From: Bacillota bacterium
Lineage (GTDB): Bacteria; Bacillota; Bacilli; Alicyclobacillales; Alicyclobacillaceae
DNA length: 43,834 nucleotides
Assembly (NCBI GenBank): GCA_021799255.1
Contig: JAJZAV010000003.1
Coordinates: 1-43,834, forward strand
Direction: 5' to 3'
Notes under the pieces: generated by a model
Databases searched by the model: none
Told to the model about the DNA's origin: nothing
What the model saw: only the letters and a program-made list of their open reading frames with translations
Shown here: positions 1 through 43,834 of the stretch, in pieces
Layout: every line of letters starts with the position of its first letter
How positions within the stretch are numbered: position 1 is the first letter of the stretch
Translations under genes and position numbers: made by a program

Positions 1-41
1 GTGGGTACCTGATGCGTCCTACCCGAAGGGAGTAGAAATGT

Positions 42-962
42 ATGTCTGTTCCCAGTGTTGATGCAACACAGGTGCAAAGAACCAAGAGGGCCGACAGCGT
101 CTCCAATATGATTCGTGCGTACTTTGACTTGACGAAACCGCGCATCATGTTGTTGCTGTTGTTTACCGCGTATTGCGCGATGCTGGTTGGGGCGCGAGGT
201 GTGCCGGACGCGAGAGTCACACTTTGGACACTCTTGGGATTAGCCATGTCCTGCGGCGGGTCTGCCTCGTTGAACATGTGGTATGATAGGGACATCGACG
301 CGCTGATGAAGCGCACGTCAAGCAGGCCCGTGCCAGCTGGTCTTGTGCAAGCTCAGAATGCGTTGTGGTTTGGACTTATTTTGGAGGTTTTGTCGGTCCT
401 TCTTCTGGCGTCCATGGTGAACGTTCTCACGGCGCTCTTGTCCTTCGGCGGATTCGTATACTACGTTTTCGTCTATACCATGTGGCTAAAGCGCAGGACT
501 CCACAAAACATTGTAATTGGTGGCGGTGCGGGAGCGTTTCCGCCGCTGGTCGGTTGGGCGGCCGTGACAGGCCATCTGGGGATAGCCGCGCTTCTAATGT
601 TCGCCATCGTCTTCTTCTGGACGCCGCCGCATTTTTGGTCGCTGGCGATTTACAAGAATGATGATTATGTGAAGGCGAATATTCCGATGATGCCGGTTGT
701 AAGGGGAGTTCGCACCACGAAGTGGCAGAGCTTTGGCTACACTCTAGTTTTGCTAGCGTCTTCGGTTGGACTCTACTTCACGGGCAGCGTGAACCTCGTG
801 TACTTGATTGTCGCGCTCCTCGCAGGTTTGGCCTTTACCGTTTATACGGTGCTCTTGATTCGTGAGGACGATTCGTCCGTCAAATGGGCGAAGAAGACCT
901 TCAAGTTTTCGCTTCTTTACTTGCCCGTCGTGTTTCTTTGCATGGTGGTGGGCATGAAGTAA
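42..962 (+). CDS. ctaB: Protoheme IX farnesyltransferase (heme O synthase)
   Basis: 306 aa polytopic UbiA-family protein with LTKPRIMLLL, NMWYDRDIDALMKRTSSRPVPAG and FFWTPPHFWSLAIYKNDDY motifs; followed by ctaA. Confidence 0.96.
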   Translation: MSVPSVDATQVQRTKRADSVSNMIRAYFDLTKPRIMLLLLFTAYCAMLVGARGVPDARVTLWTLLGLAMSCGGSASLNMWYDRDIDALMKRTSSRPVPAGLVQAQNALWFGLILEVLSVLLLASMVNVLTALLSFGGFVYYVFVYTMWLKRRTPQNIVIGGGAGAFPPLVGWAAVTGHLGIAALLMFAIVFFWTPPHFWSLAIYKNDDYVKANIPMMPVVRGVRTTKWQSFGYTLVLLASSVGLYFTGSVNLVYLIVALLAGLAFTVYTVLLIREDDSSVKWAKKTFKFSLLYLPVVFLCMVVGMK

Positions 963-1024
963 AGGTTTTTAAAGCAAAGGTTTTGTTGTATTGAATATCG
1001 TTCTGGCAACGAAGCGATTGGGGG

Positions 1025-2026
1025 ATGAAAGGAATGCAGATTCCCCGGGGCAAAAGCCCGTATGCGGTGGTCATTCGAGTCTTGTCGGTCGTGACCCTCA
1101 TCGGGCTTTTCGCCATAAACATTGTGGGATTCATTGACACGGAAACAGGATCCGCGTTTGGCTGTGGAACTCAGTGGCCTTTGTGCCATGGGGCAATCAT
1201 TCCATCGGTGTGGGGCCTGCACACCATTATTGAGTTCATGCACCGAGCTCTGGTGGCCGTTGTGACCATTCTTTTGCTCGGCCTTGCAGTGACGGCGTGG
1301 GTGGCGTACCGCCAGTGGCGCGAGGTAAAAGTCCTCATTCTTATCTCGGTTGGCTTTGTGTTTGTGCAGGCGGCGCTCGGCGCAATTGGCGTCGTGTACG
1401 GAGATCCACCAGCGTTTTTGGCCAGTCACTTCGGATGTTCGTTGCTTGCGTTCGCAGGGGTCGTATTGCTGTTTATCGTGCTTCGCAAAATTAACCGCAC
1501 GATGGTTGAATATGAACGGCCAATGCCACTGCATTCGGATGCCGTGGATCCGCGCTTTCGCTTTTGGGTGTGGTTTTCATTAGTTTACATTTATCTCGCG
1601 ATGTACGTAGGTGCTTATATTTCAAGTGTGGGTGCTGGAGACCAGTTTCGGGGGTGGCCCTTTCCCACGGAAAGTTATTCTGCCGCACATGCTGCACTGT
1701 ACCTGGACTGGTTGCATCGTTCCATCGCGCTGGGCTTGGTTCTGCTGATGTTGCGCCTCTTTTTCTTAGCGAGAGGCATGCGTAAGGATAGGCCAGACTT
1801 GATGGTTGCGAGCGTATGGACGGTAGTGTTTGTGCTCGCGCAGGCTGTTAGCGGTGCGTTGCTCGTCTTTAGCCACGTAAGCCTGTGGGCGTTTTTGTTG
1901 CACGTAAGCATTATTTCGTTCCTTTTTACTGCCCTATGTTACCTCGGGATGCAGACCCTTCGGGCATCCAATCCCGTGAAATTGACCGTATCGCGGCCTG
2001 CGGACCTCGGACATGCGAAGGCCTAA
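1025..2026 (+). CDS. ctaA: Heme A synthase, COX15/CtaA family
   Basis: Polytopic; GCGTQWPLCHG and EFMHRALVAVV motifs, second half LDWLHRSIALGLVLL; adjacent to ctaB. Confidence 0.93.
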   Translation: MKGMQIPRGKSPYAVVIRVLSVVTLIGLFAINIVGFIDTETGSAFGCGTQWPLCHGAIIPSVWGLHTIIEFMHRALVAVVTILLLGLAVTAWVAYRQWREVKVLILISVGFVFVQAALGAIGVVYGDPPAFLASHFGCSLLAFAGVVLLFIVLRKINRTMVEYERPMPLHSDAVDPRFRFWVWFSLVYIYLAMYVGAYISSVGAGDQFRGWPFPTESYSAAHAALYLDWLHRSIALGLVLLMLRLFFLARGMRKDRPDLMVASVWTVVFVLAQAVSGALLVFSHVSLWAFLLHVSIISFLFTALCYLGMQTLRASNPVKLTVSRPADLGHAKA

Positions 2027-2077
2027 CGTATCGAGGGTTTGCTGCAGCCCTTTCGGATTGGTAATACCTGTTGAATT

Positions 2078-2449
2078 TTGTTCCAGGACTTCGAGGATGT
2101 GGCGGGTGATGTAGCGGTGAAGTATGCGGGATTCGGTGTTGGCCTTGGCGGAGTGGCCTTGGGATTCGTGACGGCGTACATTCAACGATATGGGTTTGTT
2201 CACTCAGGAGCGCAAGTGACTGGACCTTATGGAGCCACCCTTGCGGTCGCTCTGCTTGGCATGGTGGGGGCAATCCTGCTCCTGATGGGCCGTTACCGCA
2301 GCGGCGCTTGGATTAGCATCGCCACCTCCGTGCTCGGCGCGTTCACGTCGCTGGAGCTGTGGCTGGCCCCGGGTAGTTTCTTTCTTGTGGCTGGATTCAT
2401 TGGCTTCACCAGCCTTGGCTCCCAGAGCGAAAATAGCAGCGCTGGCTGA
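2078..2449 (+). CDS. Small hypothetical membrane protein
   Basis: 123 aa with about four hydrophobic segments, rare start codon; followed by a terminator. Confidence 0.5.
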   Translation: MFQDFEDVAGDVAVKYAGFGVGLGGVALGFVTAYIQRYGFVHSGAQVTGPYGATLAVALLGMVGAILLLMGRYRSGAWISIATSVLGAFTSLELWLAPGSFFLVAGFIGFTSLGSQSENSSAG

Positions 2450-2531
2450 AAGGGAAATTGCCGAAAGCTGATTCGGCGTTCCCTTGGCACTCGTGACAGG
2501 AGGACCCATGGTTTTACGTTGGTACGTCTGA

Positions 2532-2570
2532 AAGAAGCTGGGCCGATTGTAACCATCGGTCCAGCTTCTT
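2532..2570 (+). terminator. Intrinsic terminator-like hairpin
   Basis: AAGAAGCTGGGCCGAT ... ATCGGTCCAGCTTCTT followed by TGTTG. Confidence 0.6.
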
Positions 2571-2659
2571 TGTTGTGCCTCGGGTCTCGACGAAGCCCGA
2601 GGCGTGGTCGTGCAATGCGCCAACATCTTGTTTCTCCAAAACGAACGGGCCAACCTGGG

Positions 2660-3772
2660 TTAGACCGACGCTCGGTTTCCATGGAGGTCCTCGGTCGACG
2701 CGGACCGTTGATGACGTTTCTCCTTCGTCGGTCTCTTCAGGGCGTGAGGCATCCACACGAACAGTGCCACGATGGGAGCCGTGTCGATGGAAAGGGCGAA
2801 CGAGATGTTTAGCCCGAGGTTTTGGCTGACCCACCAAGTGAAGATCAAAAAGGCGGAGGCTACGACGCGGGTGATGAGAATTGGACGACGCAGGATGGTG
2901 AGAATTGCGAATAAAAGAAGCGTGGCGACGACGATGGCGTTCCAGACGACTGGATGAGCGATAAATGCTCCAGCAACCGAATCAATGGCTGAAGTGACGA
3001 ATCGGGGTTCCGCAAAGGCCGAATTTGTCTGGAAGGCCTGTCGCATGCCCGTTGGCGTCCATAAGCCATTGCTTGGCAGGGCTTCCTCTACTGCTGCGAG
3101 CAACCAGAAGCTGACGAGCCCAATGCGTGTAAAAGCAGCCATGCGAGGTTCATCTAAGTTCGGAAGTGCGAGAAGCACAAGCGAGAAGGCCATGAGAAGG
3201 CCGGGTCCAGGCCATCCTCCAAGGAATCCGAGATTGGCGTGAAAAGTCCCTCCGAAGCCGTTGGTTACCCAGACGAAGAGGGAGACGAACGCTCCAGTCC
3301 AGGCAACGAACCGCCCCCAGCCGCGCCCACGGCCAGTCCATAGCAACGCTCCGACACTAAACTGAACCATGACGGAAAGCACATTCCAAGACATGGGGTG
3401 CTGGGCAAAACTATTCGCAAACCACGTCGAAGCATGCGAGACGTGAGGAACGAATGAGCCGGTGATGCCCGCGGAAGGATGCGGCCGTGACAAAAACTGA
3501 GGATTGATTTGGATGAGTGCACTTAGCATCCACGCGATGCTTAAGCCGTACCAGAGCGCGCGAGCCATCGGGGGCATGTGGGGGATGACCTTCTTGTGGA
3601 CAGTGGGAGTTGCCGATTTCGCGGCGGGATCGTCATCGCGAAGCACGTGAGCCAGCTTTGCCATTCCCCAAACCATGCCTACTTTCAAAATAACCAGAAA
3701 GCAGACGCCGACCGCCACATCGAGCAGGATCAGGTAGTACGTATGGATGAGTGGTGACGCCGGATTTGTCAC
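2660..3772 (-). CDS. Hypothetical polytopic membrane protein
   Basis: 370 aa with many hydrophobic segments; family not recognised with certainty. Confidence 0.75.
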   Translation of the reverse strand: MTNPASPLIHTYYLILLDVAVGVCFLVILKVGMVWGMAKLAHVLRDDDPAAKSATPTVHKKVIPHMPPMARALWYGLSIAWMLSALIQINPQFLSRPHPSAGITGSFVPHVSHASTWFANSFAQHPMSWNVLSVMVQFSVGALLWTGRGRGWGRFVAWTGAFVSLFVWVTNGFGGTFHANLGFLGGWPGPGLLMAFSLVLLALPNLDEPRMAAFTRIGLVSFWLLAAVEEALPSNGLWTPTGMRQAFQTNSAFAEPRFVTSAIDSVAGAFIAHPVVWNAIVVATLLLFAILTILRRPILITRVVASAFLIFTWWVSQNLGLNISFALSIDTAPIVALFVWMPHALKRPTKEKRHQRSASTEDLHGNRASV

Positions 3773-4017
3773 TTCTGACAGCCTCCTTTTTCAGCGTTCG
3801 GATGCTATGGGACGTCAAATCGAATTCGATTGCTGCATGAAACCTGGGGCGTAGCCACAAGGATACACATTCTAGTCTAACGCTATTTCCGACAGTTTGG
3901 GGAACAAAATTTCGAACATTCCATTAAGTAGCGGTACAAAAAGGAAGATTGCGACTTTCAGATATGGAATGAGGCGCAAATCGGCGTGATTGACCAGGTT
4001 CCGTGTGTCTTGTATTG

Positions 4018-4027
4018 TTGTATGCAA
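4018..4027. promoter_or_regulatory. Candidate GntR/FCD operator half of a recurrent motif
   Basis: TTGTATGCAA upstream of the gntR gene, one mismatch from TTGTATACAA. Confidence 0.35.
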
Positions 4028-4122
4028 TAAGGATTGCCTATTCATCGTGACGGATCGATGTCCTATTCGCTAATCCCAATCGCTGGGGCATTGGACGATG
4101 CCGTACATTTGGAGAGAACAGA

Positions 4123-4818
4123 ATGAACTATTCGTCGGCAAGCAAGAAGAGCCTCGGAGAGCAGGCGTACGAACAGATCCGCGAAGCCATCATCACGCTG
4201 CAGTTTAAACCCGGCCAAATGGTTTATGAATCGGAACTCGGGGCGAGGCTCGGCATGAGTCGGACGCCAGTGCGAGAGGGCATCCGGATGCTGCTCATGG
4301 AGGATCTTATCGAAGTGTTGCCACAACGAGGAATGCGAGTATCGCTGATCTCGCAAGCGAAGGTTGAAGACATCCGGTTTGTCAGAGAAAGCCTTGAGGT
4401 TAGCGCGTTCCGCCAAGTGGCCGGACAGTGGCACCAGGACGACAAAGGATTTGCTTTAGCGGGGAAACAGCTCACGAACCTTCTCGAAGAACAGCGCGCC
4501 GCAGGTCAGGAGGGGGATGTTCTTGCCTTCTTGAACCTCGATGAGGCGTTTCATCGGCTCATCATGGAACAGACTCGAAATCATACACTCATCGCGGTGG
4601 TTTCACAGATGCGCAGCCATTTGAATCGGGTAAGGCTGCTTGGACTTCGGGGGAGCTCCTCGATGGAGTCGCTGGTCAATGAACATCAATCCATGTTAAA
4701 CGCCATTATGAATAACGACGAGGCAACGACCGTTCAGATACTGACGTACCACCTGCGTCGCCTCAGGGCAGATCTTGCCCCGCTTCACGCAAAGTTTCCT
4801 GATTACTTCATTGATTAA
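4123..4818 (+). CDS. GntR-family transcriptional regulator, FCD (FadR-like) subfamily
   Basis: N-terminal wHTH GEQAYEQIREAIITLQFKPGQMVYESELGARLGMSRTPVREGIRML plus helical FCD-like C-terminus; next to a sugar-acid operon. Confidence 0.93.
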   Translation: MNYSSASKKSLGEQAYEQIREAIITLQFKPGQMVYESELGARLGMSRTPVREGIRMLLMEDLIEVLPQRGMRVSLISQAKVEDIRFVRESLEVSAFRQVAGQWHQDDKGFALAGKQLTNLLEEQRAAGQEGDVLAFLNLDEAFHRLIMEQTRNHTLIAVVSQMRSHLNRVRLLGLRGSSSMESLVNEHQSMLNAIMNNDEATTVQILTYHLRRLRADLAPLHAKFPDYFID

Positions 4819-4920
4819 TTCCCTATCTGTAATCTAACACTCCCTATCTCACACTTCGTAGCCGCAATAACACTCACTCATGGATTCATCAGACTACTCT
4901 GTGCAATGTTCCGGTATTGA

Positions 4921-4935
4921 ATACAAGTATACAAT
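4921..4935. promoter_or_regulatory. Candidate GntR operator
   Basis: ATACAAGTATACAAT (reverse ATTGTATACTTGTAT) between gntR and the dehydratase operon; shared with sites at 4018 and 9491. Confidence 0.45.
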
Positions 4936-5014
4936 AGTAGTCATCAGTAGGATGTCCCAGCGAGAAATGGCTCTTAGGCATTCCCACAAAGAAAAGGATG
5001 CAAGACAATAAGGG

Positions 5015-7036
5015 GTGTTCCTCATCATGTCGCGTATTTCGCAGGCACAGGAGGGAGGGGCTGGAGAACTTCTGGCCCAGCTTATGGAAACCGCGAACGA
5101 CTCTATCTATCAAGTGCCTACCCATGCGCCAGGGCCTCAGGGATCTCTACCTCTTTCCCCGGAAATTCTAAGAGAGTGGGCCAGCGGGGATCTCTTCGGC
5201 CTCACGCAAAGCGTAGGGATGGGGTGGGATCCCTCCCGGGTGCTCGGTAGCCACGTGCTCGTTCTCAGTACACAAGGGGGAATTCGGGAGGCCGATGGGA
5301 CCCCCGTCGCACTCGGATACCACACGGGACACTACGAAATCGGGCTCCTCGTGCGGGCGGCGGCTGAGCAATTGCGCAGCCTGGGCGCTGTACCATTCTC
5401 CGCCTATGTCAGCGATCCGTGTGACGGCCGTTCCCAAGGGACCACGGGAATGTTTGATTCCCTGCCGTACCGCAATGATGCTGCCATGGTGATGAGGCGG
5501 CTGATTCGATCGCTTCCCACGCGCAAGGCCGTCCTTGGCATCGCTACGTGCGACAAAGGACTGCCGGCGACGATGCTTGCCGTTGCTTCCCAAGGCGCAA
5601 CGCCTGCCATGATTGTCCCGGGCGGGGTCACGTTGTCCCCGACTGAGGGTGAAGACGCAGCGAAGATCCAAACCATCGGCGTGAGGTATGCGAGAGGCGA
5701 GATCACGCTCGAGGAAGCCTCCGAGCTTTCGTGCCGGGCTTGCGCATCCCCGGGCGGTGGGTGCCAGTTCCTCGGCACGGCCGCGACGGCGCAGGTGGTT
5801 GCGGAAGCGTTGGGGCTGACCGTTCCCCACGCCGCCCTAGCGCCTTCCGGGCAACCTATTTGGGAGGAACTCGCAAGGCAATCCGCCACGACATTAATGC
5901 GGATGGTGAGCCAGGGCATCGGAGTGCGAGACATTCTGACGGACGAGGCGATTCATAACGCGATGGTGGTGCATGCGGCGTTCGGTGGTTCTACCAACCT
6001 GCTTTTGCACCTGCCTGCCGTTGCGCACGCTGCGCATCTTACCGTGCCTACGGTGGACGATTGGAAGAGAATCAATCAGAAGGTCCCGAGAATCGTGAGC
6101 GTACTGCCGAATGGCCCCGTGGATCATCCGACCGTTCGAGTGTTTCTTGCGGGAGGCGTACCCGAAGTCATGCTTCACCTGCGGGAGGCCGGACTGCTCT
6201 TCACGAAAGCCAGGACGTGCACGGGATATACGGTGGATGAAGTGCTCGATTGGTGGCAAGGTTCCGAAAGGCGAAAGCGGCTTCGTGAGAGGTTGCTAGA
6301 GGTGGACGGTGTGGATCCCGACGACGTCATTTTGAGCCCGCAAAGGGCCGAAAAACGGAATATGAGATCGACCGTTACGTTCCCCGTCGGAAACTTGGCC
6401 CCGGAGGGATCTGTCATCAAGTCGGCGGCCATCCATCCCTCCGTCGTCGGCGAAGATGGGGTATATCGGCATGTGGGACCTGCCCGCGTATTCACTTCGG
6501 AGAGGGACGCCATTCGCGCCATCAAAAGCGGGGAGGTGGAGAAGGGTGATATCATGGTTCTCATAGGACGAGGGCCTTCGGGTACCGGGATGGAGGAAAC
6601 GTATCAACTCACGTCCGCGCTCAAGCACCTGTCCTACGGCAAGCACATCGCCCTTATCACCGATGCCCGTTTTTCGGGCGTATCCACCGGAGCGTGCATT
6701 GGGCACGTCGGTCCGGAGGCACTGGCTGGCGGTCCCATCGGAAAACTGCAAAACGGCGACGTTGTCGAGATTATCGTGAATCAGGTTGATCTCACGGGCG
6801 AGATTAACTTTCTGGGCACCAGGGACATGCGCGTGACCCCTGAGGAAGGGGCTATCATCTTGGCCGCTCGGGAACCGCATCCGGGACTCGGTGCGGATCC
6901 CGACCTGCCAGACGACACGCGACTCTGGGCGGCGCTGCAGTCCGTGAGCGGTGGGGCGTGGTCAGGGGCCGTGTACGACGTGGAGAAGATCTTGAAGGTC
7001 ATCGATGCGGGGAAGAAAGCGCTCGGTCTCGCGTAA
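5015..7036 (+). CDS. IlvD/Edd-family sugar-acid dehydratase, YjhG/YagF-like (candidate D-xylonate dehydratase)
   Basis: 673 aa; Fe-S cysteine motifs [53 protein letters not shown]; length and motifs fit the YjhG/YagF group. Confidence 0.88.
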
Positions 7037-7060
7037 AGGTTCTTACTATACAAGGAGGAA

Positions 7061-8503
7061 TTGGCTATGGAATCACGCAATTGGATAGGCGGGGAATGGA
7101 CCTCTCCGACTGCAGGCAGCCTGGCGGTTCTCAACCCGTCGGACGTGAAGGAAGAAATCGGGGTTTTGCATCTCTCCGGTGAATCGGACGTTCACGAGGC
7201 GGCAACGGCAGCCCGGGTGGCTCTGTCCTCTTGGTCCCGGATGTTGCCGTCCGCGCGGGGCGAGGTACTTTATAAAATGGCCGCCGTTCTTGAGCAGCAA
7301 TTGAATGAAGTGGCCGTGGTCGCAAGCCGTGAGATGGGCAAGCCCGTGGCGGAGATGCGCGGCGAGGTCAAGCGTGGCGTGGACCTCCTCCGCTACTACG
7401 CGGCGGAAGGCGTACGGCAAAACGGTGCGGTCATTCCCTCGACGCAGGTGAGCGTGCTCCAGTACACGAGGCGCGTCGCGCTCGGCGTCGTCGCCGTGAT
7501 CACGCCGTGGAACTTTCCTGTCGCCATCCCCATTTGGAAGATGGCACCAGCGCTCATTTGCGGAAATACCGTTGTCTGGAAGCCGGCGGAGTTCGCATCT
7601 CTGACGGCCGTGAAGCTCGCCGAGCTGTTTGCTTCCGCCGGTCTCCCGGCCGGCGTGCTGAACCTCGTCATCGGCAAGGGAAGCGTCGTTGGGACCGCCC
7701 TCTTGGAGAAGGAGGAGATTGATGCGGTCAGCTTCACCGGATCGACCCAGACGGGCATGTCCGTCGCGAGCGCGGCGGCAAAGCGAAACATCAAGTACCA
7801 GACGGAGATGGGCGGAAAGAACGCGGCCATCGTTCTTGCGGATGCGGATCTCACCTTGTCCGTGAACGCCGTGCTCAGCGGAGCCTTCCGTTCTGCGGGT
7901 CAGAAGTGTACGGCCACGAGCCGCGTCATCGTGGAAAAAGCCATTTACAACGAATTCCAGGCCCGCTTGCGCGACGAGTTGGCGAGAATCTCGTGCGGCA
8001 GCGCGCTCCTCGACAAGACGTATGTGGGGCCGGTGGCATCGAAGAGCCAGTTTGCCGGGGTCATGGAGTACGCGAACCTCGCGCAGAAGGATGCTCGGGT
8101 CATTGCAAAGGGGAACGTGGAAGCAAAGCTTGAGTCCGGGTACTACGTGCAACCCCTGGTGGTGGACGGGGTCGACGCGTCTCACAGGCTCGTTCAGGAG
8201 GAAGTGTTTGGTCCGCTCATGACGCTGCTTCCGGCCGACAATCTGGACCATGCGCTTGAACTTTGCAACAAAACGGTATATGGACTGAGCGCCGCCGTGT
8301 TCACGCGCGACATCACGAAGGGGATGCGATTCCTCGATGAGGCAGAGGCCGGCATGGTACGCATCAACCTCGAAACTGCGGGCGTCGAGTACCAGGCTCC
8401 GTTTGGCGGCATGAAGATGTCGAGTTCCCACAGCAGAGAACAAGGCCAGGCCGCGCTCGACTTTTACAGCCAGTTGAAAACGTGCGCCGTGTACTATGGC
8501 TGA
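7061..8503 (+). CDS. Aldehyde dehydrogenase (candidate 2-oxoglutarate semialdehyde dehydrogenase)
   Basis: ITPWNFPVAIPIWK, QTEMGGKNAAIVLADADL and catalytic SAGQKCTATSR; likely ATG at 7067 after AAGGAGGAAT; operonic with dehydratases. Confidence 0.9.
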   Translation: MAMESRNWIGGEWTSPTAGSLAVLNPSDVKEEIGVLHLSGESDVHEAATAARVALSSWSRMLPSARGEVLYKMAAVLEQQLNEVAVVASREMGKPVAEMRGEVKRGVDLLRYYAAEGVRQNGAVIPSTQVSVLQYTRRVALGVVAVITPWNFPVAIPIWKMAPALICGNTVVWKPAEFASLTAVKLAELFASAGLPAGVLNLVIGKGSVVGTALLEKEEIDAVSFTGSTQTGMSVASAAAKRNIKYQTEMGGKNAAIVLADADLTLSVNAVLSGAFRSAGQKCTATSRVIVEKAIYNEFQARLRDELARISCGSALLDKTYVGPVASKSQFAGVMEYANLAQKDARVIAKGNVEAKLESGYYVQPLVVDGVDASHRLVQEEVFGPLMTLLPADNLDHALELCNKTVYGLSAAVFTRDITKGMRFLDEAEAGMVRINLETAGVEYQAPFGGMKMSSSHSREQGQAALDFYSQLKTCAVYYG

Positions 8504-8556
8504 TCCTCGGCTTCATTGACGACCAAAGGCTGCACCATCAGATGGGAGGAGTCACC

Positions 8557-9450
8557 GTGTTAAGAACCATTCGTTTCGTTCGGCAAGGCGTCCACACACC
8601 TCGTCTTGGTTTCGTCGACGGGGACAACGTATACGACATCACCAGTTTGGTAGACTCCTGGTCGGATCCCATGCCTTTGTGGAACGCTCTTGCCGCGCTT
8701 TGTGTGCCTTTAGAACAAGGATTCGAATCGCTTCGTAGAGGCCTCGTGGAATCCTATTCCCAAATCCAGCGAGACGGGCGTCTATTAACGCCCGTCGCCG
8801 CGCCCGAGGTGTGGGCCGCTGGGGTCACCTACGAACGGAGTCGCGAGGCGAGAAACGCCGAGACGAAAGTGAAGGACAGCGTGTACGACAGGGTTTATGG
8901 CGCAGAGCGCCCGGAACTCTTTTTCAAGGCAACAGAGCGCCGTTTGGTTTGTCCGGGGGAGAGTCTGCGGCTGCGTTCCGACTCGCGCTGGATGGTTCCG
9001 GAGCCCGAGCTTGGGGTTGTGTTGTCTAAGAGCGGTGACCTGGTAGGTTTCACCGTAGGGAATGACTTGAGTTCCCGCGACATCGAGGGCGAGAATCCCC
9101 TGTACCTGCCGCAGGCGAAGGTCTTTGCGGGCAGTTGCAGCATCGGTCCCGCTGTCCTTTGGAATACACACGACGTGGATCCCGCGTCTTGGTCCATTTC
9201 TCTCACGATTCACCGCGATGGGGAAACGGCGTTTTTCGGGGAAGTGCCGTTCTCTCAGCTGAGGAGAAGCATCGATGAGTTGGTTTCCTACCTCATGCGC
9301 GACAACGAGATTCTTGACGGTACGGTTTTGCTGACCGGAACTGGCATCGTCCCGCCGGACGATTTCACGCTTTCTCCAGGGGATGTCGTCGAGATTTCCG
9401 TCCCGCAGATTGGGGTACTGTCAAACCCGATAGAACTTTCGGTGCCTTAG
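8557..9450 (+). CDS. Fumarylacetoacetate hydrolase-family protein (candidate 2-keto-3-deoxy-pentonate dehydratase)
   Basis: FAH fold motifs: EPELGVVLSKSGDLVGFTVGNDLSSRDIEGENPLYLPQAKVFAGSCSIGPAV; GTG start at 8557 follows a GGGAGGA RBS (the ORF track starts earlier). Confidence 0.86.
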   Translation: MLRTIRFVRQGVHTPRLGFVDGDNVYDITSLVDSWSDPMPLWNALAALCVPLEQGFESLRRGLVESYSQIQRDGRLLTPVAAPEVWAAGVTYERSREARNAETKVKDSVYDRVYGAERPELFFKATERRLVCPGESLRLRSDSRWMVPEPELGVVLSKSGDLVGFTVGNDLSSRDIEGENPLYLPQAKVFAGSCSIGPAVLWNTHDVDPASWSISLTIHRDGETAFFGEVPFSQLRRSIDELVSYLMRDNEILDGTVLLTGTGIVPPDDFTLSPGDVVEISVPQIGVLSNPIELSVP

Positions 9451-9490
9451 GGAACGGGAACTGGGTTGACAACGTCGTGATTCCCCATGC

Positions 9491-9505
9491 ATACTTGTAT
9501 ACAAG
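9491..9505. promoter_or_regulatory. Candidate GntR operator
   Basis: ATACTTGTATACAAG containing the perfect palindrome CTTGTATACAAG (9494-9505), upstream of the enolase-superfamily gene. Confidence 0.5.
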
Positions 9506-9655
9506 AATCTGAGGAAGGGTCCATAGAGACGGCTCAGGCCCAGGCGAAACCGCCGACGCGCGACTTTGCTCTCAAGTTGCTGATGGCCACGTCGGGGCGG
9601 CGCTTTGCATCCCAATCCATCTTTTTCTATTACAAGTATGAAAGGGAGAAAGTGA

Positions 9656-10915
9656 ATGAGAATTACGGACATCAAGGCCACGACGGTGACGGTTCCCCTC
9701 GAAGCTCCACTCCTCCATAGCAACGGTGCCCACTGGGGCCGCTTTGTGCGCACCATCGTTGAGGTGGAAACGGACGAGGGCATCGTCGGGCTGGGTGAGA
9801 TGGGGGGCGGGGGTGCCAGCGCCGAAGAGGCGTTTCGCGGGCTGAAAGAATACTTGGTTGGACACAACCCGTTCGAGTTGGAAGCGCTGCGCTTCAAGAT
9901 CTGCAACCCGACGGCGAGTCTGTACAACAACCGTACGCAACTCATGGCCGCCATCGAATTTGCTTGCCTCGATATCATGGGGAAGAAACTTGGCGTACCC
10001 GTCTACGATATTCTCGGTGGCAAGCTGCGGGACGAGGTTCCCTTTGCAAGCTACTTGTTCTTCCGCTTGGAGAACGAGAAGACGGGGGATGGAGAGGTTC
10101 GGACGGTACATCAGCTAGTCCGTCACGCAGCGGATCTAAAGAGAAAGTACGGATTTACGACCCACAAGTTAAAGGGCGGAGTGTTTCGTCCTGAATACGA
10201 ACTCGAATGTTATAGGGCCCTCGCTGACGCCTTTCCGAACGATAGGTTGCGTTATGATCCGAACGCCGCGCTCAGCGTCGAAGACGCGATTCGATTCGGA
10301 AAGGCGATAGAAGGGCTGAAAAACGACTATTTGGAAGACCCTACGTGGGGGTTGAACGGGAACCGTAGAGTGAAAGAGATGGTTCGCACGCCGCTCGCTA
10401 CGAACACGGTCGTCATCAACTTTGAGCAACTTGCCACAAATATCCTGAATCCATCCATCGATGTCATCCTGTTGGATACGACGTTCTGGGGCGGCATTCG
10501 TTCGTGCGTCAAAGCAGCGGGGGTTTGTGAGACCTTCCAATACTCCATCGGCGTGCATTCTTCCGGAGAGCTCGGGATTCAGTTGGCGACCATGCTGCAC
10601 CTCGGTGCGGTGTTGCCGAACTTCACCTTCGCGGCAGACGCGCATTATCACCAACTTACAGACGACCTGATCAAAGGCGGCAAGATGGAGTATAACGAGG
10701 GCGCCATCAAAGTTCCAACGGGTCCTGGACTCGGCGTGGAGCTGGATAGAGAGAAACTCAGAGAGTACTCCGAGCTCTACAGGGAGCTGGGAGGATATCC
10801 GTACGACCGGGACCCCTCTCGGCCAGAGTGGTTCCCGCTGATTCCGAACGACAGGTGGGCGAAAACCCCGGAAGCCTCCTCTGCCGAAAGTGCGAAGGAA
10901 CGTGTAACTCTCTAA
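9656..10915 (+). CDS. Enolase-superfamily (mandelate racemase/glucarate dehydratase-like) sugar-acid dehydratase
   Basis: N-terminal [83 protein letters not shown]. Confidence 0.88.
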
Positions 10916-10924
10916 TTCAAGCCG

Positions 10925-10948
10925 GAGGCCGACGCCATCGTCGGCCTC
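10925..10948 (+). terminator. Intrinsic terminator-like hairpin
   Basis: GAGGCCGACG-ccat-CGTCGGCCTC directly after the CDS stop, followed by TTGT. Confidence 0.6.
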
Positions 10949-11023
10949 TTGTGTCGAGCCCCGAGTTGTGTCATGCGATTCGACGCTGGACCGAAACAAA
11001 CTTACGACGGGAGCTGGTTCGCT

Positions 11024-12163
11024 GTGATACGAGTCGCCATTATAGGGACGGGAGCCATCGCACCCGCGCATGGCGAAGCCTACCGAACGTTTGCACAGAG
11101 ATGCGAAATCGTGGCGGTCTGTGACATCTTTCCTGAAAAGGCGCGCAAGTTTGCCGAACGATTCGGCACATCGATTCGCGTGGTGGAAGACTACAGGATG
11201 CTCCTTGGCGACGAGGATATCGATCTCGTTTCCGTCTGTACACCTCCCTACACGCACGCTTCGATTGCAATCGACTTTCTCTTAGCTGGAAAGCACGTTC
11301 TCGTTGAGAAACCGATGGCCGCGTCGCTGGAAGAATGCGATGAGATGCTCTCAGCCAAAGAGAAAAGCGGGCGAATCCTGTCCGTCGTGGCGCAGAACCG
11401 TTTTCGCACCGACATGATGAAGCTGAAGGGCGTGCTCGACTCGGGGGTCGCGGGCGAGATTGTCCACGCACAGGTGGATTCCTACTGGTGGCGTGGGCAT
11501 TCCTACTACGATCTGTGGTGGCGCGGCACGTGGGAACGCGAAGGCGGAGGGTGCACGCTCAATCATGCGGTTCATCACCTCGATGCATTGCAGTGGATGA
11601 TGGGTATGCCCACCGAAGTCGTGGCGACCATGGGGAATGTATCTCACGACAACGCAGAAGTCGAGGATATTTCCATTGCCCTGCTTCGTTTCGCGAACGG
11701 TGCGCTCGGCCAAGCGACGAGCTCGGTGGTCCATCACGGGCAGGAGCAGCAGATGATCTTCCAGGGGAAAAACGCGCGCGTCTCGGTGCCATGGAAGCTG
11801 TTCGCTTCGACATCGAAGCCCAATGGGTTCCCGGAGGAGGATGTGGCCAAGGAAAACGAGATCAACACGTTGTACGAGTCGCTGCCGGAGGTTCCTTACG
11901 AGCGGCACATTGGCCAAATCGACAATCTGCTCACCGCCATCGAAACGGGCAATCCCGTACTCGTGGACGGCGCAGAGGGTCGAAACACCCTCGAACTCAT
12001 CACGGCCATCTACAAGTCGGCCACGACGGCCAGAGCTGTCCCTCTTCCCCTTCATTCCGACGATCCGTTCTATCGGCGGGAATCGATGCTTTCTCACTCC
12101 ATTCACTTTTACGAGAAGTCGACTTCCGTGAATGAATTTTCCTCAAACGAAATTACTAGTTAG
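11024..12163 (+). CDS. Gfo/Idh/MocA-family oxidoreductase
   Basis: Rossmann IRVAIIGTGAIAPAHGEAYRTF, HVLVEKPMAASLEECDEM; GTG start at 11024 chosen as the Rossmann strand begins there. Confidence 0.9.
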   Translation: MIRVAIIGTGAIAPAHGEAYRTFAQRCEIVAVCDIFPEKARKFAERFGTSIRVVEDYRMLLGDEDIDLVSVCTPPYTHASIAIDFLLAGKHVLVEKPMAASLEECDEMLSAKEKSGRILSVVAQNRFRTDMMKLKGVLDSGVAGEIVHAQVDSYWWRGHSYYDLWWRGTWEREGGGCTLNHAVHHLDALQWMMGMPTEVVATMGNVSHDNAEVEDISIALLRFANGALGQATSSVVHHGQEQQMIFQGKNARVSVPWKLFASTSKPNGFPEEDVAKENEINTLYESLPEVPYERHIGQIDNLLTAIETGNPVLVDGAEGRNTLELITAIYKSATTARAVPLPLHSDDPFYRRESMLSHSIHFYEKSTSVNEFSSNEITS

Positions 12164-12193
12164 ATCAAGACTATCACTGAAATTAAAATTGTG

Positions 12194-12199
12194 TATAAT
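12194..12199 (+). promoter_or_regulatory. Candidate -10 box upstream of the second Gfo/Idh/MocA gene
   Basis: TATAAT in an AT-rich intergenic segment; no strong -35. Confidence 0.35.
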
Positions 12200-12277
12200 G
12201 TTCAGAAGATTGTCGGTGGAATGTCGCGCTGCGTTTGCATGCCTGCGCGGCGCTTCCCATGACAAGGAGGAGTCAGC

Positions 12278-13360
12278 ATGAGTTTAACAGACGGAATGAA
12301 TTACGCGCCCAAAGGCAAGCCCAATCCCGTGTGTGAACCAGGAGAGTTCGTCATCGCAGCGGTCGGTTTGGATCACGGACACATCAACGGAATGTGCAAC
12401 GGTCTCACGGAGGCTGGCGCCACGGTGAAGTGGGTTTTTGATCCTGACCCTGCCAAGGTCGATGGTTTCCTGAAAGCGTATCCCACGGCACGCGCTGCGA
12501 GGTCCGAACAAGAGGTTCTGCAGGATCCCGAAGTTCGGCTCGTGGCGGGGGCCAAGATCACTTCGGAGCGGGCCGCGCTGGGAGTTCGTGTGATGGAGCA
12601 CGGCAAGGATTACTTCACCGATAAGGCTCCCCTCACCACGTTGGAGCAACTAGCACAAGCCAAGCAGACGGTGGAGAAGACCGGAAAGAAGTACGCGGTC
12701 TATTACAGCGAACGCCTGCACGTCGAGAGTGCTGTGTTCGCCGGACAGCTCATCGACGACGGGGCCATCGGACGCGTGATTCAAGTCATCGGGACGGGTC
12801 CCCATCAGTTGCGCGCAGAGAATCGCCCGGATTGGTTCTTCAAAAAGGAACAGTATGGAGGCATTCTCTGCGACATTGGGAGCCATCAGATTGAGCAATT
12901 CCTGTATTACACCGGGGCGAAGGACGCCACTATCGCGCACAGCAAGGTAGGCAACTACGCTCATCCGCAGTATCCGGAGCTGGAAGACTTCGGCGATGCC
13001 ACCTTGATTGGCGATAACGGGGCAACCGGCTACTTTCGCGTCGATTGGTTCACTCCCGACGGACTCGGTATGTGGGGTGATGGGCGCACGTTCATCCTTG
13101 GAACCAAAGGATACATTGAACTGCGCAAATACATCGACATCGCTCGCGACGAAGGAAACCAGGTGTATCTCGTCAACCAGGAAGGCACCTATCGCATTCC
13201 GGTAAAAGGGAAGGTTGGATATCCGTACTTCGGCCAGTTGATTCTCGACTGCCTGAACGGAACGGAAAATGCCATGACGCAGGAACACGCGTTCAAGGCC
13301 GCAGAGCTCTGCGTCATCGCGGAGCGAGAAGCCATTCGAATCCAGGGAGGGACATCATGA
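12278..13360 (+). CDS. Gfo/Idh/MocA-family oxidoreductase
   Basis: VIAAVGLDHGHINGMCNGL N-terminus, FTDKAPLTTLEQL (EKP-equivalent), ICDIGSHQIEQFLYYTG; AAGGAGGAG RBS. Confidence 0.86.
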   Translation: MSLTDGMNYAPKGKPNPVCEPGEFVIAAVGLDHGHINGMCNGLTEAGATVKWVFDPDPAKVDGFLKAYPTARAARSEQEVLQDPEVRLVAGAKITSERAALGVRVMEHGKDYFTDKAPLTTLEQLAQAKQTVEKTGKKYAVYYSERLHVESAVFAGQLIDDGAIGRVIQVIGTGPHQLRAENRPDWFFKKEQYGGILCDIGSHQIEQFLYYTGAKDATIAHSKVGNYAHPQYPELEDFGDATLIGDNGATGYFRVDWFTPDGLGMWGDGRTFILGTKGYIELRKYIDIARDEGNQVYLVNQEGTYRIPVKGKVGYPYFGQLILDCLNGTENAMTQEHAFKAAELCVIAEREAIRIQGGTS

Positions 13361-14820
13361 CGAATTTCAATCAACTTACCATGGCAAGCCAACACTATCG
13401 CTATCTTCTCGACGGGCAATGGTGCGAACCAGGAACCGGAGATTACGAGGCCATCCGTGCGCCGTACGACGACTCTCTCGTAGGATATCTGCCACTCATG
13501 ACTCAAGAGGAGGCCGGGAGGGCCATTGCGGGGGCCAAGAAGGCGCAACCAGAATGGGCGGCTGCGCCTGTCAATGAGAGGTCTCGCATTCTATTCCGAG
13601 CCGCCGACATATTGGAGGAGCGAGCCACCGAAATTGGATCCGTCTTAATGAAAGAGATCGCGAAGAAGCGCGGTTCCGCCATCGATGAGGTGAAACGCAC
13701 AGCCGACTTTATTCGGTATACGGCAGAGGAAGGAAAGCGCATCGTCGGTGAGACGTTGCACGGCGACTCCTTCCCTGGTTTCGACAGGCGAAAGGTGTCC
13801 GTCGTGCACAGGGTGCCTCTCGGAGTCGTGCTCGCTATCTCGCCGTTCAACTACCCGATTAACCTAGCTGCCTCCAAAATTGCTCCGGCCTTGGTGACCG
13901 GCAATACGGTCGTGTTCAAGCCGGCGACGCAGGGAGCCATCAGCGGACTGCTGCTGGTGGCGGCTTTCGCCGATGCCGGTCTGCCGGCCGGGGTGCTCAA
14001 TACCGTGGTGGGTCGCGGTTCCGTGATTGGCGACTATCTGGTTCAACACCCCGACATCTCGATGATCACGTTCACCGGAGGATCCGTGAACGGAGCGCGA
14101 ATCGCAAAACAGGCCGGCATGATCCCGATGGTGATGGAACTTGGCGGAAAGGATGCGGCGATAGTGCTTCCCGACGCCGACTTGGATGTGGTCGCGAAGC
14201 ACATTGTTTCTGGGGCGTTCAGCTACTCGGGACAGCGTTGCACCGCGGTGAAGCGCATCCTGGTCATGGATTCCATCGCCGACGAACTGATTAAGCGACT
14301 GGTACCCCTTGTTGAAAAGCTATCCATCGGGAACCCGGAAGAGAATGCGGACATTACCCCGCTGATTAACGATTCATCCGCAGACTACGTCGCAGGGTTG
14401 ATTGATGACGCCGTCCTTAAGGGAGCCCAACTCTTGACCGGAGGGCACCGCGACGGAAGGCTCATCCATCCGACGCTGCTCGACGCTGTGACGGTAGACA
14501 TGCGAATCGCGTGGGAGGAACCGTTTGGTCCCGCCCTGCCGATTCTTCGAGTAAGCTCCGAACAAGAGGCCATTGACATCGCCAACGCGAGCGAGTATGG
14601 GCTCCAGTCCAGCATTTTTACCAAGGACATCGAGGCAGCGTTTCGGATTGCCAACCAGCTCGAGGTCGGCACGGTTCAAATCAATGGGAGAACGGAACGT
14701 GGGCCGGACCATTTTCCGTTTATGGGAGTGAAGTCGAGCGGCATGGGGACGCAAGGCATTGCGTACAGCATTCAGTCCATGACGCGTCAGAAATCGACGG
14801 TGATCAACCTCTCGGAGTAG
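13357..14820 (+). CDS. Aldehyde dehydrogenase, GapN/ALDH11-like
   Basis: ISPFNYPINLAASKIAPAL, MELGGKDAAIVLPDADLD, SYSGQRCTAVKRILV; overlaps the upstream stop codon. Confidence 0.9.
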   Translation: MTNFNQLTMASQHYRYLLDGQWCEPGTGDYEAIRAPYDDSLVGYLPLMTQEEAGRAIAGAKKAQPEWAAAPVNERSRILFRAADILEERATEIGSVLMKEIAKKRGSAIDEVKRTADFIRYTAEEGKRIVGETLHGDSFPGFDRRKVSVVHRVPLGVVLAISPFNYPINLAASKIAPALVTGNTVVFKPATQGAISGLLLVAAFADAGLPAGVLNTVVGRGSVIGDYLVQHPDISMITFTGGSVNGARIAKQAGMIPMVMELGGKDAAIVLPDADLDVVAKHIVSGAFSYSGQRCTAVKRILVMDSIADELIKRLVPLVEKLSIGNPEENADITPLINDSSADYVAGLIDDAVLKGAQLLTGGHRDGRLIHPTLLDAVTVDMRIAWEEPFGPALPILRVSSEQEAIDIANASEYGLQSSIFTKDIEAAFRIANQLEVGTVQINGRTERGPDHFPFMGVKSSGMGTQGIAYSIQSMTRQKSTVINLSE

Positions 14821-14919
14821 CGGTGGTCCCGCCCGGCGGCCTACCTTATCATGGGTTGGCACGAGCACAATCGAAGACAGCGAGAATTACACTCATAGGA
14901 TTCAAGGGAGGAAGTTTTC

Positions 14920-17022
14920 TTGGCAGGCAATCAATCGGTGGATCCAATCTACGAGACCAACCCCATGTATTCGGCGTGGCTCCAATACCGCCCCATCGAA
15001 GACGACACGAGGCTTTCGCTGTACCGCGAGTGGTGCCGACACGTCGTGTTCTTGGGGCACACGCCTGGATCCACCATCATGCGAGCGGCGAAGCGCGAGC
15101 TATCCATAGGTCTGCAATCGATGCTCAAAAGCGAGATCGCGTTTTCCGAGAGCGCACCGGCAACCCGTCACATCGCGGTGGGAACCTTGACCGTCGAAGA
15201 CGCGAAGCAGGAAGGACTCGACGCCGAGAGATTTGCTTCGCTTGCGGCCGATGGGTATGCCATTGCGACAACGGAGAGCGGGGGGACTTCACGGGTTCTC
15301 ATCGCCGGGCGAAACGACGCGGGGACACTCTACGGGGTATTTCACTTGCTGCGACTTTTAAACGGAGGGAACTTCCTCGAAGAACTCAGCGTTTACGAGG
15401 CGTCGAAGAACGCGCTCCGAATGCTGAATCATTGGGACAACATGGATGGAAGCATCGAGAGGGGATACGCGGGGAAGTCGATTTTCTATCGAGATGGGCA
15501 CATTGTGGCAAACTTGACTCGAATCCGCGACTACGCGAGACTGCTCGCCTCCGTGGGACTGAACGCCATCTCCGTGAACAACGTGAACGTCCACTCGGTG
15601 GAAACGCGACTGATTACCGATGAGGTACTGCCCGATGTGGCCCGTTTGGCGAACGTGTTTCGCGAGTACGGGATCCGCCTGTTCCTGTCGGTGAATTTTG
15701 CAAGTCCTATAGAAATTGGTGGCATGAATACGGCCGATCCGGTGGATCCGAGCGTTCTGGGGTGGTGGAAGGAACGAGTCCAGCGCATCTATCGGCACAT
15801 CCCGGATTTTGGTGGCGTTGTGGTGAAGGCGGACTCTGAGTTTCGTCCGGGCCCGTTCACGTACGGCCGAAACCACGTGGACGGGGCCAACATGTTTGCC
15901 GATGCGTTGAAGGACTTCGGTGGCGTCGTTGTCTGGAGGTGTTTCGTGTACAACTGTCTTCAGGACTGGCGGGACAGGTCCACGGACAGGGCGCGAGCGG
16001 CTTACGATCACTTCAAACCTCTTGACGGAGGTTTTCGCGAAAACGTGATTCTGCAGATCAAGAATGGACCGATGGACTTCCAGGTCCGAGAACCCGTGTC
16101 CCCGCTTTTCGGCGCGTTGACGCGCACAAATCAGATGCTGGAACTGCAAGTGACCCAGGAATACACGGGTCAGCAGAAGCACCTGTGCTACCTCGTTCCT
16201 CAGTGGAAGGAAGTTTTGGAGTTCGACACGTTCGCGAAGGGCGAAGGATCCCTCGTGTCGCGAGTCGCGGACGGCTCGCTGTTCGGCAGGCCGATTGGCG
16301 GAATCGCCGCAGTTTCGAACGTGGGGGACGACGAAAATTGGACGGGACATCCTTTGGCTCAGGCCAACTTGTACGGATATGGGAGACTTGCGTGGAATCC
16401 GGACCTTTCAGCCGAACAGATCACTGACGAATGGATATCGATGACGTTCGCAGCAAAGGATTCCACCCGTCGCGTGATGTCCAGAATTCTGCTGTCGTCG
16501 TGGTCCGTCTACGAGAGCTACACGGCTCCGCTCGGCGTTGGGTGGATGGTAAATCCGGGGCATCACTATGGACCAAACGTCGACGGCTACGAATACTCCA
16601 AGTGGGGAACGTACCATTTTGCGGATTGCAGAGGCATCGGAGTGGATAGGACGGAGAACACCGGCACGGGCTACACGGCGCAGTATCATTCACCGCATAG
16701 GGAACGATTCGAGTCGCTGTCAACGTGCCCCGACGAATTCGTCCTGTTCTTTCATCACGTGCCGTACACCCATCGGTTACACTCCGGAAAAACGGTGATT
16801 CAACACATCTACGATTCGCATTTCGAAGGCGTGGAACAAGCAGAAACCCTAAGGCTCTCTTGGGAATCTCTGCAGGGTAACATCGATGAGACGTGGTACC
16901 AAGCGACCCTTCGCCGACTGGACGTCCAAGTGGAACATTCGAAAGAGTGGCGCGATCAAATCAATACGTATTTCTACAGAAAGTCCGGCATCCCCGACGA
17001 AAAGGACCGAACCATCTACTGA
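14920..17022 (+). CDS. aguA: GH67 alpha-glucuronidase
   Basis: [89 protein letters not shown] start with GGGAGGAAG RBS; no signal peptide. Confidence 0.95.
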
Positions 17023-17993
17023 TTCTTAATTCCGGAATCCTCCCCATAGTCCTCTACGTCCATGTTTAGGGACGCAATCTTGCGTCCCTGATCGTGGCGG
17101 AACCGATATTCGCTCGGTGACATCCCCGTCCAACGCTTGAATTGTCGACTAAACTGAGCCGTGTCAGAATAGCCGAGCAACGTAGCGATGTGCTCGATAG
17201 GCAATTCCAGCTTTCCAAGCATGGTTTTCGCGTGATTGAGCACTAATTCGGACATGTACTGTCTCGGAGACACCCCATAGACGCTGCGGAAAGTTCGGTT
17301 GCAGTAGGATGGGTGAATCCCCAACTCTTTCGCGATTTGATTAATTTGGGTGCGGTGATCCAGCGTTGCGCCATGCACGCGTACCGCATTTAGGGAAGAG
17401 AAGATCATTTCTTCAATTTGCTGCGCGAGTCGCGTGGCATGATTGTTGACGCTGTCGCTATCAAGCACCGGCAGATGCTCGCCAATCTCAGACATGAGCT
17501 TTAGAACCGCCGATTGGATCAAGAGTTGATGCGAAATGGAGATGTTGTCGTTGTCTATGGTGCGAGCGAGATCGATCAACCGCTCAATGCTCGGGCGAAG
17601 GGACGTCGCGAACGGTGAATTGGCGGGGTGTAACACGTCGTTCACCCTATCCAACAATCGAAGGAAAACCTTGTCTTCCACCATGAAATGCAGGCAAAAG
17701 TAAGTCATCCCGTCCGAAGCGCCCACTGAGCTGAAGTGTGGTGAACAGGGGCGAATGAGCATGACATCGCCGGGATGCTGGACATATTTTTGGCCATTAA
17801 TGGTCGTGATTTGTTCCCCGGCAACTACGTAATTGATTTCGTAGTGGAGATGCTCGTGCGATGGGTAACTCCAGGCGGAGTTAACTTCCCGGATATGCAT
17901 AGCAAACAGTTCCACGGTCGTGCGGATATCGGGAAGGTATTTCTCCCATATCCAGTTGGCCTGTCCAGTCGGAAGCACGTCACTCATCGCCAA
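17016..17993 (-). CDS. AraC-family transcriptional regulator with cupin-like N-terminal domain
   Basis: C-terminal double HTH ...[73 protein letters not shown]. Confidence 0.93.
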
Positions 17994-18459
17994 TCCCCCT
18001 TACGAGTTCTCTCCTATTATAACGTGAGATCTTGTCCATCTTCCAACCTGCAGTGTCGATTTGGCAAACTGCGAGTCGAATTTGTCTATGGTGAAAGTGC
18101 TATCATCAAGCTATCATAGCCTCATTGAGGCACAAGTTTGTGAGTGTCGAAAGTAACACTCCCCTGCATCAAGGAAGGGTGATTTGGTTGGTCGCGTCTA
18201 CCCCTGAACAACGCTATTGTTCGTTCGCGTAGGGACGGGTATGTATACTAGTGCACCAGAAAGCGGTCTCAAATCTGTATTGTCACATACCTCGCTCATG
18301 TTGGTATGCAGAGCTTGTGCCGTGCCTGTAAAGGAGGTGGTGTGACTAGGACTAGACGCACTTCGCACTTCCTTGGGCCTTGTAAGGCGGTAGTACGAAT
18401 TGTTGGAGCGATTTGTGGGGGGCAGTGCACACACCAAGAGGACCACAAAACAGAAAGGG

Positions 18460-20517
18460 ATGAATGTTGTGGCCAAGTTTTCATTTAAAAAACCGCTCGC
18501 TGTCCTTATCGCGAGTGGCACCGCAGTTGGGACCCTATCGATGGGGTTCAGCGCTGCTCAAGCAGCAGCACCAGCACCGGTTACGTCCATCACAGTACCT
18601 AATCCAGCACCGACGACGCTGGATCCCGGAAACTGGGGCGGCCAAATCCTCGAGGACATGGGTTCGCTTTTCGAGGGCCTGTACGGTTACAATCAGCAGA
18701 ACCAGATTGTCCCGAAGCTCGCGACCGGATATAAGATCTCGAATAACGGACGCACTTGGACCTTTACGCTGCGCAAGAATGCCAAATGGTCCAACGGGGA
18801 CCCCGTGACCGCTCAAGACTTCGTTTTCTCGTATTTTCATCAACTAGATCCAGCCAACTCCGGCGCACAGATTTGGGACAGCGTTTTGAACGATGTCGCG
18901 AACTCCTGGGCCTACCACTATGGCGCAGCAACGAAGAGCCAGGTCGGTATCTCAGCGCCGAACAACTATACGCTGCAGATCACGACGTCCACGCCGCATG
19001 ACATCCTCGGTTTGATGGCAGTGGCTGGTTCTATGCCCATGGATCCGAACAACTTTAAACCGGGTGTATCGAATCCGCTGAGTTCCGCTAACATCATCAC
19101 CGACGGTCCCTATATGGTGAAGTCGTTCGTTCCGAACGGGACGCTCGTCATGGTGAAGAACCCGAACTATGTTGGGGCCCCTGGTGAATATAACGTCGGG
19201 AACATCCAGACCATCAATGTCATACCTGCCCCAAGCGTTCCTCTCGAGGACTTCATCTCGGGCAAATTGAATGTGGCTTTGATTGGCCAGACGTCTGACT
19301 ACAAGTACATCTTGAGTCATCCGGCATTGAAGAAGGAAATGCACTCCGAAATCACCAACCAGCTGTTCTATCTTTCCTATGACGATGCCGCTGCTCCATC
19401 GCCTCTCGACAACCTGAAGGTACGCGAAGCGATTATGATGGCCATTGACCGTTCGCCTATCGTCAACAACGTCCTGTCGGGTATGGGAACAGCTACGACC
19501 GTCTTCGGCAGCAAGTCGTGGCCCGCTTCCAAGTACGAGAAGGGGCTTCCGTACAACGTGCAGCAGGCCCAGAAATTGCTCGCTCAGGCTGGCTATCCGG
19601 GCGGCAAAGGATTCCCGACCTTACAGTTGTACTGTGAAGTACAGAGCGTACAGCCTCAAGGCGTTCCCGTAGCCGAGGCAATTCAACAAGAGTTGAAACA
19701 GAATCTTGGCATCAACTTCAAGATTACTCCGCTGGCGTCAACCCAGTATGGGTCCGTGGCGTGGAACGGCATCACCCAGGGGATTGAGCCTGGTTTGGTC
19801 GTCAACAGCGGCTTGGCCAACTGGATTGAACCGGCTCAGCTCGACATGCAGGCCAGTCAGGCAATCCTGTATCCTGGCACCTACGGATACAGCCCGGCGT
19901 TCCGTGCTCACGTCGCATCCTGGTCCGAGAGCAGTTATGCTCCGACCGACGTAAAGCTATTCGGGGATCCGAACAACGCCAAGCTCGGCACGTCTGCCAG
20001 CGACATGGTGCCTCTAAAGGCCGCGGCGCTCAAGTCCATCCAGTGGTTGGATAACTTCTATGCGCATCAGCCGGAACCGTATCGTTCCGAGTTGACCGCC
20101 GGCAGCTTGCCTCTCATGCAACAATGGTTGCAACTGTACAACGCATGGGCGAACGCCAAGACCCCGACCGACAAGCACAATGCGTTTGTGAACGCTTGGA
20201 AGTTTGTGGGCACGTACAGCACGACCGCTGGCCAGGCTACGGTTGGCGTTTACGACAAGGTGTGGTGGTACAGCCATCAGTCTAAACAGGACGCCAATTG
20301 GCAAATGTTGAAGACGGAGATGGCGGACAACACCTCCATGAGTGCGGCCGCGAAGATTGCGGGCAAGCTTGTAACTTCCATCATGCAGCAAGGCTACGCG
20401 ATGCCGCTGTTCCTGCAGGACGCCATCTACCTGGAAGACTCCAACCTCACTGGCGCACAGCCGAACGTTTGGTCGTGGGGCAACTTCTACCAGTGGCAAT
20501 ACATGAAGTCCAAATAA
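18460..20517 (+). CDS. Extracellular solute-binding protein, family 5 (peptide/oligosaccharide ABC transporter type)
   Basis: Signal peptide then LEDMGSLFEGLYGYN...PKLATGYKISNNGRTWTFTLRKNAKWSNGDPVTAQDFVFSY; ATG at about 18460 after AAAGGG. Confidence 0.88.
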   Translation: MNVVAKFSFKKPLAVLIASGTAVGTLSMGFSAAQAAAPAPVTSITVPNPAPTTLDPGNWGGQILEDMGSLFEGLYGYNQQNQIVPKLATGYKISNNGRTWTFTLRKNAKWSNGDPVTAQDFVFSYFHQLDPANSGAQIWDSVLNDVANSWAYHYGAATKSQVGISAPNNYTLQITTSTPHDILGLMAVAGSMPMDPNNFKPGVSNPLSSANIITDGPYMVKSFVPNGTLVMVKNPNYVGAPGEYNVGNIQTINVIPAPSVPLEDFISGKLNVALIGQTSDYKYILSHPALKKEMHSEITNQLFYLSYDDAAAPSPLDNLKVREAIMMAIDRSPIVNNVLSGMGTATTVFGSKSWPASKYEKGLPYNVQQAQKLLAQAGYPGGKGFPTLQLYCEVQSVQPQGVPVAEAIQQELKQNLGINFKITPLASTQYGSVAWNGITQGIEPGLVVNSGLANWIEPAQLDMQASQAILYPGTYGYSPAFRAHVASWSESSYAPTDVKLFGDPNNAKLGTSASDMVPLKAAALKSIQWLDNFYAHQPEPYRSELTAGSLPLMQQWLQLYNAWANAKTPTDKHNAFVNAWKFVGTYSTTAGQATVGVYDKVWWYSHQSKQDANWQMLKTEMADNTSMSAAAKIAGKLVTSIMQQGYAMPLFLQDAIYLEDSNLTGAQPNVWSWGNFYQWQYMKSK

Positions 20518-20538
20518 TCCGCTGGCCATCTGCTTCAA

Positions 20539-20570
20539 CAATGGGCCGTCACAACCGTGGCGGCCCATTG
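20539..20570 (+). terminator. Intrinsic terminator-like hairpin
   Basis: CAATGGGCCG...CGGCCCATTG followed by ATTTG. Confidence 0.6.
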
Positions 20571-20608
20571 ATTTGTGGTACATTCGTTTGAAAAGGAGAT
20601 GATTGACG

Positions 20609-21604
20609 ATGACTCAGGAGATTCCATCGTTGGCCAAGGTTTATGGAGACTTCTTTGCCATGGGGGCAGCGGTCAACCGTCGGACGATTGACACTCACAG
20701 CGAGCTGCTCAAAACGCATTTCAACAGCGTTACGGCCGAAAATGAAATGAAGTTCGAAAGCCTTCATAGGACGCGCGGCGATTACGATTTTTCGTCTGCG
20801 GACGCCATCGTGGATTTCGCCGTTGCCAACGGAATGAAGGTGCGGGGACACACGCTGGTATGGCACAATCAGACGCCAAAATGGGTGTTTGAGGATGCGG
20901 ATGGTCATCTGGTCCCTGGACCGGAAGTGGAACGGATTCAGAAGGAACACATGGAGACGGTGATGGGGAGATATAAGGACGTCGTCTACGCCTGGGACGT
21001 TGTCAACGAGGCCATATCGGACTCCGACGACGAATTCCTTCGAAATTCACCTTGGCTTCGGGCTTTGGGCGAAGGATTCATCGGGGATGCGTTTTTGCGG
21101 GCACACGCCATCGCGCCGGATGCAAAACTGTTTTACAACGACTACAACGAGACTCAACCCACGAAACGTGACAAGATTTACCGACTAGTCAAACAGTTGC
21201 GGAGTGAAGGCGTGCCCGTGCACGGGATTGGGATGCAGGGACACTGGGGACTCGGTGGACCATCGGTGTCCGAAATCCGCGAGGCCGTTGAGTTGTACAG
21301 CTCTCTGGGAGTGGAACTCCAAGTCACGGAATTGGACATCAGTGTCTTCGAATTCGAAGATAGACGGACGGATCTCAAGTCGCCAACCACAGAAATGATG
21401 GAAAGGTTGGCTCAGCGGTACGAGGAGATCTTCGCGTTGTTCCGTGAATACAAGTCGTCCATCACGGGCGTGACGTTTTGGGGCATTGCCGACGACAGCA
21501 CGTGGAAGGACGGGTTCCCCGTGCGAGGGCGTAAAGACTGGCCACTCCTGTTTGACGTGAATCATGAGCCTAAGGCGGCCTTCCATCGCGTCGTGAACTT
21601 CTGA
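20609..21604 (+). CDS. GH10 endo-1,4-beta-xylanase, predicted cytoplasmic
   Basis: NEMKFESLH, VRGHTLVWHNQTPKWV, WDVVNEAISD (acid/base), QVTELDIS (nucleophile), GVTFWGIADDSTW; no signal peptide. Confidence 0.96.
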   Translation: MTQEIPSLAKVYGDFFAMGAAVNRRTIDTHSELLKTHFNSVTAENEMKFESLHRTRGDYDFSSADAIVDFAVANGMKVRGHTLVWHNQTPKWVFEDADGHLVPGPEVERIQKEHMETVMGRYKDVVYAWDVVNEAISDSDDEFLRNSPWLRALGEGFIGDAFLRAHAIAPDAKLFYNDYNETQPTKRDKIYRLVKQLRSEGVPVHGIGMQGHWGLGGPSVSEIREAVELYSSLGVELQVTELDISVFEFEDRRTDLKSPTTEMMERLAQRYEEIFALFREYKSSITGVTFWGIADDSTWKDGFPVRGRKDWPLLFDVNHEPKAAFHRVVNF

Positions 21605-21705
21605 TTCTCGCGGTAGATCCTGCGTTGTTTTGCTATAATGGCCGACGTGATGGATAAACCACCGCGTGTGCCTAGGTGATGCGCCATGGAGGAAGATGGT
21701 CGGTG

Positions 21706-22197
21706 ATGATTCGAGATGCAGTCAACGAAGATCTGCCGGATTTGCTCCGGATATACAATGACGCCATCGCAAAGTCAACCGCGACGTTCGACACTTCGCA
21801 GTTGACGCTCGAAGAGCGGGCGGTTTGGTTTTCGCATTACGGGGGGCCTCATCCCCTGTTAGTGTCCGAAGAGGACGGGAAAGTAACTGGATATGGGTCC
21901 TTGTCACGCTTTCGTGACAAGGACGGATTCGCGCGTACCGTTGAAATCTCCATTTACGTCGACGAGTCGTGGCGGGGCAAAGGAATCGGCAAGGCCTTGT
22001 TGCAGGAATTGCTCCGGAGGGGAAAAGAGCTCGGGCACCACGTCGTGGTTGCCGGAATCACTGGGGGAAACGAAGTAAGTACGAACTTGCATAAGGCTCA
22101 CGGATTTCAACACGTCGGTCGGTTCCGCGAAGTGGGACACAAGTTTGGTGAGTGGCAGGACGTTGACTTCTATCAACTGATTTTGCCAAACGAGTAG
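21706..22197 (+). CDS. GNAT N-acetyltransferase, phosphinothricin acetyltransferase-like
   Basis: MIRDAVNEDLPDLLRIYNDAI..., EISIYVDESWRGKGIGKALLQELL, HGFQHVGRFREVGHKFGEWQDVDFYQ; start GTG/ATG 21703-21706 after GGAGGAAG. Confidence 0.92.
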   Translation: MIRDAVNEDLPDLLRIYNDAIAKSTATFDTSQLTLEERAVWFSHYGGPHPLLVSEEDGKVTGYGSLSRFRDKDGFARTVEISIYVDESWRGKGIGKALLQELLRRGKELGHHVVVAGITGGNEVSTNLHKAHGFQHVGRFREVGHKFGEWQDVDFYQLILPNE

Positions 22198-22305
22198 GGA
22201 CAAGAGCACACTTTTCGCCTGGCGGGCGGATTTGCATCGAGATGGAAAATGCGACACACTATACTGGTTGTGAACTCTATCGTATAGACCGGGAAGTGTA
22301 CTCGA

Positions 22306-23748
22306 TTGAATCCAGCAACAGCGCATCAAGAATCAAGGCAGTGGTGGGTGCTCGGAAATGTAGCCGTCGGGACGTTCATGGCGACGCTCGACGGGAGTAT
22401 CGCGAACGTCGGACTCCCGACGATATCCAATTCCCTGCATGTTCCATTGCACCTAGTACAGTGGGTGGTGTCGGCGTACTTGCTCACCATCTGTGCCGCG
22501 TTGCCTCTTGTGGGCAGTTTGGCTGACAGATGGGGACGCGGTCGGTTATACAACATCGGATTCCTGGTTTTCTCTGGGGGGTCCATGTTATGTGCGTTGT
22601 CGCCGTCTCTCGGCCTGCTGGTGGGTTCGCGGATAGTGCAGGCTACTGGCGCGTCCTTACTGATGGCCAACAGCCAAGCGCTCGTGGCTACCACGTTCCC
22701 CGTAAACAAGCGTGGCAGGGCGTTCGGCGTCATGGGGGCGATGGTCTCCTTAGGGTCCCTCGCTGGACCGGGCGTTGGAGGTCTGCTCATCGGCTTCTTT
22801 GGTTGGTCGTCGATTTTCTGGGTCAACGTGCCGATTGGCATCGTTGGCTTCATCTTGGGGCTTTTGTTGTTGCCAAAGGGGCGCGGAGAAGGACATGATG
22901 CTCCGTTTGACTACTCGGGCTCCCTCTTCTTTATCGTAGGAATCGTCGGCCTGTTGTACACGGTGTCCAATGCCGAGACGTGGGGCTGGTCATCGTGGTC
23001 AACTATCCTCGGCTTTGCCCTTGGCGCCCTGTTTCTCGTCGCCTTCGGTTTTCGGGAACGAGCGGCCAAAAACCCTATGATTGATTTCTCCCTCTACAAA
23101 AACCGCATGTTTTCCTCGGCGAGTATCGCAGCTCTATTGTCGTTTGTTTCCCTCTTTTGCACGAATACGATGATGCCCTTTTACCTGGAGGACGTGCTCC
23201 ACGCCACACCCCAAGCCACCGGCCTTTCCATGATGGCCTACCCCATCGCCATGGCCGTAGTGGCGCCATTCTCGGGATGGTTATCAGACAAAATCGGGCC
23301 GTACATCCTAACAACCAGTGGCCTGACCCTGAATGCCCTCGGGTTTGTTCTGCTGAACCTCCTTTCCTCGCACGTTCCCGTATGGCTGGTCGGCGTGCAC
23401 CTGGCGATTTTTGGTATCGGCCAAGGCATGTTCCAATCCCCGAACAATGCGAGCATTATGGGAACAGCGCCGAGAAACAAGGTGGGGTCCGTTGGAGGAT
23501 TGAACGCCCTCGTACGCAACATCGGGATGGTGCTTGGAATCTCCCTGTCGGTTTCTCTATTCTCAGTGCGTCTTCATGAAATCACGGGCCAAGCGTTCCG
23601 CGGTGTCCCGACCAACTTATCGCCGAATCTGTTTATGATGGGTCTGCACACCGTTTTTTGGGCCGCCGCCGGAGTGTGCATCGTCGGTGCCATTGCCTCC
23701 TCGCTTAGAAGCAGAACGCCGAGTTCGGCAGCTCGTGCGGCATCGTGA
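22306..23748 (+). CDS. MFS drug transporter, DHA2 (EmrB/QacA) family
   Basis: MATLDGSIANVGLPTIS, LVGSLADRWGRGRLY motif A, about 14 hydrophobic segments. Confidence 0.93.
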   Translation: MNPATAHQESRQWWVLGNVAVGTFMATLDGSIANVGLPTISNSLHVPLHLVQWVVSAYLLTICAALPLVGSLADRWGRGRLYNIGFLVFSGGSMLCALSPSLGLLVGSRIVQATGASLLMANSQALVATTFPVNKRGRAFGVMGAMVSLGSLAGPGVGGLLIGFFGWSSIFWVNVPIGIVGFILGLLLLPKGRGEGHDAPFDYSGSLFFIVGIVGLLYTVSNAETWGWSSWSTILGFALGALFLVAFGFRERAAKNPMIDFSLYKNRMFSSASIAALLSFVSLFCTNTMMPFYLEDVLHATPQATGLSMMAYPIAMAVVAPFSGWLSDKIGPYILTTSGLTLNALGFVLLNLLSSHVPVWLVGVHLAIFGIGQGMFQSPNNASIMGTAPRNKVGSVGGLNALVRNIGMVLGISLSVSLFSVRLHEITGQAFRGVPTNLSPNLFMMGLHTVFWAAAGVCIVGAIASSLRSRTPSSAARAAS

Positions 23749-23828
23749 CCCGATTTTTCATCGGACTTTGCGTGGTGTATACTCGGTGACGAGAGCAAAC
23801 TACATACTCCTGAAGGGGGCCAGAGCTT

Positions 23829-24398
23829 ATGTATGACGTTGCTATCATCGGCGCCGGTCCCGCCGGAGCCAGCGCCGCAATCTTCACCGCGAAGGCGGGA
23901 AAACGCACGGTTGTGTTTGACAATGACCAGAGCATCACGCGCAGGGCCTGGATTGAAAACCATTATGGCTTGGAGTCGGTCGAAGGACCTGTTCTCGTCG
24001 ACACGGGCAAGCGACAGGCGCAGAAATTCGGTGCCGAAATCGTCTCGATGAAGGTTATCGACGTGAAGCCGAAGGATGGCGGATTGCGCATCACGACGGA
24101 GCAAGGCGAGTACGACGCCAAGCATGTGATTTTGGCGACAGGGCTTTGGGCGGATCTCGCCGAGTCCATCGGGCTGAAGACGAAACCTGGAACCGAACCC
24201 AGGATCAAGACGATTGTTGAAGTGGACCCAGCGGGCAAGACGGCCATTCCCGGGATTTGGGTTGCAGGAACTTTGGCTGGAGTGAGCGTTCACACCATCA
24301 TCACGGCTGGAGACGGCGCCAAGGTCGCTGTCAACGTGATCAGCGAGTTGAACGGAGAACGGTATGTCGATCACGATGTTCTGAAAACATCCGACTGA
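23829..24398 (+). CDS. Single-domain FAD-binding thioredoxin-reductase-like protein
   Basis: YDVAIIGAGPAGASAAIFTAKAGKRTVVFD and C-terminal GIWVAGTLAGVSVHTIITAGDGAKVA; no internal NADPH domain or CxxC. Confidence 0.88.
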   Translation: MYDVAIIGAGPAGASAAIFTAKAGKRTVVFDNDQSITRRAWIENHYGLESVEGPVLVDTGKRQAQKFGAEIVSMKVIDVKPKDGGLRITTEQGEYDAKHVILATGLWADLAESIGLKTKPGTEPRIKTIVEVDPAGKTAIPGIWVAGTLAGVSVHTIITAGDGAKVAVNVISELNGERYVDHDVLKTSD

Positions 24399-24466
24399 CG
24401 CAAGTTGGGATGTCAGGCAAGTAGAGTGGACGATTTCCGTTCTATCAAAAAACATGGAGTCGATAA

Positions 24467-24486
24467 ACGGGGCCTGTGGGCCCCGT
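24467..24486 (+). terminator. Intrinsic terminator-like hairpin
   Basis: ACGGGGCC-tgtg-GGCCCCGT then GTCTTGTTTG. Confidence 0.6.
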
Positions 24487-24623
24487 GTCTTGTTTGTCGC
24501 TTCAACTCGAGGCCCGCCGGGGGCAGACCGAAGACCTTCGCGATGTCGATGCCCGCGAGCATGGACGAGGCATCCGAACGTGGCCACGGCGTCTCCCGAC
24601 GACGGGGGATTCTTCACCCCCAC

Positions 24624-24665
24624 AAGGCGGGACACTTCGCAGGAGGCGAAGTTGCCCCGCCTTTT
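24624..24665 (+). terminator. Long interrupted hairpin followed by TTTT
   Basis: AAGGCGGG..ACTTCGC-aggag-GCGAAGT..CCCGCCTTTT. Confidence 0.5.
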
Positions 24666-24784
24666 GGCAGTGGTAAAATTGGGGGAAGAGCGTTGGCGTT
24701 TGTCTATTCGCAGGCGTTTCCTATGAAGTGAGGCGGGTACTTGGGGTATGAGTGTCCTCGCCCGAGCGAAGGGAGTGGAGAAGA

Positions 24785-25090
24785 GTGGCTATTGTCGCCG
24801 TGAGCATCGCCCCGCTAGGTACGGGAAGCACCAGCGTGAGCCGATTCGTAGCTGAGACACAGAGGGTACTAGAGCGTCACCCGAACCTCAAGGCGCGGCT
24901 TGACCCGATGTTCACCAACATCGAGGGAGATCTTCCAGAAATTTTTGCGGCTATAAACGAAATGCACGAGGCGCTTGTCGCAATGGGGGCGAAACGTTTG
25001 TCGACAGTGGTAAAGATTGACGACCGACGAGATGATTCCCATTCTATGGACGAGAAGATTGAAGTCGTCAATTCGCTCACCGAGGGTTGA
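24785..25090 (+). CDS. Thiamine-binding protein, MTH1187/YkoF (DUF77) family
   Basis: VAIVAVSIAPLGTGSTSVSRFVAETQRVLE...MGAKRLSTVVKIDDRRD; GTG start at 24785. Confidence 0.88.
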   Translation: MAIVAVSIAPLGTGSTSVSRFVAETQRVLERHPNLKARLDPMFTNIEGDLPEIFAAINEMHEALVAMGAKRLSTVVKIDDRRDDSHSMDEKIEVVNSLTEG

Positions 25091-25249
25091 GTTGAACCTT
25101 GGGGTGCGTGCACGACGCCGTGTTGGGGCCGCACACCGCGGTTCCCAAACGGCGCGTACCGAGGTTTTTCGCAACCGACCCGCCGCTGTTTCGTCTTTCA
25201 GAGTTATCGCGAAACCGACTGACGAAAGCGATCCACCACGCATGTCCCT

Positions 25250-26149
25250 CTATTTGAGATCTTGCCAAATTCGCGCGGCGATGCGCTGATACCCCAATTC
25301 GTTCGGGTGAAAGTGGTCTACGTACAAGTATCGGTTAAGATGAAAGGCGAATAGGTCCATGGTTGGCACCACGGTCATCCGAGAAAACGTTGATACAACG
25401 GCTTCTTCCTTCGCGTTCCATGCCTCCACTATGGCGTTCGTTTGTCTTGCGGACGCAGAAACGTTTGCGTAGGGGTTGTACAGGCCCACCAAGATCACGG
25501 GAGAGGTGTGATTGAGATGGCGCGTGAGTGTGAGAATGTGAGTGAGGTTCGTGAGAAACACGGTTTCGGCCCTGTGAATTCGCGTGAGTTTGATGTGGGG
25601 CAGGCCGGCGGAGTTGTGAAGATCGTTGCCTCCGATGGAGATGAGCACAACGCTCGCGTTCTTTACTTCGTGCTGTACGGAGGGTTGTTGCAGTTGCGCC
25701 CAAAGTTGACCGCTGGTAAGCCCGTCGATGCCGAGGTTTTCGTAGATCACCGTGTTGCCTTGGCGGCGGTAGTCAGCGGCAACGTCGCCCGCGAACCCTC
25801 GTCCCGACTGATCTCCGAATCCATGGGCCAAGGAGTCCCCCAGGACCAGGAGCCGTACGCTGTGGGGTGCCAAGGGTAGGGTGGACTCGGGTTTCGATGG
25901 AGAGGCGACTGCGGCTGTCGACGAAGGTTTCGGCAGTCCAAAGGTACCGCCTTCGCCGGCAGAGATTCCGTACACAGCGGCTCCTGCAAGGACAACGGCA
26001 GCGGCCAAGCTGATCCCGCCAGCTATTTGCGTTGCTTTGGCAGATAGTTGTCCTCTTTGCTTACGCTTTTTTGTGTTACGCTTGTCTGAACGATGTCCTA
26101 GCGTGTCCACATCGCTTCCTCCTCGTCGTGACTTAAGTGTACTATACAA
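25250..26149 (-). CDS. SGNH/GDSL-family hydrolase with N-terminal membrane anchor
   Basis: RLLVLGDSLAHGFGD, VVLISIGGNDLHN, YVDHFHPNELGYQRIA catalytic blocks; start site uncertain. Confidence 0.9.
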   Translation of the reverse strand: MYSTLKSRRGGSDVDTLGHRSDKRNTKKRKQRGQLSAKATQIAGGISLAAAVVLAGAAVYGISAGEGGTFGLPKPSSTAAVASPSKPESTLPLAPHSVRLLVLGDSLAHGFGDQSGRGFAGDVAADYRRQGNTVIYENLGIDGLTSGQLWAQLQQPSVQHEVKNASVVLISIGGNDLHNSAGLPHIKLTRIHRAETVFLTNLTHILTLTRHLNHTSPVILVGLYNPYANVSASARQTNAIVEAWNAKEEAVVSTFSRMTVVPTMDLFAFHLNRYLYVDHFHPNELGYQRIAARIWQDLK

Positions 26150-26196
26150 GAAGCCTGATGATATGCCGAATCACCGCACAGTGAGGAGGAAGTCGG

Positions 26197-27126
26197 TTGC
26201 CAACTCCCATTCTTTCAGTCTCTGGGTTACATAAAAAGGTTCACGGTAGAACGTTGGTCAAGGATATCTCGTTCGAGATTTATCCAGGCGAAATCTTTGG
26301 CTTTCTCGGCCCAAACGGTGCCGGCAAGACCACGACCATCCGCATGCTTGTGGGCCTCATCCGCCCGACCTCCGGGCGGATCCTCATTGACGGACATAGT
26401 CTCAAAAAGAATGCTAGGCATGCGATGCAAAAGGTTGGATGCATCGTGGAGAACCCAGATTTGTATCCGTATCTCTCCGGATACGAAAACCTTCTTCAAC
26501 TGGCGCGGATGCAAGGCAATGCCGCGGTCAGCCGAATTGAGGAGGTTGCACGATTGGTGCGCCTTCAGGATAGGCTTCACGATAAAGTTCGCACATATTC
26601 GCTCGGCATGCGACAGCGCCTGGGGATTGCCCAAGCGCTGTTGAACCGGCCGAAACTCCTCATTCTCGATGAACCTACCAATGGGCTGGACCCGGCGGGA
26701 ATTCACGAAATGCGGGATTTTCTGAGGCAACTGGCCGGGCAAGGACTGGCCATCTTCGTGAGCAGCCACTTGCTCGCAGAGGTTCAACAATTGTGTCACA
26801 CGGTAGCCATCGTACAAAACGGTCGTATGATTCAGGCAGGAGCCGTAGGAACTCTGCTCGCGAGTTCGTCGACTTGGGTCGACTTTCGAGTCCACCCAAT
26901 GGAAACCGCGCTGCCCATTTTGCAGAGGCATACCGATGTTTTCGAACAAACCGAAAATTCCATCCGCTGCCAAATGGCCGACGACGTTGTATCCTCGGCT
27001 GTTTCCGAGCTCGTCGCAGCAGGATGCTTGATCTACCAGGTGACTCGTCAAAGCGGTACGCTGGAAGAGGTGTTTCTTCAGATGACCGGAGGTGAACAGA
27101 GGCATGGTTTTTCATCACCTCGTTAG
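26197..27126 (+). CDS. ABC transporter ATP-binding protein
   Basis: Walker A GPNGAGKTTT, signature YSLGMRQRLGIAQALL, Walker B LLILDEPTNGLDPAG; TTG start. Confidence 0.95.
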   Translation: MPTPILSVSGLHKKVHGRTLVKDISFEIYPGEIFGFLGPNGAGKTTTIRMLVGLIRPTSGRILIDGHSLKKNARHAMQKVGCIVENPDLYPYLSGYENLLQLARMQGNAAVSRIEEVARLVRLQDRLHDKVRTYSLGMRQRLGIAQALLNRPKLLILDEPTNGLDPAGIHEMRDFLRQLAGQGLAIFVSSHLLAEVQQLCHTVAIVQNGRMIQAGAVGTLLASSSTWVDFRVHPMETALPILQRHTDVFEQTENSIRCQMADDVVSSAVSELVAAGCLIYQVTRQSGTLEEVFLQMTGGEQRHGFSSPR

Positions 27127-28096
27127 CAACGAAATCTCGAAGATGGTGAGAAAGCGCCGTTATCAGGTCGTGCTTCTCATCGTATTCGCGCTCGTTGCCC
27201 TGTTCTCGTACGGCGAGCAACAGGCTGCCAAGGCACTTACGCAACAACTCGGTACTTCGGATTGGCACGTGCAAGTCCAAGAGGAGATCACGCGGGACCT
27301 TAACGAACTTCAAAGTCCATTTCTTTCGAGCGGAGAGAAGGCTGCGATTTCGGCTGCTATCAAGGAGGCGGAGTACGAACTTCAACATAACGTGAACCCC
27401 AACGCTCCGGGGGCACCCAGCTTCATGAGAGGTTTCATCGACGACGGTACAACCCTCCTGATTCCCATGCTTGTTGTAGTTATCGCATCCGACATGGTTT
27501 CGTCCGAGATGAGTGGAGGTACCATTAAGATGCTATTGACGCGTGGAGTCTCGCGATTTCAGGTTCTACTCGGGAAGGTAGTGGCTCTGTTTTTGCTCGT
27601 GGCCCTTTTGATGGCCACCATCGCGGTGGCCGCGTACGTGGTCTCCGGGTTGTTTTTCGGGTACCAGGGATTCAACTTGCCAATTCTGTTTGGTTTTCAC
27701 ACGAGCGCGTCCGGATACGTCAACCTGAGCCATGTGTACACGATGGCTCTGTGGAGATATCTTGTCATGGCATACGGCCTCGGATTTGTTTCTAGCATCT
27801 CTGTAGCTGCGCTGTCTCTTATGGTTTCTACCCTCGTCAGATCCACCGCCAGTGGGATTGGGATCATGATGGCCGCGCTGATTGCTGGGGCCTTGCTTGC
27901 GAATCTGGCCAGCACGTGGACGCAGGCGAAATACTTGCCGATGGTGAACTTGGCGCTTACGGGCTACCTCAACGGAAGTCCGCCGCCCATCAACGGCATG
28001 ACGTTCACGTTCTCCCTCGCTGACCTAGGTGTCTCATCGCTTTTGGCGCTCGTTGTCAGCTTCGTAGTCTTTATCCGGCGGGACATGATGGGATGA
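27104..28096 (+). CDS. ABC-2 type transporter permease
   Basis: Polytopic; SEMSGGTIKMLLTRGVSRFQVLLGKVV motif; overlaps the ATPase gene. Confidence 0.88.
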   Translation: MVFHHLVSNEISKMVRKRRYQVVLLIVFALVALFSYGEQQAAKALTQQLGTSDWHVQVQEEITRDLNELQSPFLSSGEKAAISAAIKEAEYELQHNVNPNAPGAPSFMRGFIDDGTTLLIPMLVVVIASDMVSSEMSGGTIKMLLTRGVSRFQVLLGKVVALFLLVALLMATIAVAAYVVSGLFFGYQGFNLPILFGFHTSASGYVNLSHVYTMALWRYLVMAYGLGFVSSISVAALSLMVSTLVRSTASGIGIMMAALIAGALLANLASTWTQAKYLPMVNLALTGYLNGSPPPINGMTFTFSLADLGVSSLLALVVSFVVFIRRDMMG

Positions 28097-28746
28097 ACAA
28101 CAACGTGGATTTAGCAAAACTCATCGAAGTTGCACGCAAACGTTCTTCGGACGACGCGGCTCACGATTTCTCCCATGTGCAACGGGTCCTTCAAAATGCG
28201 CGGCTCATCCTTCGCGAAACGAAGGCAGACCCCGACATTGTGCTGGCGGCCGTGGCGCTGCACGAACTCTTCAATTACCCGAAGGGTCACCCGGAGTCGT
28301 CGAAGTCGGGCGACGTTTGCGCACAGATGGCGTCAGAAGTCCTCGTCACTCAAGGTTTTCCCGAAGACAAGCTGCCTCTCGTCTTGACGTGCATTCGCTT
28401 CCATTCGTTTTCTCGGGGTATCGTTCCCGACTTCATAGAGGCGAAGATTGTTCAGGATGCCGACAGACTTGACGCGATTGGAGCCATCGGGATTGCGAGG
28501 TGTTTCGCGACTACGGCCCAGATGGGTCGACCCTTTTACAACCTGTCGGATCCGTTCGGCACCGCTCGAACTCTTAACGACAAGGAATATGGGTTGGATC
28601 ATTTTTACGTGAAGCTCCTGCGCCTTGCGGACGGCATGCACACGCAAACGGGGAGACGGATTGCCGAGCAGCGAACCCTCTTTATGGAGCGTTATCTGGA
28701 ACAGTTTCGACTGGAAATCGGGTGGCGAAACCCGACGGAGGAATGA
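28093..28746 (+). CDS. HD-domain phosphohydrolase
   Basis: AHDFSHVQRVLQNA, VALHELFNYP, IVQDADRLDAIGAIGIARCF. Confidence 0.9.
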   Translation: MNNNVDLAKLIEVARKRSSDDAAHDFSHVQRVLQNARLILRETKADPDIVLAAVALHELFNYPKGHPESSKSGDVCAQMASEVLVTQGFPEDKLPLVLTCIRFHSFSRGIVPDFIEAKIVQDADRLDAIGAIGIARCFATTAQMGRPFYNLSDPFGTARTLNDKEYGLDHFYVKLLRLADGMHTQTGRRIAEQRTLFMERYLEQFRLEIGWRNPTEE

Positions 28747-28815
28747 AGATCCCGCTACGACGAAATCATCGAGAGGGCACGAACCTCAAGGGAGGGTGGA
28801 CCACCCAATTCTCTC

Positions 28816-30363
28816 TTAGAGTAGCGGGCTGAGGACTCGGGCCCCTTGATCCAGAAGCCGCGTCACCAGTCCCCGATGGGAGAGTTCAGCCTGTACGAGA
28901 CGAATCGAATCGGCAAGGTCTTCGGCAAATTGCACGGAGAGCTCGCCGGCGACGTCCCGACTGTACATCACTTCGCAGATCTCGTAGTTCAGTCGGAAGC
29001 TCCTTGCGTCGTAGTTTGCAGCACCTACGATGGCGGTCTCCTCATCGACGATGGTGACTTTGGCGTGCATAATGCCTCGTTGGTATAGGTGGATTTCGAC
29101 GCCGGCCTCAAGAAGTTCCCCGTAATATGTCCGGCTTGCGTACAATACCACCTTCTGATCCAGCTTCGTGGGCAGTAGCAGACGAACGCGAACGCCGCGC
29201 GCCACGGCGGTCTTTAGCGCCATGACGATGTCCGCGTCCGGCAGGAAGTAAGGTGTCGCGATGTCGATGCTCCGCGCGCTCGACGTGAGCGCCACGAAGT
29301 ATGCTTCACGGATTCTCTGCGTGGCGATACTAGGACTTCCTTCGATGGTTTGCAGAAACGCAGGATGAGATGGATCCTTTCGAGCATCATGAGAAGGGTA
29401 AAGCACACATTCGACGCCATCTCGCCCAAGGTCCCGATTGAGAGTTTCCCGACTCACGTCATTGTCGCATCCGAGCTCGGATCCAAATTCTTCGGCAAAG
29501 CGTGACGAGGCGAAGGGTTGGTTTCTCACGGTTCTCCTCACGACCTCATCACGCTGATGCGTGAAGTGTGCGATAAAATCTGGGGTGGCAATCTGCCAAT
29601 GTGCGTCGAAGACGGCTTTGAGGTCTAGAGCCGTACGTCCGGTGATTTGCAGGTGCGTGTCGCGCCAAAAGCCCGTTTCTGGGGCCAAGCCGAGGTATTC
29701 AATCCCAACATTGATCCCCCCTGTGAAGCTCTCGTGGTCGTCAACGATGACGATTTTGCAGTGATCGCGGTAGTTGACGGTGGGCAGCAACCGGAATCGA
29801 AGAGGATATAGCATTCTGCATTCAATTCCGGCTTCACGCATCTGCCTGATGTGATGCCGGGTGAGTTCCCGTCCGCCGACACCATCTCTCAGAAAACGCA
29901 CGTGAACTCCGCCAAGGGCACGTTCGACAAGGATGTCGATGATGAGTTGACCTAGCGGATCGTTACGATAGATGTAGTATTCCATGTCGATGGAACGCTT
30001 TGCGTTTCTCAGCACTTGCGTGATGGTTTCGAAGGTTTCCTGACCGTTCTTAAGGACCTCGACATGATCTTCGCGTAAGGGCGACACAGCATGCTGCCAG
30101 AGTCCGTGAGCGATGGCGTGTGCCGAAGAGGAGAATGTGTCGGGCAACGGTTTCGGCGCATCACCATGGGGGACGACAGGGTTCCGAGATCGGGATACTG
30201 AGAGCGGAGAGAACACCATCCAATAAATCGCAAAACCCAAGATGGGAATCAGGGCGACGATCACGATGCTGATGAGCCCTACGCCGGGGCGACGGGCCTC
30301 TCGTAGCACGACAATGACGATAAGCAGCACGTTTACGACGTACAGCGTCAGGATCCATCCCAA
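28816..30363 (-). CDS. Cardiolipin synthase-like phospholipase D family protein
   Basis: Two HKD-type motifs (RDHCKIVIVDDHESFTGG; MHAKVTIVDEETAIVGAANYD) and N-terminal TM helices; first His context is RDHCK. Confidence 0.92.
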   Translation of the reverse strand: MGWILTLYVVNVLLIVIVVLREARRPGVGLISIVIVALIPILGFAIYWMVFSPLSVSRSRNPVVPHGDAPKPLPDTFSSSAHAIAHGLWQHAVSPLREDHVEVLKNGQETFETITQVLRNAKRSIDMEYYIYRNDPLGQLIIDILVERALGGVHVRFLRDGVGGRELTRHHIRQMREAGIECRMLYPLRFRLLPTVNYRDHCKIVIVDDHESFTGGINVGIEYLGLAPETGFWRDTHLQITGRTALDLKAVFDAHWQIATPDFIAHFTHQRDEVVRRTVRNQPFASSRFAEEFGSELGCDNDVSRETLNRDLGRDGVECVLYPSHDARKDPSHPAFLQTIEGSPSIATQRIREAYFVALTSSARSIDIATPYFLPDADIVMALKTAVARGVRVRLLLPTKLDQKVVLYASRTYYGELLEAGVEIHLYQRGIMHAKVTIVDEETAIVGAANYDARSFRLNYEICEVMYSRDVAGELSVQFAEDLADSIRLVQAELSHRGLVTRLLDQGARVLSPLL

Positions 30364-30383
30364 GCAAACGCCTCCTTTGCGAG

Positions 30384-31031
30384 TCAGGCGTATCGCCCGA
30401 AAGAACTTTTGGTCCGGCGTTGGACGAAGGCGTACACCGCGAAGGCCGCAAAGGCTCCCGTTAGGCCCCAGCTTCCCGCATCCACGTATGCGCGCAGAAC
30501 GGGCAGGCTGAAGAACAGGTTCAATCCAATGTGAAACAGGTATACGGCGGCTGCGTAGACGATAAACGTATACTTCGTAAGGATATATGAGATGGCATGG
30601 CTACCTAGGAAGATGAAAGGAGCGGTGATGAGCATGCCAAACCAGGCCAACAGAGCGTTTCCGCTTGCGAGGGCAATCAACGCGACTTCGTTCTCAAAAC
30701 TCATTAATAGGTTGGCCACCGCTATCTTCCAAACGGATCGCGAGACACCGTTGGTGTCATAGTCGCGCCGTTGCGACGGACTGTGACTCAGCAGGCGGAA
30801 CGCCATGTAGCAAATCACAATGCCAAAGAGCACTTGTAACACCTTAAACCGAAATAGGAACGAAACCACGAAGAGCACTAAAAGCTGAATCACCAGAGAA
30901 ACAGCCATGCTCCACAGAAGCGCCACGATTCTTTGGCGGCTTGGCAAGTGCTTGCTGGTCATTGCAATCATCAGCACGTTATCGCTGGAAAGTGCCAGAT
31001 TCATGAACGCAATCTTAGTGAGAATTAGCAA
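30384..31031 (-). CDS. TerC-family integral membrane protein
   Basis: NLALSSDNVLMIAMTSKHLPSRQR and about seven TM segments. Confidence 0.87.
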   Translation of the reverse strand: MLILTKIAFMNLALSSDNVLMIAMTSKHLPSRQRIVALLWSMAVSLVIQLLVLFVVSFLFRFKVLQVLFGIVICYMAFRLLSHSPSQRRDYDTNGVSRSVWKIAVANLLMSFENEVALIALASGNALLAWFGMLITAPFIFLGSHAISYILTKYTFIVYAAAVYLFHIGLNLFFSLPVLRAYVDAGSWGLTGAFAAFAVYAFVQRRTKSSFGRYA

Positions 31032-31204
31032 CGAGAGACCTCCACATCGTGACGAGTGCTAGGAACAACCGTTAAGATAACCGCGAGACACCAATCTCAT
31101 TCGCCCAGGTTCGTTATCATGGAACCATCCGTAAGATTTGAACAAAAAGTGGACAACGAGGAGGATTTGCCATCGAGGCGGTATCGACATGGGAAAGAAC
31201 GACG

Positions 31205-32023
31205 TTGAAAACGGATTTAGGAGCCTTTGAAGTCTTTGCTGGCGGTCACGGGCCCGCACTTTGTGTGACCCACCTCTACTCCGAATTCAATGAGAGTGGG
31301 GACCGGTTTGCCAGTCAGTTTTTAGCGCATCGTCGTGTGTATCTTGTGAACCTGAGAGGGGCCGGTCGTTCCGATGATGCGCTGGACGAAGCAGACCTCA
31401 GTATGGCGCAGGCGGTTTGCGACCTCGAGAGCGTCCGTCAGGCCCTGGGCCTGAGGAATTGGGATTTTGCGGGTCATTCCACCGGGGGGATGCTAGGACT
31501 CCTGTACGCCACCCTTCATCCGGAGTCCCTGAATGCGCTCATCGTCGCGGGAGCGGCCGCCTCCAACGAATACAACAGGGCGATGGACTGCATCTATCAT
31601 CGGATGCATCCCCGCTTTCACCGGATGCAGGAATTGATTGAGGACCTGAAGTCCAAGCAATTGACGGACGAGGAGCGACGTCAACTCACTCGCCAAAGGA
31701 CCATGCTGTCGCTTCATCACCCTGATAGGTATGACAAGTACTTTACCGGGGACGTCTCGAAACGAATCGCAACAAGGCGCCTTCATTACTTCTCGGTTCA
31801 CGATTATCCGAATTTCGACGTCCGGAGCGAGCTACCCGGACTGCGCCTTCGCACTCTCATCCTGTGTGGTCGTCACGACGTGCAGTGTCCGCTTTGGTGT
31901 TCGCAAGACATTCACGCACTGATTCCTGATTCGCGTCTTGTCATCTTTGACGAAAGCAACCACTACCCATTTCTTGAGGAGCCGGATAAGTTCCAGGAAG
32001 CCATCAAGTTGTTCTTGGGATAG
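31205..32023 (+). CDS. Alpha/beta-hydrolase fold protein
   Basis: NLRGAGRSDDA, FAGHSTGGMLGLLYA nucleophile elbow, LILCGRHDVQCP, NHYPFLEEPDKF; start uncertain. Confidence 0.9.
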   Translation: MKTDLGAFEVFAGGHGPALCVTHLYSEFNESGDRFASQFLAHRRVYLVNLRGAGRSDDALDEADLSMAQAVCDLESVRQALGLRNWDFAGHSTGGMLGLLYATLHPESLNALIVAGAAASNEYNRAMDCIYHRMHPRFHRMQELIEDLKSKQLTDEERRQLTRQRTMLSLHHPDRYDKYFTGDVSKRIATRRLHYFSVHDYPNFDVRSELPGLRLRTLILCGRHDVQCPLWCSQDIHALIPDSRLVIFDESNHYPFLEEPDKFQEAIKLFLG

Positions 32024-32036
32024 TTGTTCTTGGGAT
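32007..32036 (+). repeat. Tandem 15-bp duplication across the stop codon
   Basis: AGTTGTTCTTGGGAT x2. Confidence 0.9.
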
Positions 32037-32144
32037 AGAAGGCTACGGAATATGGCCCTACACGCACGCAAGCCATGCCCCGGACCGGGCCGGGCGACGG
32101 ACAGACGATCCACTTGAATCTGAGGGCGCAACAGCGCAGAATAA

Positions 32145-32690
32145 GTGACGTGGAGGATGATGTATATGGATCTTAGGTATCCCATTGGACGTGTTTCGTT
32201 GCCGGAAACGGTTGACGCATCTCACATCGAGGAGTGGATTCGAGACGTGAGCGAGGCTCCCGGCCTTTTACGGAAAGCCGTGGAGAACCTAAGCGAAGAT
32301 CAACTCAACACTCCCTATCGACCAGAGGGCTGGACGGTGAGACAGCTCGTACATCATCTTGCCGACACGCATGCGAATACATATCTCAATTTCAGGTCGG
32401 CGTTGATAGAGAACGGACCAATCATTCGCGGGGTTAACGTTGATGCCTCAGCAAACCTCCCTGACTACACCTCCGCCGATATTGGACCCTCTCTCGAAAT
32501 GTTTGAAGGAATCCAGACGCGCTGGGCCACTTTGTTGCGGGGTATGTCCGCGTCGGATTTTGAACGCGTGCTAAAGGTCCCGGATAGAGACGATAGAAAA
32601 CTGTGGACGCTTCTTTGCATCTACGCCTGGCACGCTAAACACCACGTGGCACACATTACGGCGCTCTGCGATAGGATGGGTTGGAAGTAA
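32145..32690 (+). CDS. DinB/YfiT-family putative metal-dependent hydrolase
   Basis: YRPEGWTVRQLVHHLADTHANTYL and AWHAKHHVAHITAL metal-binding His motifs. Confidence 0.9.
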   Translation: MTWRMMYMDLRYPIGRVSLPETVDASHIEEWIRDVSEAPGLLRKAVENLSEDQLNTPYRPEGWTVRQLVHHLADTHANTYLNFRSALIENGPIIRGVNVDASANLPDYTSADIGPSLEMFEGIQTRWATLLRGMSASDFERVLKVPDRDDRKLWTLLCIYAWHAKHHVAHITALCDRMGWK

Positions 32691-32771
32691 CCAGTTGTTT
32701 GAATGGGGCCCACTGCCAGGCGGACTCATAGTTCGTTGGTCTGGCTAGATGGGCTCCCGTTTTGGGATCTC

Positions 32772-33638
32772 CTACTCTCTCAAGTAGGGTAGAACACGAT
32801 TCATAAGATTTTGCAGATCCTTGGCCATTTCACCGTAGGACGTCTTGGCGTCGGGGTTGTCTGTCTGCAGTGCGAAGAGTTCCATGTCCGCTTGCAACTT
32901 CTTCAGGCTAGCCGCTAGCAGAGCGCGTTTTTTCGTCTCTGGCGCCTTAAGAGAGTCGTAGTACAAATCCACATATAGATTCCCATTGGAGTCCACTTGA
33001 GCGAGAAACACATCATCGGTGCTCTTCGCCCCCTGTTTTAATACCTCACCCAACAACCATTCGCGAGAATAGCCGAGATACTGCAACGATTTCTCCATCA
33101 CATTGCCGTCAATGATCAGAATGCGAGGCTCATGCTCGGACAAGACCGGCAACTGAACGTCTTTAGGGGTGAGGGGTTGTAATTCTGTTTTCTTGAGAAC
33201 GCTAAGTTTTCCATTGTTCTCAAAAACAGCGTACTCCGCATCGGAGATTTTAAAGACATCCTTTTGGCGGAGCAGCATCAGAAGTTCCTCCGTGGACATG
33301 TGAACCCGTGATAGGTTTTTCTCCAATATCTGCCCATTTTCCATGAGAATGACCGCACGCCCATCCAATAACGTGCGCGCTTTATAAGACTTCTTCTGGA
33401 GGAGAGCGAGCACCACCGACAATAGAGACCATATCGCTAATGATAAAACGGCGTGCAGATTCTTGATTTCATCTAAGGACCATGCCGCAGCGATGTTTCC
33501 AATCGTGAGCCCCACGATGTAGTCGAAGAAGGTTAGTTGGGCGATTTGTCGTTTTCCTAAAATGCGCGCCAAAATGAATAGGGCGATGAATGCGATAAAT
33601 GACTGGTAGATCACCTCGAAAGTCGTCGGTTCCTGCAT
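32772..33638 (-). CDS. DUF421/YetF-family membrane protein
   Basis: LGKRQIAQLTFFDYIVGLTIGNIAAAWSLD and C-terminal YetF-like domain. Confidence 0.9.
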   Translation of the reverse strand: MQEPTTFEVIYQSFIAFIALFILARILGKRQIAQLTFFDYIVGLTIGNIAAAWSLDEIKNLHAVLSLAIWSLLSVVLALLQKKSYKARTLLDGRAVILMENGQILEKNLSRVHMSTEELLMLLRQKDVFKISDAEYAVFENNGKLSVLKKTELQPLTPKDVQLPVLSEHEPRILIIDGNVMEKSLQYLGYSREWLLGEVLKQGAKSTDDVFLAQVDSNGNLYVDLYYDSLKAPETKKRALLAASLKKLQADMELFALQTDNPDAKTSYGEMAKDLQNLMNRVLPYLRE

Positions 33639-33874
33639 GCCATGTTCCCTTCACGGTTCATGTTTAACTCCGTACACTACTCTTCCACGACGGTCTCTAT
33701 CGCATACACCAGCCCCGGCCCGACGTCCCGAAGGATCACCGCTACCGACGAACGCTCTCCAATCGGTTAGCGGGCACAACGTCGCAGAGTGGGGCGTACC
33801 CGGGCTGCCCGCTTAGGCAAGTACCGAGTCAGTTTCGGAACTGCAAAAATACAATGTCGATAAACAAACGAGTG

Positions 33875-33947
33875 GGTGATGGAGCTCACCTGAATGTCCG
33901 TTAGGATAATGGCTCCTGCGATTCTCCAAGATCGCAGGAGCCATTAT
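33875..33947 (+). ncRNA. Fluoride riboswitch (crcB motif) #1 with overlapping terminator
   Basis: GGTGATGGAGCTCACC ... ATAATGGCTCCTGCG; GGAG/CTCC pseudoknot; 17-bp perfect terminator arms ATAATGGCTCCTGCGAT (33906-33922)/ATCGCAGGAGCCATTAT (33931-33947) then U-rich. Confidence 0.86.
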
Positions 33948-33974
33948 CTCTTTATTCAATCAAGAAAATTCGAG

Positions 33975-34003
33975 TTGACAATGGGCGATGACTTCTTTAC
34001 GAT
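33975..34003 (+). promoter_or_regulatory. Candidate sigma-A promoter between riboswitch #1 and #2
   Basis: TTGACA (33975-33980), 17-nt spacer, TACGAT (33998-34003). Confidence 0.5.
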
Positions 34004-34019
34004 GAGGGTAACTGAAATG

Positions 34020-34090
34020 GGCGATGGAGTTCGCCGGAACTGCTTTCGAGCTGATGACTCCTACCAGTGATGACTGGTGGGAGTTTTGTT
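34020..34090 (+). ncRNA. Fluoride riboswitch (crcB motif) #2 with overlapping terminator
   Basis: GGCGATGGAGTTCGCCGGAACTGCTTTCGAGCTGATGACTCCTACC; terminator arms ACTCCTACCAGT/ACTGGTGGGAGT then TTTTGTTTTT. Confidence 0.92.
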
Positions 34091-34111
34091 TTTATGCGAG
34101 AGTCCCCAACA

Positions 34112-34197
34112 GGCGATGGAGCTCGCCGACAACTGCCTTTTTTCCCAAGGCTGATGGCTCCTACCGATTCGGTCCAAGAATCGGTAGGAGCTTTTTT
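34112..34197 (+). ncRNA. Fluoride riboswitch (crcB motif) #3 with overlapping terminator
   Basis: GGCGATGGAGCTCGCCGACAACTGCC...GGCTGATGGCTCCTACC; terminator arms GCTCCTACCGATTC/GAATCGGTAGGAGC then TTTTTT. Confidence 0.95.
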
Positions 34198-34223
34198 GCT
34201 TCTTCGTAAGGAGGCGGAAACCG

Positions 34224-35174
34224 ATGAGTGAAGCAAGATTGTTCTCTCTACAATTGCTTCAACTGGGCTTTGTTCTTGTGGTCTCCCCCCTCATTGCAGG
34301 CGTCCTCGCTCGGATGAAGGAGTTCGTTCAAGGCAAGGCAGGGCCAAGCATTTTTCAGCCCTACCGGGATCTTCGCAAGCTGTTCCAGAAAGAGCGGCTG
34401 ATTCCCGAGGGTTCTGGGCCCGTGTATCGCCTTGCTCCTTACCTGTATTTTTCAGCACCGCTCATCGTCACGCTGCTCATCCCGGTGCTCACGACGTTTC
34501 CCCTGTTTATGGCGTTTGCTGGAGACATGATGGCGGGCGGATTCATCCTTGGACTCGGAACGTACGTATTGCTCGCAGGGGCCATGGCAGGAGCTAGCCC
34601 GTACGGCGCCATCGGCAGCAGCCGCGTTCGATTTGTCTCCATGTCCGTCGAACCAGTACTCATTCTTGTCCTGTTTTGCGTGAGCTTCGTGGCGCACACC
34701 ACGATTCCGTACATCGTCAATCAAACCCTCTGGGGCCTTCGATGGTCCCCTATTCACCTGCTTTTGATTGCCTCGTTCTTCGCCATTCTATTGGCCGAGA
34801 CGGGACGCATCCCGGTAGATAATCCTTCGTCTCACCACGAATTTTCTATGATTGATCACAATCGTGTGTACGACTATTCCGGACCCGATTTAGCTCTACT
34901 CGAGTGGGGCGGGTGGATGAAGTACGTCGCCCTCGGGACCATCTTTTTGAACGTTATCGTTTCCCCCTACGGCTTGTCCCACAGCCCGGGCCTCATTTGG
35001 GTAGCCCTGGCCATCGTGGCGGTGTTCGTGAAGTTTGTACTGCTAGACGCCGCCATCGTTTGGGTGGAGTCGTCCTTCGGAAAACTGCGCCTGCTGCGGA
35101 TAGCAGAGTTTATGGCTTCGGCGGGCATGGCGGCCGGATTGGCCGTTCTCTTGGGAATTTTGCACGCTTGGTGA
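34224..35174 (+). CDS. Hyf/Hyc-type membrane subunit, NuoH-like (HyfC/HycD)
   Basis: GPSIFQPYRDLRKLFQKE, AETGRIPVDNPSSHHEFSMIDHNRVYDYSGPDLALLEWGGWMKY; AAGGAGG RBS. Confidence 0.92.
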   Translation: MSEARLFSLQLLQLGFVLVVSPLIAGVLARMKEFVQGKAGPSIFQPYRDLRKLFQKERLIPEGSGPVYRLAPYLYFSAPLIVTLLIPVLTTFPLFMAFAGDMMAGGFILGLGTYVLLAGAMAGASPYGAIGSSRVRFVSMSVEPVLILVLFCVSFVAHTTIPYIVNQTLWGLRWSPIHLLLIASFFAILLAETGRIPVDNPSSHHEFSMIDHNRVYDYSGPDLALLEWGGWMKYVALGTIFLNVIVSPYGLSHSPGLIWVALAIVAVFVKFVLLDAAIVWVESSFGKLRLLRIAEFMASAGMAAGLAVLLGILHAW

Positions 35175-35231
35175 AGGCTTTCGGCTAACGCCTTGCCACG
35201 TTCGAATTCGTCGAAGAGGGAGGAACTGTCC

Positions 35232-35867
35232 ATGTGGGCTGAATCGCCTACCGTCTATGTTCTCGTTTTGTTGCTTGGCATCTGGATTGCCATGTCGCGA
35301 GAAACCCGAATTGCGGTGAATGGCTATGTCCTTCAAACGGCGTTGGTAGCCCTTTTGTACGGACTCACCGCGTTCCAAACCAGGGACTCGATGGAATATG
35401 TGGTTCTATTCGGGCTTGTCGTGCTTCGCCTTGGCCTCATCCCATGGCTATTACGTCGTTTTCTTCGAGGCGAACTTTATACAGCCCGACAAACCCGCGA
35501 GGTCTTTTCCCCGGCGTACGCCTTAGCGTTGCATATCATCCTTGCCGTCGTCGGCATTGCAGTCGGACAGAGCGCGCAACCGGGAACGCTCGGACTGGAT
35601 TTCGGAATGACCATCGCGGTTCTCCTCGTCGGTTTGGCGACCGTGACCATCGCGCATCATGCTCCCAAGCAGGTCATGGGAATCTTGGCTGCGGATAACG
35701 GGATCGATCTCGCTGTCGTCCTCACCTTGCGCCGCTTCACCGCGGTCGCGGACTACGCCATCTTTGTCGACGTCACGGTGGCGGCGCTTTGTCTCACCCT
35801 GATGGTGCTTCGACTCTTCGCGTACGGTTCTCAGCACGCCCATCATTTCAACGACCTGAAGGGGTGA
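35232..35867 (+). CDS. Hyf-type membrane subunit, HyfE/NuoK-like
   Basis: About 211 aa polytopic protein, position and length as HyfE; ATG at 35232 after GAGGGAGGAA. Confidence 0.85.
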   Translation: MWAESPTVYVLVLLLGIWIAMSRETRIAVNGYVLQTALVALLYGLTAFQTRDSMEYVVLFGLVVLRLGLIPWLLRRFLRGELYTARQTREVFSPAYALALHIILAVVGIAVGQSAQPGTLGLDFGMTIAVLLVGLATVTIAHHAPKQVMGILAADNGIDLAVVLTLRRFTAVADYAIFVDVTVAALCLTLMVLRLFAYGSQHAHHFNDLKG

Positions 35868-35874
35868 TTGGTGC

Positions 35875-37314
35875 ATGTGGACTTATATTTTGCTTTGCAT
35901 TCCTCTCGTTGGAATCTTGGTCACTTGGCTGAGTTCTGCGTCCATCCGTCGGTGGGTGCCGGTTGTGACGACAGGGCTGAACCTCGTCGTTGCCGCATTT
36001 GACGGGTTCTTGCCCAAGAGTTCTGTCCCTTTCAGAGGCGTGTTCCCCCATCTCGACACGCTCTCGCTGGTGGTCACGGGCATTACCCTCGTGGTCGGTT
36101 TCACGGCCGCTCTGTATTCCGCAGGCTACGTGCCGAGGGACCACCCGTCCGTGCCTGGAACGCAACCTGCTTCCGAACGCAGATATTTCAGTCTGTTTTT
36201 GGCATTCTACCTGACCATGTTGGCCGCTCCACTCGTGGAAAACGTCGTCCTCACGTGGGTGATGGTGGACGCCACCGCACTCGCCTCGGTGTTTCTGGTG
36301 GACTTCCACCATACAAGGAAGACGGCGGAGGCCTCATGGAAATACATCATCATCATGGAAGTCGGAGGGCTGGCCGCCCTGTTTGGAACCGTCGTTCTCT
36401 TGCTCGGCGAACCCGCGGCCCTTCACGATTTGACGTGGACGGGTCTCACGCACGTCGCGTCCACCATTTCACCGAAATTGTCGTCCATCGCCTTCGTGCT
36501 CGTTCTCGTCGGATATGGCACCAAGGCGGGGCTCGTGCCTTTTAACTCGTGGTTGCCTGACGCACACAGCCAGGCACCCTCGCCAGTTAGCGCCATGCTG
36601 AGCGCCATCAAACTCAATACCGCGATGTATGCCATCGTGCGCGTATTGCACATTTTGCAAGCGGGTCACGAAGGAGCATTTGCCAACCACGCGCTTGCGG
36701 TGTTCGGGTTTCTCACAGTCATCGTGAGCACGTTGATGACGACCGTGCAGCGCGATGTGAAACGGTTGTTGGCGTATTCGAGTTCCGAGAACCTGGGCCT
36801 CATTGCCGTAGGGTTCTCACTTGGCCCCATCGGCGCTCTCGGAGCCTACTTGCAAATGGTGAACCACTCGGTGGTCAAGTCGATGCTTTTCTACCAGTCG
36901 GGCGAGCTTCTGCTGGCATCCGGAACCACGGAGATGGCCCAAATGCGGGGCATGATCCGCCGGATCCCCTGGCTCGGAGTCACGCTCTTGTTCGGAATGC
37001 TCGCCATTGCGGGTGCACCGCCCTTCGGGCTCTTCATCAGCGAGTTCACCATCATCTTCGCGTTGGTGCACGAAGCTTCTCCGTGGCTCGCGGCCCTCAT
37101 CACCCTGATGCTCGTTATCCTGTTTGCCAATTTTCTCACGTACGCCATGAGGATCAGCCTTGGCACGCCTTCCCATCCGCTCGCTACGGACGGCAGCAAC
37201 TATCGCCCGAGGTGGACGACGTGGGTGCCGATGTTCAGTCACACTGGGGTGTCATTGGCGCTTGGCACCGTTTTACCTTACCTGTTGGTTCTTTCCCGAT
37301 TTGTGCGAATCTGA
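35875..37314 (+). CDS. Proton-translocating antiporter-like subunit, HyfF/NuoN-M-like
   Basis: YGTKAGLVPFNSWLPDAHSQAPSPVSAMLSAIKLNTAMYAIVR, DVKRLLAYSSSENLGLIAVG. Confidence 0.93.
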   Translation: MWTYILLCIPLVGILVTWLSSASIRRWVPVVTTGLNLVVAAFDGFLPKSSVPFRGVFPHLDTLSLVVTGITLVVGFTAALYSAGYVPRDHPSVPGTQPASERRYFSLFLAFYLTMLAAPLVENVVLTWVMVDATALASVFLVDFHHTRKTAEASWKYIIIMEVGGLAALFGTVVLLLGEPAALHDLTWTGLTHVASTISPKLSSIAFVLVLVGYGTKAGLVPFNSWLPDAHSQAPSPVSAMLSAIKLNTAMYAIVRVLHILQAGHEGAFANHALAVFGFLTVIVSTLMTTVQRDVKRLLAYSSSENLGLIAVGFSLGPIGALGAYLQMVNHSVVKSMLFYQSGELLLASGTTEMAQMRGMIRRIPWLGVTLLFGMLAIAGAPPFGLFISEFTIIFALVHEASPWLAALITLMLVILFANFLTYAMRISLGTPSHPLATDGSNYRPRWTTWVPMFSHTGVSLALGTVLPYLLVLSRFVRI

Positions 37315-37332
37315 TGGAATGGGGGGTCTCCA

Positions 37333-38841
37333 TTGAAAGTACTGACCGCGCAAGGTTCGAATCTAAAACACGTCGAACGGCAACACCATCGCATCGGTGA
37401 TCTCGTGCACGCCGTGGTTCATTTCGCATCAGAAGAATCGGCGCAATTACTTTACTTCGGGTGGATCCCCAAAACGGGTGGATGGTCTAGACTCCTGGCC
37501 GTGATTGGTCGCCCGAAACACGCGCTGATTGAGTGGCACCACGCGGCCCCAACGTTCGGCCAAACAGCGTACCCCTCGCTCTCCGCGCGTTGGCCCGCGG
37601 CTTTGTGGTTAGAACGCGAAATGTGGGAGTTGACGAAGGTACTCCCGGTGGGCCATCCGGACCTGCGGGCCATTCTGCATCCCGAGAATCAAGAAGAGCG
37701 GATTGTGGTGCATGGAGACGAGGTTTTTCAATTGCCTCTAGGCCCTGTGCGATCCGATGTCGTCGAATCGATGTTCATGCGATTTGACACGCAGGGCGAG
37801 CAAATCGTGCACATGCAGCCTGAACTCTTTTACAAGCACCGGGACATCGAACGACTCGCGGTTGGACTCCTATATCCGGACGGGCGATTCCTGGCGGAGC
37901 GCGTTGCTGGGACTTCCACGATTGCCCACGCGACGGCCTACGCTCGCGCCATAGAGCATGCCTTAGGACATGTCGTTCACCCCAAGGTGGAGCAGGAACG
38001 CATCGTGTTTGGGGAATTGGAACGTCTCTACAATCATGCGCACGACATGGCCCAGATGGCGAGCGCCGCCGGAATGACCGTAGCGCAGGCGCAACTCTCC
38101 CGCGTTAAGGAGGAGTGCCTGCGCGTGAACGGCGATCTCTGCGGGTCTCGGTATCTGCGCAACGCAGTGCTTCCATACAAGGGGTCGGACGTCGAATGGG
38201 CGCAAGTCGTGTCCACCGTCATACGGAGGCTGCGAGACATTAATGGAAGGTTTACACAGTGCCTGGACCTGTTGCGAAGAACGCCGACGTTTGTGGACCG
38301 ATTCGTGGGGGCGGGCATCGTGAAGCAAGAATGGGCACGCGCCTACGGGACGGTAGGACCCGTTGCTCGCGCTTGTGGGCAGCCCGTCGACGTGCGGGAG
38401 GATTATTTGCGGGATCGGTACGAACAGCAGGCGTATCGTGTGGTTGTCGACGAAGCGGGCACCGGTGACGGGTGGGCCCGATTTGTCGTACGCGCGGGGG
38501 AATGGGAAATATCGCAGAGGGTTCTTACCAAGGGTCTCCAACTGCTCGCGAACGGGGACTTCATGGAGGCGGGCAGTTTGGCAGGAACTCAAGATGACTC
38601 CAAGAACGACGGTTTCTCGCTTGAACGCACCGGCATCGGTCTTTCTGAATCTCCGCGAGGTCGCGTGTGCCACGTGGTTCAATTGGATCCGGATGGACGG
38701 CTGGCCTTTTGGGGAATCCGGGCCGCGTCGGCGTGGAACTGGCCTGTGTTGGGCCTTGCGGTTGCGAACGGCAACATCCAACAGGATTTCCCGCCCATTG
38801 AGGCGAGCTTTGGATTGTCCTGCGCAGGCGTGGATAGGTAA
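37333..38841 (+). CDS. HyfG/HycE-like large subunit (NuoCD fusion) lacking most [NiFe] ligands
   Basis: FYKHRDIERLAVG...AERVAGTSTIAHATAYARAIEHALG aligns by eye with the HycE L1 region; C-terminus EASFGLSCAGVDR in place of DPCxxC. Confidence 0.85.
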   Translation: MKVLTAQGSNLKHVERQHHRIGDLVHAVVHFASEESAQLLYFGWIPKTGGWSRLLAVIGRPKHALIEWHHAAPTFGQTAYPSLSARWPAALWLEREMWELTKVLPVGHPDLRAILHPENQEERIVVHGDEVFQLPLGPVRSDVVESMFMRFDTQGEQIVHMQPELFYKHRDIERLAVGLLYPDGRFLAERVAGTSTIAHATAYARAIEHALGHVVHPKVEQERIVFGELERLYNHAHDMAQMASAAGMTVAQAQLSRVKEECLRVNGDLCGSRYLRNAVLPYKGSDVEWAQVVSTVIRRLRDINGRFTQCLDLLRRTPTFVDRFVGAGIVKQEWARAYGTVGPVARACGQPVDVREDYLRDRYEQQAYRVVVDEAGTGDGWARFVVRAGEWEISQRVLTKGLQLLANGDFMEAGSLAGTQDDSKNDGFSLERTGIGLSESPRGRVCHVVQLDPDGRLAFWGIRAASAWNWPVLGLAVANGNIQQDFPPIEASFGLSCAGVDR

Positions 38842-38853
38842 GGAGGGAAGGAC

Positions 38854-39252
38854 ATGTTCGCTAGCTGGCTGCGATTCGGGCTCACAAGTGGTCGCGTGAC
38901 GACGAGCTATCCAAAGAATAGGGAGGTTCTGCTGAGGGAGCACTCATCCTGGCATACGGTGCCGCGCCTCGACGCAACGGCAGCGCGCAAGCCGACGCCA
39001 ACCCTCCAAGATGTGAAAGCATGGGCGATGCGGTGTCCAACCTCGGCGCTGTTCGTATGGAGCGACGAGTCGGGATGGGGAATCTCTCTTGATGAGGGCG
39101 CGTGCATCGGCTGCAATCGCTGCGTGGTGCCGAACGTGCAGAGGGTGACGGAGTGGGGAGCAGACGTGGATCTCTTTGCCCTGGATAGGCTTGCACTCGT
39201 GGACAGCGTTCGGCTACAAGGAGGGGACTTTCGCGATGGACAACAAAAGTGA
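38854..39252 (+). CDS. Reduced HyfH/NuoI-like ferredoxin subunit
   Basis: MRCPTSAL...GACIGCNRCV; exactly four cysteines; position between large and small subunit genes. Confidence 0.75.
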   Translation: MFASWLRFGLTSGRVTTSYPKNREVLLREHSSWHTVPRLDATAARKPTPTLQDVKAWAMRCPTSALFVWSDESGWGISLDEGACIGCNRCVVPNVQRVTEWGADVDLFALDRLALVDSVRLQGGDFRDGQQK

Positions 39253-39718
39253 CTGGAACGAGTTGGACGCCGAGAAGCAGGCGGCTTCCCGGTTACGTAG
39301 AATCTTCGGAAAGTCCCTCCATGTGCGGCACATCGACGTGGGCTCCTGCAATGCATGTGAATCTGAGGTTTTGGCGTTGTCCAACCCGTACTACAACTTT
39401 CACCGCCTTGGCCTGTTCTTTACGGCTTCGCCTCGGCAGGCGGATGTGTTGCTTGTGACGGGGGCGATGACGCCCACCATGAAACCCATCCTTATGGAAA
39501 CGTACGAGGCGATGCCCAAGCCCCGATTGGTCGTTGCCGCGGGGGTATGCGCCATCCACGGAGGGGTGTTTGCCAACAGCCGGCAATTCGCCGGCCCCGT
39601 GGAATCCGTAATTCCAGTCGACGCGTTCATCCCAGGGTGCCCTCCGACTCCGTACGCGTTGATAAACGGTATCCTTGCGGCCGTAAATGGGCGCGAAGGA
39701 GTGACGCGAGATGCGTGA
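39236..39718 (+). CDS. HyfI/HycG/NuoB-like small subunit
   Basis: DVGSCNACESEVLAL, VVAAGVCAIHGGVF, FIPGCPPTPYALING; ATG at 39236 with AAGGAGGGG RBS. Confidence 0.93.
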   Translation: MDNKSDWNELDAEKQAASRLRRIFGKSLHVRHIDVGSCNACESEVLALSNPYYNFHRLGLFFTASPRQADVLLVTGAMTPTMKPILMETYEAMPKPRLVVAAGVCAIHGGVFANSRQFAGPVESVIPVDAFIPGCPPTPYALINGILAAVNGREGVTRDA

Positions 39719-41816
39719 CTTTTATTGGATCTCGGTTGCCTGGTTCTTGATCCCGCTCGCTTTGTTTCCGTGGTTCCGCCGAGAACGGGCCCTTCGGCCC
39801 CTTCGCTGGGCGGCTCTCGCCATCGGATCTCTTCTTCAAACGGCGCTGGGAATATGGGCACTTTCAGATTCCTCCCGCCTCGTTGTCGCCAAGTTCCCCA
39901 GCGTCCCGTTCTTCGGAACTTGGCTGTTTCGGATGGATCCTTTGACGTCGCTCTTGTTTGCTCTGCTCGGACTTATCGGCCTCGCGTCTAGCATTTATGC
40001 GATTGGATTGAGTCGGAACCGAGCGCTCGGCACCGGATGGATGAGCGCAAGTGCCGTGGCGCTGCAGTTCATGTTCACCAGTTTCTTGCTCACTTCGCAA
40101 GACGCCGTTGCACTCTTAGTGGCGTGGGAAGGCATGAGCCTTTGTGCCTACGCCTTTGTGGCAATCAATCACGGGTTGATACGCGTGAGGCGGGCCGCGT
40201 TCACGACGCTCGTGGCGAGTGAGATTGGCTTTCTGGCACTCGTGATTGCCGTCGTCATGGCGGCACCGGTGAGCGGAGGATTCACGTTTGCACAGCTCCA
40301 CGCCTCGCTCGTCCATCATCCCGAATCGTTGCGCTGTGTCGTGCTAGTGCTGGGCCTCGTCGGCTTCGGGGTGAAAAGCGGCATTTTGCCGATGCAGATG
40401 TGGATGCCCGGAGCGTACGACGCGGCGCCAGCTCACATGAGTGCCATTCTCGCGGGTGGGCTTCTCAACCTAGGGATATTCGGTATCCTCCGGACCCTCG
40501 AATGGGTCGGCGCACTTCCTTCACCCTGGGGCGTTGCGCTGGTGTGTGTGGGGGCGTTGGCCGTGTTTTTGGGGTCGCTGTACGCGGTGATGGAGCGACG
40601 GCTTGGCCGGTTGCTCGCTTACAGCAGCATCGAGAACGTTGGGTTTATGATCATCGGCATAGGCCTATCCATCGCCTTTCGTGCCACTGGGGCGGCAGCT
40701 TTTGCCTCGGTGGCGCTCATGGCCATGTTGGCGCAAATGATCTCCCACGCACTGGCCAAGGCGCTTTGCTTCTTGGCAACGGGTGAGGTTGAACGCCGCA
40801 CAAAGAAGGCGGATCTCTCCGCTTTGGGAGGGTTGTACCGAGACATGCCCGTGGCCGCGATCACGCTGTTGGTGGGTTCCTTAACCTTGGCCGCGGTTGC
40901 CCCGTTCAGTGGATTTACGGCCGAATGGTTGACCCTTCAGTCCATGCTGCAGGTCTACCGCACCCTGACGCCCGTTGAGCAGATGGTCGTGATTGGCGCG
41001 GGCGCTCTGACGGCCATCGGATCTGCGCTAGCTTTCACCGCCTTCCTTCGATTGTTCGTGTTTCTATTCACGGGGAAGCCCCGCAGGGCAGCGGTGACAT
41101 TGCGGGTGCGCCAGAATACGAGCGGCAAGCTCACAAACCTCGCCATCATAGGCCTGGGAAGTGTGTCCGCGCTGTACGGATTTGTGCCGACCGCCGTCTT
41201 CAACTGGATTGGCAAGGTCGTTGCGGAGATAGTGCCATCGACAAATGCAATTTCACAAACCAACCCGGATGTGTTTGGCCGTCCCGCGGCATTTTCGTCG
41301 ACGGTCGCCCTGGGAGGGGACCTGTTTTCTTTTGCGCCCGTGCGCAGTTTCATCGTTCAACCCGCCGCAGGAGTGAGCAGCATCGCTCCGACATACCTCA
41401 TGGGGTGGTTTCTCCTGTTCTCAGTTCTCGCCTTCGGACTGAGCAAGGGACTTCGGCGCAGCCGTTTCGGGTCTCGAACCGTCCCCTCGTGGGTGGGCGG
41501 GCGCTCCCTGGATGTTTCGGAGACCCAGTACAATGCACCTGGATACTCGAATGTTTACCGAATGTTTTTCCGTTCATTGCTCCGCTTTCGCGTCAGCACC
41601 GCGGTGATGGAAGGGGCGCCCGATGTGCCCACGGAGGTGTCTGTAAACGTGCGAGCAACCAAATGGCTGTACAGCGCAATTTACCGCAGCTGGGTCAAGA
41701 GGGTGCGCAAGCGCCTGGACGGGGTTCGGCACATCCAACACGGGTTGCTGTGGGGGTATTTGTCCGCCATGGTCCTCACGCTCGTCCTTTTACTGCTCTT
41801 TGCGACGTGGAAATGA
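39711..41816 (+). CDS. Antiporter-like membrane subunit, HyfB/HycC/NuoL-like
   Basis: LVAWEGMSLCAYAFVA, GFGVKSGILPMQMWMPGAYDAAPAHMSAILAGGLLNLGI, RRLGRLLAYSSIENVGFMIIGIG. Confidence 0.94.
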   Translation: MRDFYWISVAWFLIPLALFPWFRRERALRPLRWAALAIGSLLQTALGIWALSDSSRLVVAKFPSVPFFGTWLFRMDPLTSLLFALLGLIGLASSIYAIGLSRNRALGTGWMSASAVALQFMFTSFLLTSQDAVALLVAWEGMSLCAYAFVAINHGLIRVRRAAFTTLVASEIGFLALVIAVVMAAPVSGGFTFAQLHASLVHHPESLRCVVLVLGLVGFGVKSGILPMQMWMPGAYDAAPAHMSAILAGGLLNLGIFGILRTLEWVGALPSPWGVALVCVGALAVFLGSLYAVMERRLGRLLAYSSIENVGFMIIGIGLSIAFRATGAAAFASVALMAMLAQMISHALAKALCFLATGEVERRTKKADLSALGGLYRDMPVAAITLLVGSLTLAAVAPFSGFTAEWLTLQSMLQVYRTLTPVEQMVVIGAGALTAIGSALAFTAFLRLFVFLFTGKPRRAAVTLRVRQNTSGKLTNLAIIGLGSVSALYGFVPTAVFNWIGKVVAEIVPSTNAISQTNPDVFGRPAAFSSTVALGGDLFSFAPVRSFIVQPAAGVSSIAPTYLMGWFLLFSVLAFGLSKGLRRSRFGSRTVPSWVGGRSLDVSETQYNAPGYSNVYRMFFRSLLRFRVSTAVMEGAPDVPTEVSVNVRATKWLYSAIYRSWVKRVRKRLDGVRHIQHGLLWGYLSAMVLTLVLLLLFATWK

Positions 41817-41870
41817 CGCAGAGGGGCACGGCCGTGGAAATGACGCCGTGTCAAATTGAGGCAGCAAGCG

Positions 41871-42269
41871 TCATTGTCCCAGTTCTTCGTTCGTATTCCA
41901 AATCCGGCCGCTGACGGTGGACACAAGGAGATCCCCCACGTACGCGAGGACGGGTCCCCCAATCATACTCGCTGCTATGTATAAATAGCTCGCCAACGGA
42001 CTATGCCGAAATAACGTGTCGGTGTTGAGGCAGAATGTCGAGAACGTCGTGTAGGCCCCAATAAGGCCGACCCCAAAGCCTACACGAAGCCAGTCAGGAA
42101 TGTCGCGGAAGGCAGCAATCCCATAGAACACTCCGAGGACGAAAGATCCGCTTAAATTGATCAGCAACGTAGCGTTTGGGAACGCTCCATCGGCTGGGAT
42201 GATATGCGCTAGTAAATATCGGAGAAAGCCGCCGATGGCCCCCCCAATGAGAAGCGCAACGTATTTCAT
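41871..42269 (-). CDS. crcB: Fluoride exporter CrcB/FluC
   Basis: MKYVALLIGGAIGGFLRYLLAHI, FPNATLLINLSGSFVLGVFYG, RVGFGVGLIGAYTTFSTFCLNT; start at 42269 with AAGGAAGGA RBS (ORF track start is further upstream). Confidence 0.95.
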   Translation of the reverse strand: MKYVALLIGGAIGGFLRYLLAHIIPADGAFPNATLLINLSGSFVLGVFYGIAAFRDIPDWLRVGFGVGLIGAYTTFSTFCLNTDTLFRHSPLASYLYIAASMIGGPVLAYVGDLLVSTVSGRIWNTNEELGQ

Positions 42270-42356
42270 TCTGATTCCTTCCTTCTGTCCGCCACGTGGC
42301 ACGTGGCGTGTGGCATGGGGTGGGTGCGATGTGCCATCGCTAGAAAAACAATAAAA

Positions 42357-42433
42357 CTCCTGTGACAATGACTAGATACGTCTCTCACAGGAGCCATCAA
42401 CCTCTTAGGTGGTTATCGGTGAGATCCATCACC
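42357..42433 (-). ncRNA. Fluoride riboswitch (crcB motif) #4 with terminator, upstream of crcB
   Basis: Minus strand GGTGATGGATCTCACCGATAACCACCTAAGAGGTTGATGGCTCCTGTGA; terminator arms CTCCTGTGA/TCACAGGAG then TTTTATTG. Confidence 0.92.
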
Positions 42434-42452
42434 CGTGTTTCTCAATGTGGGC

Positions 42453-42482
42453 ATTATACCCGAAGCGGTGCCCGGATGTCAT
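42453..42482 (-). promoter_or_regulatory. Candidate promoter of crcB riboswitch transcript
   Basis: Minus strand ATGACA (42482-42477), 18-nt spacer, TATAAT (42458-42453). Confidence 0.6.
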
Positions 42483-42585
42483 CAAACGCGGCGGCATGGT
42501 GCGACGGTGGTATGTGCGGTGCGGCAGTGAGACGGTGGTTCCCTTATGACAACCGCGAACCCTCCAATCGCTCGTGCCACGACTG

Positions 42586-43482
42586 CTAAAACCACTTCTT
42601 CTTCTTGAAGTACCACCAAAACCCTGCGACCGAGAGGATGGACAGAATCCACACCAACGGGTATCCGTATCGCCAGTGATAGGCGGGGACGGCGACGTTC
42701 ACCCCATACCAGCCGACGATGAATGAGAGAGGCATGAAGAAGGTACTAACGATGGTGAGGGTCTTCATAATTGAGTTCATCCCATCGCTTTTCAGCGCCA
42801 TTTGTAGGTCTAACAGGCCGCCGAGGGCGTCCCGAAAGCTGTCGAGGGCGTCGAGATGCGATTAATGTGATCGAATAAATCCATGAAATAAGCGTTGTCC
42901 GCCTCAGTGGTATACGGGAACGTCGAGTGCATCAACGACTCCATCACGTCGATTTTGTCTTCCAGAAAATCGATGAAGTCGAGGTAGTGGTGAACCGAGA
43001 AATCCAAAAACTCGTACAGGATGCGTCCGTGAGACTGCATCATGAGCGGGGTTTCCTTGAATTGGTGATGAAGGTCTTCGAGAAAGGGCATGGGTTCGGG
43101 CACCACGGCGATGACAAAGTTATGGCCCATCACCATAGACACCTCTATCAGGCTCCAGTCATCCTTGAGAAAGAAACGGGCAGTAGACGTGGTCCGAGTA
43201 CCTATCGATTTGAGTTCCGGTGCCAAAGCGCAGGCAGTCCTCAACGACCAGGGGGTGACAGTTGAAGATGTCTCCCACGACCTGTCGGACATCGGATGGT
43301 TCCGGATGGTACAGGTCAACAAACACGGTTTCATTTTGTGCGGCTTCTCGCACGGACTCCTGCCGGACCTCGTGACCGTCGCACACGAGCATAGAAAAGA
43401 CTCCCTTCGCTTCAGCATGCGTCTTCGCGCAGGCCTTCATATCTGCTTCGCTGGAAGCAGAGGCTATGCCGGGAAATGACAC
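42586..43482 (-). pseudogene. CorA-like Mg2+/divalent cation transporter, interrupted by two apparent frameshifts
   Basis: N-terminal part 43482-43159, middle 42810-43170 region, C-terminal FFMPLSFIVGWYGVNV plus last TM in 42801-42586; three different frames on one strand. Confidence 0.75.
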
Positions 43483-43513
43483 GGGGGATTTATGGGGATC
43501 CCTCCTCTTTTCA

Positions 43514-43834
43514 CTAAACCTCTACTTCCATCAACGCGTCTCTCTCGGCTTCCAATCCGCTATGGCTGGCGGGCAGTGTGACTCTCACCGTTGTTCCGAC
43601 GCCGACTTGGCTCGTAATGTCCATCCTGCCGCCGTGCGCTACCACGATTTTATGGCTCACCATGAGACCAAGCCCGGTGCCTTGTTCTTTCGTAGTAAAG
43701 AACGGTTCGCCGAGCCGAGGAATCCTATCCTCTGGAATACCAACTCCTCCATCTACGAATTCAATTTGTACCGACTCTGCCGTTACGCGGGAAGTCCATT
43801 CAGCCTGCACTCGCACATTCGTCGGTTCACCTTC
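43514..43834 (-). CDS. Sensor histidine kinase, C-terminal HATPase domain (truncated by window edge)
   Basis: VDGGVGIPEDRIPRLGEPFFTTKEQGTGLGLMVSHKIVVAHGGRMDITSQVGVGTTVRVTLP. Confidence 0.9.
   Translation of the reverse strand, partial: EGEPTNVRVQAEWTSRVTAESVQIEFVDGGVGIPEDRIPRLGEPFFTTKEQGTGLGLMVSHKIVVAHGGRMDITSQVGVGTTVRVTLPASHSGLEAERDALMEVEV

Follow-up and report, generated by a model that had tools for sequence, protein, structure and literature searches.

The window analysed here, that is, the whole stretch of 43,834 nucleotides of contig JAJZAV010000003.1 from a member of the Alicyclobacillaceae (assembly GCA_021799255.1), contains an operon for hydrogenase/complex I-like subunits, a leader with three fluoride aptamers in front of it and a crcB gene behind a fluoride aptamer of its own. 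The operon lies on the (+) strand and begins with a gene for a HyfC/NuoH-like membrane subunit (34224-35174; Pfam NADHdh, 2.2e-32), followed by genes encoding a HyfE-like membrane subunit (35193-35867; NCBIfam NF008556, 6.4e-7, below the cut-off), a HyfF-like antiporter subunit (35875-37314; Proton_antipo_M, 9.3e-50) and a HyfG/NuoCD-like large subunit (37333-38841; Complex1_49kDa, 3.4e-23). A small ferredoxin-like protein with the motif CIGCNRC comes next (38854-39252); it has no Pfam or NCBIfam match and is kept in most orthologous operons. The last genes encode a HyfI/NuoB-like subunit (39176-39718; Oxidored_q6, 5.8e-30), whose coding sequence probably begins downstream of 39176, as the frame overlaps the preceding gene, and a HyfB-like antiporter subunit (39711-41816; Proton_antipo_M, 2.6e-43; hydrogenase 4 subunit B model, 1.3e-109, below the cut-off).

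An identity as formate hydrogenlyase or another group 4 [NiFe] hydrogenase was considered for the product of this operon and rejected, since the large subunit lacks the NiFe ligands. In the alignment, the NiFe motif RVCGIC of E. coli HycE corresponds to RVAGTS (within RVAGTST) in the HyfG/NuoCD-like subunit, and the C-terminal motif reads FGLSCAGVDR in place of CxxC. Both NiFe CxxC motifs are lost, and in the same way, in 13 of 13 large-subunit orthologues, the one of the window included. The complex is thus predicted to be of the Ehr type and not a [NiFe] hydrogenase: a hydrogenase/complex I-like set of subunits without NiFe ligands fits the Ehr complexes, an assignment made from the published definition and the motif test. 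Ehr complexes are without the CxxC motifs, and their function has been described as unknown (PMC10284858).

Convergent to the Ehr-like operon, on the (-) strand, stands a further fluoride aptamer, RS4 (42381-42442; RF01734, 45.9 bits), overlooked by the first-pass annotation of this DNA, in front of crcB (41871-42368; Pfam CRCB, 1.7e-22), the gene of the Fluc fluoride channel, whose translation probably begins at the ATG near 42269. RS4 has a strong promoter (ATGACA-18-TATAAT; score 13.3, p = 0.005) and a terminator; its pseudoknot is imperfect by inspection (GGAUC vs GCUCC).

When the whole window was scanned with cmscan, RF01734, the Rfam model of the fluoride riboswitch (gathering score 34 bits), gave four matches and no other model reached its gathering score. 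Besides RS4, the matches are RS1 (33866-33925; 36.6 bits, E 1.2e-6), RS2 (34011-34070; 56.9 bits, E 2.6e-13) and RS3 (34103-34170; 56.8 bits, E 2.9e-13), all on the (+) strand ahead of the operon. The first-pass annotation had seen three fluoride riboswitches at 33875-34197 and had proposed an Infernal search with this model as a check; with every copy above 34 bits, the claim holds. The motif TGATGRCTCCTRC that it gave for the first copy is an error, since this copy actually reads TAATGGCTCCTGC. Helices P1 and P3 and the pseudoknot, in which a loop GGAG(C/U) faces a 3' (G/A)CUCC, are complementary in RS1, RS2 and RS3; in RS1, the P1 helix is GGT/ACC and the pseudoknot strands are GGAGC/GCTCC. 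By the positional criteria for tandem riboswitches of Sherlock et al. 2022 (PMC9481103), namely the same orientation, no ORF between the copies and a gap of at most 300 nt, the array is a tandem: its copies share one orientation, the match-to-match gaps are 85 and 32 nt and no convincing gene lies between them, the ORFs that overlap the array being short and running across the RNA structures. The exact triple is known from one draft assembly of 337 contigs.

Terminator-like hairpins are enriched around these aptamers, with four in the region 33600-34300 against a mean of 0.5 after shuffling, and three of the four overlap RS1, RS2 and RS3. T1, the hairpin of RS1 (33904-33949, +), has 20 pairs (-34.6 kcal/mol) and the weak U-tract CTTTATTCAA; T2, that of RS2 (34056-34085, +), has 13 pairs (-21.7 kcal/mol) and the tail TTGTTTTTAT; T3, that of RS3 (34156-34192, +), has 15 pairs (-27.2 kcal/mol) and the tail TTTTTGCTTC. 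The 5' arm of each includes the 3' pseudoknot strand of its own aptamer, and the 5' arm of T1 also takes up the 3' P3 strand of RS1. Since the 5' arms take these strands, the expression platforms are expected to compete with the aptamers, which is the anatomy of an ON switch. The U-tracts of T2 and T3 are good and that of T1 is poor, so RS1 may terminate poorly; the earlier view that each copy carries a terminator with a U-tract is therefore right for the hairpins and has to be corrected for the tail of T1. Judged by family score, pairing and terminator overlap, RS1, RS2 and RS3 are genuine fluoride riboswitches with predicted ON-type anatomy before one operon.

The next point concerns where transcription of the leader could start. 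A gene for a YetF-type membrane protein (DUF421 + DUF1657) lies divergent to the array on the (-) strand (32772-33638), so a promoter for RS1, if RS1 is transcribed, must fall in 33640-33866. The candidate there, named promoter P1, consists of a -10 element TACAAT (33850-33855, +; 6.6 bits) located 19 nt ahead of RS1 with a poor -35 element; with a combined score of 5.2 (p = 0.08-0.21), it is a weakly supported candidate for the promoter of RS1. Promoter P2, a sigma-70-like TTGACA-17-TACGAT matching 10 of 12 consensus positions (33975-34003, +), is the sole promoter-like site that a consensus scan of 33600-34300 detected, with a score of 12.8 (p = 0.003 against the shuffled RS1-RS2 spacer); it is identified by consensus alone, and its -10 element is imperfect. 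A set of 66 fluoride riboswitch leaders, mostly from Alicyclobacillaceae, served as a reference. In these leaders the -10 box mostly stands 12-21 nt ahead of the aptamer, 17 and 19 being the most frequent distances; that of P2 sits 16 nt before RS2, inside this preferred range, and by score P2 ranks near the top of the 66. The spacer between RS2 and RS3 (49 nt, mostly T2) contains no promoter, the best score being 0.2 (p = 0.37). The most likely layout of the leader is therefore P1-RS1-T1-P2-RS2-T2-RS3-T3-operon, in which, owing to the position of P2, only RS2 and RS3 would necessarily be in series. The first-pass annotation, which overlooked the promoter between copies 1 and 2, had all three in series; this would stand for RS2 and RS3, with no promoter between them, and not for RS1 and RS2, which are parted by P2.

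As regards the origin of the copies, RS1 has its nearest relative in its own genome, the riboswitch of a second crcB (91%); for RS3 it is the proximal copy before the orthologous operon of G020, another genome of the family (84%), and RS2 is most similar to other copies (84-85%). A simple tandem duplication of one riboswitch was set aside, given that the three are not mutual nearest relatives, a result that is only suggestive for sequences so short. The pattern of nearest relatives tentatively suggests, with the same reserve about short sequences, that copies were recruited around an ancestral RS3 to form the array. The 11-nt sequence AATGGGCGATG occurs twice without a mismatch, at 33980-33990, within the spacer of P2, and at 34016-34026, at the 5' edge of RS2, and is possibly the relic of a further copy.

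The first-pass annotation had also proposed a search for other genomes with at least two copies ahead of one gene, and such genomes exist. Tandem fluoride riboswitches occur in eight of 41 sampled Alicyclobacillaceae genomes (that of the window, G014, G018, G019, G020, G021, G032 and G033); G020 carries three pairs, and the array of the window is the sole triple among the 41. Other pairs of the family also have a promoter between their copies (L042-L045, p = 0.003-0.017), and the pairs before crcB usually show a -10 element there (L043-L045, p at most 0.01; L046 and L047, not significant). The pair of G019 is a true series before a Kef/CPA2-type antiporter gene, with a 65-nt spacer that holds no promoter. 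Its second aptamer shares the coordinates 58159-58221 with LJCO01000051.1 of Alicyclobacillus ferrooxydans, and from this match G019 would be that species; the riboswitch of LJCO01000051.1 was assayed singly with and without NaF in 2026, in a paper from which the word 'tandem' is absent (PMC13273304).

A degenerate tandem pattern run over genome contigs, too strict to amount to a census, gave four matches. Two of them (L036 and L037) were discarded, as RF01734 does not match there and the pattern falls within coding sequence; the confirmed pairs come from beyond the family and belong to Pelotomaculum terephthalicicum (L038) and to a Bacillota MAG (L039), where the pair stands before an antiporter gene. 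The Pelotomaculum tandem precedes only a short frame that resembles the start of a membrane protein and then meets a stop. Kef/CPA2-type antiporter genes stand behind fluoride riboswitches in separate lineages, behind tandems in L041 and L039 and behind a single copy in the window's own genome (L054). In the class sample outside the order, 69 of about 362 genomes have an RF01734 match under strict filters, nearly always one, and a permissive rescan of 20 of these flanks found one riboswitch in each and no tandem. In the genomes sampled, tandem fluoride riboswitches thus occur mainly, though not solely, in the Alicyclobacillaceae.

The association of the fluoride riboswitch with this operon is conserved. 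The order holds 12 further orthologues of the large subunit (46-57% identity), 11 of them in recognisable operons and the twelfth encoded by a hyfG-like gene that stands alone on a plasmid; the class sample outside the order yielded one weak relative (34%). One RF01734 copy precedes the orthologous operon in G039, G023, G033 (chromosome) and G037, and a match of 28 bits, below the threshold, precedes that of G049. The leader in G020 has two copies, with a promoter-like TATAAT between them (p = 0.017) and a degenerate upstream copy (GATGTGG). In G051-G053 (L087, L089 and L090), a divergent crcB-like element, GCGTTGGAGCTCGCG...GATGATAGCCCCTGC...terminator, to which RF01734 gives no score, follows a TTGACA-type promoter upstream of the hyfC-like gene and is possibly a variant aptamer. 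The operons of G038 and G032 have lost their upstream part at a contig end.

In a 137-kb plasmid-like contig of G033 (L051, G033:C2:21000-40000; NZ_CP066785.1), RF01734 matches seven times over a stretch of about 15 kb, close to genes annotated as CrcB, DUF190, an MFS transporter and a manganese efflux pump and the lone hyfG-like gene, and this region is a fluoride-response island. The source of NZ_CP066785.1, Alicyclobacillus sp. ALC3, came from acid mine drainage sediment. A search of plasmids for a copy of the leader found only short matches in Bacillus plasmids, each spanning one riboswitch.

Taken together, the anatomy of the leader, the family membership of its aptamers, the loss of the NiFe ligands and the conserved association between riboswitch and operon lead us to a reading with two promoters and three ON riboswitches, in which RS2 and RS3 would form a double gate and the Ehr-type operon would be induced under fluoride; we give it a probability of about 0.72. 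Transcription from P2 would start about 10 nt ahead of RS2, and RNA polymerase would then encounter T2 and T3 successively, each of which would be disarmed only when fluoride stabilises its own aptamer. As both terminators would block unless fluoride is bound, the operon would be transcribed only with both gates open. RS2-RS3 would thus act as a pseudo-cooperative AND whose two inputs are identical, keeping basal expression very low and raising the fluoride threshold. RS1-T1 would gate the weaker upstream promoter P1, whose transcripts would face three gates and might add transcription at high fluoride. Outside the leader, HF that enters the cell would bring in both H+ and F-; F- would leave through CrcB, whose gene follows a riboswitch of its own, and the Ehr-type pump would probably be induced to restore the proton/ion balance. 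This role of the pump under HF stress is suggested by the antiporter-like subunits, by the control shared with crcB and by the acid habitat of a relative.

What stacking may contribute was explored by an illustrative calculation that assumes equal affinities and, at each gate, a read-through of 10% basally and 90% at maximum. For one, two and three gates, the calculated basal output is 0.10, 0.010 and 0.001, the half-maximal fluoride 1, 2.1 and 3.3 K and the apparent Hill number 1.0, 1.13 and 1.22. Stacking is hence expected to gain mainly tightness and threshold and less steepness. The expectations that had been attached to stacking on first reading thus hold, within this illustration, for a low basal level and a higher threshold, and less so for a steeper response, the gain in Hill number (1.0-1.22) being small.

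Other readings of the same leader were weighed. Every transcript might begin ahead of RS1 and run through three serial gates, with TTGACA...TACGAT left unused, as could be argued from three complete riboswitches of one orientation within 330 bp, with no convincing gene between them, and from the -10-like TACAAT 19 nt before RS1; we find this unlikely, since P2, with its score and p value, occupies the usual promoter position of the family before its riboswitches, since other pairs of the family likewise have a promoter between copies and since P1 is the weaker of the two promoters. A somewhat better case, still a doubtful one, can be made for RS1 as a relic copy of another riboswitch of the genome, the working device being double or, with a dominant gate, effectively single. 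RS1 has the lowest score of the array, a weak U-tract and a weak promoter, it is closest in sequence to the riboswitch of the second crcB, and the upstream copy in the orthologous operon of G020 is degenerate. On the other hand, RS1 has kept P1, P3, the complementarity of its pseudoknot and an uninterrupted 20-pair stem that matches the aptamer, and these intact features suggest a maintained function or a recent origin. That the triple is an artefact of assembly, as its occurrence in a single draft genome could insinuate, is very improbable, because neither the three copies nor their terminators are identical in sequence and because independent genomes of the family have pairs, the two-contig assembly of G020 among them with the same operon.

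Beyond the layout of this leader, the wider proposal that natural fluoride tandem gates tightly control an Ehr ion pump in acid-adapted Alicyclobacillaceae, with fluoride/HF stress as the trigger, is one to which we give even odds. If it is true, Ehr complexes gain a physiological trigger, and the link between riboswitch and operon offers a directly testable hypothesis for the function of these complexes (PMC10284858). Tandems stand repeatedly before the Ehr operon, crcB and Kef/CPA2-type antiporters, which suggests that expression of these genes carries a cost or does harm when fluoride is absent. With one triple and several pairs, some split by a promoter and some in true series, the rules of stacking become testable within one ligand class.

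With regard to known systems, the Ehr complexes as defined in the literature (PMC10284858) and the complex described here have in common a set of group 4 hydrogenase/complex I-like subunits and the absence of the NiFe CxxC motifs; the link to fluoride control is present here, and none was found for Ehr in the literature searched. An association of the crcB motif with 'formate hydrogen lyase' genes was noted in 2010 (PMC2864571), so the link between riboswitch and operon is not new; the Ehr-like nature of the genes here is what differs. The leader agrees with other fluoride riboswitches (RF01734) in the sequence and structure of its aptamers, in the overlap with terminators and in its place before fluoride-response genes, but these riboswitches are normally single, whereas here there are three per leader, two of them in series. 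In the survey by Sherlock et al. 2022, which covered 44,270 genomes and environmental data, fluoride is listed as one of the classes for which no tandem was seen (PMC9481103), and the tandems reported here run contrary to it; the main text of Morales and Merino 2025 does not mention a fluoride tandem (PMC12452182). No natural fluoride tandem was found in the searchable literature, where a supplementary table may still list one, which agrees with the remark in the first-pass annotation that a triple fluoride array is not known to have been described.

In other classes, parallels are available. The pseudo-cooperative tandems, such as those of TPP and the c-di-GMP-I triplets (PMC9481103), also consist of complete riboswitches of the same class, each with its own terminator, but here a promoter parts the first copy from the other two. 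The Li+-I triplet before nhaD has a terminator after each aptamer and, like the present array, precedes an ion-handling gene, in that case an antiporter (PMC9646797). Promoters upstream of and between the elements are found in the adenine/T-box(Tyr) tandem of C. botulinum (PMC9481103), which, however, responds to two different ligands, whereas here there is one. For fluoride itself, a counterpart is the engineered pVK-2f2-lux, with two fluoride riboswitches in series as here: a very strong promoter could be cloned only in combination with two different fluoride riboswitches in series, and this construct was strongly repressed and inducible (PMC8814607), in agreement with the gain in tightness obtained in the gate calculation. 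That construct is synthetic and was made from two betaproteobacterial riboswitches, whereas the present array is natural. Triplets and a promoter between elements are therefore known from other classes, and what is new here is such an arrangement for fluoride.

Follow-up and report, generated by a model that had tools for sequence, protein, structure and literature searches.

Tandem fluoride riboswitches precede an operon for a hydrogenase-related complex that may pump ions in response to fluoride

Within a 43,834-nucleotide stretch of Bacillota DNA (the window), seven genes for a membrane complex related to hydrogenases lie behind three tandem fluoride riboswitches. The large subunit has lost both CxxC motifs that would ligate a NiFe centre, which places the complex among the hydrogenase-related 'Ehr' complexes, and within these it belongs to a separate clade, new in this analysis. 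Why place such a machine under fluoride control? The best explanation, reached from sequence and in our judgement somewhat the better bet, is that it is a fluoride-induced ion-pumping complex of the Ehr kind.

The initial annotation had described a riboswitch array, a convergent fluC and seven genes at 34224-41816 in the order NuoH-, HyfE-, HyfF-, NuoCD-, ferredoxin-, NuoB- and NuoL-like; Pfam and NCBIfam matches agree with that gene order, and covariance-model matches bear out the array. The window holds four RF01734 matches (E = 1e-6 to 3e-13), three on the plus strand before the operon and one on the minus strand at fluC, all of which, at 36.6-56.9 bits, exceed the gathering score of 34 that defines membership. 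The features are as follows.

33866..33925, plus strand: fluoride riboswitch aptamer 1 (RF01734, 36.6 bits, E 1.2e-6)
33904..33949, plus: terminator hairpin 1, 20 pairs, 5' arm within aptamer 1 (-35.3 kcal/mol, z -9.3)
33975..34003, plus: promoter-like TTGACA-17-TACGAT directly 5' of aptamer 2 (a consensus-scan match, of a kind no commoner than in shuffled sequence)
34011..34070, plus: fluoride riboswitch aptamer 2 (RF01734, 56.9 bits)
34056..34085, plus: terminator hairpin 2, 13 pairs, 5' arm within aptamer 2 (z -6.5)
34103..34170, plus: fluoride riboswitch aptamer 3 (RF01734, 56.8 bits)
34156..34192, plus: terminator hairpin 3, 15 pairs, 5' arm within aptamer 3 (z -7.0)
34208..34214, plus: ribosome-binding site AAGGAGG of the first operon gene (from sequence)
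34224..35174, plus: NuoH/HyfC-like membrane subunit (PF00146, NADHdh, 2.2e-32)
35193..35867, plus: HyfE-like membrane subunit (NF008556, 6.4e-7)
35875..37314, plus: HyfF-like antiporter subunit (PF00361, Proton_antipo_M, 9e-50)
37333..38841, plus: NuoCD-like large subunit without NiFe ligands (PF00329 and PF00346)
38854..39252, plus: ferredoxin-like subunit with a single remaining [4Fe-4S] site, CP plus CxxCxxC (alignment; weak Fer4)
39236..39718, plus: NuoB/HyfI-like subunit, all four N2-cluster Cys kept (PF01058, Oxidored_q6, 6e-30)
39711..41816, plus: NuoL/HyfB-like antiporter subunit, the final operon gene (PF00361, 3e-43)
41871..42269, minus: fluC (crcB) fluoride channel, convergent with the operon (PF02537, 1.7e-22)
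42357-42393, minus: terminator-like hairpin overlapped by the fluC aptamer (read by eye, its loop exceeding the limit of the scan tool)
42381..42442, minus: fluC fluoride riboswitch aptamer (RF01734, 45.9 bits)

The most likely starts are ATG 39236, rather than TTG 39176, for the NuoB-like gene and the ATG at 42269 for fluC. Complex1_30kDa and Complex1_49kDa are fused in the single NuoCD-like protein (Pfam), the sole family match of the HyfE-like gene is the NCBIfam 'hydrogenase 4 membrane subunit', and Fer4 matches to the ferredoxin-like gene all fall below threshold, though its CxxCxxC plus CP set is clear.

Because each of the operon's three aptamers is overlapped in its 3' part by its own terminator, an expression platform exclusive with the aptamer, each reads as a predicted fluoride ON switch: with fluoride bound, the aptamers would keep the terminators from forming, one after another, and RNA polymerase could read on into the operon. 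Fluoride control of the seven genes, already proposed in the initial annotation, is strongly supported as a prediction by these three pairs and by their wide conservation. Relative to the known fluoride riboswitch regulon (crcB motif, RF01734), the aptamers and terminator-type platforms are standard and the partners, fluC, a Na+/H+ exchanger and a pyrophosphatase-type gene, are shared, but here three complete switches stand in tandem ahead of a single operon. The fluoride regulon of the source genome includes a Na+/H+ exchanger and a second fluC adjoining a DHH/DHHA2 (pyrophosphatase-type) gene.

A survey of genome neighbourhoods, which the initial annotation had suggested, extends this linkage. 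Riboswitch calls were made with covariance models, a regular-expression search having been abandoned as too noisy; the automatic consensus structure of our own riboswitch model, R1, looks wrong, and R1 was applied as a profile only. A fluoride riboswitch lies upstream in 16 of the 19 testable clade loci and at none of 68 related loci outside the clade; three near-identical loci from metagenome-assembled genomes (L123, L125, L126) have no riboswitch. Could the switch simply be a bystander, brought next to the operon by chance or by hitch-hiking in an island, with no fluoride role? Several members are indeed plasmid-borne or part of multi-gene islands, but this is very improbable: the linkage goes far beyond chance, since the riboswitch is absent from all 68 outside loci, whereas within this one clade it immediately precedes the operon, usually with a terminator of its own, in four or more deep lineages. 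A single stress is thus associated with the clade across these lineages, and conservation of the switch in relatives from four bacterial groups suggests a dedicated pump that aids survival in fluoride. Genes co-regulated with the operon or next to it belong to the fluoride response: besides those of the source genome, they include, at other clade loci, crcB, inorganic diphosphatase, enolase, a universal stress protein and DUF190; a shared electron-donor gene was sought near the clade loci and none was found. On the ALC3 plasmid the large subunit alone is under a riboswitch, which the pump model leaves unaccounted for.

The operon's families invite a different label. 'Formate hydrogen lyase' already appears in the first description of the crcB motif (PMC2864571), a precedent to which the initial annotation had correctly pointed, and a 2024 review counts 'formate hydrogenlyase' among the commonest riboswitch-associated enzymes (PMC11139923); reports since 2010 have placed it under fluoride riboswitches, and those consulted (PMC2864571, PMC11139923) show no role for it. 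A true formate hydrogenlyase, or a hydrogenase-4, disposing of acid as H2 would fit that label and the gene families, including homologues of HyfB, C, E, F, G, H and I of the E. coli Hyc/Hyf complexes; HycE (7z0s) is the nearest solved structure. The residues already contradict this reading, leaving it barely credible. Where the two NiFe-ligand CxxC motifs of a group 4 [NiFe] hydrogenase would stand, the window's large subunit has RVAGTST and SFGLSCAG (AGTS, GLSCAG), and in each large-subunit tree neither motif survives in any of the 17 clade rows, whereas true NiFe paralogues within the same family of bacteria retain CGVC/CYAC and carry no fluoride switch. The seven-gene operon also has no formate dehydrogenase partner, no HyfA/HyfD equivalent and no HyfJ/HycI-type gene, and its order differs from that of Hyc/Hyf. 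Missing NiFe maturation was dropped as an argument against a hydrogenase, hypD having been found elsewhere in the genome. The Hyf name given by the initial annotation therefore holds for gene families and misleads as to catalysis, and the clade's riboswitch linkage makes it probable that the fluoride-linked 'formate hydrogenlyase' of the literature is often this clade. We suggest that this label is wrong for the whole clade, whose members can be recognized by residues and gene order.

Respiratory complex I shares with the operon NuoH, NuoCD, NuoB and NuoL/M-type subunits and the N2 cluster. The operon, in contrast, has neither the NADH-oxidising module (NuoEFG) nor NuoA/J, and GPNHPSAHG and RIEYLGG of E. 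coli NuoCD align with GPVRSDVVE and RVAGTST in the window. The two residues checked in this alignment, which we take to be the conserved quinone-site His and Tyr of the 49 kDa subunit, are not retained. Complex I identity is rejected because the operon lacks the NADH module and does not keep the quinone positions. The homology of the core redox subunits, together with enolase and pyrophosphatase genes beside related operons, could instead indicate a fluoride-tolerant respiratory bypass, in which a ferredoxin:quinone or similar oxidoreductase would work when fluoride blocks enolase and NADH supply and pumping would be secondary; the same quinone-position replacements, and the lack of any dehydrogenase gene or module among the seven operon genes, make this unlikely. 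Nor does the operon hold the full MrpA-G set of an Mrp antiporter, only antiporter-like subunits.

The Ehr assignment has positive support. Hydrogenase-like large and small subunits without NiFe ligands are present, as are two PF00361 subunits retaining the TM5 acidic residue, TM7 Lys and TM12 Glu, and in quick trees the complex groups with the ISGDE/SGDST Ehr types rather than with true hydrogenases (support 92-96). Known Ehr complexes (2013 work as cited in PMC10284858; PMC6349859) likewise lack NiFe ligands and combine group-4-hydrogenase-like subunits with antiporter-like membrane proteins. Other sampled Ehr groups have no riboswitch and, in the main, a HyfB-type order; the present clade differs in its signature, GPVR(A/S)DV replacing GP(V/I)HAGIIE, in having the NuoL-like gene last rather than first, and in the upstream riboswitch. 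Arg140, Asp142, Lys168 and His199 of the large subunit are conserved. Its support is 99-100 for the large subunit, 99 for NuoH-like and 98 for NuoL-like proteins. Its members come from Bacillota (the cultured Alicyclobacillus shizuokensis is one carrier), from a Mycobacterium plasmid, from Burkholderia/Caballeronia plasmids and from Rhodopila, the only clade find in a Pseudomonadota phylum sample; a search by Pseudomonadota class returned mainly another Ehr type with no fluoride switch nearby. A single-sequence scan of genome contigs for related loci gave no match and an alignment-based scan 13 loci.

How might an Ehr-type pump help? HF would enter the cell and dissociate. Flucs are passive and depend on the membrane potential (PMC11139923), so FluC would export negative charge along with F-, and the Ehr complex would expel a cation, H+ or Na+, both removing the HF-borne proton and supplying the inside-negative potential that FluC needs; the net effect would be expulsion of HF. 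This elaborates the partner for FluC, extruding H+ or Na+, put forward in the initial annotation, and it fits the source genome's fluoride regulon and the sequence of the complex, which retains the core complex-I architecture and the ion-channel residues. Na+/H+ antiporters are the next commonest riboswitch-linked class behind exporters (PMC11139923), and S. mutans tolerates more fluoride when its proton-pumping F0F1-ATPase is up-regulated (PMC8841791). We propose that the need is sharpest in acidophiles, because their membrane potential is inside-positive (PMC12831704). An acidophile framing is nonetheless incomplete, as the same clade occurs on Burkholderia and Mycobacterium plasmids. Is a dedicated cation pump required for fluoride efflux through passive channels? 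The clade makes that question testable.

In the window, pumping would most likely be electron-driven, from a putative low-potential donor to a putative acceptor at the remodelled large-subunit pocket, along a short iron-sulphur wire running from one ferredoxin cluster to N2. Electron flow cannot power every member, since L138-L140 have lost the ferredoxin domain, with its N-terminal tail alone remaining, and the M. branderi member has all four N2 Cys replaced while keeping its operon genes intact and its riboswitch. These losses, the reduction to one cluster in the window, the mostly retained channel residues and the likewise lost N2 of a non-clade Ehr complex in Allomeiothermus would all suit an Mrp-like cation/H+ antiporter, or an ion leak, that works independently of redox chemistry on a hydrogenase scaffold, its clusters vanishing relics. 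Against this, 15 of the 16 aligned clade NuoB sequences, the window's included, preserve the N2 motifs, and Burkholderia and Rhodopila members keep both ferredoxin clusters; we regard it as a minority possibility. With similar reserve, the stages of wire loss (ferredoxin clusters numbering two, one or none, and N2 missing from M. branderi) may record a hydrogenase-derived, complex-I-type machine turned dedicated fluoride/proton-stress ion transporter, in some lineages without redox chemistry. The clade is a natural series for asking if such a machine moves ions without electrons. The TM5 acidic residue, TM7 Lys and TM12 Glu persist in nearly all of its antiporter-like subunits; in the window, the HyfF-like protein has TM5 Asp, TM7 Lys, TM8 Lys and TM12 Glu, and the NuoL-like protein has lost the TM8 basic residue.

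The arrangement described in the initial annotation is borne out: the seven genes lie in the order NuoH-, HyfE-, HyfF-, NuoCD-, ferredoxin-, NuoB- and NuoL-like (34224-41816, + strand), three Rfam fluoride aptamers (RF01734) form the array ahead of them, and the fluoride channel gene fluC (41871..42269, - strand) is convergent, with a fourth aptamer of its own. Each of the three operon aptamers shares its 3' part with a strong terminator hairpin:

33904-33949, terminator hairpin 1, 5' arm formed by the 3' part of aptamer 1, folding z -9.3
34056-34085, terminator hairpin 2, 5' arm formed by the 3' part of aptamer 2, folding z -6.5
34156-34192, terminator hairpin 3, 5' arm formed by the 3' part of aptamer 3, folding z -7.0

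Read from its sequence, this leader has the known ON-switch layout, three in series; the anatomy places the operon under fluoride regulation, and the response itself is predicted. Because a promoter-like TTGACA-17-TACGAT directly precedes aptamer 2, switch 1 may control transcription from a different promoter further upstream. Divergent from the array is a gene for a DUF421/YetF membrane protein with a DUF1657 tail (32772-33638, - strand).

How general is this linkage? The neighbourhood survey suggested alongside that annotation found a fluoride riboswitch upstream of the first gene at 16 of the 19 loci with enough upstream sequence in the clade of the window operon, a group of Ehr complexes (hydrogenase-related, without NiFe ligands), and at 0/68 non-clade loci; a fluoride riboswitch was present somewhere in 24 of the 63 genomes searched for the latter. 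The 16 include the Alicyclobacillus sp. ALC3 plasmid, where the switch precedes a lone large-subunit (NuoCD-like) gene, three loci under the Rfam cut-off (L124, L138, L139), and two scored with our own model R1 only (L185 and the weaker L186); in Mycobacterium branderi a NUDIX gene lies between riboswitch and complex. No fluoride riboswitch was found upstream at L123, L125 and L126, three near-identical MAGs. Fisher's p of 8e-15 serves as description only, given the relatedness of the loci and one control truncated at its contig end (L085); what counts as independent support is that the linkage recurs in four deep lineages. A terminator-type platform was detected automatically in 13 of 21 switches checked, and in most of the remaining eight an anti-aptamer arm is visible by eye.

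Alicyclobacillales, including A. mengziensis, A. shizuokensis, strain ALC3 and MAGs, have orthologues at 47-57% identity; distant members are found in other Bacillota families (G198, G367, G409) and, beyond Bacillota, in Rhodopila globiformis, Burkholderia multivorans, B. cenocepacia, Caballeronia and M. branderi. Quick large-subunit trees unite the clade (SH-aLRT 99 with 84 rows, 100 with 49), and the NuoH-like (99) and NuoL-like (98) subunits also split it from other groups. All aligned clade sequences carry GPVR, nearly all GPVR(A/S)DV, whereas other group-4-type sequences have GP(V/I/T)HA at this site and HycE/HyfG have GPLH. The NuoL-like gene is last in all complete clade members and first in most relatives; in A. 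mengziensis (L121:12286-16245) it is broken, as an insertion would do, into two parts separated by about 1.8 kb, and a short stretch of the coding match is repeated where they join.

The window large subunit, to which E. coli HycE (7z0s) is the nearest solved structure by sequence, has RVAGTST and SFGLSCAG at the RxCGxC and CxxC positions of NiFe hydrogenases, whereas true hydrogenase-type paralogues in the same family (L079-L083) retain CGVC and CYAC. An ordinary complex I large subunit is also encoded in the window genome (contig C115), as is a third hydrogenase-like paralogue type of Alicyclobacillaceae (L084-L087; here L085, on C175), in which CGAD replaces the first CxxC and the C-terminal CYSC is kept. 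In the antiporter-like subunits the acidic residue of TM5, TM7 Lys and TM12 Glu are retained; the TM8 basic residue of the NuoL-like subunit has been lost clade-wide. In the window, the NuoB-like subunit has its four N2-cluster cysteines intact, and the ferredoxin-like subunit retains a single [4Fe-4S] site, presumably the N2-proximal one by analogy with NuoI.

A complication, and perhaps the most interesting part of the finding, is that this iron-sulphur electron wire is not conserved among clade members. Two ferredoxin clusters are present, fused to NuoB, in Burkholderia and Rhodopila; the window and A. mengziensis have a single one, and at L138-L140 only the N-terminal tail of the ferredoxin is left. 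In M. branderi the N2 cysteines are gone, all four of them (SNGSDE, GTDA, GAPA), with operon genes intact and riboswitch present, which argues that work under fluoride probably needs no electron transfer through N2 in at least one lineage. N2 is likewise lost in the non-clade Ehr of Allomeiothermus silvanus, whose plasmid pMESIL01 carries two near-identical operon copies (L183/L188) with no fluoride switch at either.

What might such a complex do under fluoride? HF would enter the cell and dissociate, and the complex, as a cation pump, would export the HF-derived proton and supply the potential for F- exit. Flucs are passive and driven by an inside-negative potential (PMC11139923); that of acidophiles is inside-positive (PMC12831704) and would oppose such exit. 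We infer both pumping by the complex and its coupling to FluC. That a proton pump can help under fluoride has a separate, independent precedent in Streptococcus mutans, where F0F1-ATPase up-regulation raises fluoride tolerance (PMC8841791). Na+/H+ antiporters are the next commonest riboswitch-linked class after exporters (PMC11139923), and one of the other two fluoride riboswitches in the window genome lies directly upstream of a Na+/H+ exchanger gene (C242, L004); the second precedes another fluC, adjoined by a pyrophosphatase-type DHH/DHHA2 gene (C267).

The link of the crcB motif to formate-hydrogenlyase-type genes, noted in the initial annotation, is real: 'formate hydrogen lyase' was named in 2010 (PMC2864571), and a 2024 paper restated the association and explained it metabolically (PMC11139923). 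Our search, largely without subscription literature, found no paper linking 'fluoride riboswitch' and Ehr complexes; the sole fluoride-riboswitch paper found to bring up hydrogenase as well describes an E. coli PFAS transcriptome.

Next to related operons lie genes for crcB, inorganic diphosphatase, enolase, universal stress protein, DUF190 and MFS proteins; typical riboswitch-linked genes include those for fluoride exporters, pyrophosphatase and enolase (PMC11139923). The ALC3 plasmid (NZ_CP066785.1, L129/L179) has a fluoride island at 23-39 kb, in which at least five riboswitches score above cut-off. Alongside two CrcB-type genes, the island encodes DUF190 proteins, two MutS-domain-V proteins, an MFS transporter, a sigma-70 factor and an MntP-type pump; the large-subunit gene of the complex stands there alone, with a switch of its own and none of the other six genes. 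On the M. branderi plasmid (L180:2943-3152), two fluoride riboswitches stand back to back, one facing universal stress protein and phosphatase genes and the other the NUDIX gene and the complex, with enolase at the far end.

Follow-up and report, generated by a model that had tools for sequence, protein, structure and literature searches.

Complexes built of HyfBCEFGI-type subunits, with a large subunit devoid of NiFe motifs, are known as energy-converting hydrogenase-related (Ehr) complexes. They are found, e.g., in Sulfobacillus, and their function is given as unknown (PMC4378227, citing Marreiros 2013). The crcB motif has been known since 2010 to occur 5′ of “formate hydrogen lyase” genes (Weinberg 2010, PMC2864571), and in a 2024 review the riboswitch-linked “formate hydrogen lyase” is read as anaerobic formate metabolism (PMC11139923). 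A search of open-access literature gave no source that connects fluoride control to the absence of NiFe ligands; an earlier mention elsewhere is possible.

The window, i.e., the whole 43,834 nt stretch analyzed here, carries a seven-gene operon, hyfC-E-F-G-H-I-B, at 34224-41816. The encoded complex displays the features of Ehr complexes: complex I-/Hyf-like subunits of the HyfBCEFGI type, a large subunit without NiFe motifs, and a place in the cysteine-less clade. It differs from them in its C-E-F-G-H-I-B gene order, a ferredoxin subunit with one cluster and fluoride riboswitch control, and it belongs to a clade separate from the B-C-E-F-G-I type. E. coli formate hydrogenlyase-1 (HycE, 7z0s) and hydrogenase-4 (HyfG) have the same fold and subunit plan, but the window complex is without their NiFe ligands, maturation tail and HycB/formate dehydrogenase, and one ferredoxin cluster is lost. 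Respiratory complex I (NuoCD/49 kDa) likewise shares the fold, the NuoB-type N2 subunit and the NuoL/H-like membrane subunits, whereas the window complex has changed quinone Tyr/His positions and no NADH module.

The HycE/HyfG-like large subunit (37333-38841, + strand) is a 502 aa protein with 30 kDa and 49 kDa domains, and its best match among solved structures is HycE (7z0s_E, E 3e-38). It was aligned with HycE, HyfG and NuoCD of E. coli K-12 and with 35 proteins of this and related genomes. The HycE motifs RVCGIC...DPCYSCTDR pair without gaps with RVAGTS...GLSCAGVDR, and the four ligand cysteines of HycE correspond, in order, to Ala192 (37906-37908), Ser195 (37915-37917), Ser496 (38818-38820) and Gly499 (38827-38829). 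The lone remaining cysteine, Cys497, pairs with the Tyr of the HycE C-Y-S-C, where most orthologs also have Tyr; as this is no ligand position, all four ligands are gone. An earlier note on this DNA had counted three of the four metal-binding cysteines as absent; the loss stands, but the count is four of four. Of the two motifs it had cited, RVAGTSTIAHA is in this ORF at 37900-37932 as given, and SFGLSC is present at 38806-38823, one base above the 38805-38822 assigned to it.

The 12 closest orthologs, with 46-55% identity, have intact frames and show Ser, then Ser, Ala or Thr, then an invariant Ser and an invariant Gly at the ligand positions. Thus the ligand loss is not a sequencing error or the property of a lone decayed gene, and the intact frames and conserved orthologs rule out a frameshift or pseudogene as well. 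Substitute cysteines at the four ligand positions were searched for in the alignments with HycE and the orthologs, and none are present. The protein stops at Arg502, in the DR that follows the motif; Arg502 pairs with HycE residue 537, the end of mature HycE. The large subunit is therefore without a C-terminal tail for a maturation protease. With ligand positions that read A, S, S and G, the alignments support the earlier proposal that a standard NiFe cofactor could not be bound.

Comparison with HycE and inspection of the cavity in an AlphaFold model had also been proposed. The model was built from 60 sequences, without rows from the plasmid collection, in place of a 13-sequence model that was poor around the cavity; its mean pLDDT is 91.7 and its pTM 0.93. 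It matches HycE (7z0s_E) with Z 46.9 and rmsd 2.2 over 474 residues, and the complex I 49 kDa subunits with Z of about 41 to 44. In the predicted structure the catalytic fold is intact and the metal site is empty. A resemblance to NuoD, which the earlier note had put beside that to Ehr complexes, does not extend to the active site. In the 49 kDa subunit of complex I a Tyr and a His hold the quinone head group, and in the alignment these positions are Gly193 and Val144. The likeness to Ehr complexes is borne out, as alignment and trees place the large subunit in the cysteine-less, Ehr-like part of the group-4 family.

Maturation genes, for which a search of the genome had been suggested, are present, but not for this protein. 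Contig C201 has hypF, hypB, hypE, hypD and a maturation protease next to a genuine four-cysteine hydrogenase (RICGIC...DPCISC). Since this hydrogenase accounts for the hyp genes, they are uninformative on the window protein and were rejected as support for a NiFe site in it. A formate dehydrogenase alpha gene is found on another contig of the genome, and the operon itself contains no formate dehydrogenase or HycB-type gene. That the complex is a true hydrogenase or formate hydrogenlyase whose site is atypical could be argued from the overall similarity to HycE and from the hyp and formate dehydrogenase genes elsewhere. It is extremely improbable in view of the absence of ligand cysteines, maturation tail and in-operon formate dehydrogenase/HycB, and of hyp genes that go with another hydrogenase. 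Formate hydrogenlyase activity, which the earlier note had argued against, is thus very unlikely for a protein of the cysteine-less part of the group-4 family that has lost its ligands. The genome also has a second Ehr-type operon, on its own contig (C175; L005 6232-11613), whose large subunit reads C, D, C, C at the ligand positions, i.e., three of four cysteines; the Asp is common to its relatives in neighboring genomes.

Just upstream of hyfC are three tandem fluoride riboswitch aptamers (RF01734, for which the Rfam gathering score is 34 bits), each overlapping its own intrinsic terminator, all on the + strand: aptamer 1 at 33866-33925 (36.6 bits; terminator 33904-33949, from a terminator scan), aptamer 2 at 34011-34070 (56.9 bits; terminator 34056-34085) and aptamer 3 at 34103-34170 (56.8 bits; terminator 34156-34192). 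A promoter-like site lies between aptamers 1 and 2, just upstream of the latter (33975-34003). A fourth aptamer (42381-42442, - strand, 45.9 bits) belongs to a gene for the Fluc fluoride channel CrcB (41871-42368, - strand; PF02537, E 2e-22), which is convergent with the operon. Elsewhere in the genome, aptamers are found in front of a CPA2 cation/proton antiporter and of a second crcB. Judged from its sequence, the overlap of aptamer and terminator is the layout of an ON switch. Fluoride control of the operon is strongly supported by these predicted elements, and they suggest that fluoride would induce it. The riboswitches and crcB around the operon likely alter the function to be expected of the complex, beyond what the earlier note had read.

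Within 33866-34192 there is thus a series of three fluoride riboswitches, each complete with aptamer and terminator, and Alicyclobacillus mengziensis (L039) has two; such serial riboswitches may sharpen the response. Beside crcB, a CorA-like Mg2+ transporter gene (42810-43482, - strand) appears to be split in two frames, with ORFs of 202 aa and 107 aa; the cause would be a frameshift or else an error in the sequence.

Relatives of the operon were collected from whole genomes, genome contigs and plasmids; the contigs were searched with an alignment, as a single-protein query gave no match. Two main gene orders are found, the widespread B-C-E-F-G-I and the C-E-F-G-(H)-I-B order of the window. 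A fluoride aptamer supported by a model is present upstream in 19 of the 22 C-first operons with upstream sequence. Because the loci are related to one another and sampled unevenly, and some stop short of the operon start, no significance value is attached to the association. In 16 of the 22 an aptamer above the Rfam gathering score lies upstream of hyfC, and three more (L042, L159 and L202) were matched by the covariance model R2, which had been built without them. For the other three (L041, L043 and L044), the right place and strand hold no more than degenerate candidates. In Mycobacterium branderi a NUDIX gene is positioned between aptamer and hyfC. An initial model of the riboswitch, R1, favored Alicyclobacillaceae and gave low scores for Burkholderia aptamers, and the broader R2 was used to rescan the control loci. 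The same R2 scan covered 1.3 Mb; at E up to 0.1 it matched neither the hyc, hyf and nuo loci of E. coli nor any of 80 loci with another gene order. In addition, 398 Bacillota genomes were searched with RF01734; among the matches listed there is one coincidence with a hyf locus beyond that of the window (G506, contig 72), a C-first operon with T, S, A, S at the ligand positions.

An IQ-TREE phylogeny was computed for 49 large subunits. In it a branch with SH-aLRT 99 separates the proteins of fluoride-type operons from the rest, and the cysteine-less large subunits as a whole have SH-aLRT 96; FastTree agrees. L153 and L159 sit on long branches, with an uncertain inner position. The fluoride clade spans five phyla: Bacillota, Pseudomonadota (Burkholderia, Caballeronia), Actinomycetota (Mycobacterium branderi), Acidobacteriota and Nitrospirota. 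None of the clade members examined has an intact four-cysteine set, and the sole cysteine left at a ligand position in these is that of M. branderi (E, A, C, G). The riboswitch-linked “formate hydrogen lyase” genes of the literature are very probably the same gene family as the window operon. They are treated there as formate hydrogenlyase (PMC2864571, PMC11139923), whereas all such members examined here are without the hydrogenase site. With its catalytic ligands gone and one ferredoxin cluster lost, the complex might be taken for a functionless relic in decay, but frames that are intact, high conservation across genera, triple riboswitch control and a spread over five phyla make this very improbable.

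Neighboring genes are fluoride-stress genes, namely crcB, DUF190, pyrophosphatase, enolase and MutS-like genes. A plasmid of Alicyclobacillus sp. ALC3 (NZ_CP066785.1, 18001-37900; L048) has several RF01734 aptamers together with DUF190 and CrcB genes in a fluoride island; a solitary large-subunit gene stands there behind its own aptamer, with the rest of the operon absent. In Burkholderia, a “hypothetical” protein gene 3′ of the operon has its own fluoride aptamer (L152 12208-13536, L160 12310-13608); the L152 copy is without a Pfam match, and the gene is possibly an undescribed fluoride-stress gene. The tight fluoride control and these neighbors could also mean that the complex itself exports fluoride, e.g., as an F-/H+ antiporter. 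This is improbable with a dedicated Fluc channel gene next door, and we know of no F- path in the complex I/group-4 hydrogenase superfamily.

The genes of the membrane arm, all on the + strand, encode a HyfC/NuoH-like subunit (34224-35174; PF00146, E 2e-32), with charged residues kept; a HyfE-like subunit (35193-35867, possible ATG start at 35232; NCBIfam hydrogenase 4 membrane subunit E, 6e-7); and two antiporter-type subunits, HyfF-like (35875-37314; PF00361, E 9e-50, and HyfF models), with channel residues kept, and HyfB-like (39711-41816; PF00361, E 3e-43, and HyfB model, E 1e-109). HyfF and HyfC retain the channel Glu/Lys residues, and HyfB retains most of them, with Gly299 in the window at the middle channel Lys; such residues alone are no proof of transport. 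HyfC shows 69-77% identity among close orthologs. In A. mengziensis (L039 5199-9155) a transposase gene splits hyfB in two pieces.

The HyfI/NuoB-like small subunit (39176-39718, + strand, probable ATG start at 39236; PF01058, E 6e-30) has all four N2 cysteines. The HyfH-like ferredoxin subunit (38854-39252, + strand), recognized from its sequence, weak Fer4 matches and orthologs, has the ligands of one [4Fe-4S] cluster only (RCP + CIGCNRC), the other four-ligand set being lost. From motif order and the established numbering, the retained cluster is presumably the one that adjoins N2, i.e., N6b in complex I; the inner end of the electron wire would therefore remain. The operon has no genes of an NADH-oxidizing module. 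Among the clade loci tabulated, 21 of 22 small subunits keep the N2 cysteines. The exception is the plasmid version of M. branderi (L153 9327-10121), in which all four are missing (N, D, D, A). Three Bacillota members of the clade have no ferredoxin subunit in the operon. Outside the clade, two Ehr-type small subunits are seemingly without N2 cysteines as well, one from an Allomeiothermus silvanus plasmid (L155 9260-10141) and one from a Micrarchaeota MAG (L110 5911-6465).

Two versions of ion transport can be set against these observations. In one, the complex may pump H+ by reducing quinone or some other small acceptor with electrons from ferredoxin or flavodoxin, as is supposed for Ehr complexes, with fluoride setting only the timing. 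The N2 cysteines of 21 of the 22 loci and the N2-adjoining cluster that the ferredoxin appears to keep speak for such a redox-driven pump; Gly193 and Val144 at the quinone positions, the missing N2 ligands of M. branderi and the three operons without a ferredoxin gene speak against it, and we regard it as a tentative possibility, short of even odds. Alternatively, no redox chemistry may be involved: the complex would be a cation/proton antiporter or a route for protons, in which the hydrogenase-derived arm is a scaffold or gate. The Mrp and DAB2 systems would be comparable in principle, as proton movement without redox chemistry; this is an analogy only, as these have no HycE/NuoB arm, unlike the window complex. 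Such a use of NuoL-type subunits has a precedent in DAB2 (PMC13144422), and the wire is eroded in some members while the membrane subunits are conserved. However nearly all members keep N2, which is unexpected if electrons never passed, and this second version is rather doubtful. A more specific form of it, a complex-I-type machine turned into a dedicated ion transporter for fluoride defense (H+/cation or F-/H+ coupled), with the large subunit repurposed as gate or sensor, is unlikely; the M. branderi version, without NiFe and N2 ligands, would be the extreme form of a redox-free transporter. Comparison across the clade favors ion movement as the function its members share; most of them probably still pass electrons, and a few would be unable to do so in the usual way.

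Because the metal site is gone and the genes lie behind three fluoride riboswitches, the complex is most likely an ion pump that aids fluoride survival. We give a probability of roughly 0.6 to the reading that it is a fluoride-induced, complex-I-type ion (H+) translocator that supports pH and proton-motive force, hence F- efflux, and is not a hydrogenase. Gly299 of HyfB and the three C-first operons with degenerate aptamer candidates count against it, and fluoride control could instead serve a redox task unrelated to pH. Both the ion transport and its benefit under fluoride are suggested by the genes and their setting. Entry of HF brings H+ and F- into the cell, export by Fluc needs membrane potential, and among the gene classes linked to fluoride riboswitches cation/proton antiporters rank second in frequency (PMC11139923). 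Acidophiles are notably fluoride-sensitive, which is ascribed to their inside-positive potential (PMC12831704). A complex that moves protons and is induced by fluoride would suit such a need.

In the proposed translocator, fluoride that enters the cell would bind the leader aptamers and prevent transcription termination, so that the operon is made. The membrane arm (HyfC, E, F and B) would then move H+, possibly against Na+ or K+, and sustain the pH of the cytoplasm and the proton-motive force as protons come in with HF; this in turn would let CrcB, also under fluoride control, expel F-. The large subunit may act as an emptied catalytic subunit, with electrons from the one-cluster ferredoxin passing via N2 to a non-proton acceptor, or it may be a structural or gating unit without redox chemistry.

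Loss of the ligands is known already for Ehr complexes, and what is added here is the link to fluoride. If riboswitch-associated complexes generally lack the hydrogenase site, their reading as formate metabolism would be wrong, and a component of fluoride resistance would have been hidden by annotation. The translocator proposed here, if real, would give Ehr-like complexes a first testable physiological role, and it would offer a natural experiment as to which components of the complex I machinery are still required after loss of the catalytic site.

Follow-up and report, generated by a model that had tools for sequence, protein, structure and literature searches.

Introduction

Adaptor subunits of the HycF/HyfH/NuoI family typically carry eight cysteines for two [4Fe-4S] clusters, and pass electrons towards a NuoB-type small subunit. 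In NuoI, the ligands of cluster N6a are C1-C3 and C8, and those of N6b are C4 and C5-C7. In NDH-1, electrons move from the donor to N6a (distal), N6b (medial) and N2, and ferredoxin hands them over at N6a (PMC7021789). In E. coli formate hydrogenlyase the adaptor is HycF, with two clusters bound by eight cysteines and a C-terminal extension that binds metal (PMC9474812). The gene of HycF/HyfH lies between those of the large and small subunits.

Related complexes are reportedly treated by Coppi (2005) and Marreiros (2013) as Ehr ("energy-converting hydrogenase-related") complexes. Ehr complexes are spread over many phyla, and we know of no substrate assigned to them. In Sulfobacillus, the large subunit of such complexes lacks the NiFe motifs and their function has been called unknown (PMC4378227); a further description was published in PMC6349859. 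The passages available from two other papers concern Acidithiobacillus hyf clusters, which belong to the same family as the operon studied here: hyfBCEFGI of Acidithiobacillus ferrooxidans is given as a non-hydrogenase according to HydDB (PMC7735108), and in A. caldus a carbonic anhydrase gene adjoins one hyf cluster (PMC3826726).

In this study we focus on an operon in a 43,834-nt stretch of Alicyclobacillaceae DNA, the whole of which is called the window. Taken together, our results make it probable that the operon encodes an Ehr complex in which the adaptor no longer has its outer [4Fe-4S] cluster but retains the inner, so that electrons would run from the donor through an N6b-like to an N2-like cluster.

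Results

The operon spans positions 34224-41816 and comprises seven tightly packed genes, all open and all on the forward strand. They encode a HyfC/NuoH-like membrane subunit (34224-35174; PF00146, 2.2e-32), a HyfE-like membrane subunit (35193-35867; NF008556, 6.4e-07), a HyfF-like antiporter-type membrane subunit (35875-37314; NF005044, 1.9e-99), a HyfG-like large subunit with NuoC and NuoD domains and without NiFe ligands (37333-38841; PF00346, 3.4e-23; PF00329, 5.2e-10), the adaptor (38854-39252), a HyfI-like small subunit of the NuoB family (39236-39718; PF01058, 5.8e-30 in a scan run from an upstream TTG at 39176), and a HyfB-like antiporter-type membrane subunit (39711-41816; NF005086, 1.3e-109). 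The ATG of the hyfI-like gene was read from the sequence, together with its own ribosome-binding site (AAGGAGGGG, 39218-39226). HyfI keeps four N2-type cysteine ligands (CNAC, GVC, GCPP), and the antiporter lysines of HyfF and HyfB are conserved, as is the HyfC loop. The acidic residue of TM5 in HyfF is an aspartate (VMVDATALA), where nearly all relatives have a glutamate.

The adaptor gene starts with ATG 12 nt past the hyfG-like stop codon, is preceded by a ribosome-binding site (GGAGGG, 38842-38847), and overlaps at its 3′ end the hyfI-like ATG at 39236. Its 132-aa product contains exactly four cysteines, Cys61, Cys84, Cys87 and Cys90. Cys61 (codon 39034-39036, in RCPTSAL) is C4 of the ferredoxin motif and is invariant in the alignment, while the other three (codons within 39103-39123, CIGCNRC) are C5-C7. 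The subunit thus departs both from the eight-cysteine pattern of its own family and, as the alignment shows, from classical 2[4Fe-4S] ferredoxins, in that C1-C3 and C8 are missing. The spacing of the remaining ligands is right for a [4Fe-4S] cluster, which is therefore predicted. Homologues, the place in the operon and the ribosome-binding site rule out a chance open reading frame. The cysteine loss is unlikely to stem from misassembly or a frameshift, as it is identical in the complete genome of Alicyclobacillus mengziensis (NZ_CP071182).

When the adaptor was scanned as a single sequence against Pfam, Fer4 models scored under the cut-off; single-sequence searches of Pfam, NCBIfam and the PDB gave weak ferredoxin matches only, none of them significant in the PDB. 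Since these scores are sub-threshold, the identity of the subunit rests on its relatives, its operon position and its fold. Counting its own genome, an adaptor homologue was found in 8 of 41 genomes of the family, the seven others at E-values from 1e-22 to 4e-10. A HyfI match at E ≤ 1e-40 occurs in 18 of 59 genomes of the order, 12 of which, the window included, carry the close type (≥67% identity). By scanning one genome per species, 80 HyfI-anchored loci were gathered. In close relatives the adaptor gene either separates hyfG from hyfI or forms a fusion with hyfI; two Alicyclobacillus relatives have an eight-cysteine adaptor and HyfI fused in one frame (L034, 7569-8459; L035, 7671-8465).

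AlphaFold2 run on the adaptor alignment gave a model with a mean pLDDT of 81, rising to 92-95 in blocks spanning residues 51-90, and with a predicted N-terminal helix at residues 3-11. The top Foldseek match in the PDB was E. coli HycF (7z0s_F, 2.7e-4), followed mostly by NuoI chains, and the alignment profile matched the same HycF chain at 2.3e-26 over positions 2-111 of 117. A Foldseek search with a natural adaptor-HyfI fusion listed mainly NuoB-type chains. Homology and predicted fold thus place the adaptor in the HycF/HyfH/NuoI family. It shares with HycF/HyfH the fold, the N-terminal helix, the xTxxYP linker, the inner-cluster ligands and the gene position; HycF, however, has eight cluster cysteines and the C-terminal extension, whereas the window adaptor has four and no extension. 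It is likewise homologous to NuoI/NdhI of complex I and NDH-1, which also sits beside cluster N2 of NuoB, but there the ligands of both N6a and N6b are kept, and here those of N6b type alone.

These comparisons bear on a first-pass annotation of the adaptor, made from the sequence of the window. It had read the four cysteines as C4 and C5-C7 without C1-C3 and C8, with the ligand set of one cluster complete and that of the other lost, and this reading agrees with the alignment of 34 homologous adaptor domains (one of them incomplete at the coordinates used), in which C4-C7 are kept in every homologue examined. It had also proposed to check the conservation of these cysteines in orthologues and the fold, and neither check went against it, the cysteines being conserved and the predicted fold being that of HycF/NuoI. 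It went too far in suggesting a re-purposed redox module: with this N-terminal helix, operon position and predicted fold, the subunit is not free-standing and resembles an ordinary HycF/NuoI adaptor.

Most orthologues in the order possess all eight cysteines, with a shifted C1-C3 spacing that reads CxxxxCxCxxxCP in several, while both the window adaptor and that of A. mengziensis lack C1-C3 and C8. Beyond this pair, one-cluster adaptors are held by type A Acidithiobacillales, by two MAGs of a group assigned to Myxococcota, and by Thermoplasmata, where homologues occur in 42 of 106 genomes and all 20 loci inspected show the one-cluster form. Across all loci scanned, C1-C3 and C8 are either all present or all absent in a given sequence; a few cysteine counts were read short by the search pattern, and the full sequences show complete sets. 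No partial set or half-way form was seen among about 30 one-cluster sequences, all of which have C4-C7; in one sequence from Acidithiobacillus there is a stray cysteine away from the motif. Because C1-C3 and C8 bind one cluster, and C4 with C5-C7 the other, the ligands of one cluster have been lost while those of the other are intact.

The Acidithiobacillus adaptor is fused to HyfI, in contrast to the separate gene of the window, and one-cluster and two-cluster operons lie about 9-10 kb apart in several Acidithiobacillus genomes. An Acidithiobacillus ferrivorans MAG (G062, locus L138) carries tandem Hyf-like operons with one- and two-cluster adaptor-HyfI fusions and a crcB gene between them. 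The passages available from PMC7735108 and PMC3826726 make no mention of cysteine loss in the Acidithiobacillus adaptor. In the literature searched, of which the Ehr survey of Marreiros (2013) was not part, no earlier account of a one-cluster adaptor came up, and we claim no priority; nor did the search return a paper on Hyf in Alicyclobacillus.

To place these forms, a tree was built on HyfG and HyfI with the adaptor columns excluded; it has some long branches and one deep row of unsure placement. The window pairs with A. mengziensis (96/93) within an Alicyclobacillus-type clade that otherwise has eight cysteines (100/100), type A Acidithiobacillus groups with a Myxococcota MAG (100/100), and the Thermoplasmata are placed elsewhere, so that the one-cluster state requires three separate changes. 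A tree with all one-cluster rows as a single clade is rejected (p-AU 3.5e-12), which rules out a single ancient origin, as is one uniting the window, A. mengziensis and the Thermoplasmata (p 3.3e-7). Because canonical Hyf outgroups have eight cysteines, the direction of change is loss. The predicted outer cluster has thus been lost at least three times, in Alicyclobacillus-type bacteria, in the Acidithiobacillus lineage and in Thermoplasmata archaea. Three independent all-or-none losses support the proposal of the first-pass annotation that the path was shortened rather than randomly decayed. Random decay is not favoured, given the all-or-none pattern.

In Acidithiobacillus, dN/dS of the one-cluster domain ranges from 0.11 to 0.51, compared with at most 0.11 for HyfI, several pairwise dS values being near saturation. 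The domain is constrained (dN/dS < 1), yet evolves faster than HyfI. A transposase-like open reading frame on the opposite strand has broken up hyfB in A. mengziensis (L029, 9366-10964), and because of this interruption the only close one-cluster orthologue may be inactive.

The genome of the window also encodes, on one contig, an ordinary NuoB with the CC motif and an eight-cysteine NuoI. It further contains a second Ehr-like operon (HyfC, E, F, G and I; G000:C175, L163, 6232-11032), in which hyfG adjoins hyfI without an adaptor. With this NuoI, the window adaptor and the adaptorless operon, a single genome thus combines two-cluster, one-cluster and cluster-free arrangements. HyfG of the second operon reads RICGADSVSH and FELCYSCSDR.

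HyfG of the window has ERVAGTST in place of RxCGxC, and ends in ASFGLSCAGVDR where DPCxxCxxH/R is expected; the four NiFe-site cysteines that define the large subunit of a group 4 [NiFe] hydrogenase are thus missing. The complex is not complex I (NDH-1) either, since HyfI has CNAC and not the CC motif of NuoB at N2. What it shares with Ehr complexes is the Hyf/complex I-like gene set and a large subunit without RxCGxC and DPCxxCxxH/R, the two motifs as defined in PMC4378227; other relatives of the operon differ from it in having two adaptor clusters or none. NiFe ligands are missing across the whole clade, eight-cysteine members included, so their loss was earlier than, and separate from, that of the cluster. 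The first-pass annotation had linked the two losses, and such a coupling is rejected by the clade-wide absence. In more distant complexes of the order (L023-L028), part of a NiFe-like motif is seen in the large subunits, which contain CGVC and have CYACCDR at their end; of these loci, L023 and L025 encode adaptors with eight cysteines.

Discussion

In E. coli complex I, a published table lists Cys74 with N6b (PMC8357420). By the ligand assignment given above, the cluster lost from the window adaptor would be at the N6a position, where electrons enter, and the cluster kept would be at the N6b position, next to N2. C4 of E. coli NuoI is, we presume, Cys70; if so, the Cys74 entry fits C4 and C5-C7 as N6b ligands.

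The electron route that we infer would begin at a cytoplasmic donor docked on the adaptor, from which electrons would enter directly at the N6b-like cluster. From there they would move through the N2-like cluster of HyfI to a partner, probably a quinone, at the junction of HyfG and HyfC, while the antiporter-type subunits HyfB and HyfF would couple the transfer to proton movement. This suggests a novel mode of electron uptake in Ehr complexes with a one-cluster adaptor. More tentatively, and with somewhat less than even confidence, these complexes may be complex I-type proton pumps of a class that arose convergently, with an N6b-N2 wire, no NiFe site or NADH module, a donor docking at the former place of N6a, and two-, one- and no-cluster adaptors coexisting in one genome.

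In acidophiles the direction could be reversed, a large proton gradient pushing electrons uphill, which is plausible because several holders bear the names of acidophiles (Alicyclobacillus, Acidithiobacillus, Acidithrix). The same complex with its single cluster would then serve outward flow, with quinol oxidised and the gradient driving electrons to a soluble low-potential acceptor. We consider this rather unlikely: for an acidophile, Ehr has been proposed to act in pH homeostasis (PMC6688271), but no acceptor gene was identified and, with the NiFe site gone and the quinone site putative, electron flow in either direction is a proposal.

The adaptor might instead be a structural relic that only holds the arm together and transfers no electrons, its remaining cysteines, and then the subunit itself, being on the way out. 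Related Ehr operons entirely without adaptor, the second one of this genome included, would fit such a course, as would the faster evolution of the adaptor relative to HyfI and the broken hyfB of A. mengziensis. However, random decay should leave partial sets of cysteines, which the one-cluster sequences do not show; moreover, the form is common across Thermoplasmata and Acidithiobacillus and the cluster ligands of HyfI are kept, which makes a relic improbable. Least probable of all is another metal site (Zn, a single Fe or [3Fe-4S]) with a structural or regulatory role like the mononuclear site of HycF: a set of four cysteines does not by itself imply [4Fe-4S] in this family, since an additional four-cysteine site of HycF was tentatively assigned to a single iron (PMC9474812), but CPxxA...CxxCxxC has the standard [4Fe-4S] spacing, and in the alignment its cysteines share their columns with the cluster-II ligands of eight-cysteine orthologues.

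Under the preferred reading, of an Ehr adaptor that keeps its inner cluster, the recurrent all-or-none loss of the entry cluster would mark the entry site as the part that changes in evolution, and the search for a donor would be narrowed to something able to reach the N6b position. The genome with two, one and zero clusters, as well as the tandem operons of Acidithiobacillus, offer natural comparisons for the role of each cluster in complex I-type enzymes.

Genomic neighbourhood of the operon

Within the window, no electron donor gene was recognised beside the operon. A gene for a CrcB-type fluoride channel (41871-42368) lies directly 3′ of hyfB, and CrcB also adjoins Hyf-like operons of Acidithiobacillus and Candidimonas (L055, L138, L139, L045); it is absent by the operon in the remaining loci searched, so that this neighbourhood is not generally conserved. 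Upstream of the operon, on the opposite strand, 32772-33638 encodes a YetF-type (DUF421) protein with a C-terminal DUF1657 domain.

Follow-up and report, generated by a model that had tools for sequence, protein, structure and literature searches.

A predicted fluoride-switched fluC unit facing a riboswitch-preceded, non-hydrogenase Ehr-type operon in an Alicyclobacillaceae genome

Introduction

A riboswitch names the stress that is answered by its target gene. Which stress response, then, is encoded where a fluoride channel gene with its own fluoride riboswitch converges on a hydrogenase-like (Hyf-like) operon, itself headed by fluoride riboswitches? We analyzed this arrangement in a stretch of 43,834 nucleotides (the window) from a Bacillota bacterium of the Alicyclobacillaceae (contig JAJZAV010000003.1, assembly GCA_021799255.1). 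The presence of the crcB motif ahead of “formate hydrogen lyase” (FHL) genes was noted in 2010 (Weinberg 2010, PMC2864571), and a 2024 review repeats the association, as one with a fermentative enzyme (PMC11139923). In the same review, Na+/H+ antiporters come next in frequency among fluoride riboswitch targets, and fluoride is tied, via HF, to acid load and pH homeostasis (PMC11139923). Overall, the locus is best explained, and likely so, by a fluoride-induced FluC unit which faces a fluoride-switched operon for a non-hydrogenase Ehr complex.

The fluC unit

The fluC unit lies on the minus strand and consists of the following elements.

42477–42482, minus strand: -35 box ATGACA of the fluC promoter, by sequence match to the promoter pattern
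42453–42458, minus strand: -10 box TATAAT of the fluC promoter, by sequence match to the promoter pattern
42381–42442, minus strand: fluoride riboswitch aptamer #4 (RF01734, 45.9 bits, E 1.1e-9)
42423–42427, minus strand: pseudoknot 5' strand of aptamer #4, GGAUC, with U at 42424 instead of a nearly invariant G
42390–42394, minus strand: pseudoknot 3' strand of aptamer #4, GCUCC, also part of the terminator 5' arm
42344–42395, minus strand: intrinsic terminator of the fluC unit, with an 11-bp stem base and a U-rich tail, overlapping aptamer #4
42290–42308, minus strand: near-perfect 19-bp palindrome CGCCACGTGCCACGTGGCG between the terminator and the ribosome-binding site, from the sequence
42277–42284, minus strand: fluC ribosome-binding site AAGGAAGG, 7 nt ahead of the ATG, from the sequence
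41871–42269, minus strand: fluC/crcB, a fluoride channel of 132 amino acids (PF02537, E 8e-23)
41817–41870, no strand: 54-bp gap separating the stop codons of the two convergent units, the Hyf-like operon ending at 41816

The preliminary description of this DNA had assigned to fluC a promoter, an aptamer and a terminator of its own, and had placed it about 55 bp from the Hyf-like operon. All of these elements were found in place, by RF01734, PF02537 and the fold of the terminator, and the spacing was close to the measured one. The promoter-like site ATGACA-18-TATAAT (42482–42453, minus strand) has 11 of 12 matches to the sigma-70-type pattern and is the only one within its 1 kb. Because 0.7 sites with at least 9/12 matches are expected by chance, the score alone is a weak argument, and the stronger one is the position, about 10 nt ahead of aptamer #4.

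Aptamer #4 exceeds the RF01734 gathering score of 34 bits in the covariance-model match, and reaches 54.1 bits (E 2.7e-16) against our family model R1, in which aptamer #4 itself is included. For all four RF01734 aptamers of the window, a chance match is excluded. The terminator is formed by GGCUCCUGUGA and UCACAGGAGUU, followed by UUUUAUUGUUUUU (42395–42344), and the fold of this stretch beats 200 of 200 shuffles (z -3.3). The pseudoknot 3' strand sits inside the terminator 5' arm, which makes an expression platform of two mutually exclusive structures. FluC retains GGAIGGFLRY, NLSGSF and TTFSTF (signature motifs GGxxGxxxRY, NLxGSF and TTFSTF), and aligns to the solved Fluc structure 5a40 (E 1e-10). 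Homology, fold and architecture together make it very likely that this is a fluoride ON switch driving FluC.

Several further features surround the gene. The palindrome, of which no second copy was found in the window, is possibly an operator or a hairpin. No intrinsic terminator was found in the 54-bp gap. A CorA-like gene upstream of fluC (42586–43482, minus strand) is broken across several frames, either as a pseudogene or by sequence errors. No close plasmid donor of fluC was found, every plasmid match having less than 60% identity.

How special is such a unit? We surveyed 41 genomes of the family, 39 of which have a fluoride riboswitch, and read the surroundings of 134 riboswitches. As fluC follows 54 of the 134, the commonest arrangement in the family, the fluC unit alone is ordinary. 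Of 67 proteins scanned among the other targets, Na+/H+ exchangers make up 21, the next most frequent group, while TerC, sigma factors, enolase and MutS each turn up repeatedly.

The pseudoknot of aptamer #4

The loop of aptamer #4 had been described as GGAT in place of GGAG, and this difference is real, both by direct count and when 56 family aptamers are aligned. At the fourth pseudoknot pair, 55 of the 56 have G-C and only aptamer #4 has a broken pair (U.C), while the direct count gives one GGAT loop in the 134 family riboswitches. The other four of the five pseudoknot pairs are standard, with the fifth pair, C-G, intact, and the remaining helices and the conserved core are undamaged. That GGAT is unique to aptamer #4 holds for the family set, but is ruled out overall by a distant relative (L222), where the loop recurs in the riboswitch ahead of a NuoH gene. 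Because of this recurrence, aptamer #4 is not obviously dead.

Two alternatives bear on this base. One is a decayed switch, in which the pseudoknot, because of its U.C mismatch, no longer competes with the terminator, and fluC is left off or constantly leaking. A break that is confined to one aptamer of the family would fit decay, yet the intact fifth pair, helices and core, a good terminator and promoter, and the GGAT loop of L222 all argue against decay and make it unlikely. The other is a sequencing or assembly error, as could be suspected for a single base, in one sequence only, in a genome of 337 contigs and next to a CorA-like gene split over frames. With the same letter in L222, and the surrounding riboswitch, terminator and fluC intact, we consider an error very unlikely.

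Reading aptamer #4 as a functional switch, the mismatch probably weakens the pseudoknot. Weaker competition with the terminator would then raise the threshold, with more fluoride needed to switch on fluC, a suggestion to which we give somewhat less than even weight. Its naturally occurring pseudoknot mismatch makes the fluC unit a ready test case for one base pair setting a riboswitch threshold.

Leader of the Hyf-like operon

The remaining three riboswitches precede the converging operon on the plus strand.

33866–33925, plus strand: fluoride riboswitch #1 (RF01734, 36.6 bits), terminator stem 33904–33949
33975–34003, plus strand: promoter-like site TTGACA-17-TACGAT between riboswitches #1 and #2, 10 of 12 matches
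34011–34070, plus strand: fluoride riboswitch #2 (RF01734, 56.9 bits), terminator stem 34056–34085
34103–34170, plus strand: fluoride riboswitch #3 (RF01734, 56.8 bits), terminator stem 34156–34192

The four fluoride riboswitches that had been noted within 8.6 kb are thus all matched by RF01734. Because riboswitch #1 has its own terminator and is followed by a second promoter-like site, the leader reads as one plus two riboswitches rather than as three in series, with #2 and #3 as the apparent true tandem. The family survey yielded ten tandem riboswitch clusters, and three in a row (33866–34200) were seen in the window only.

Near-identical cassettes of a tandem riboswitch and a fluC pair, with a spacing of about 133–142 bp, were also observed in three genomes (L175, L137, L138 and L131; two copies in genome G020), and look mobile.

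A Hyf-like complex lacking the nickel site

The Hyf-like operon comprises seven genes on the plus strand, with a NuoH-type gene first.

34224–35174, plus strand: NuoH/HycD-like membrane subunit (PF00146; best solved match FHL subunit 4, 7z0s)
35232–35867, plus strand: HyfE-like membrane subunit (NF008556, below cut-off)
35875–37314, plus strand: HyfF-like antiporter-type subunit, channel lysines retained (PF00361)
37333–38841, plus strand: NuoCD/HycE-like large subunit, four Ni-binding cysteines lost (alignment to HycE, 7z0s)
38854–39252, plus strand: small ferredoxin-like subunit, one [4Fe-4S] motif left (CP ... CxxCxxC), from the sequence
39236–39718, plus strand: NuoB-like subunit, cluster cysteines C38, C41, C105 and C135 retained (PF01058)
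39711–41816, plus strand: HyfB-like antiporter-type subunit (PF00361)

The large subunit has FHL subunit 5 (7z0s) as its best solved match, but the two Ni-binding CxxC motifs of a group 4 [NiFe] hydrogenase are absent from it. In the window protein and its aligned relatives, RVCGIC of HycE is replaced by RxxGTST, and DPCYSC by GLS(C/Y)AG, in which neither cysteine is kept. Because all four Ni ligands are replaced, the complex is assigned, by sequence, to the Ehr type (energy-converting hydrogenase-related complexes, known as such; PMC6349859), being neither hydrogenase 4 nor another hydrogenase. The name “Hyf-like” therefore stands as a resemblance, and falls as an identification with hydrogenase 4.

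A true, fluoride-induced hydrogenase 4 or formate hydrogenlyase is what the name used in the literature (PMC2864571, PMC11139923) and the match to FHL subunit 5 would suggest. This is ruled out by the replaced Ni ligands, and by hypD, required for maturation of the Ni cofactor, which was not found in seven genomes carrying the complex (G020, G023, G033, G037, G038, G216 and G427); moreover, no formate dehydrogenase gene was seen within the operon. We give this reading practically no probability. The window's own genome does carry hypD, on another contig.

The lysines of the antiporter-type subunits are largely retained in the window complex and its relatives. Could the complex be an antiporter without redox chemistry, assembled from parts of complex I and exchanging cations (or F-) with H+? 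The Ni site is absent from every member aligned, the membrane subunits are similar to those of Mrp antiporters, and on a Mycobacterium branderi plasmid (L212, 8327–9121) the NuoB domain lacks all four Fe-S cysteines. Because of this last case the antiporter stays a live rival. However, all other riboswitch-linked members checked have intact NuoB cluster cysteines, and at least one cluster motif is retained in the small ferredoxin-like subunit, so we regard a redox-free antiporter as doubtful. An Ehr complex acting as a redox-driven pump is, in turn, a poor fit in M. branderi.

Other observations on the complex concern single loci. The NuoB-domain locus of M. branderi adjoins a convergent enolase gene and riboswitches, and HyfB of the Alicyclobacillus mengziensis Ehr operon (L042, 3802–7755) is split in two by a probable insertion of about 1.8 kb. 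No viral copies of the large subunit were found.

Fluoride riboswitches across NuoH-first operons

The link between fluoride riboswitches and this type of operon extends far beyond the window. Among loci chosen by protein similarity, and not by riboswitch, a fluoride riboswitch lies upstream in 17 of 17 NuoH-first operons with an intact 5' region, and in 0 of 11 HyfB-first relatives, in each of which the upstream region was present. The 17 operons cover Bacillota, Alpha- and Betaproteobacteria and Actinomycetota: seven are from the family of the window (the window, L042, L043, L045, L048, L049 and L184), four from a sister family (L064–L067), three from other Bacillota (L220–L222), and three from Rhodopila globiformis (L074), a Burkholderia multivorans plasmid (L213) and the M. 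branderi plasmid (L212), where a NUDIX gene lies between riboswitch and operon. Eleven of the riboswitches reach the Rfam cut-off, L065 is below it (28.1 bits), and those of L064, L066, L067, L221 and L222 were matched only by the model trained on family aptamers, the matches in L221 and L222 being weak (E 8.5e-5 and 0.002).

The NuoCD tree and the NuoH tree alike separate the riboswitch-linked operons from the rest by a branch with support of 100/99, M. branderi forming a long branch. By tree and gene order, the riboswitch-linked, NuoH-first operons form one clade, a distinct Ehr lineage.

In the sister family, we found elements that resemble the fluoride aptamer but diverge from it, the junction after P1 being shortened (L064 1903–1961, L066 3861–3919, L067 5901–5959 and L065 6028–6087), and in the first three the core GAUGG has become GUUGG. 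These elements are conserved, come with a terminator, lie ahead of the Ehr operon and are missed by Rfam; possibly, they are a variant with altered affinity or ligand. Among the HyfB-first relatives L050 (G030), L051 (G008) and L053 (G019), the large subunit of L050 retains both CxxC motifs, and hypD was not found in any of these three genomes.

Extent of the regulon

Is the physical pairing of fluC with the Ehr operon what matters? The preliminary description saw a compact fluoride regulon in the two units and proposed that their synteny be compared in related genomes. Four riboswitches within 8.6 kb and a convergent gap of 54 bp would speak for a conserved, dedicated regulon, as would the ALC3 plasmid (Alicyclobacillus sp. 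ALC3), where an orphan NuoCD gene is found about 3 kb from crcB, both having a riboswitch. Yet among other loci extending past the operon end, no adjacent fluC was found at the Ehr operon in eight (L042, L043, L045, L048, L049, L065, L066 and L067), and the closest, in L064, lies 6.7 kb downstream. The same genome also has two fluoride riboswitches outside the window, ahead of an Na+/H+ exchanger on contig 242 and of a CrcB-like gene on contig 267, as well as four further CrcB genes. Because the adjacency is unconserved, and riboswitches and CrcB genes are found elsewhere in the genome, we reject a compact conserved regulon, and see only a small chance that the pairing itself is significant. 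Rather, FluC unit and Ehr operon would be coupled by a shared fluoride signal, not by adjacency.

The fluoride island on the ALC3 plasmid (L190, L191 and L218) has six riboswitches, and its genes include CrcB, the orphan NuoCD, a sigma factor, an MFS transporter and DUF190, among others.

Proposed mechanism and significance

HF enters cells as a weak acid, and the export of fluoride leaves the proton behind. In the mechanism that we propose, RNA polymerase would initiate about 10 nt ahead of aptamer #4. Without fluoride, the GCUCC strand would be pulled into the terminator hairpin and transcription would stop; with fluoride and Mg bound, the pseudoknot would keep this strand, and fluC would be transcribed. 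HF would diffuse in and dissociate, and FluC would let F- out, with H+ entry as the net effect. Given this net entry, the Ehr complex, with two antiporter-type subunits and NuoH, would move H+ or Na+, and so compensate for the acid load and keep up the gradient. For the role of the Ehr complex as an ion pump, we consider the case evenly balanced.

More broadly, and tentatively, we propose that one lineage, found across phyla, accounts for the “formate hydrogenlyase” targets of fluoride riboswitches, and that its members are complex I-like ion pumps, not hydrogenases, dedicated to HF stress. Together with FluC they would achieve net HF export, and at least one branch would have become redox-free. 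Should fluoride riboswitches prove strictly linked to one clade of Ni-less Ehr complexes, a testable function could be assigned to these orphan complexes, the listing of “formate hydrogenlyase” in the fluoride literature would need correction, and proton handling would be suggested as the other half of how acid-loving bacteria resist fluoride. The lasting interest of the locus is the fluoride-linked Ehr lineage beside fluC, rather than the fluC unit itself. A report joining fluoride to Ehr complexes was not found in the non-subscription literature searched, which does not prove its absence.

Comparison with known systems

The fluC unit resembles the RF01734 (crcB motif) switches on crcB/fluC in its aptamer fold, in the pseudoknot shared with the terminator, and in its target gene. 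It differs from them in the U.C of the fourth pseudoknot pair, and in facing a second fluoride-controlled operon.

The Hyf-like operon matches the published cases of a crcB motif with “formate hydrogen lyase” genes, as a fluoride riboswitch stands ahead of Hyf/Hyc-like genes. Unlike what the FHL label implies, the Ni site is gone in the window and in every aligned riboswitch-linked relative, and these operons form one clade with its own gene order. As judged from their sequences, the loci examined do not support “formate hydrogenlyase” as a functional label.

With the Ehr complexes (PMC6349859), the window complex shares group 4 hydrogenase-like subunits, the absence of the Ni ligands, and antiporter-like subunits. 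Whereas the other Ehr operons tested are HyfB-first and have no riboswitch, the lineage of the window is NuoH-first with a fluoride riboswitch upstream, and is further set apart from other Ehr operons by its neighbours in some relatives, for example enolase, pyrophosphatase, DUF190 and CrcB.
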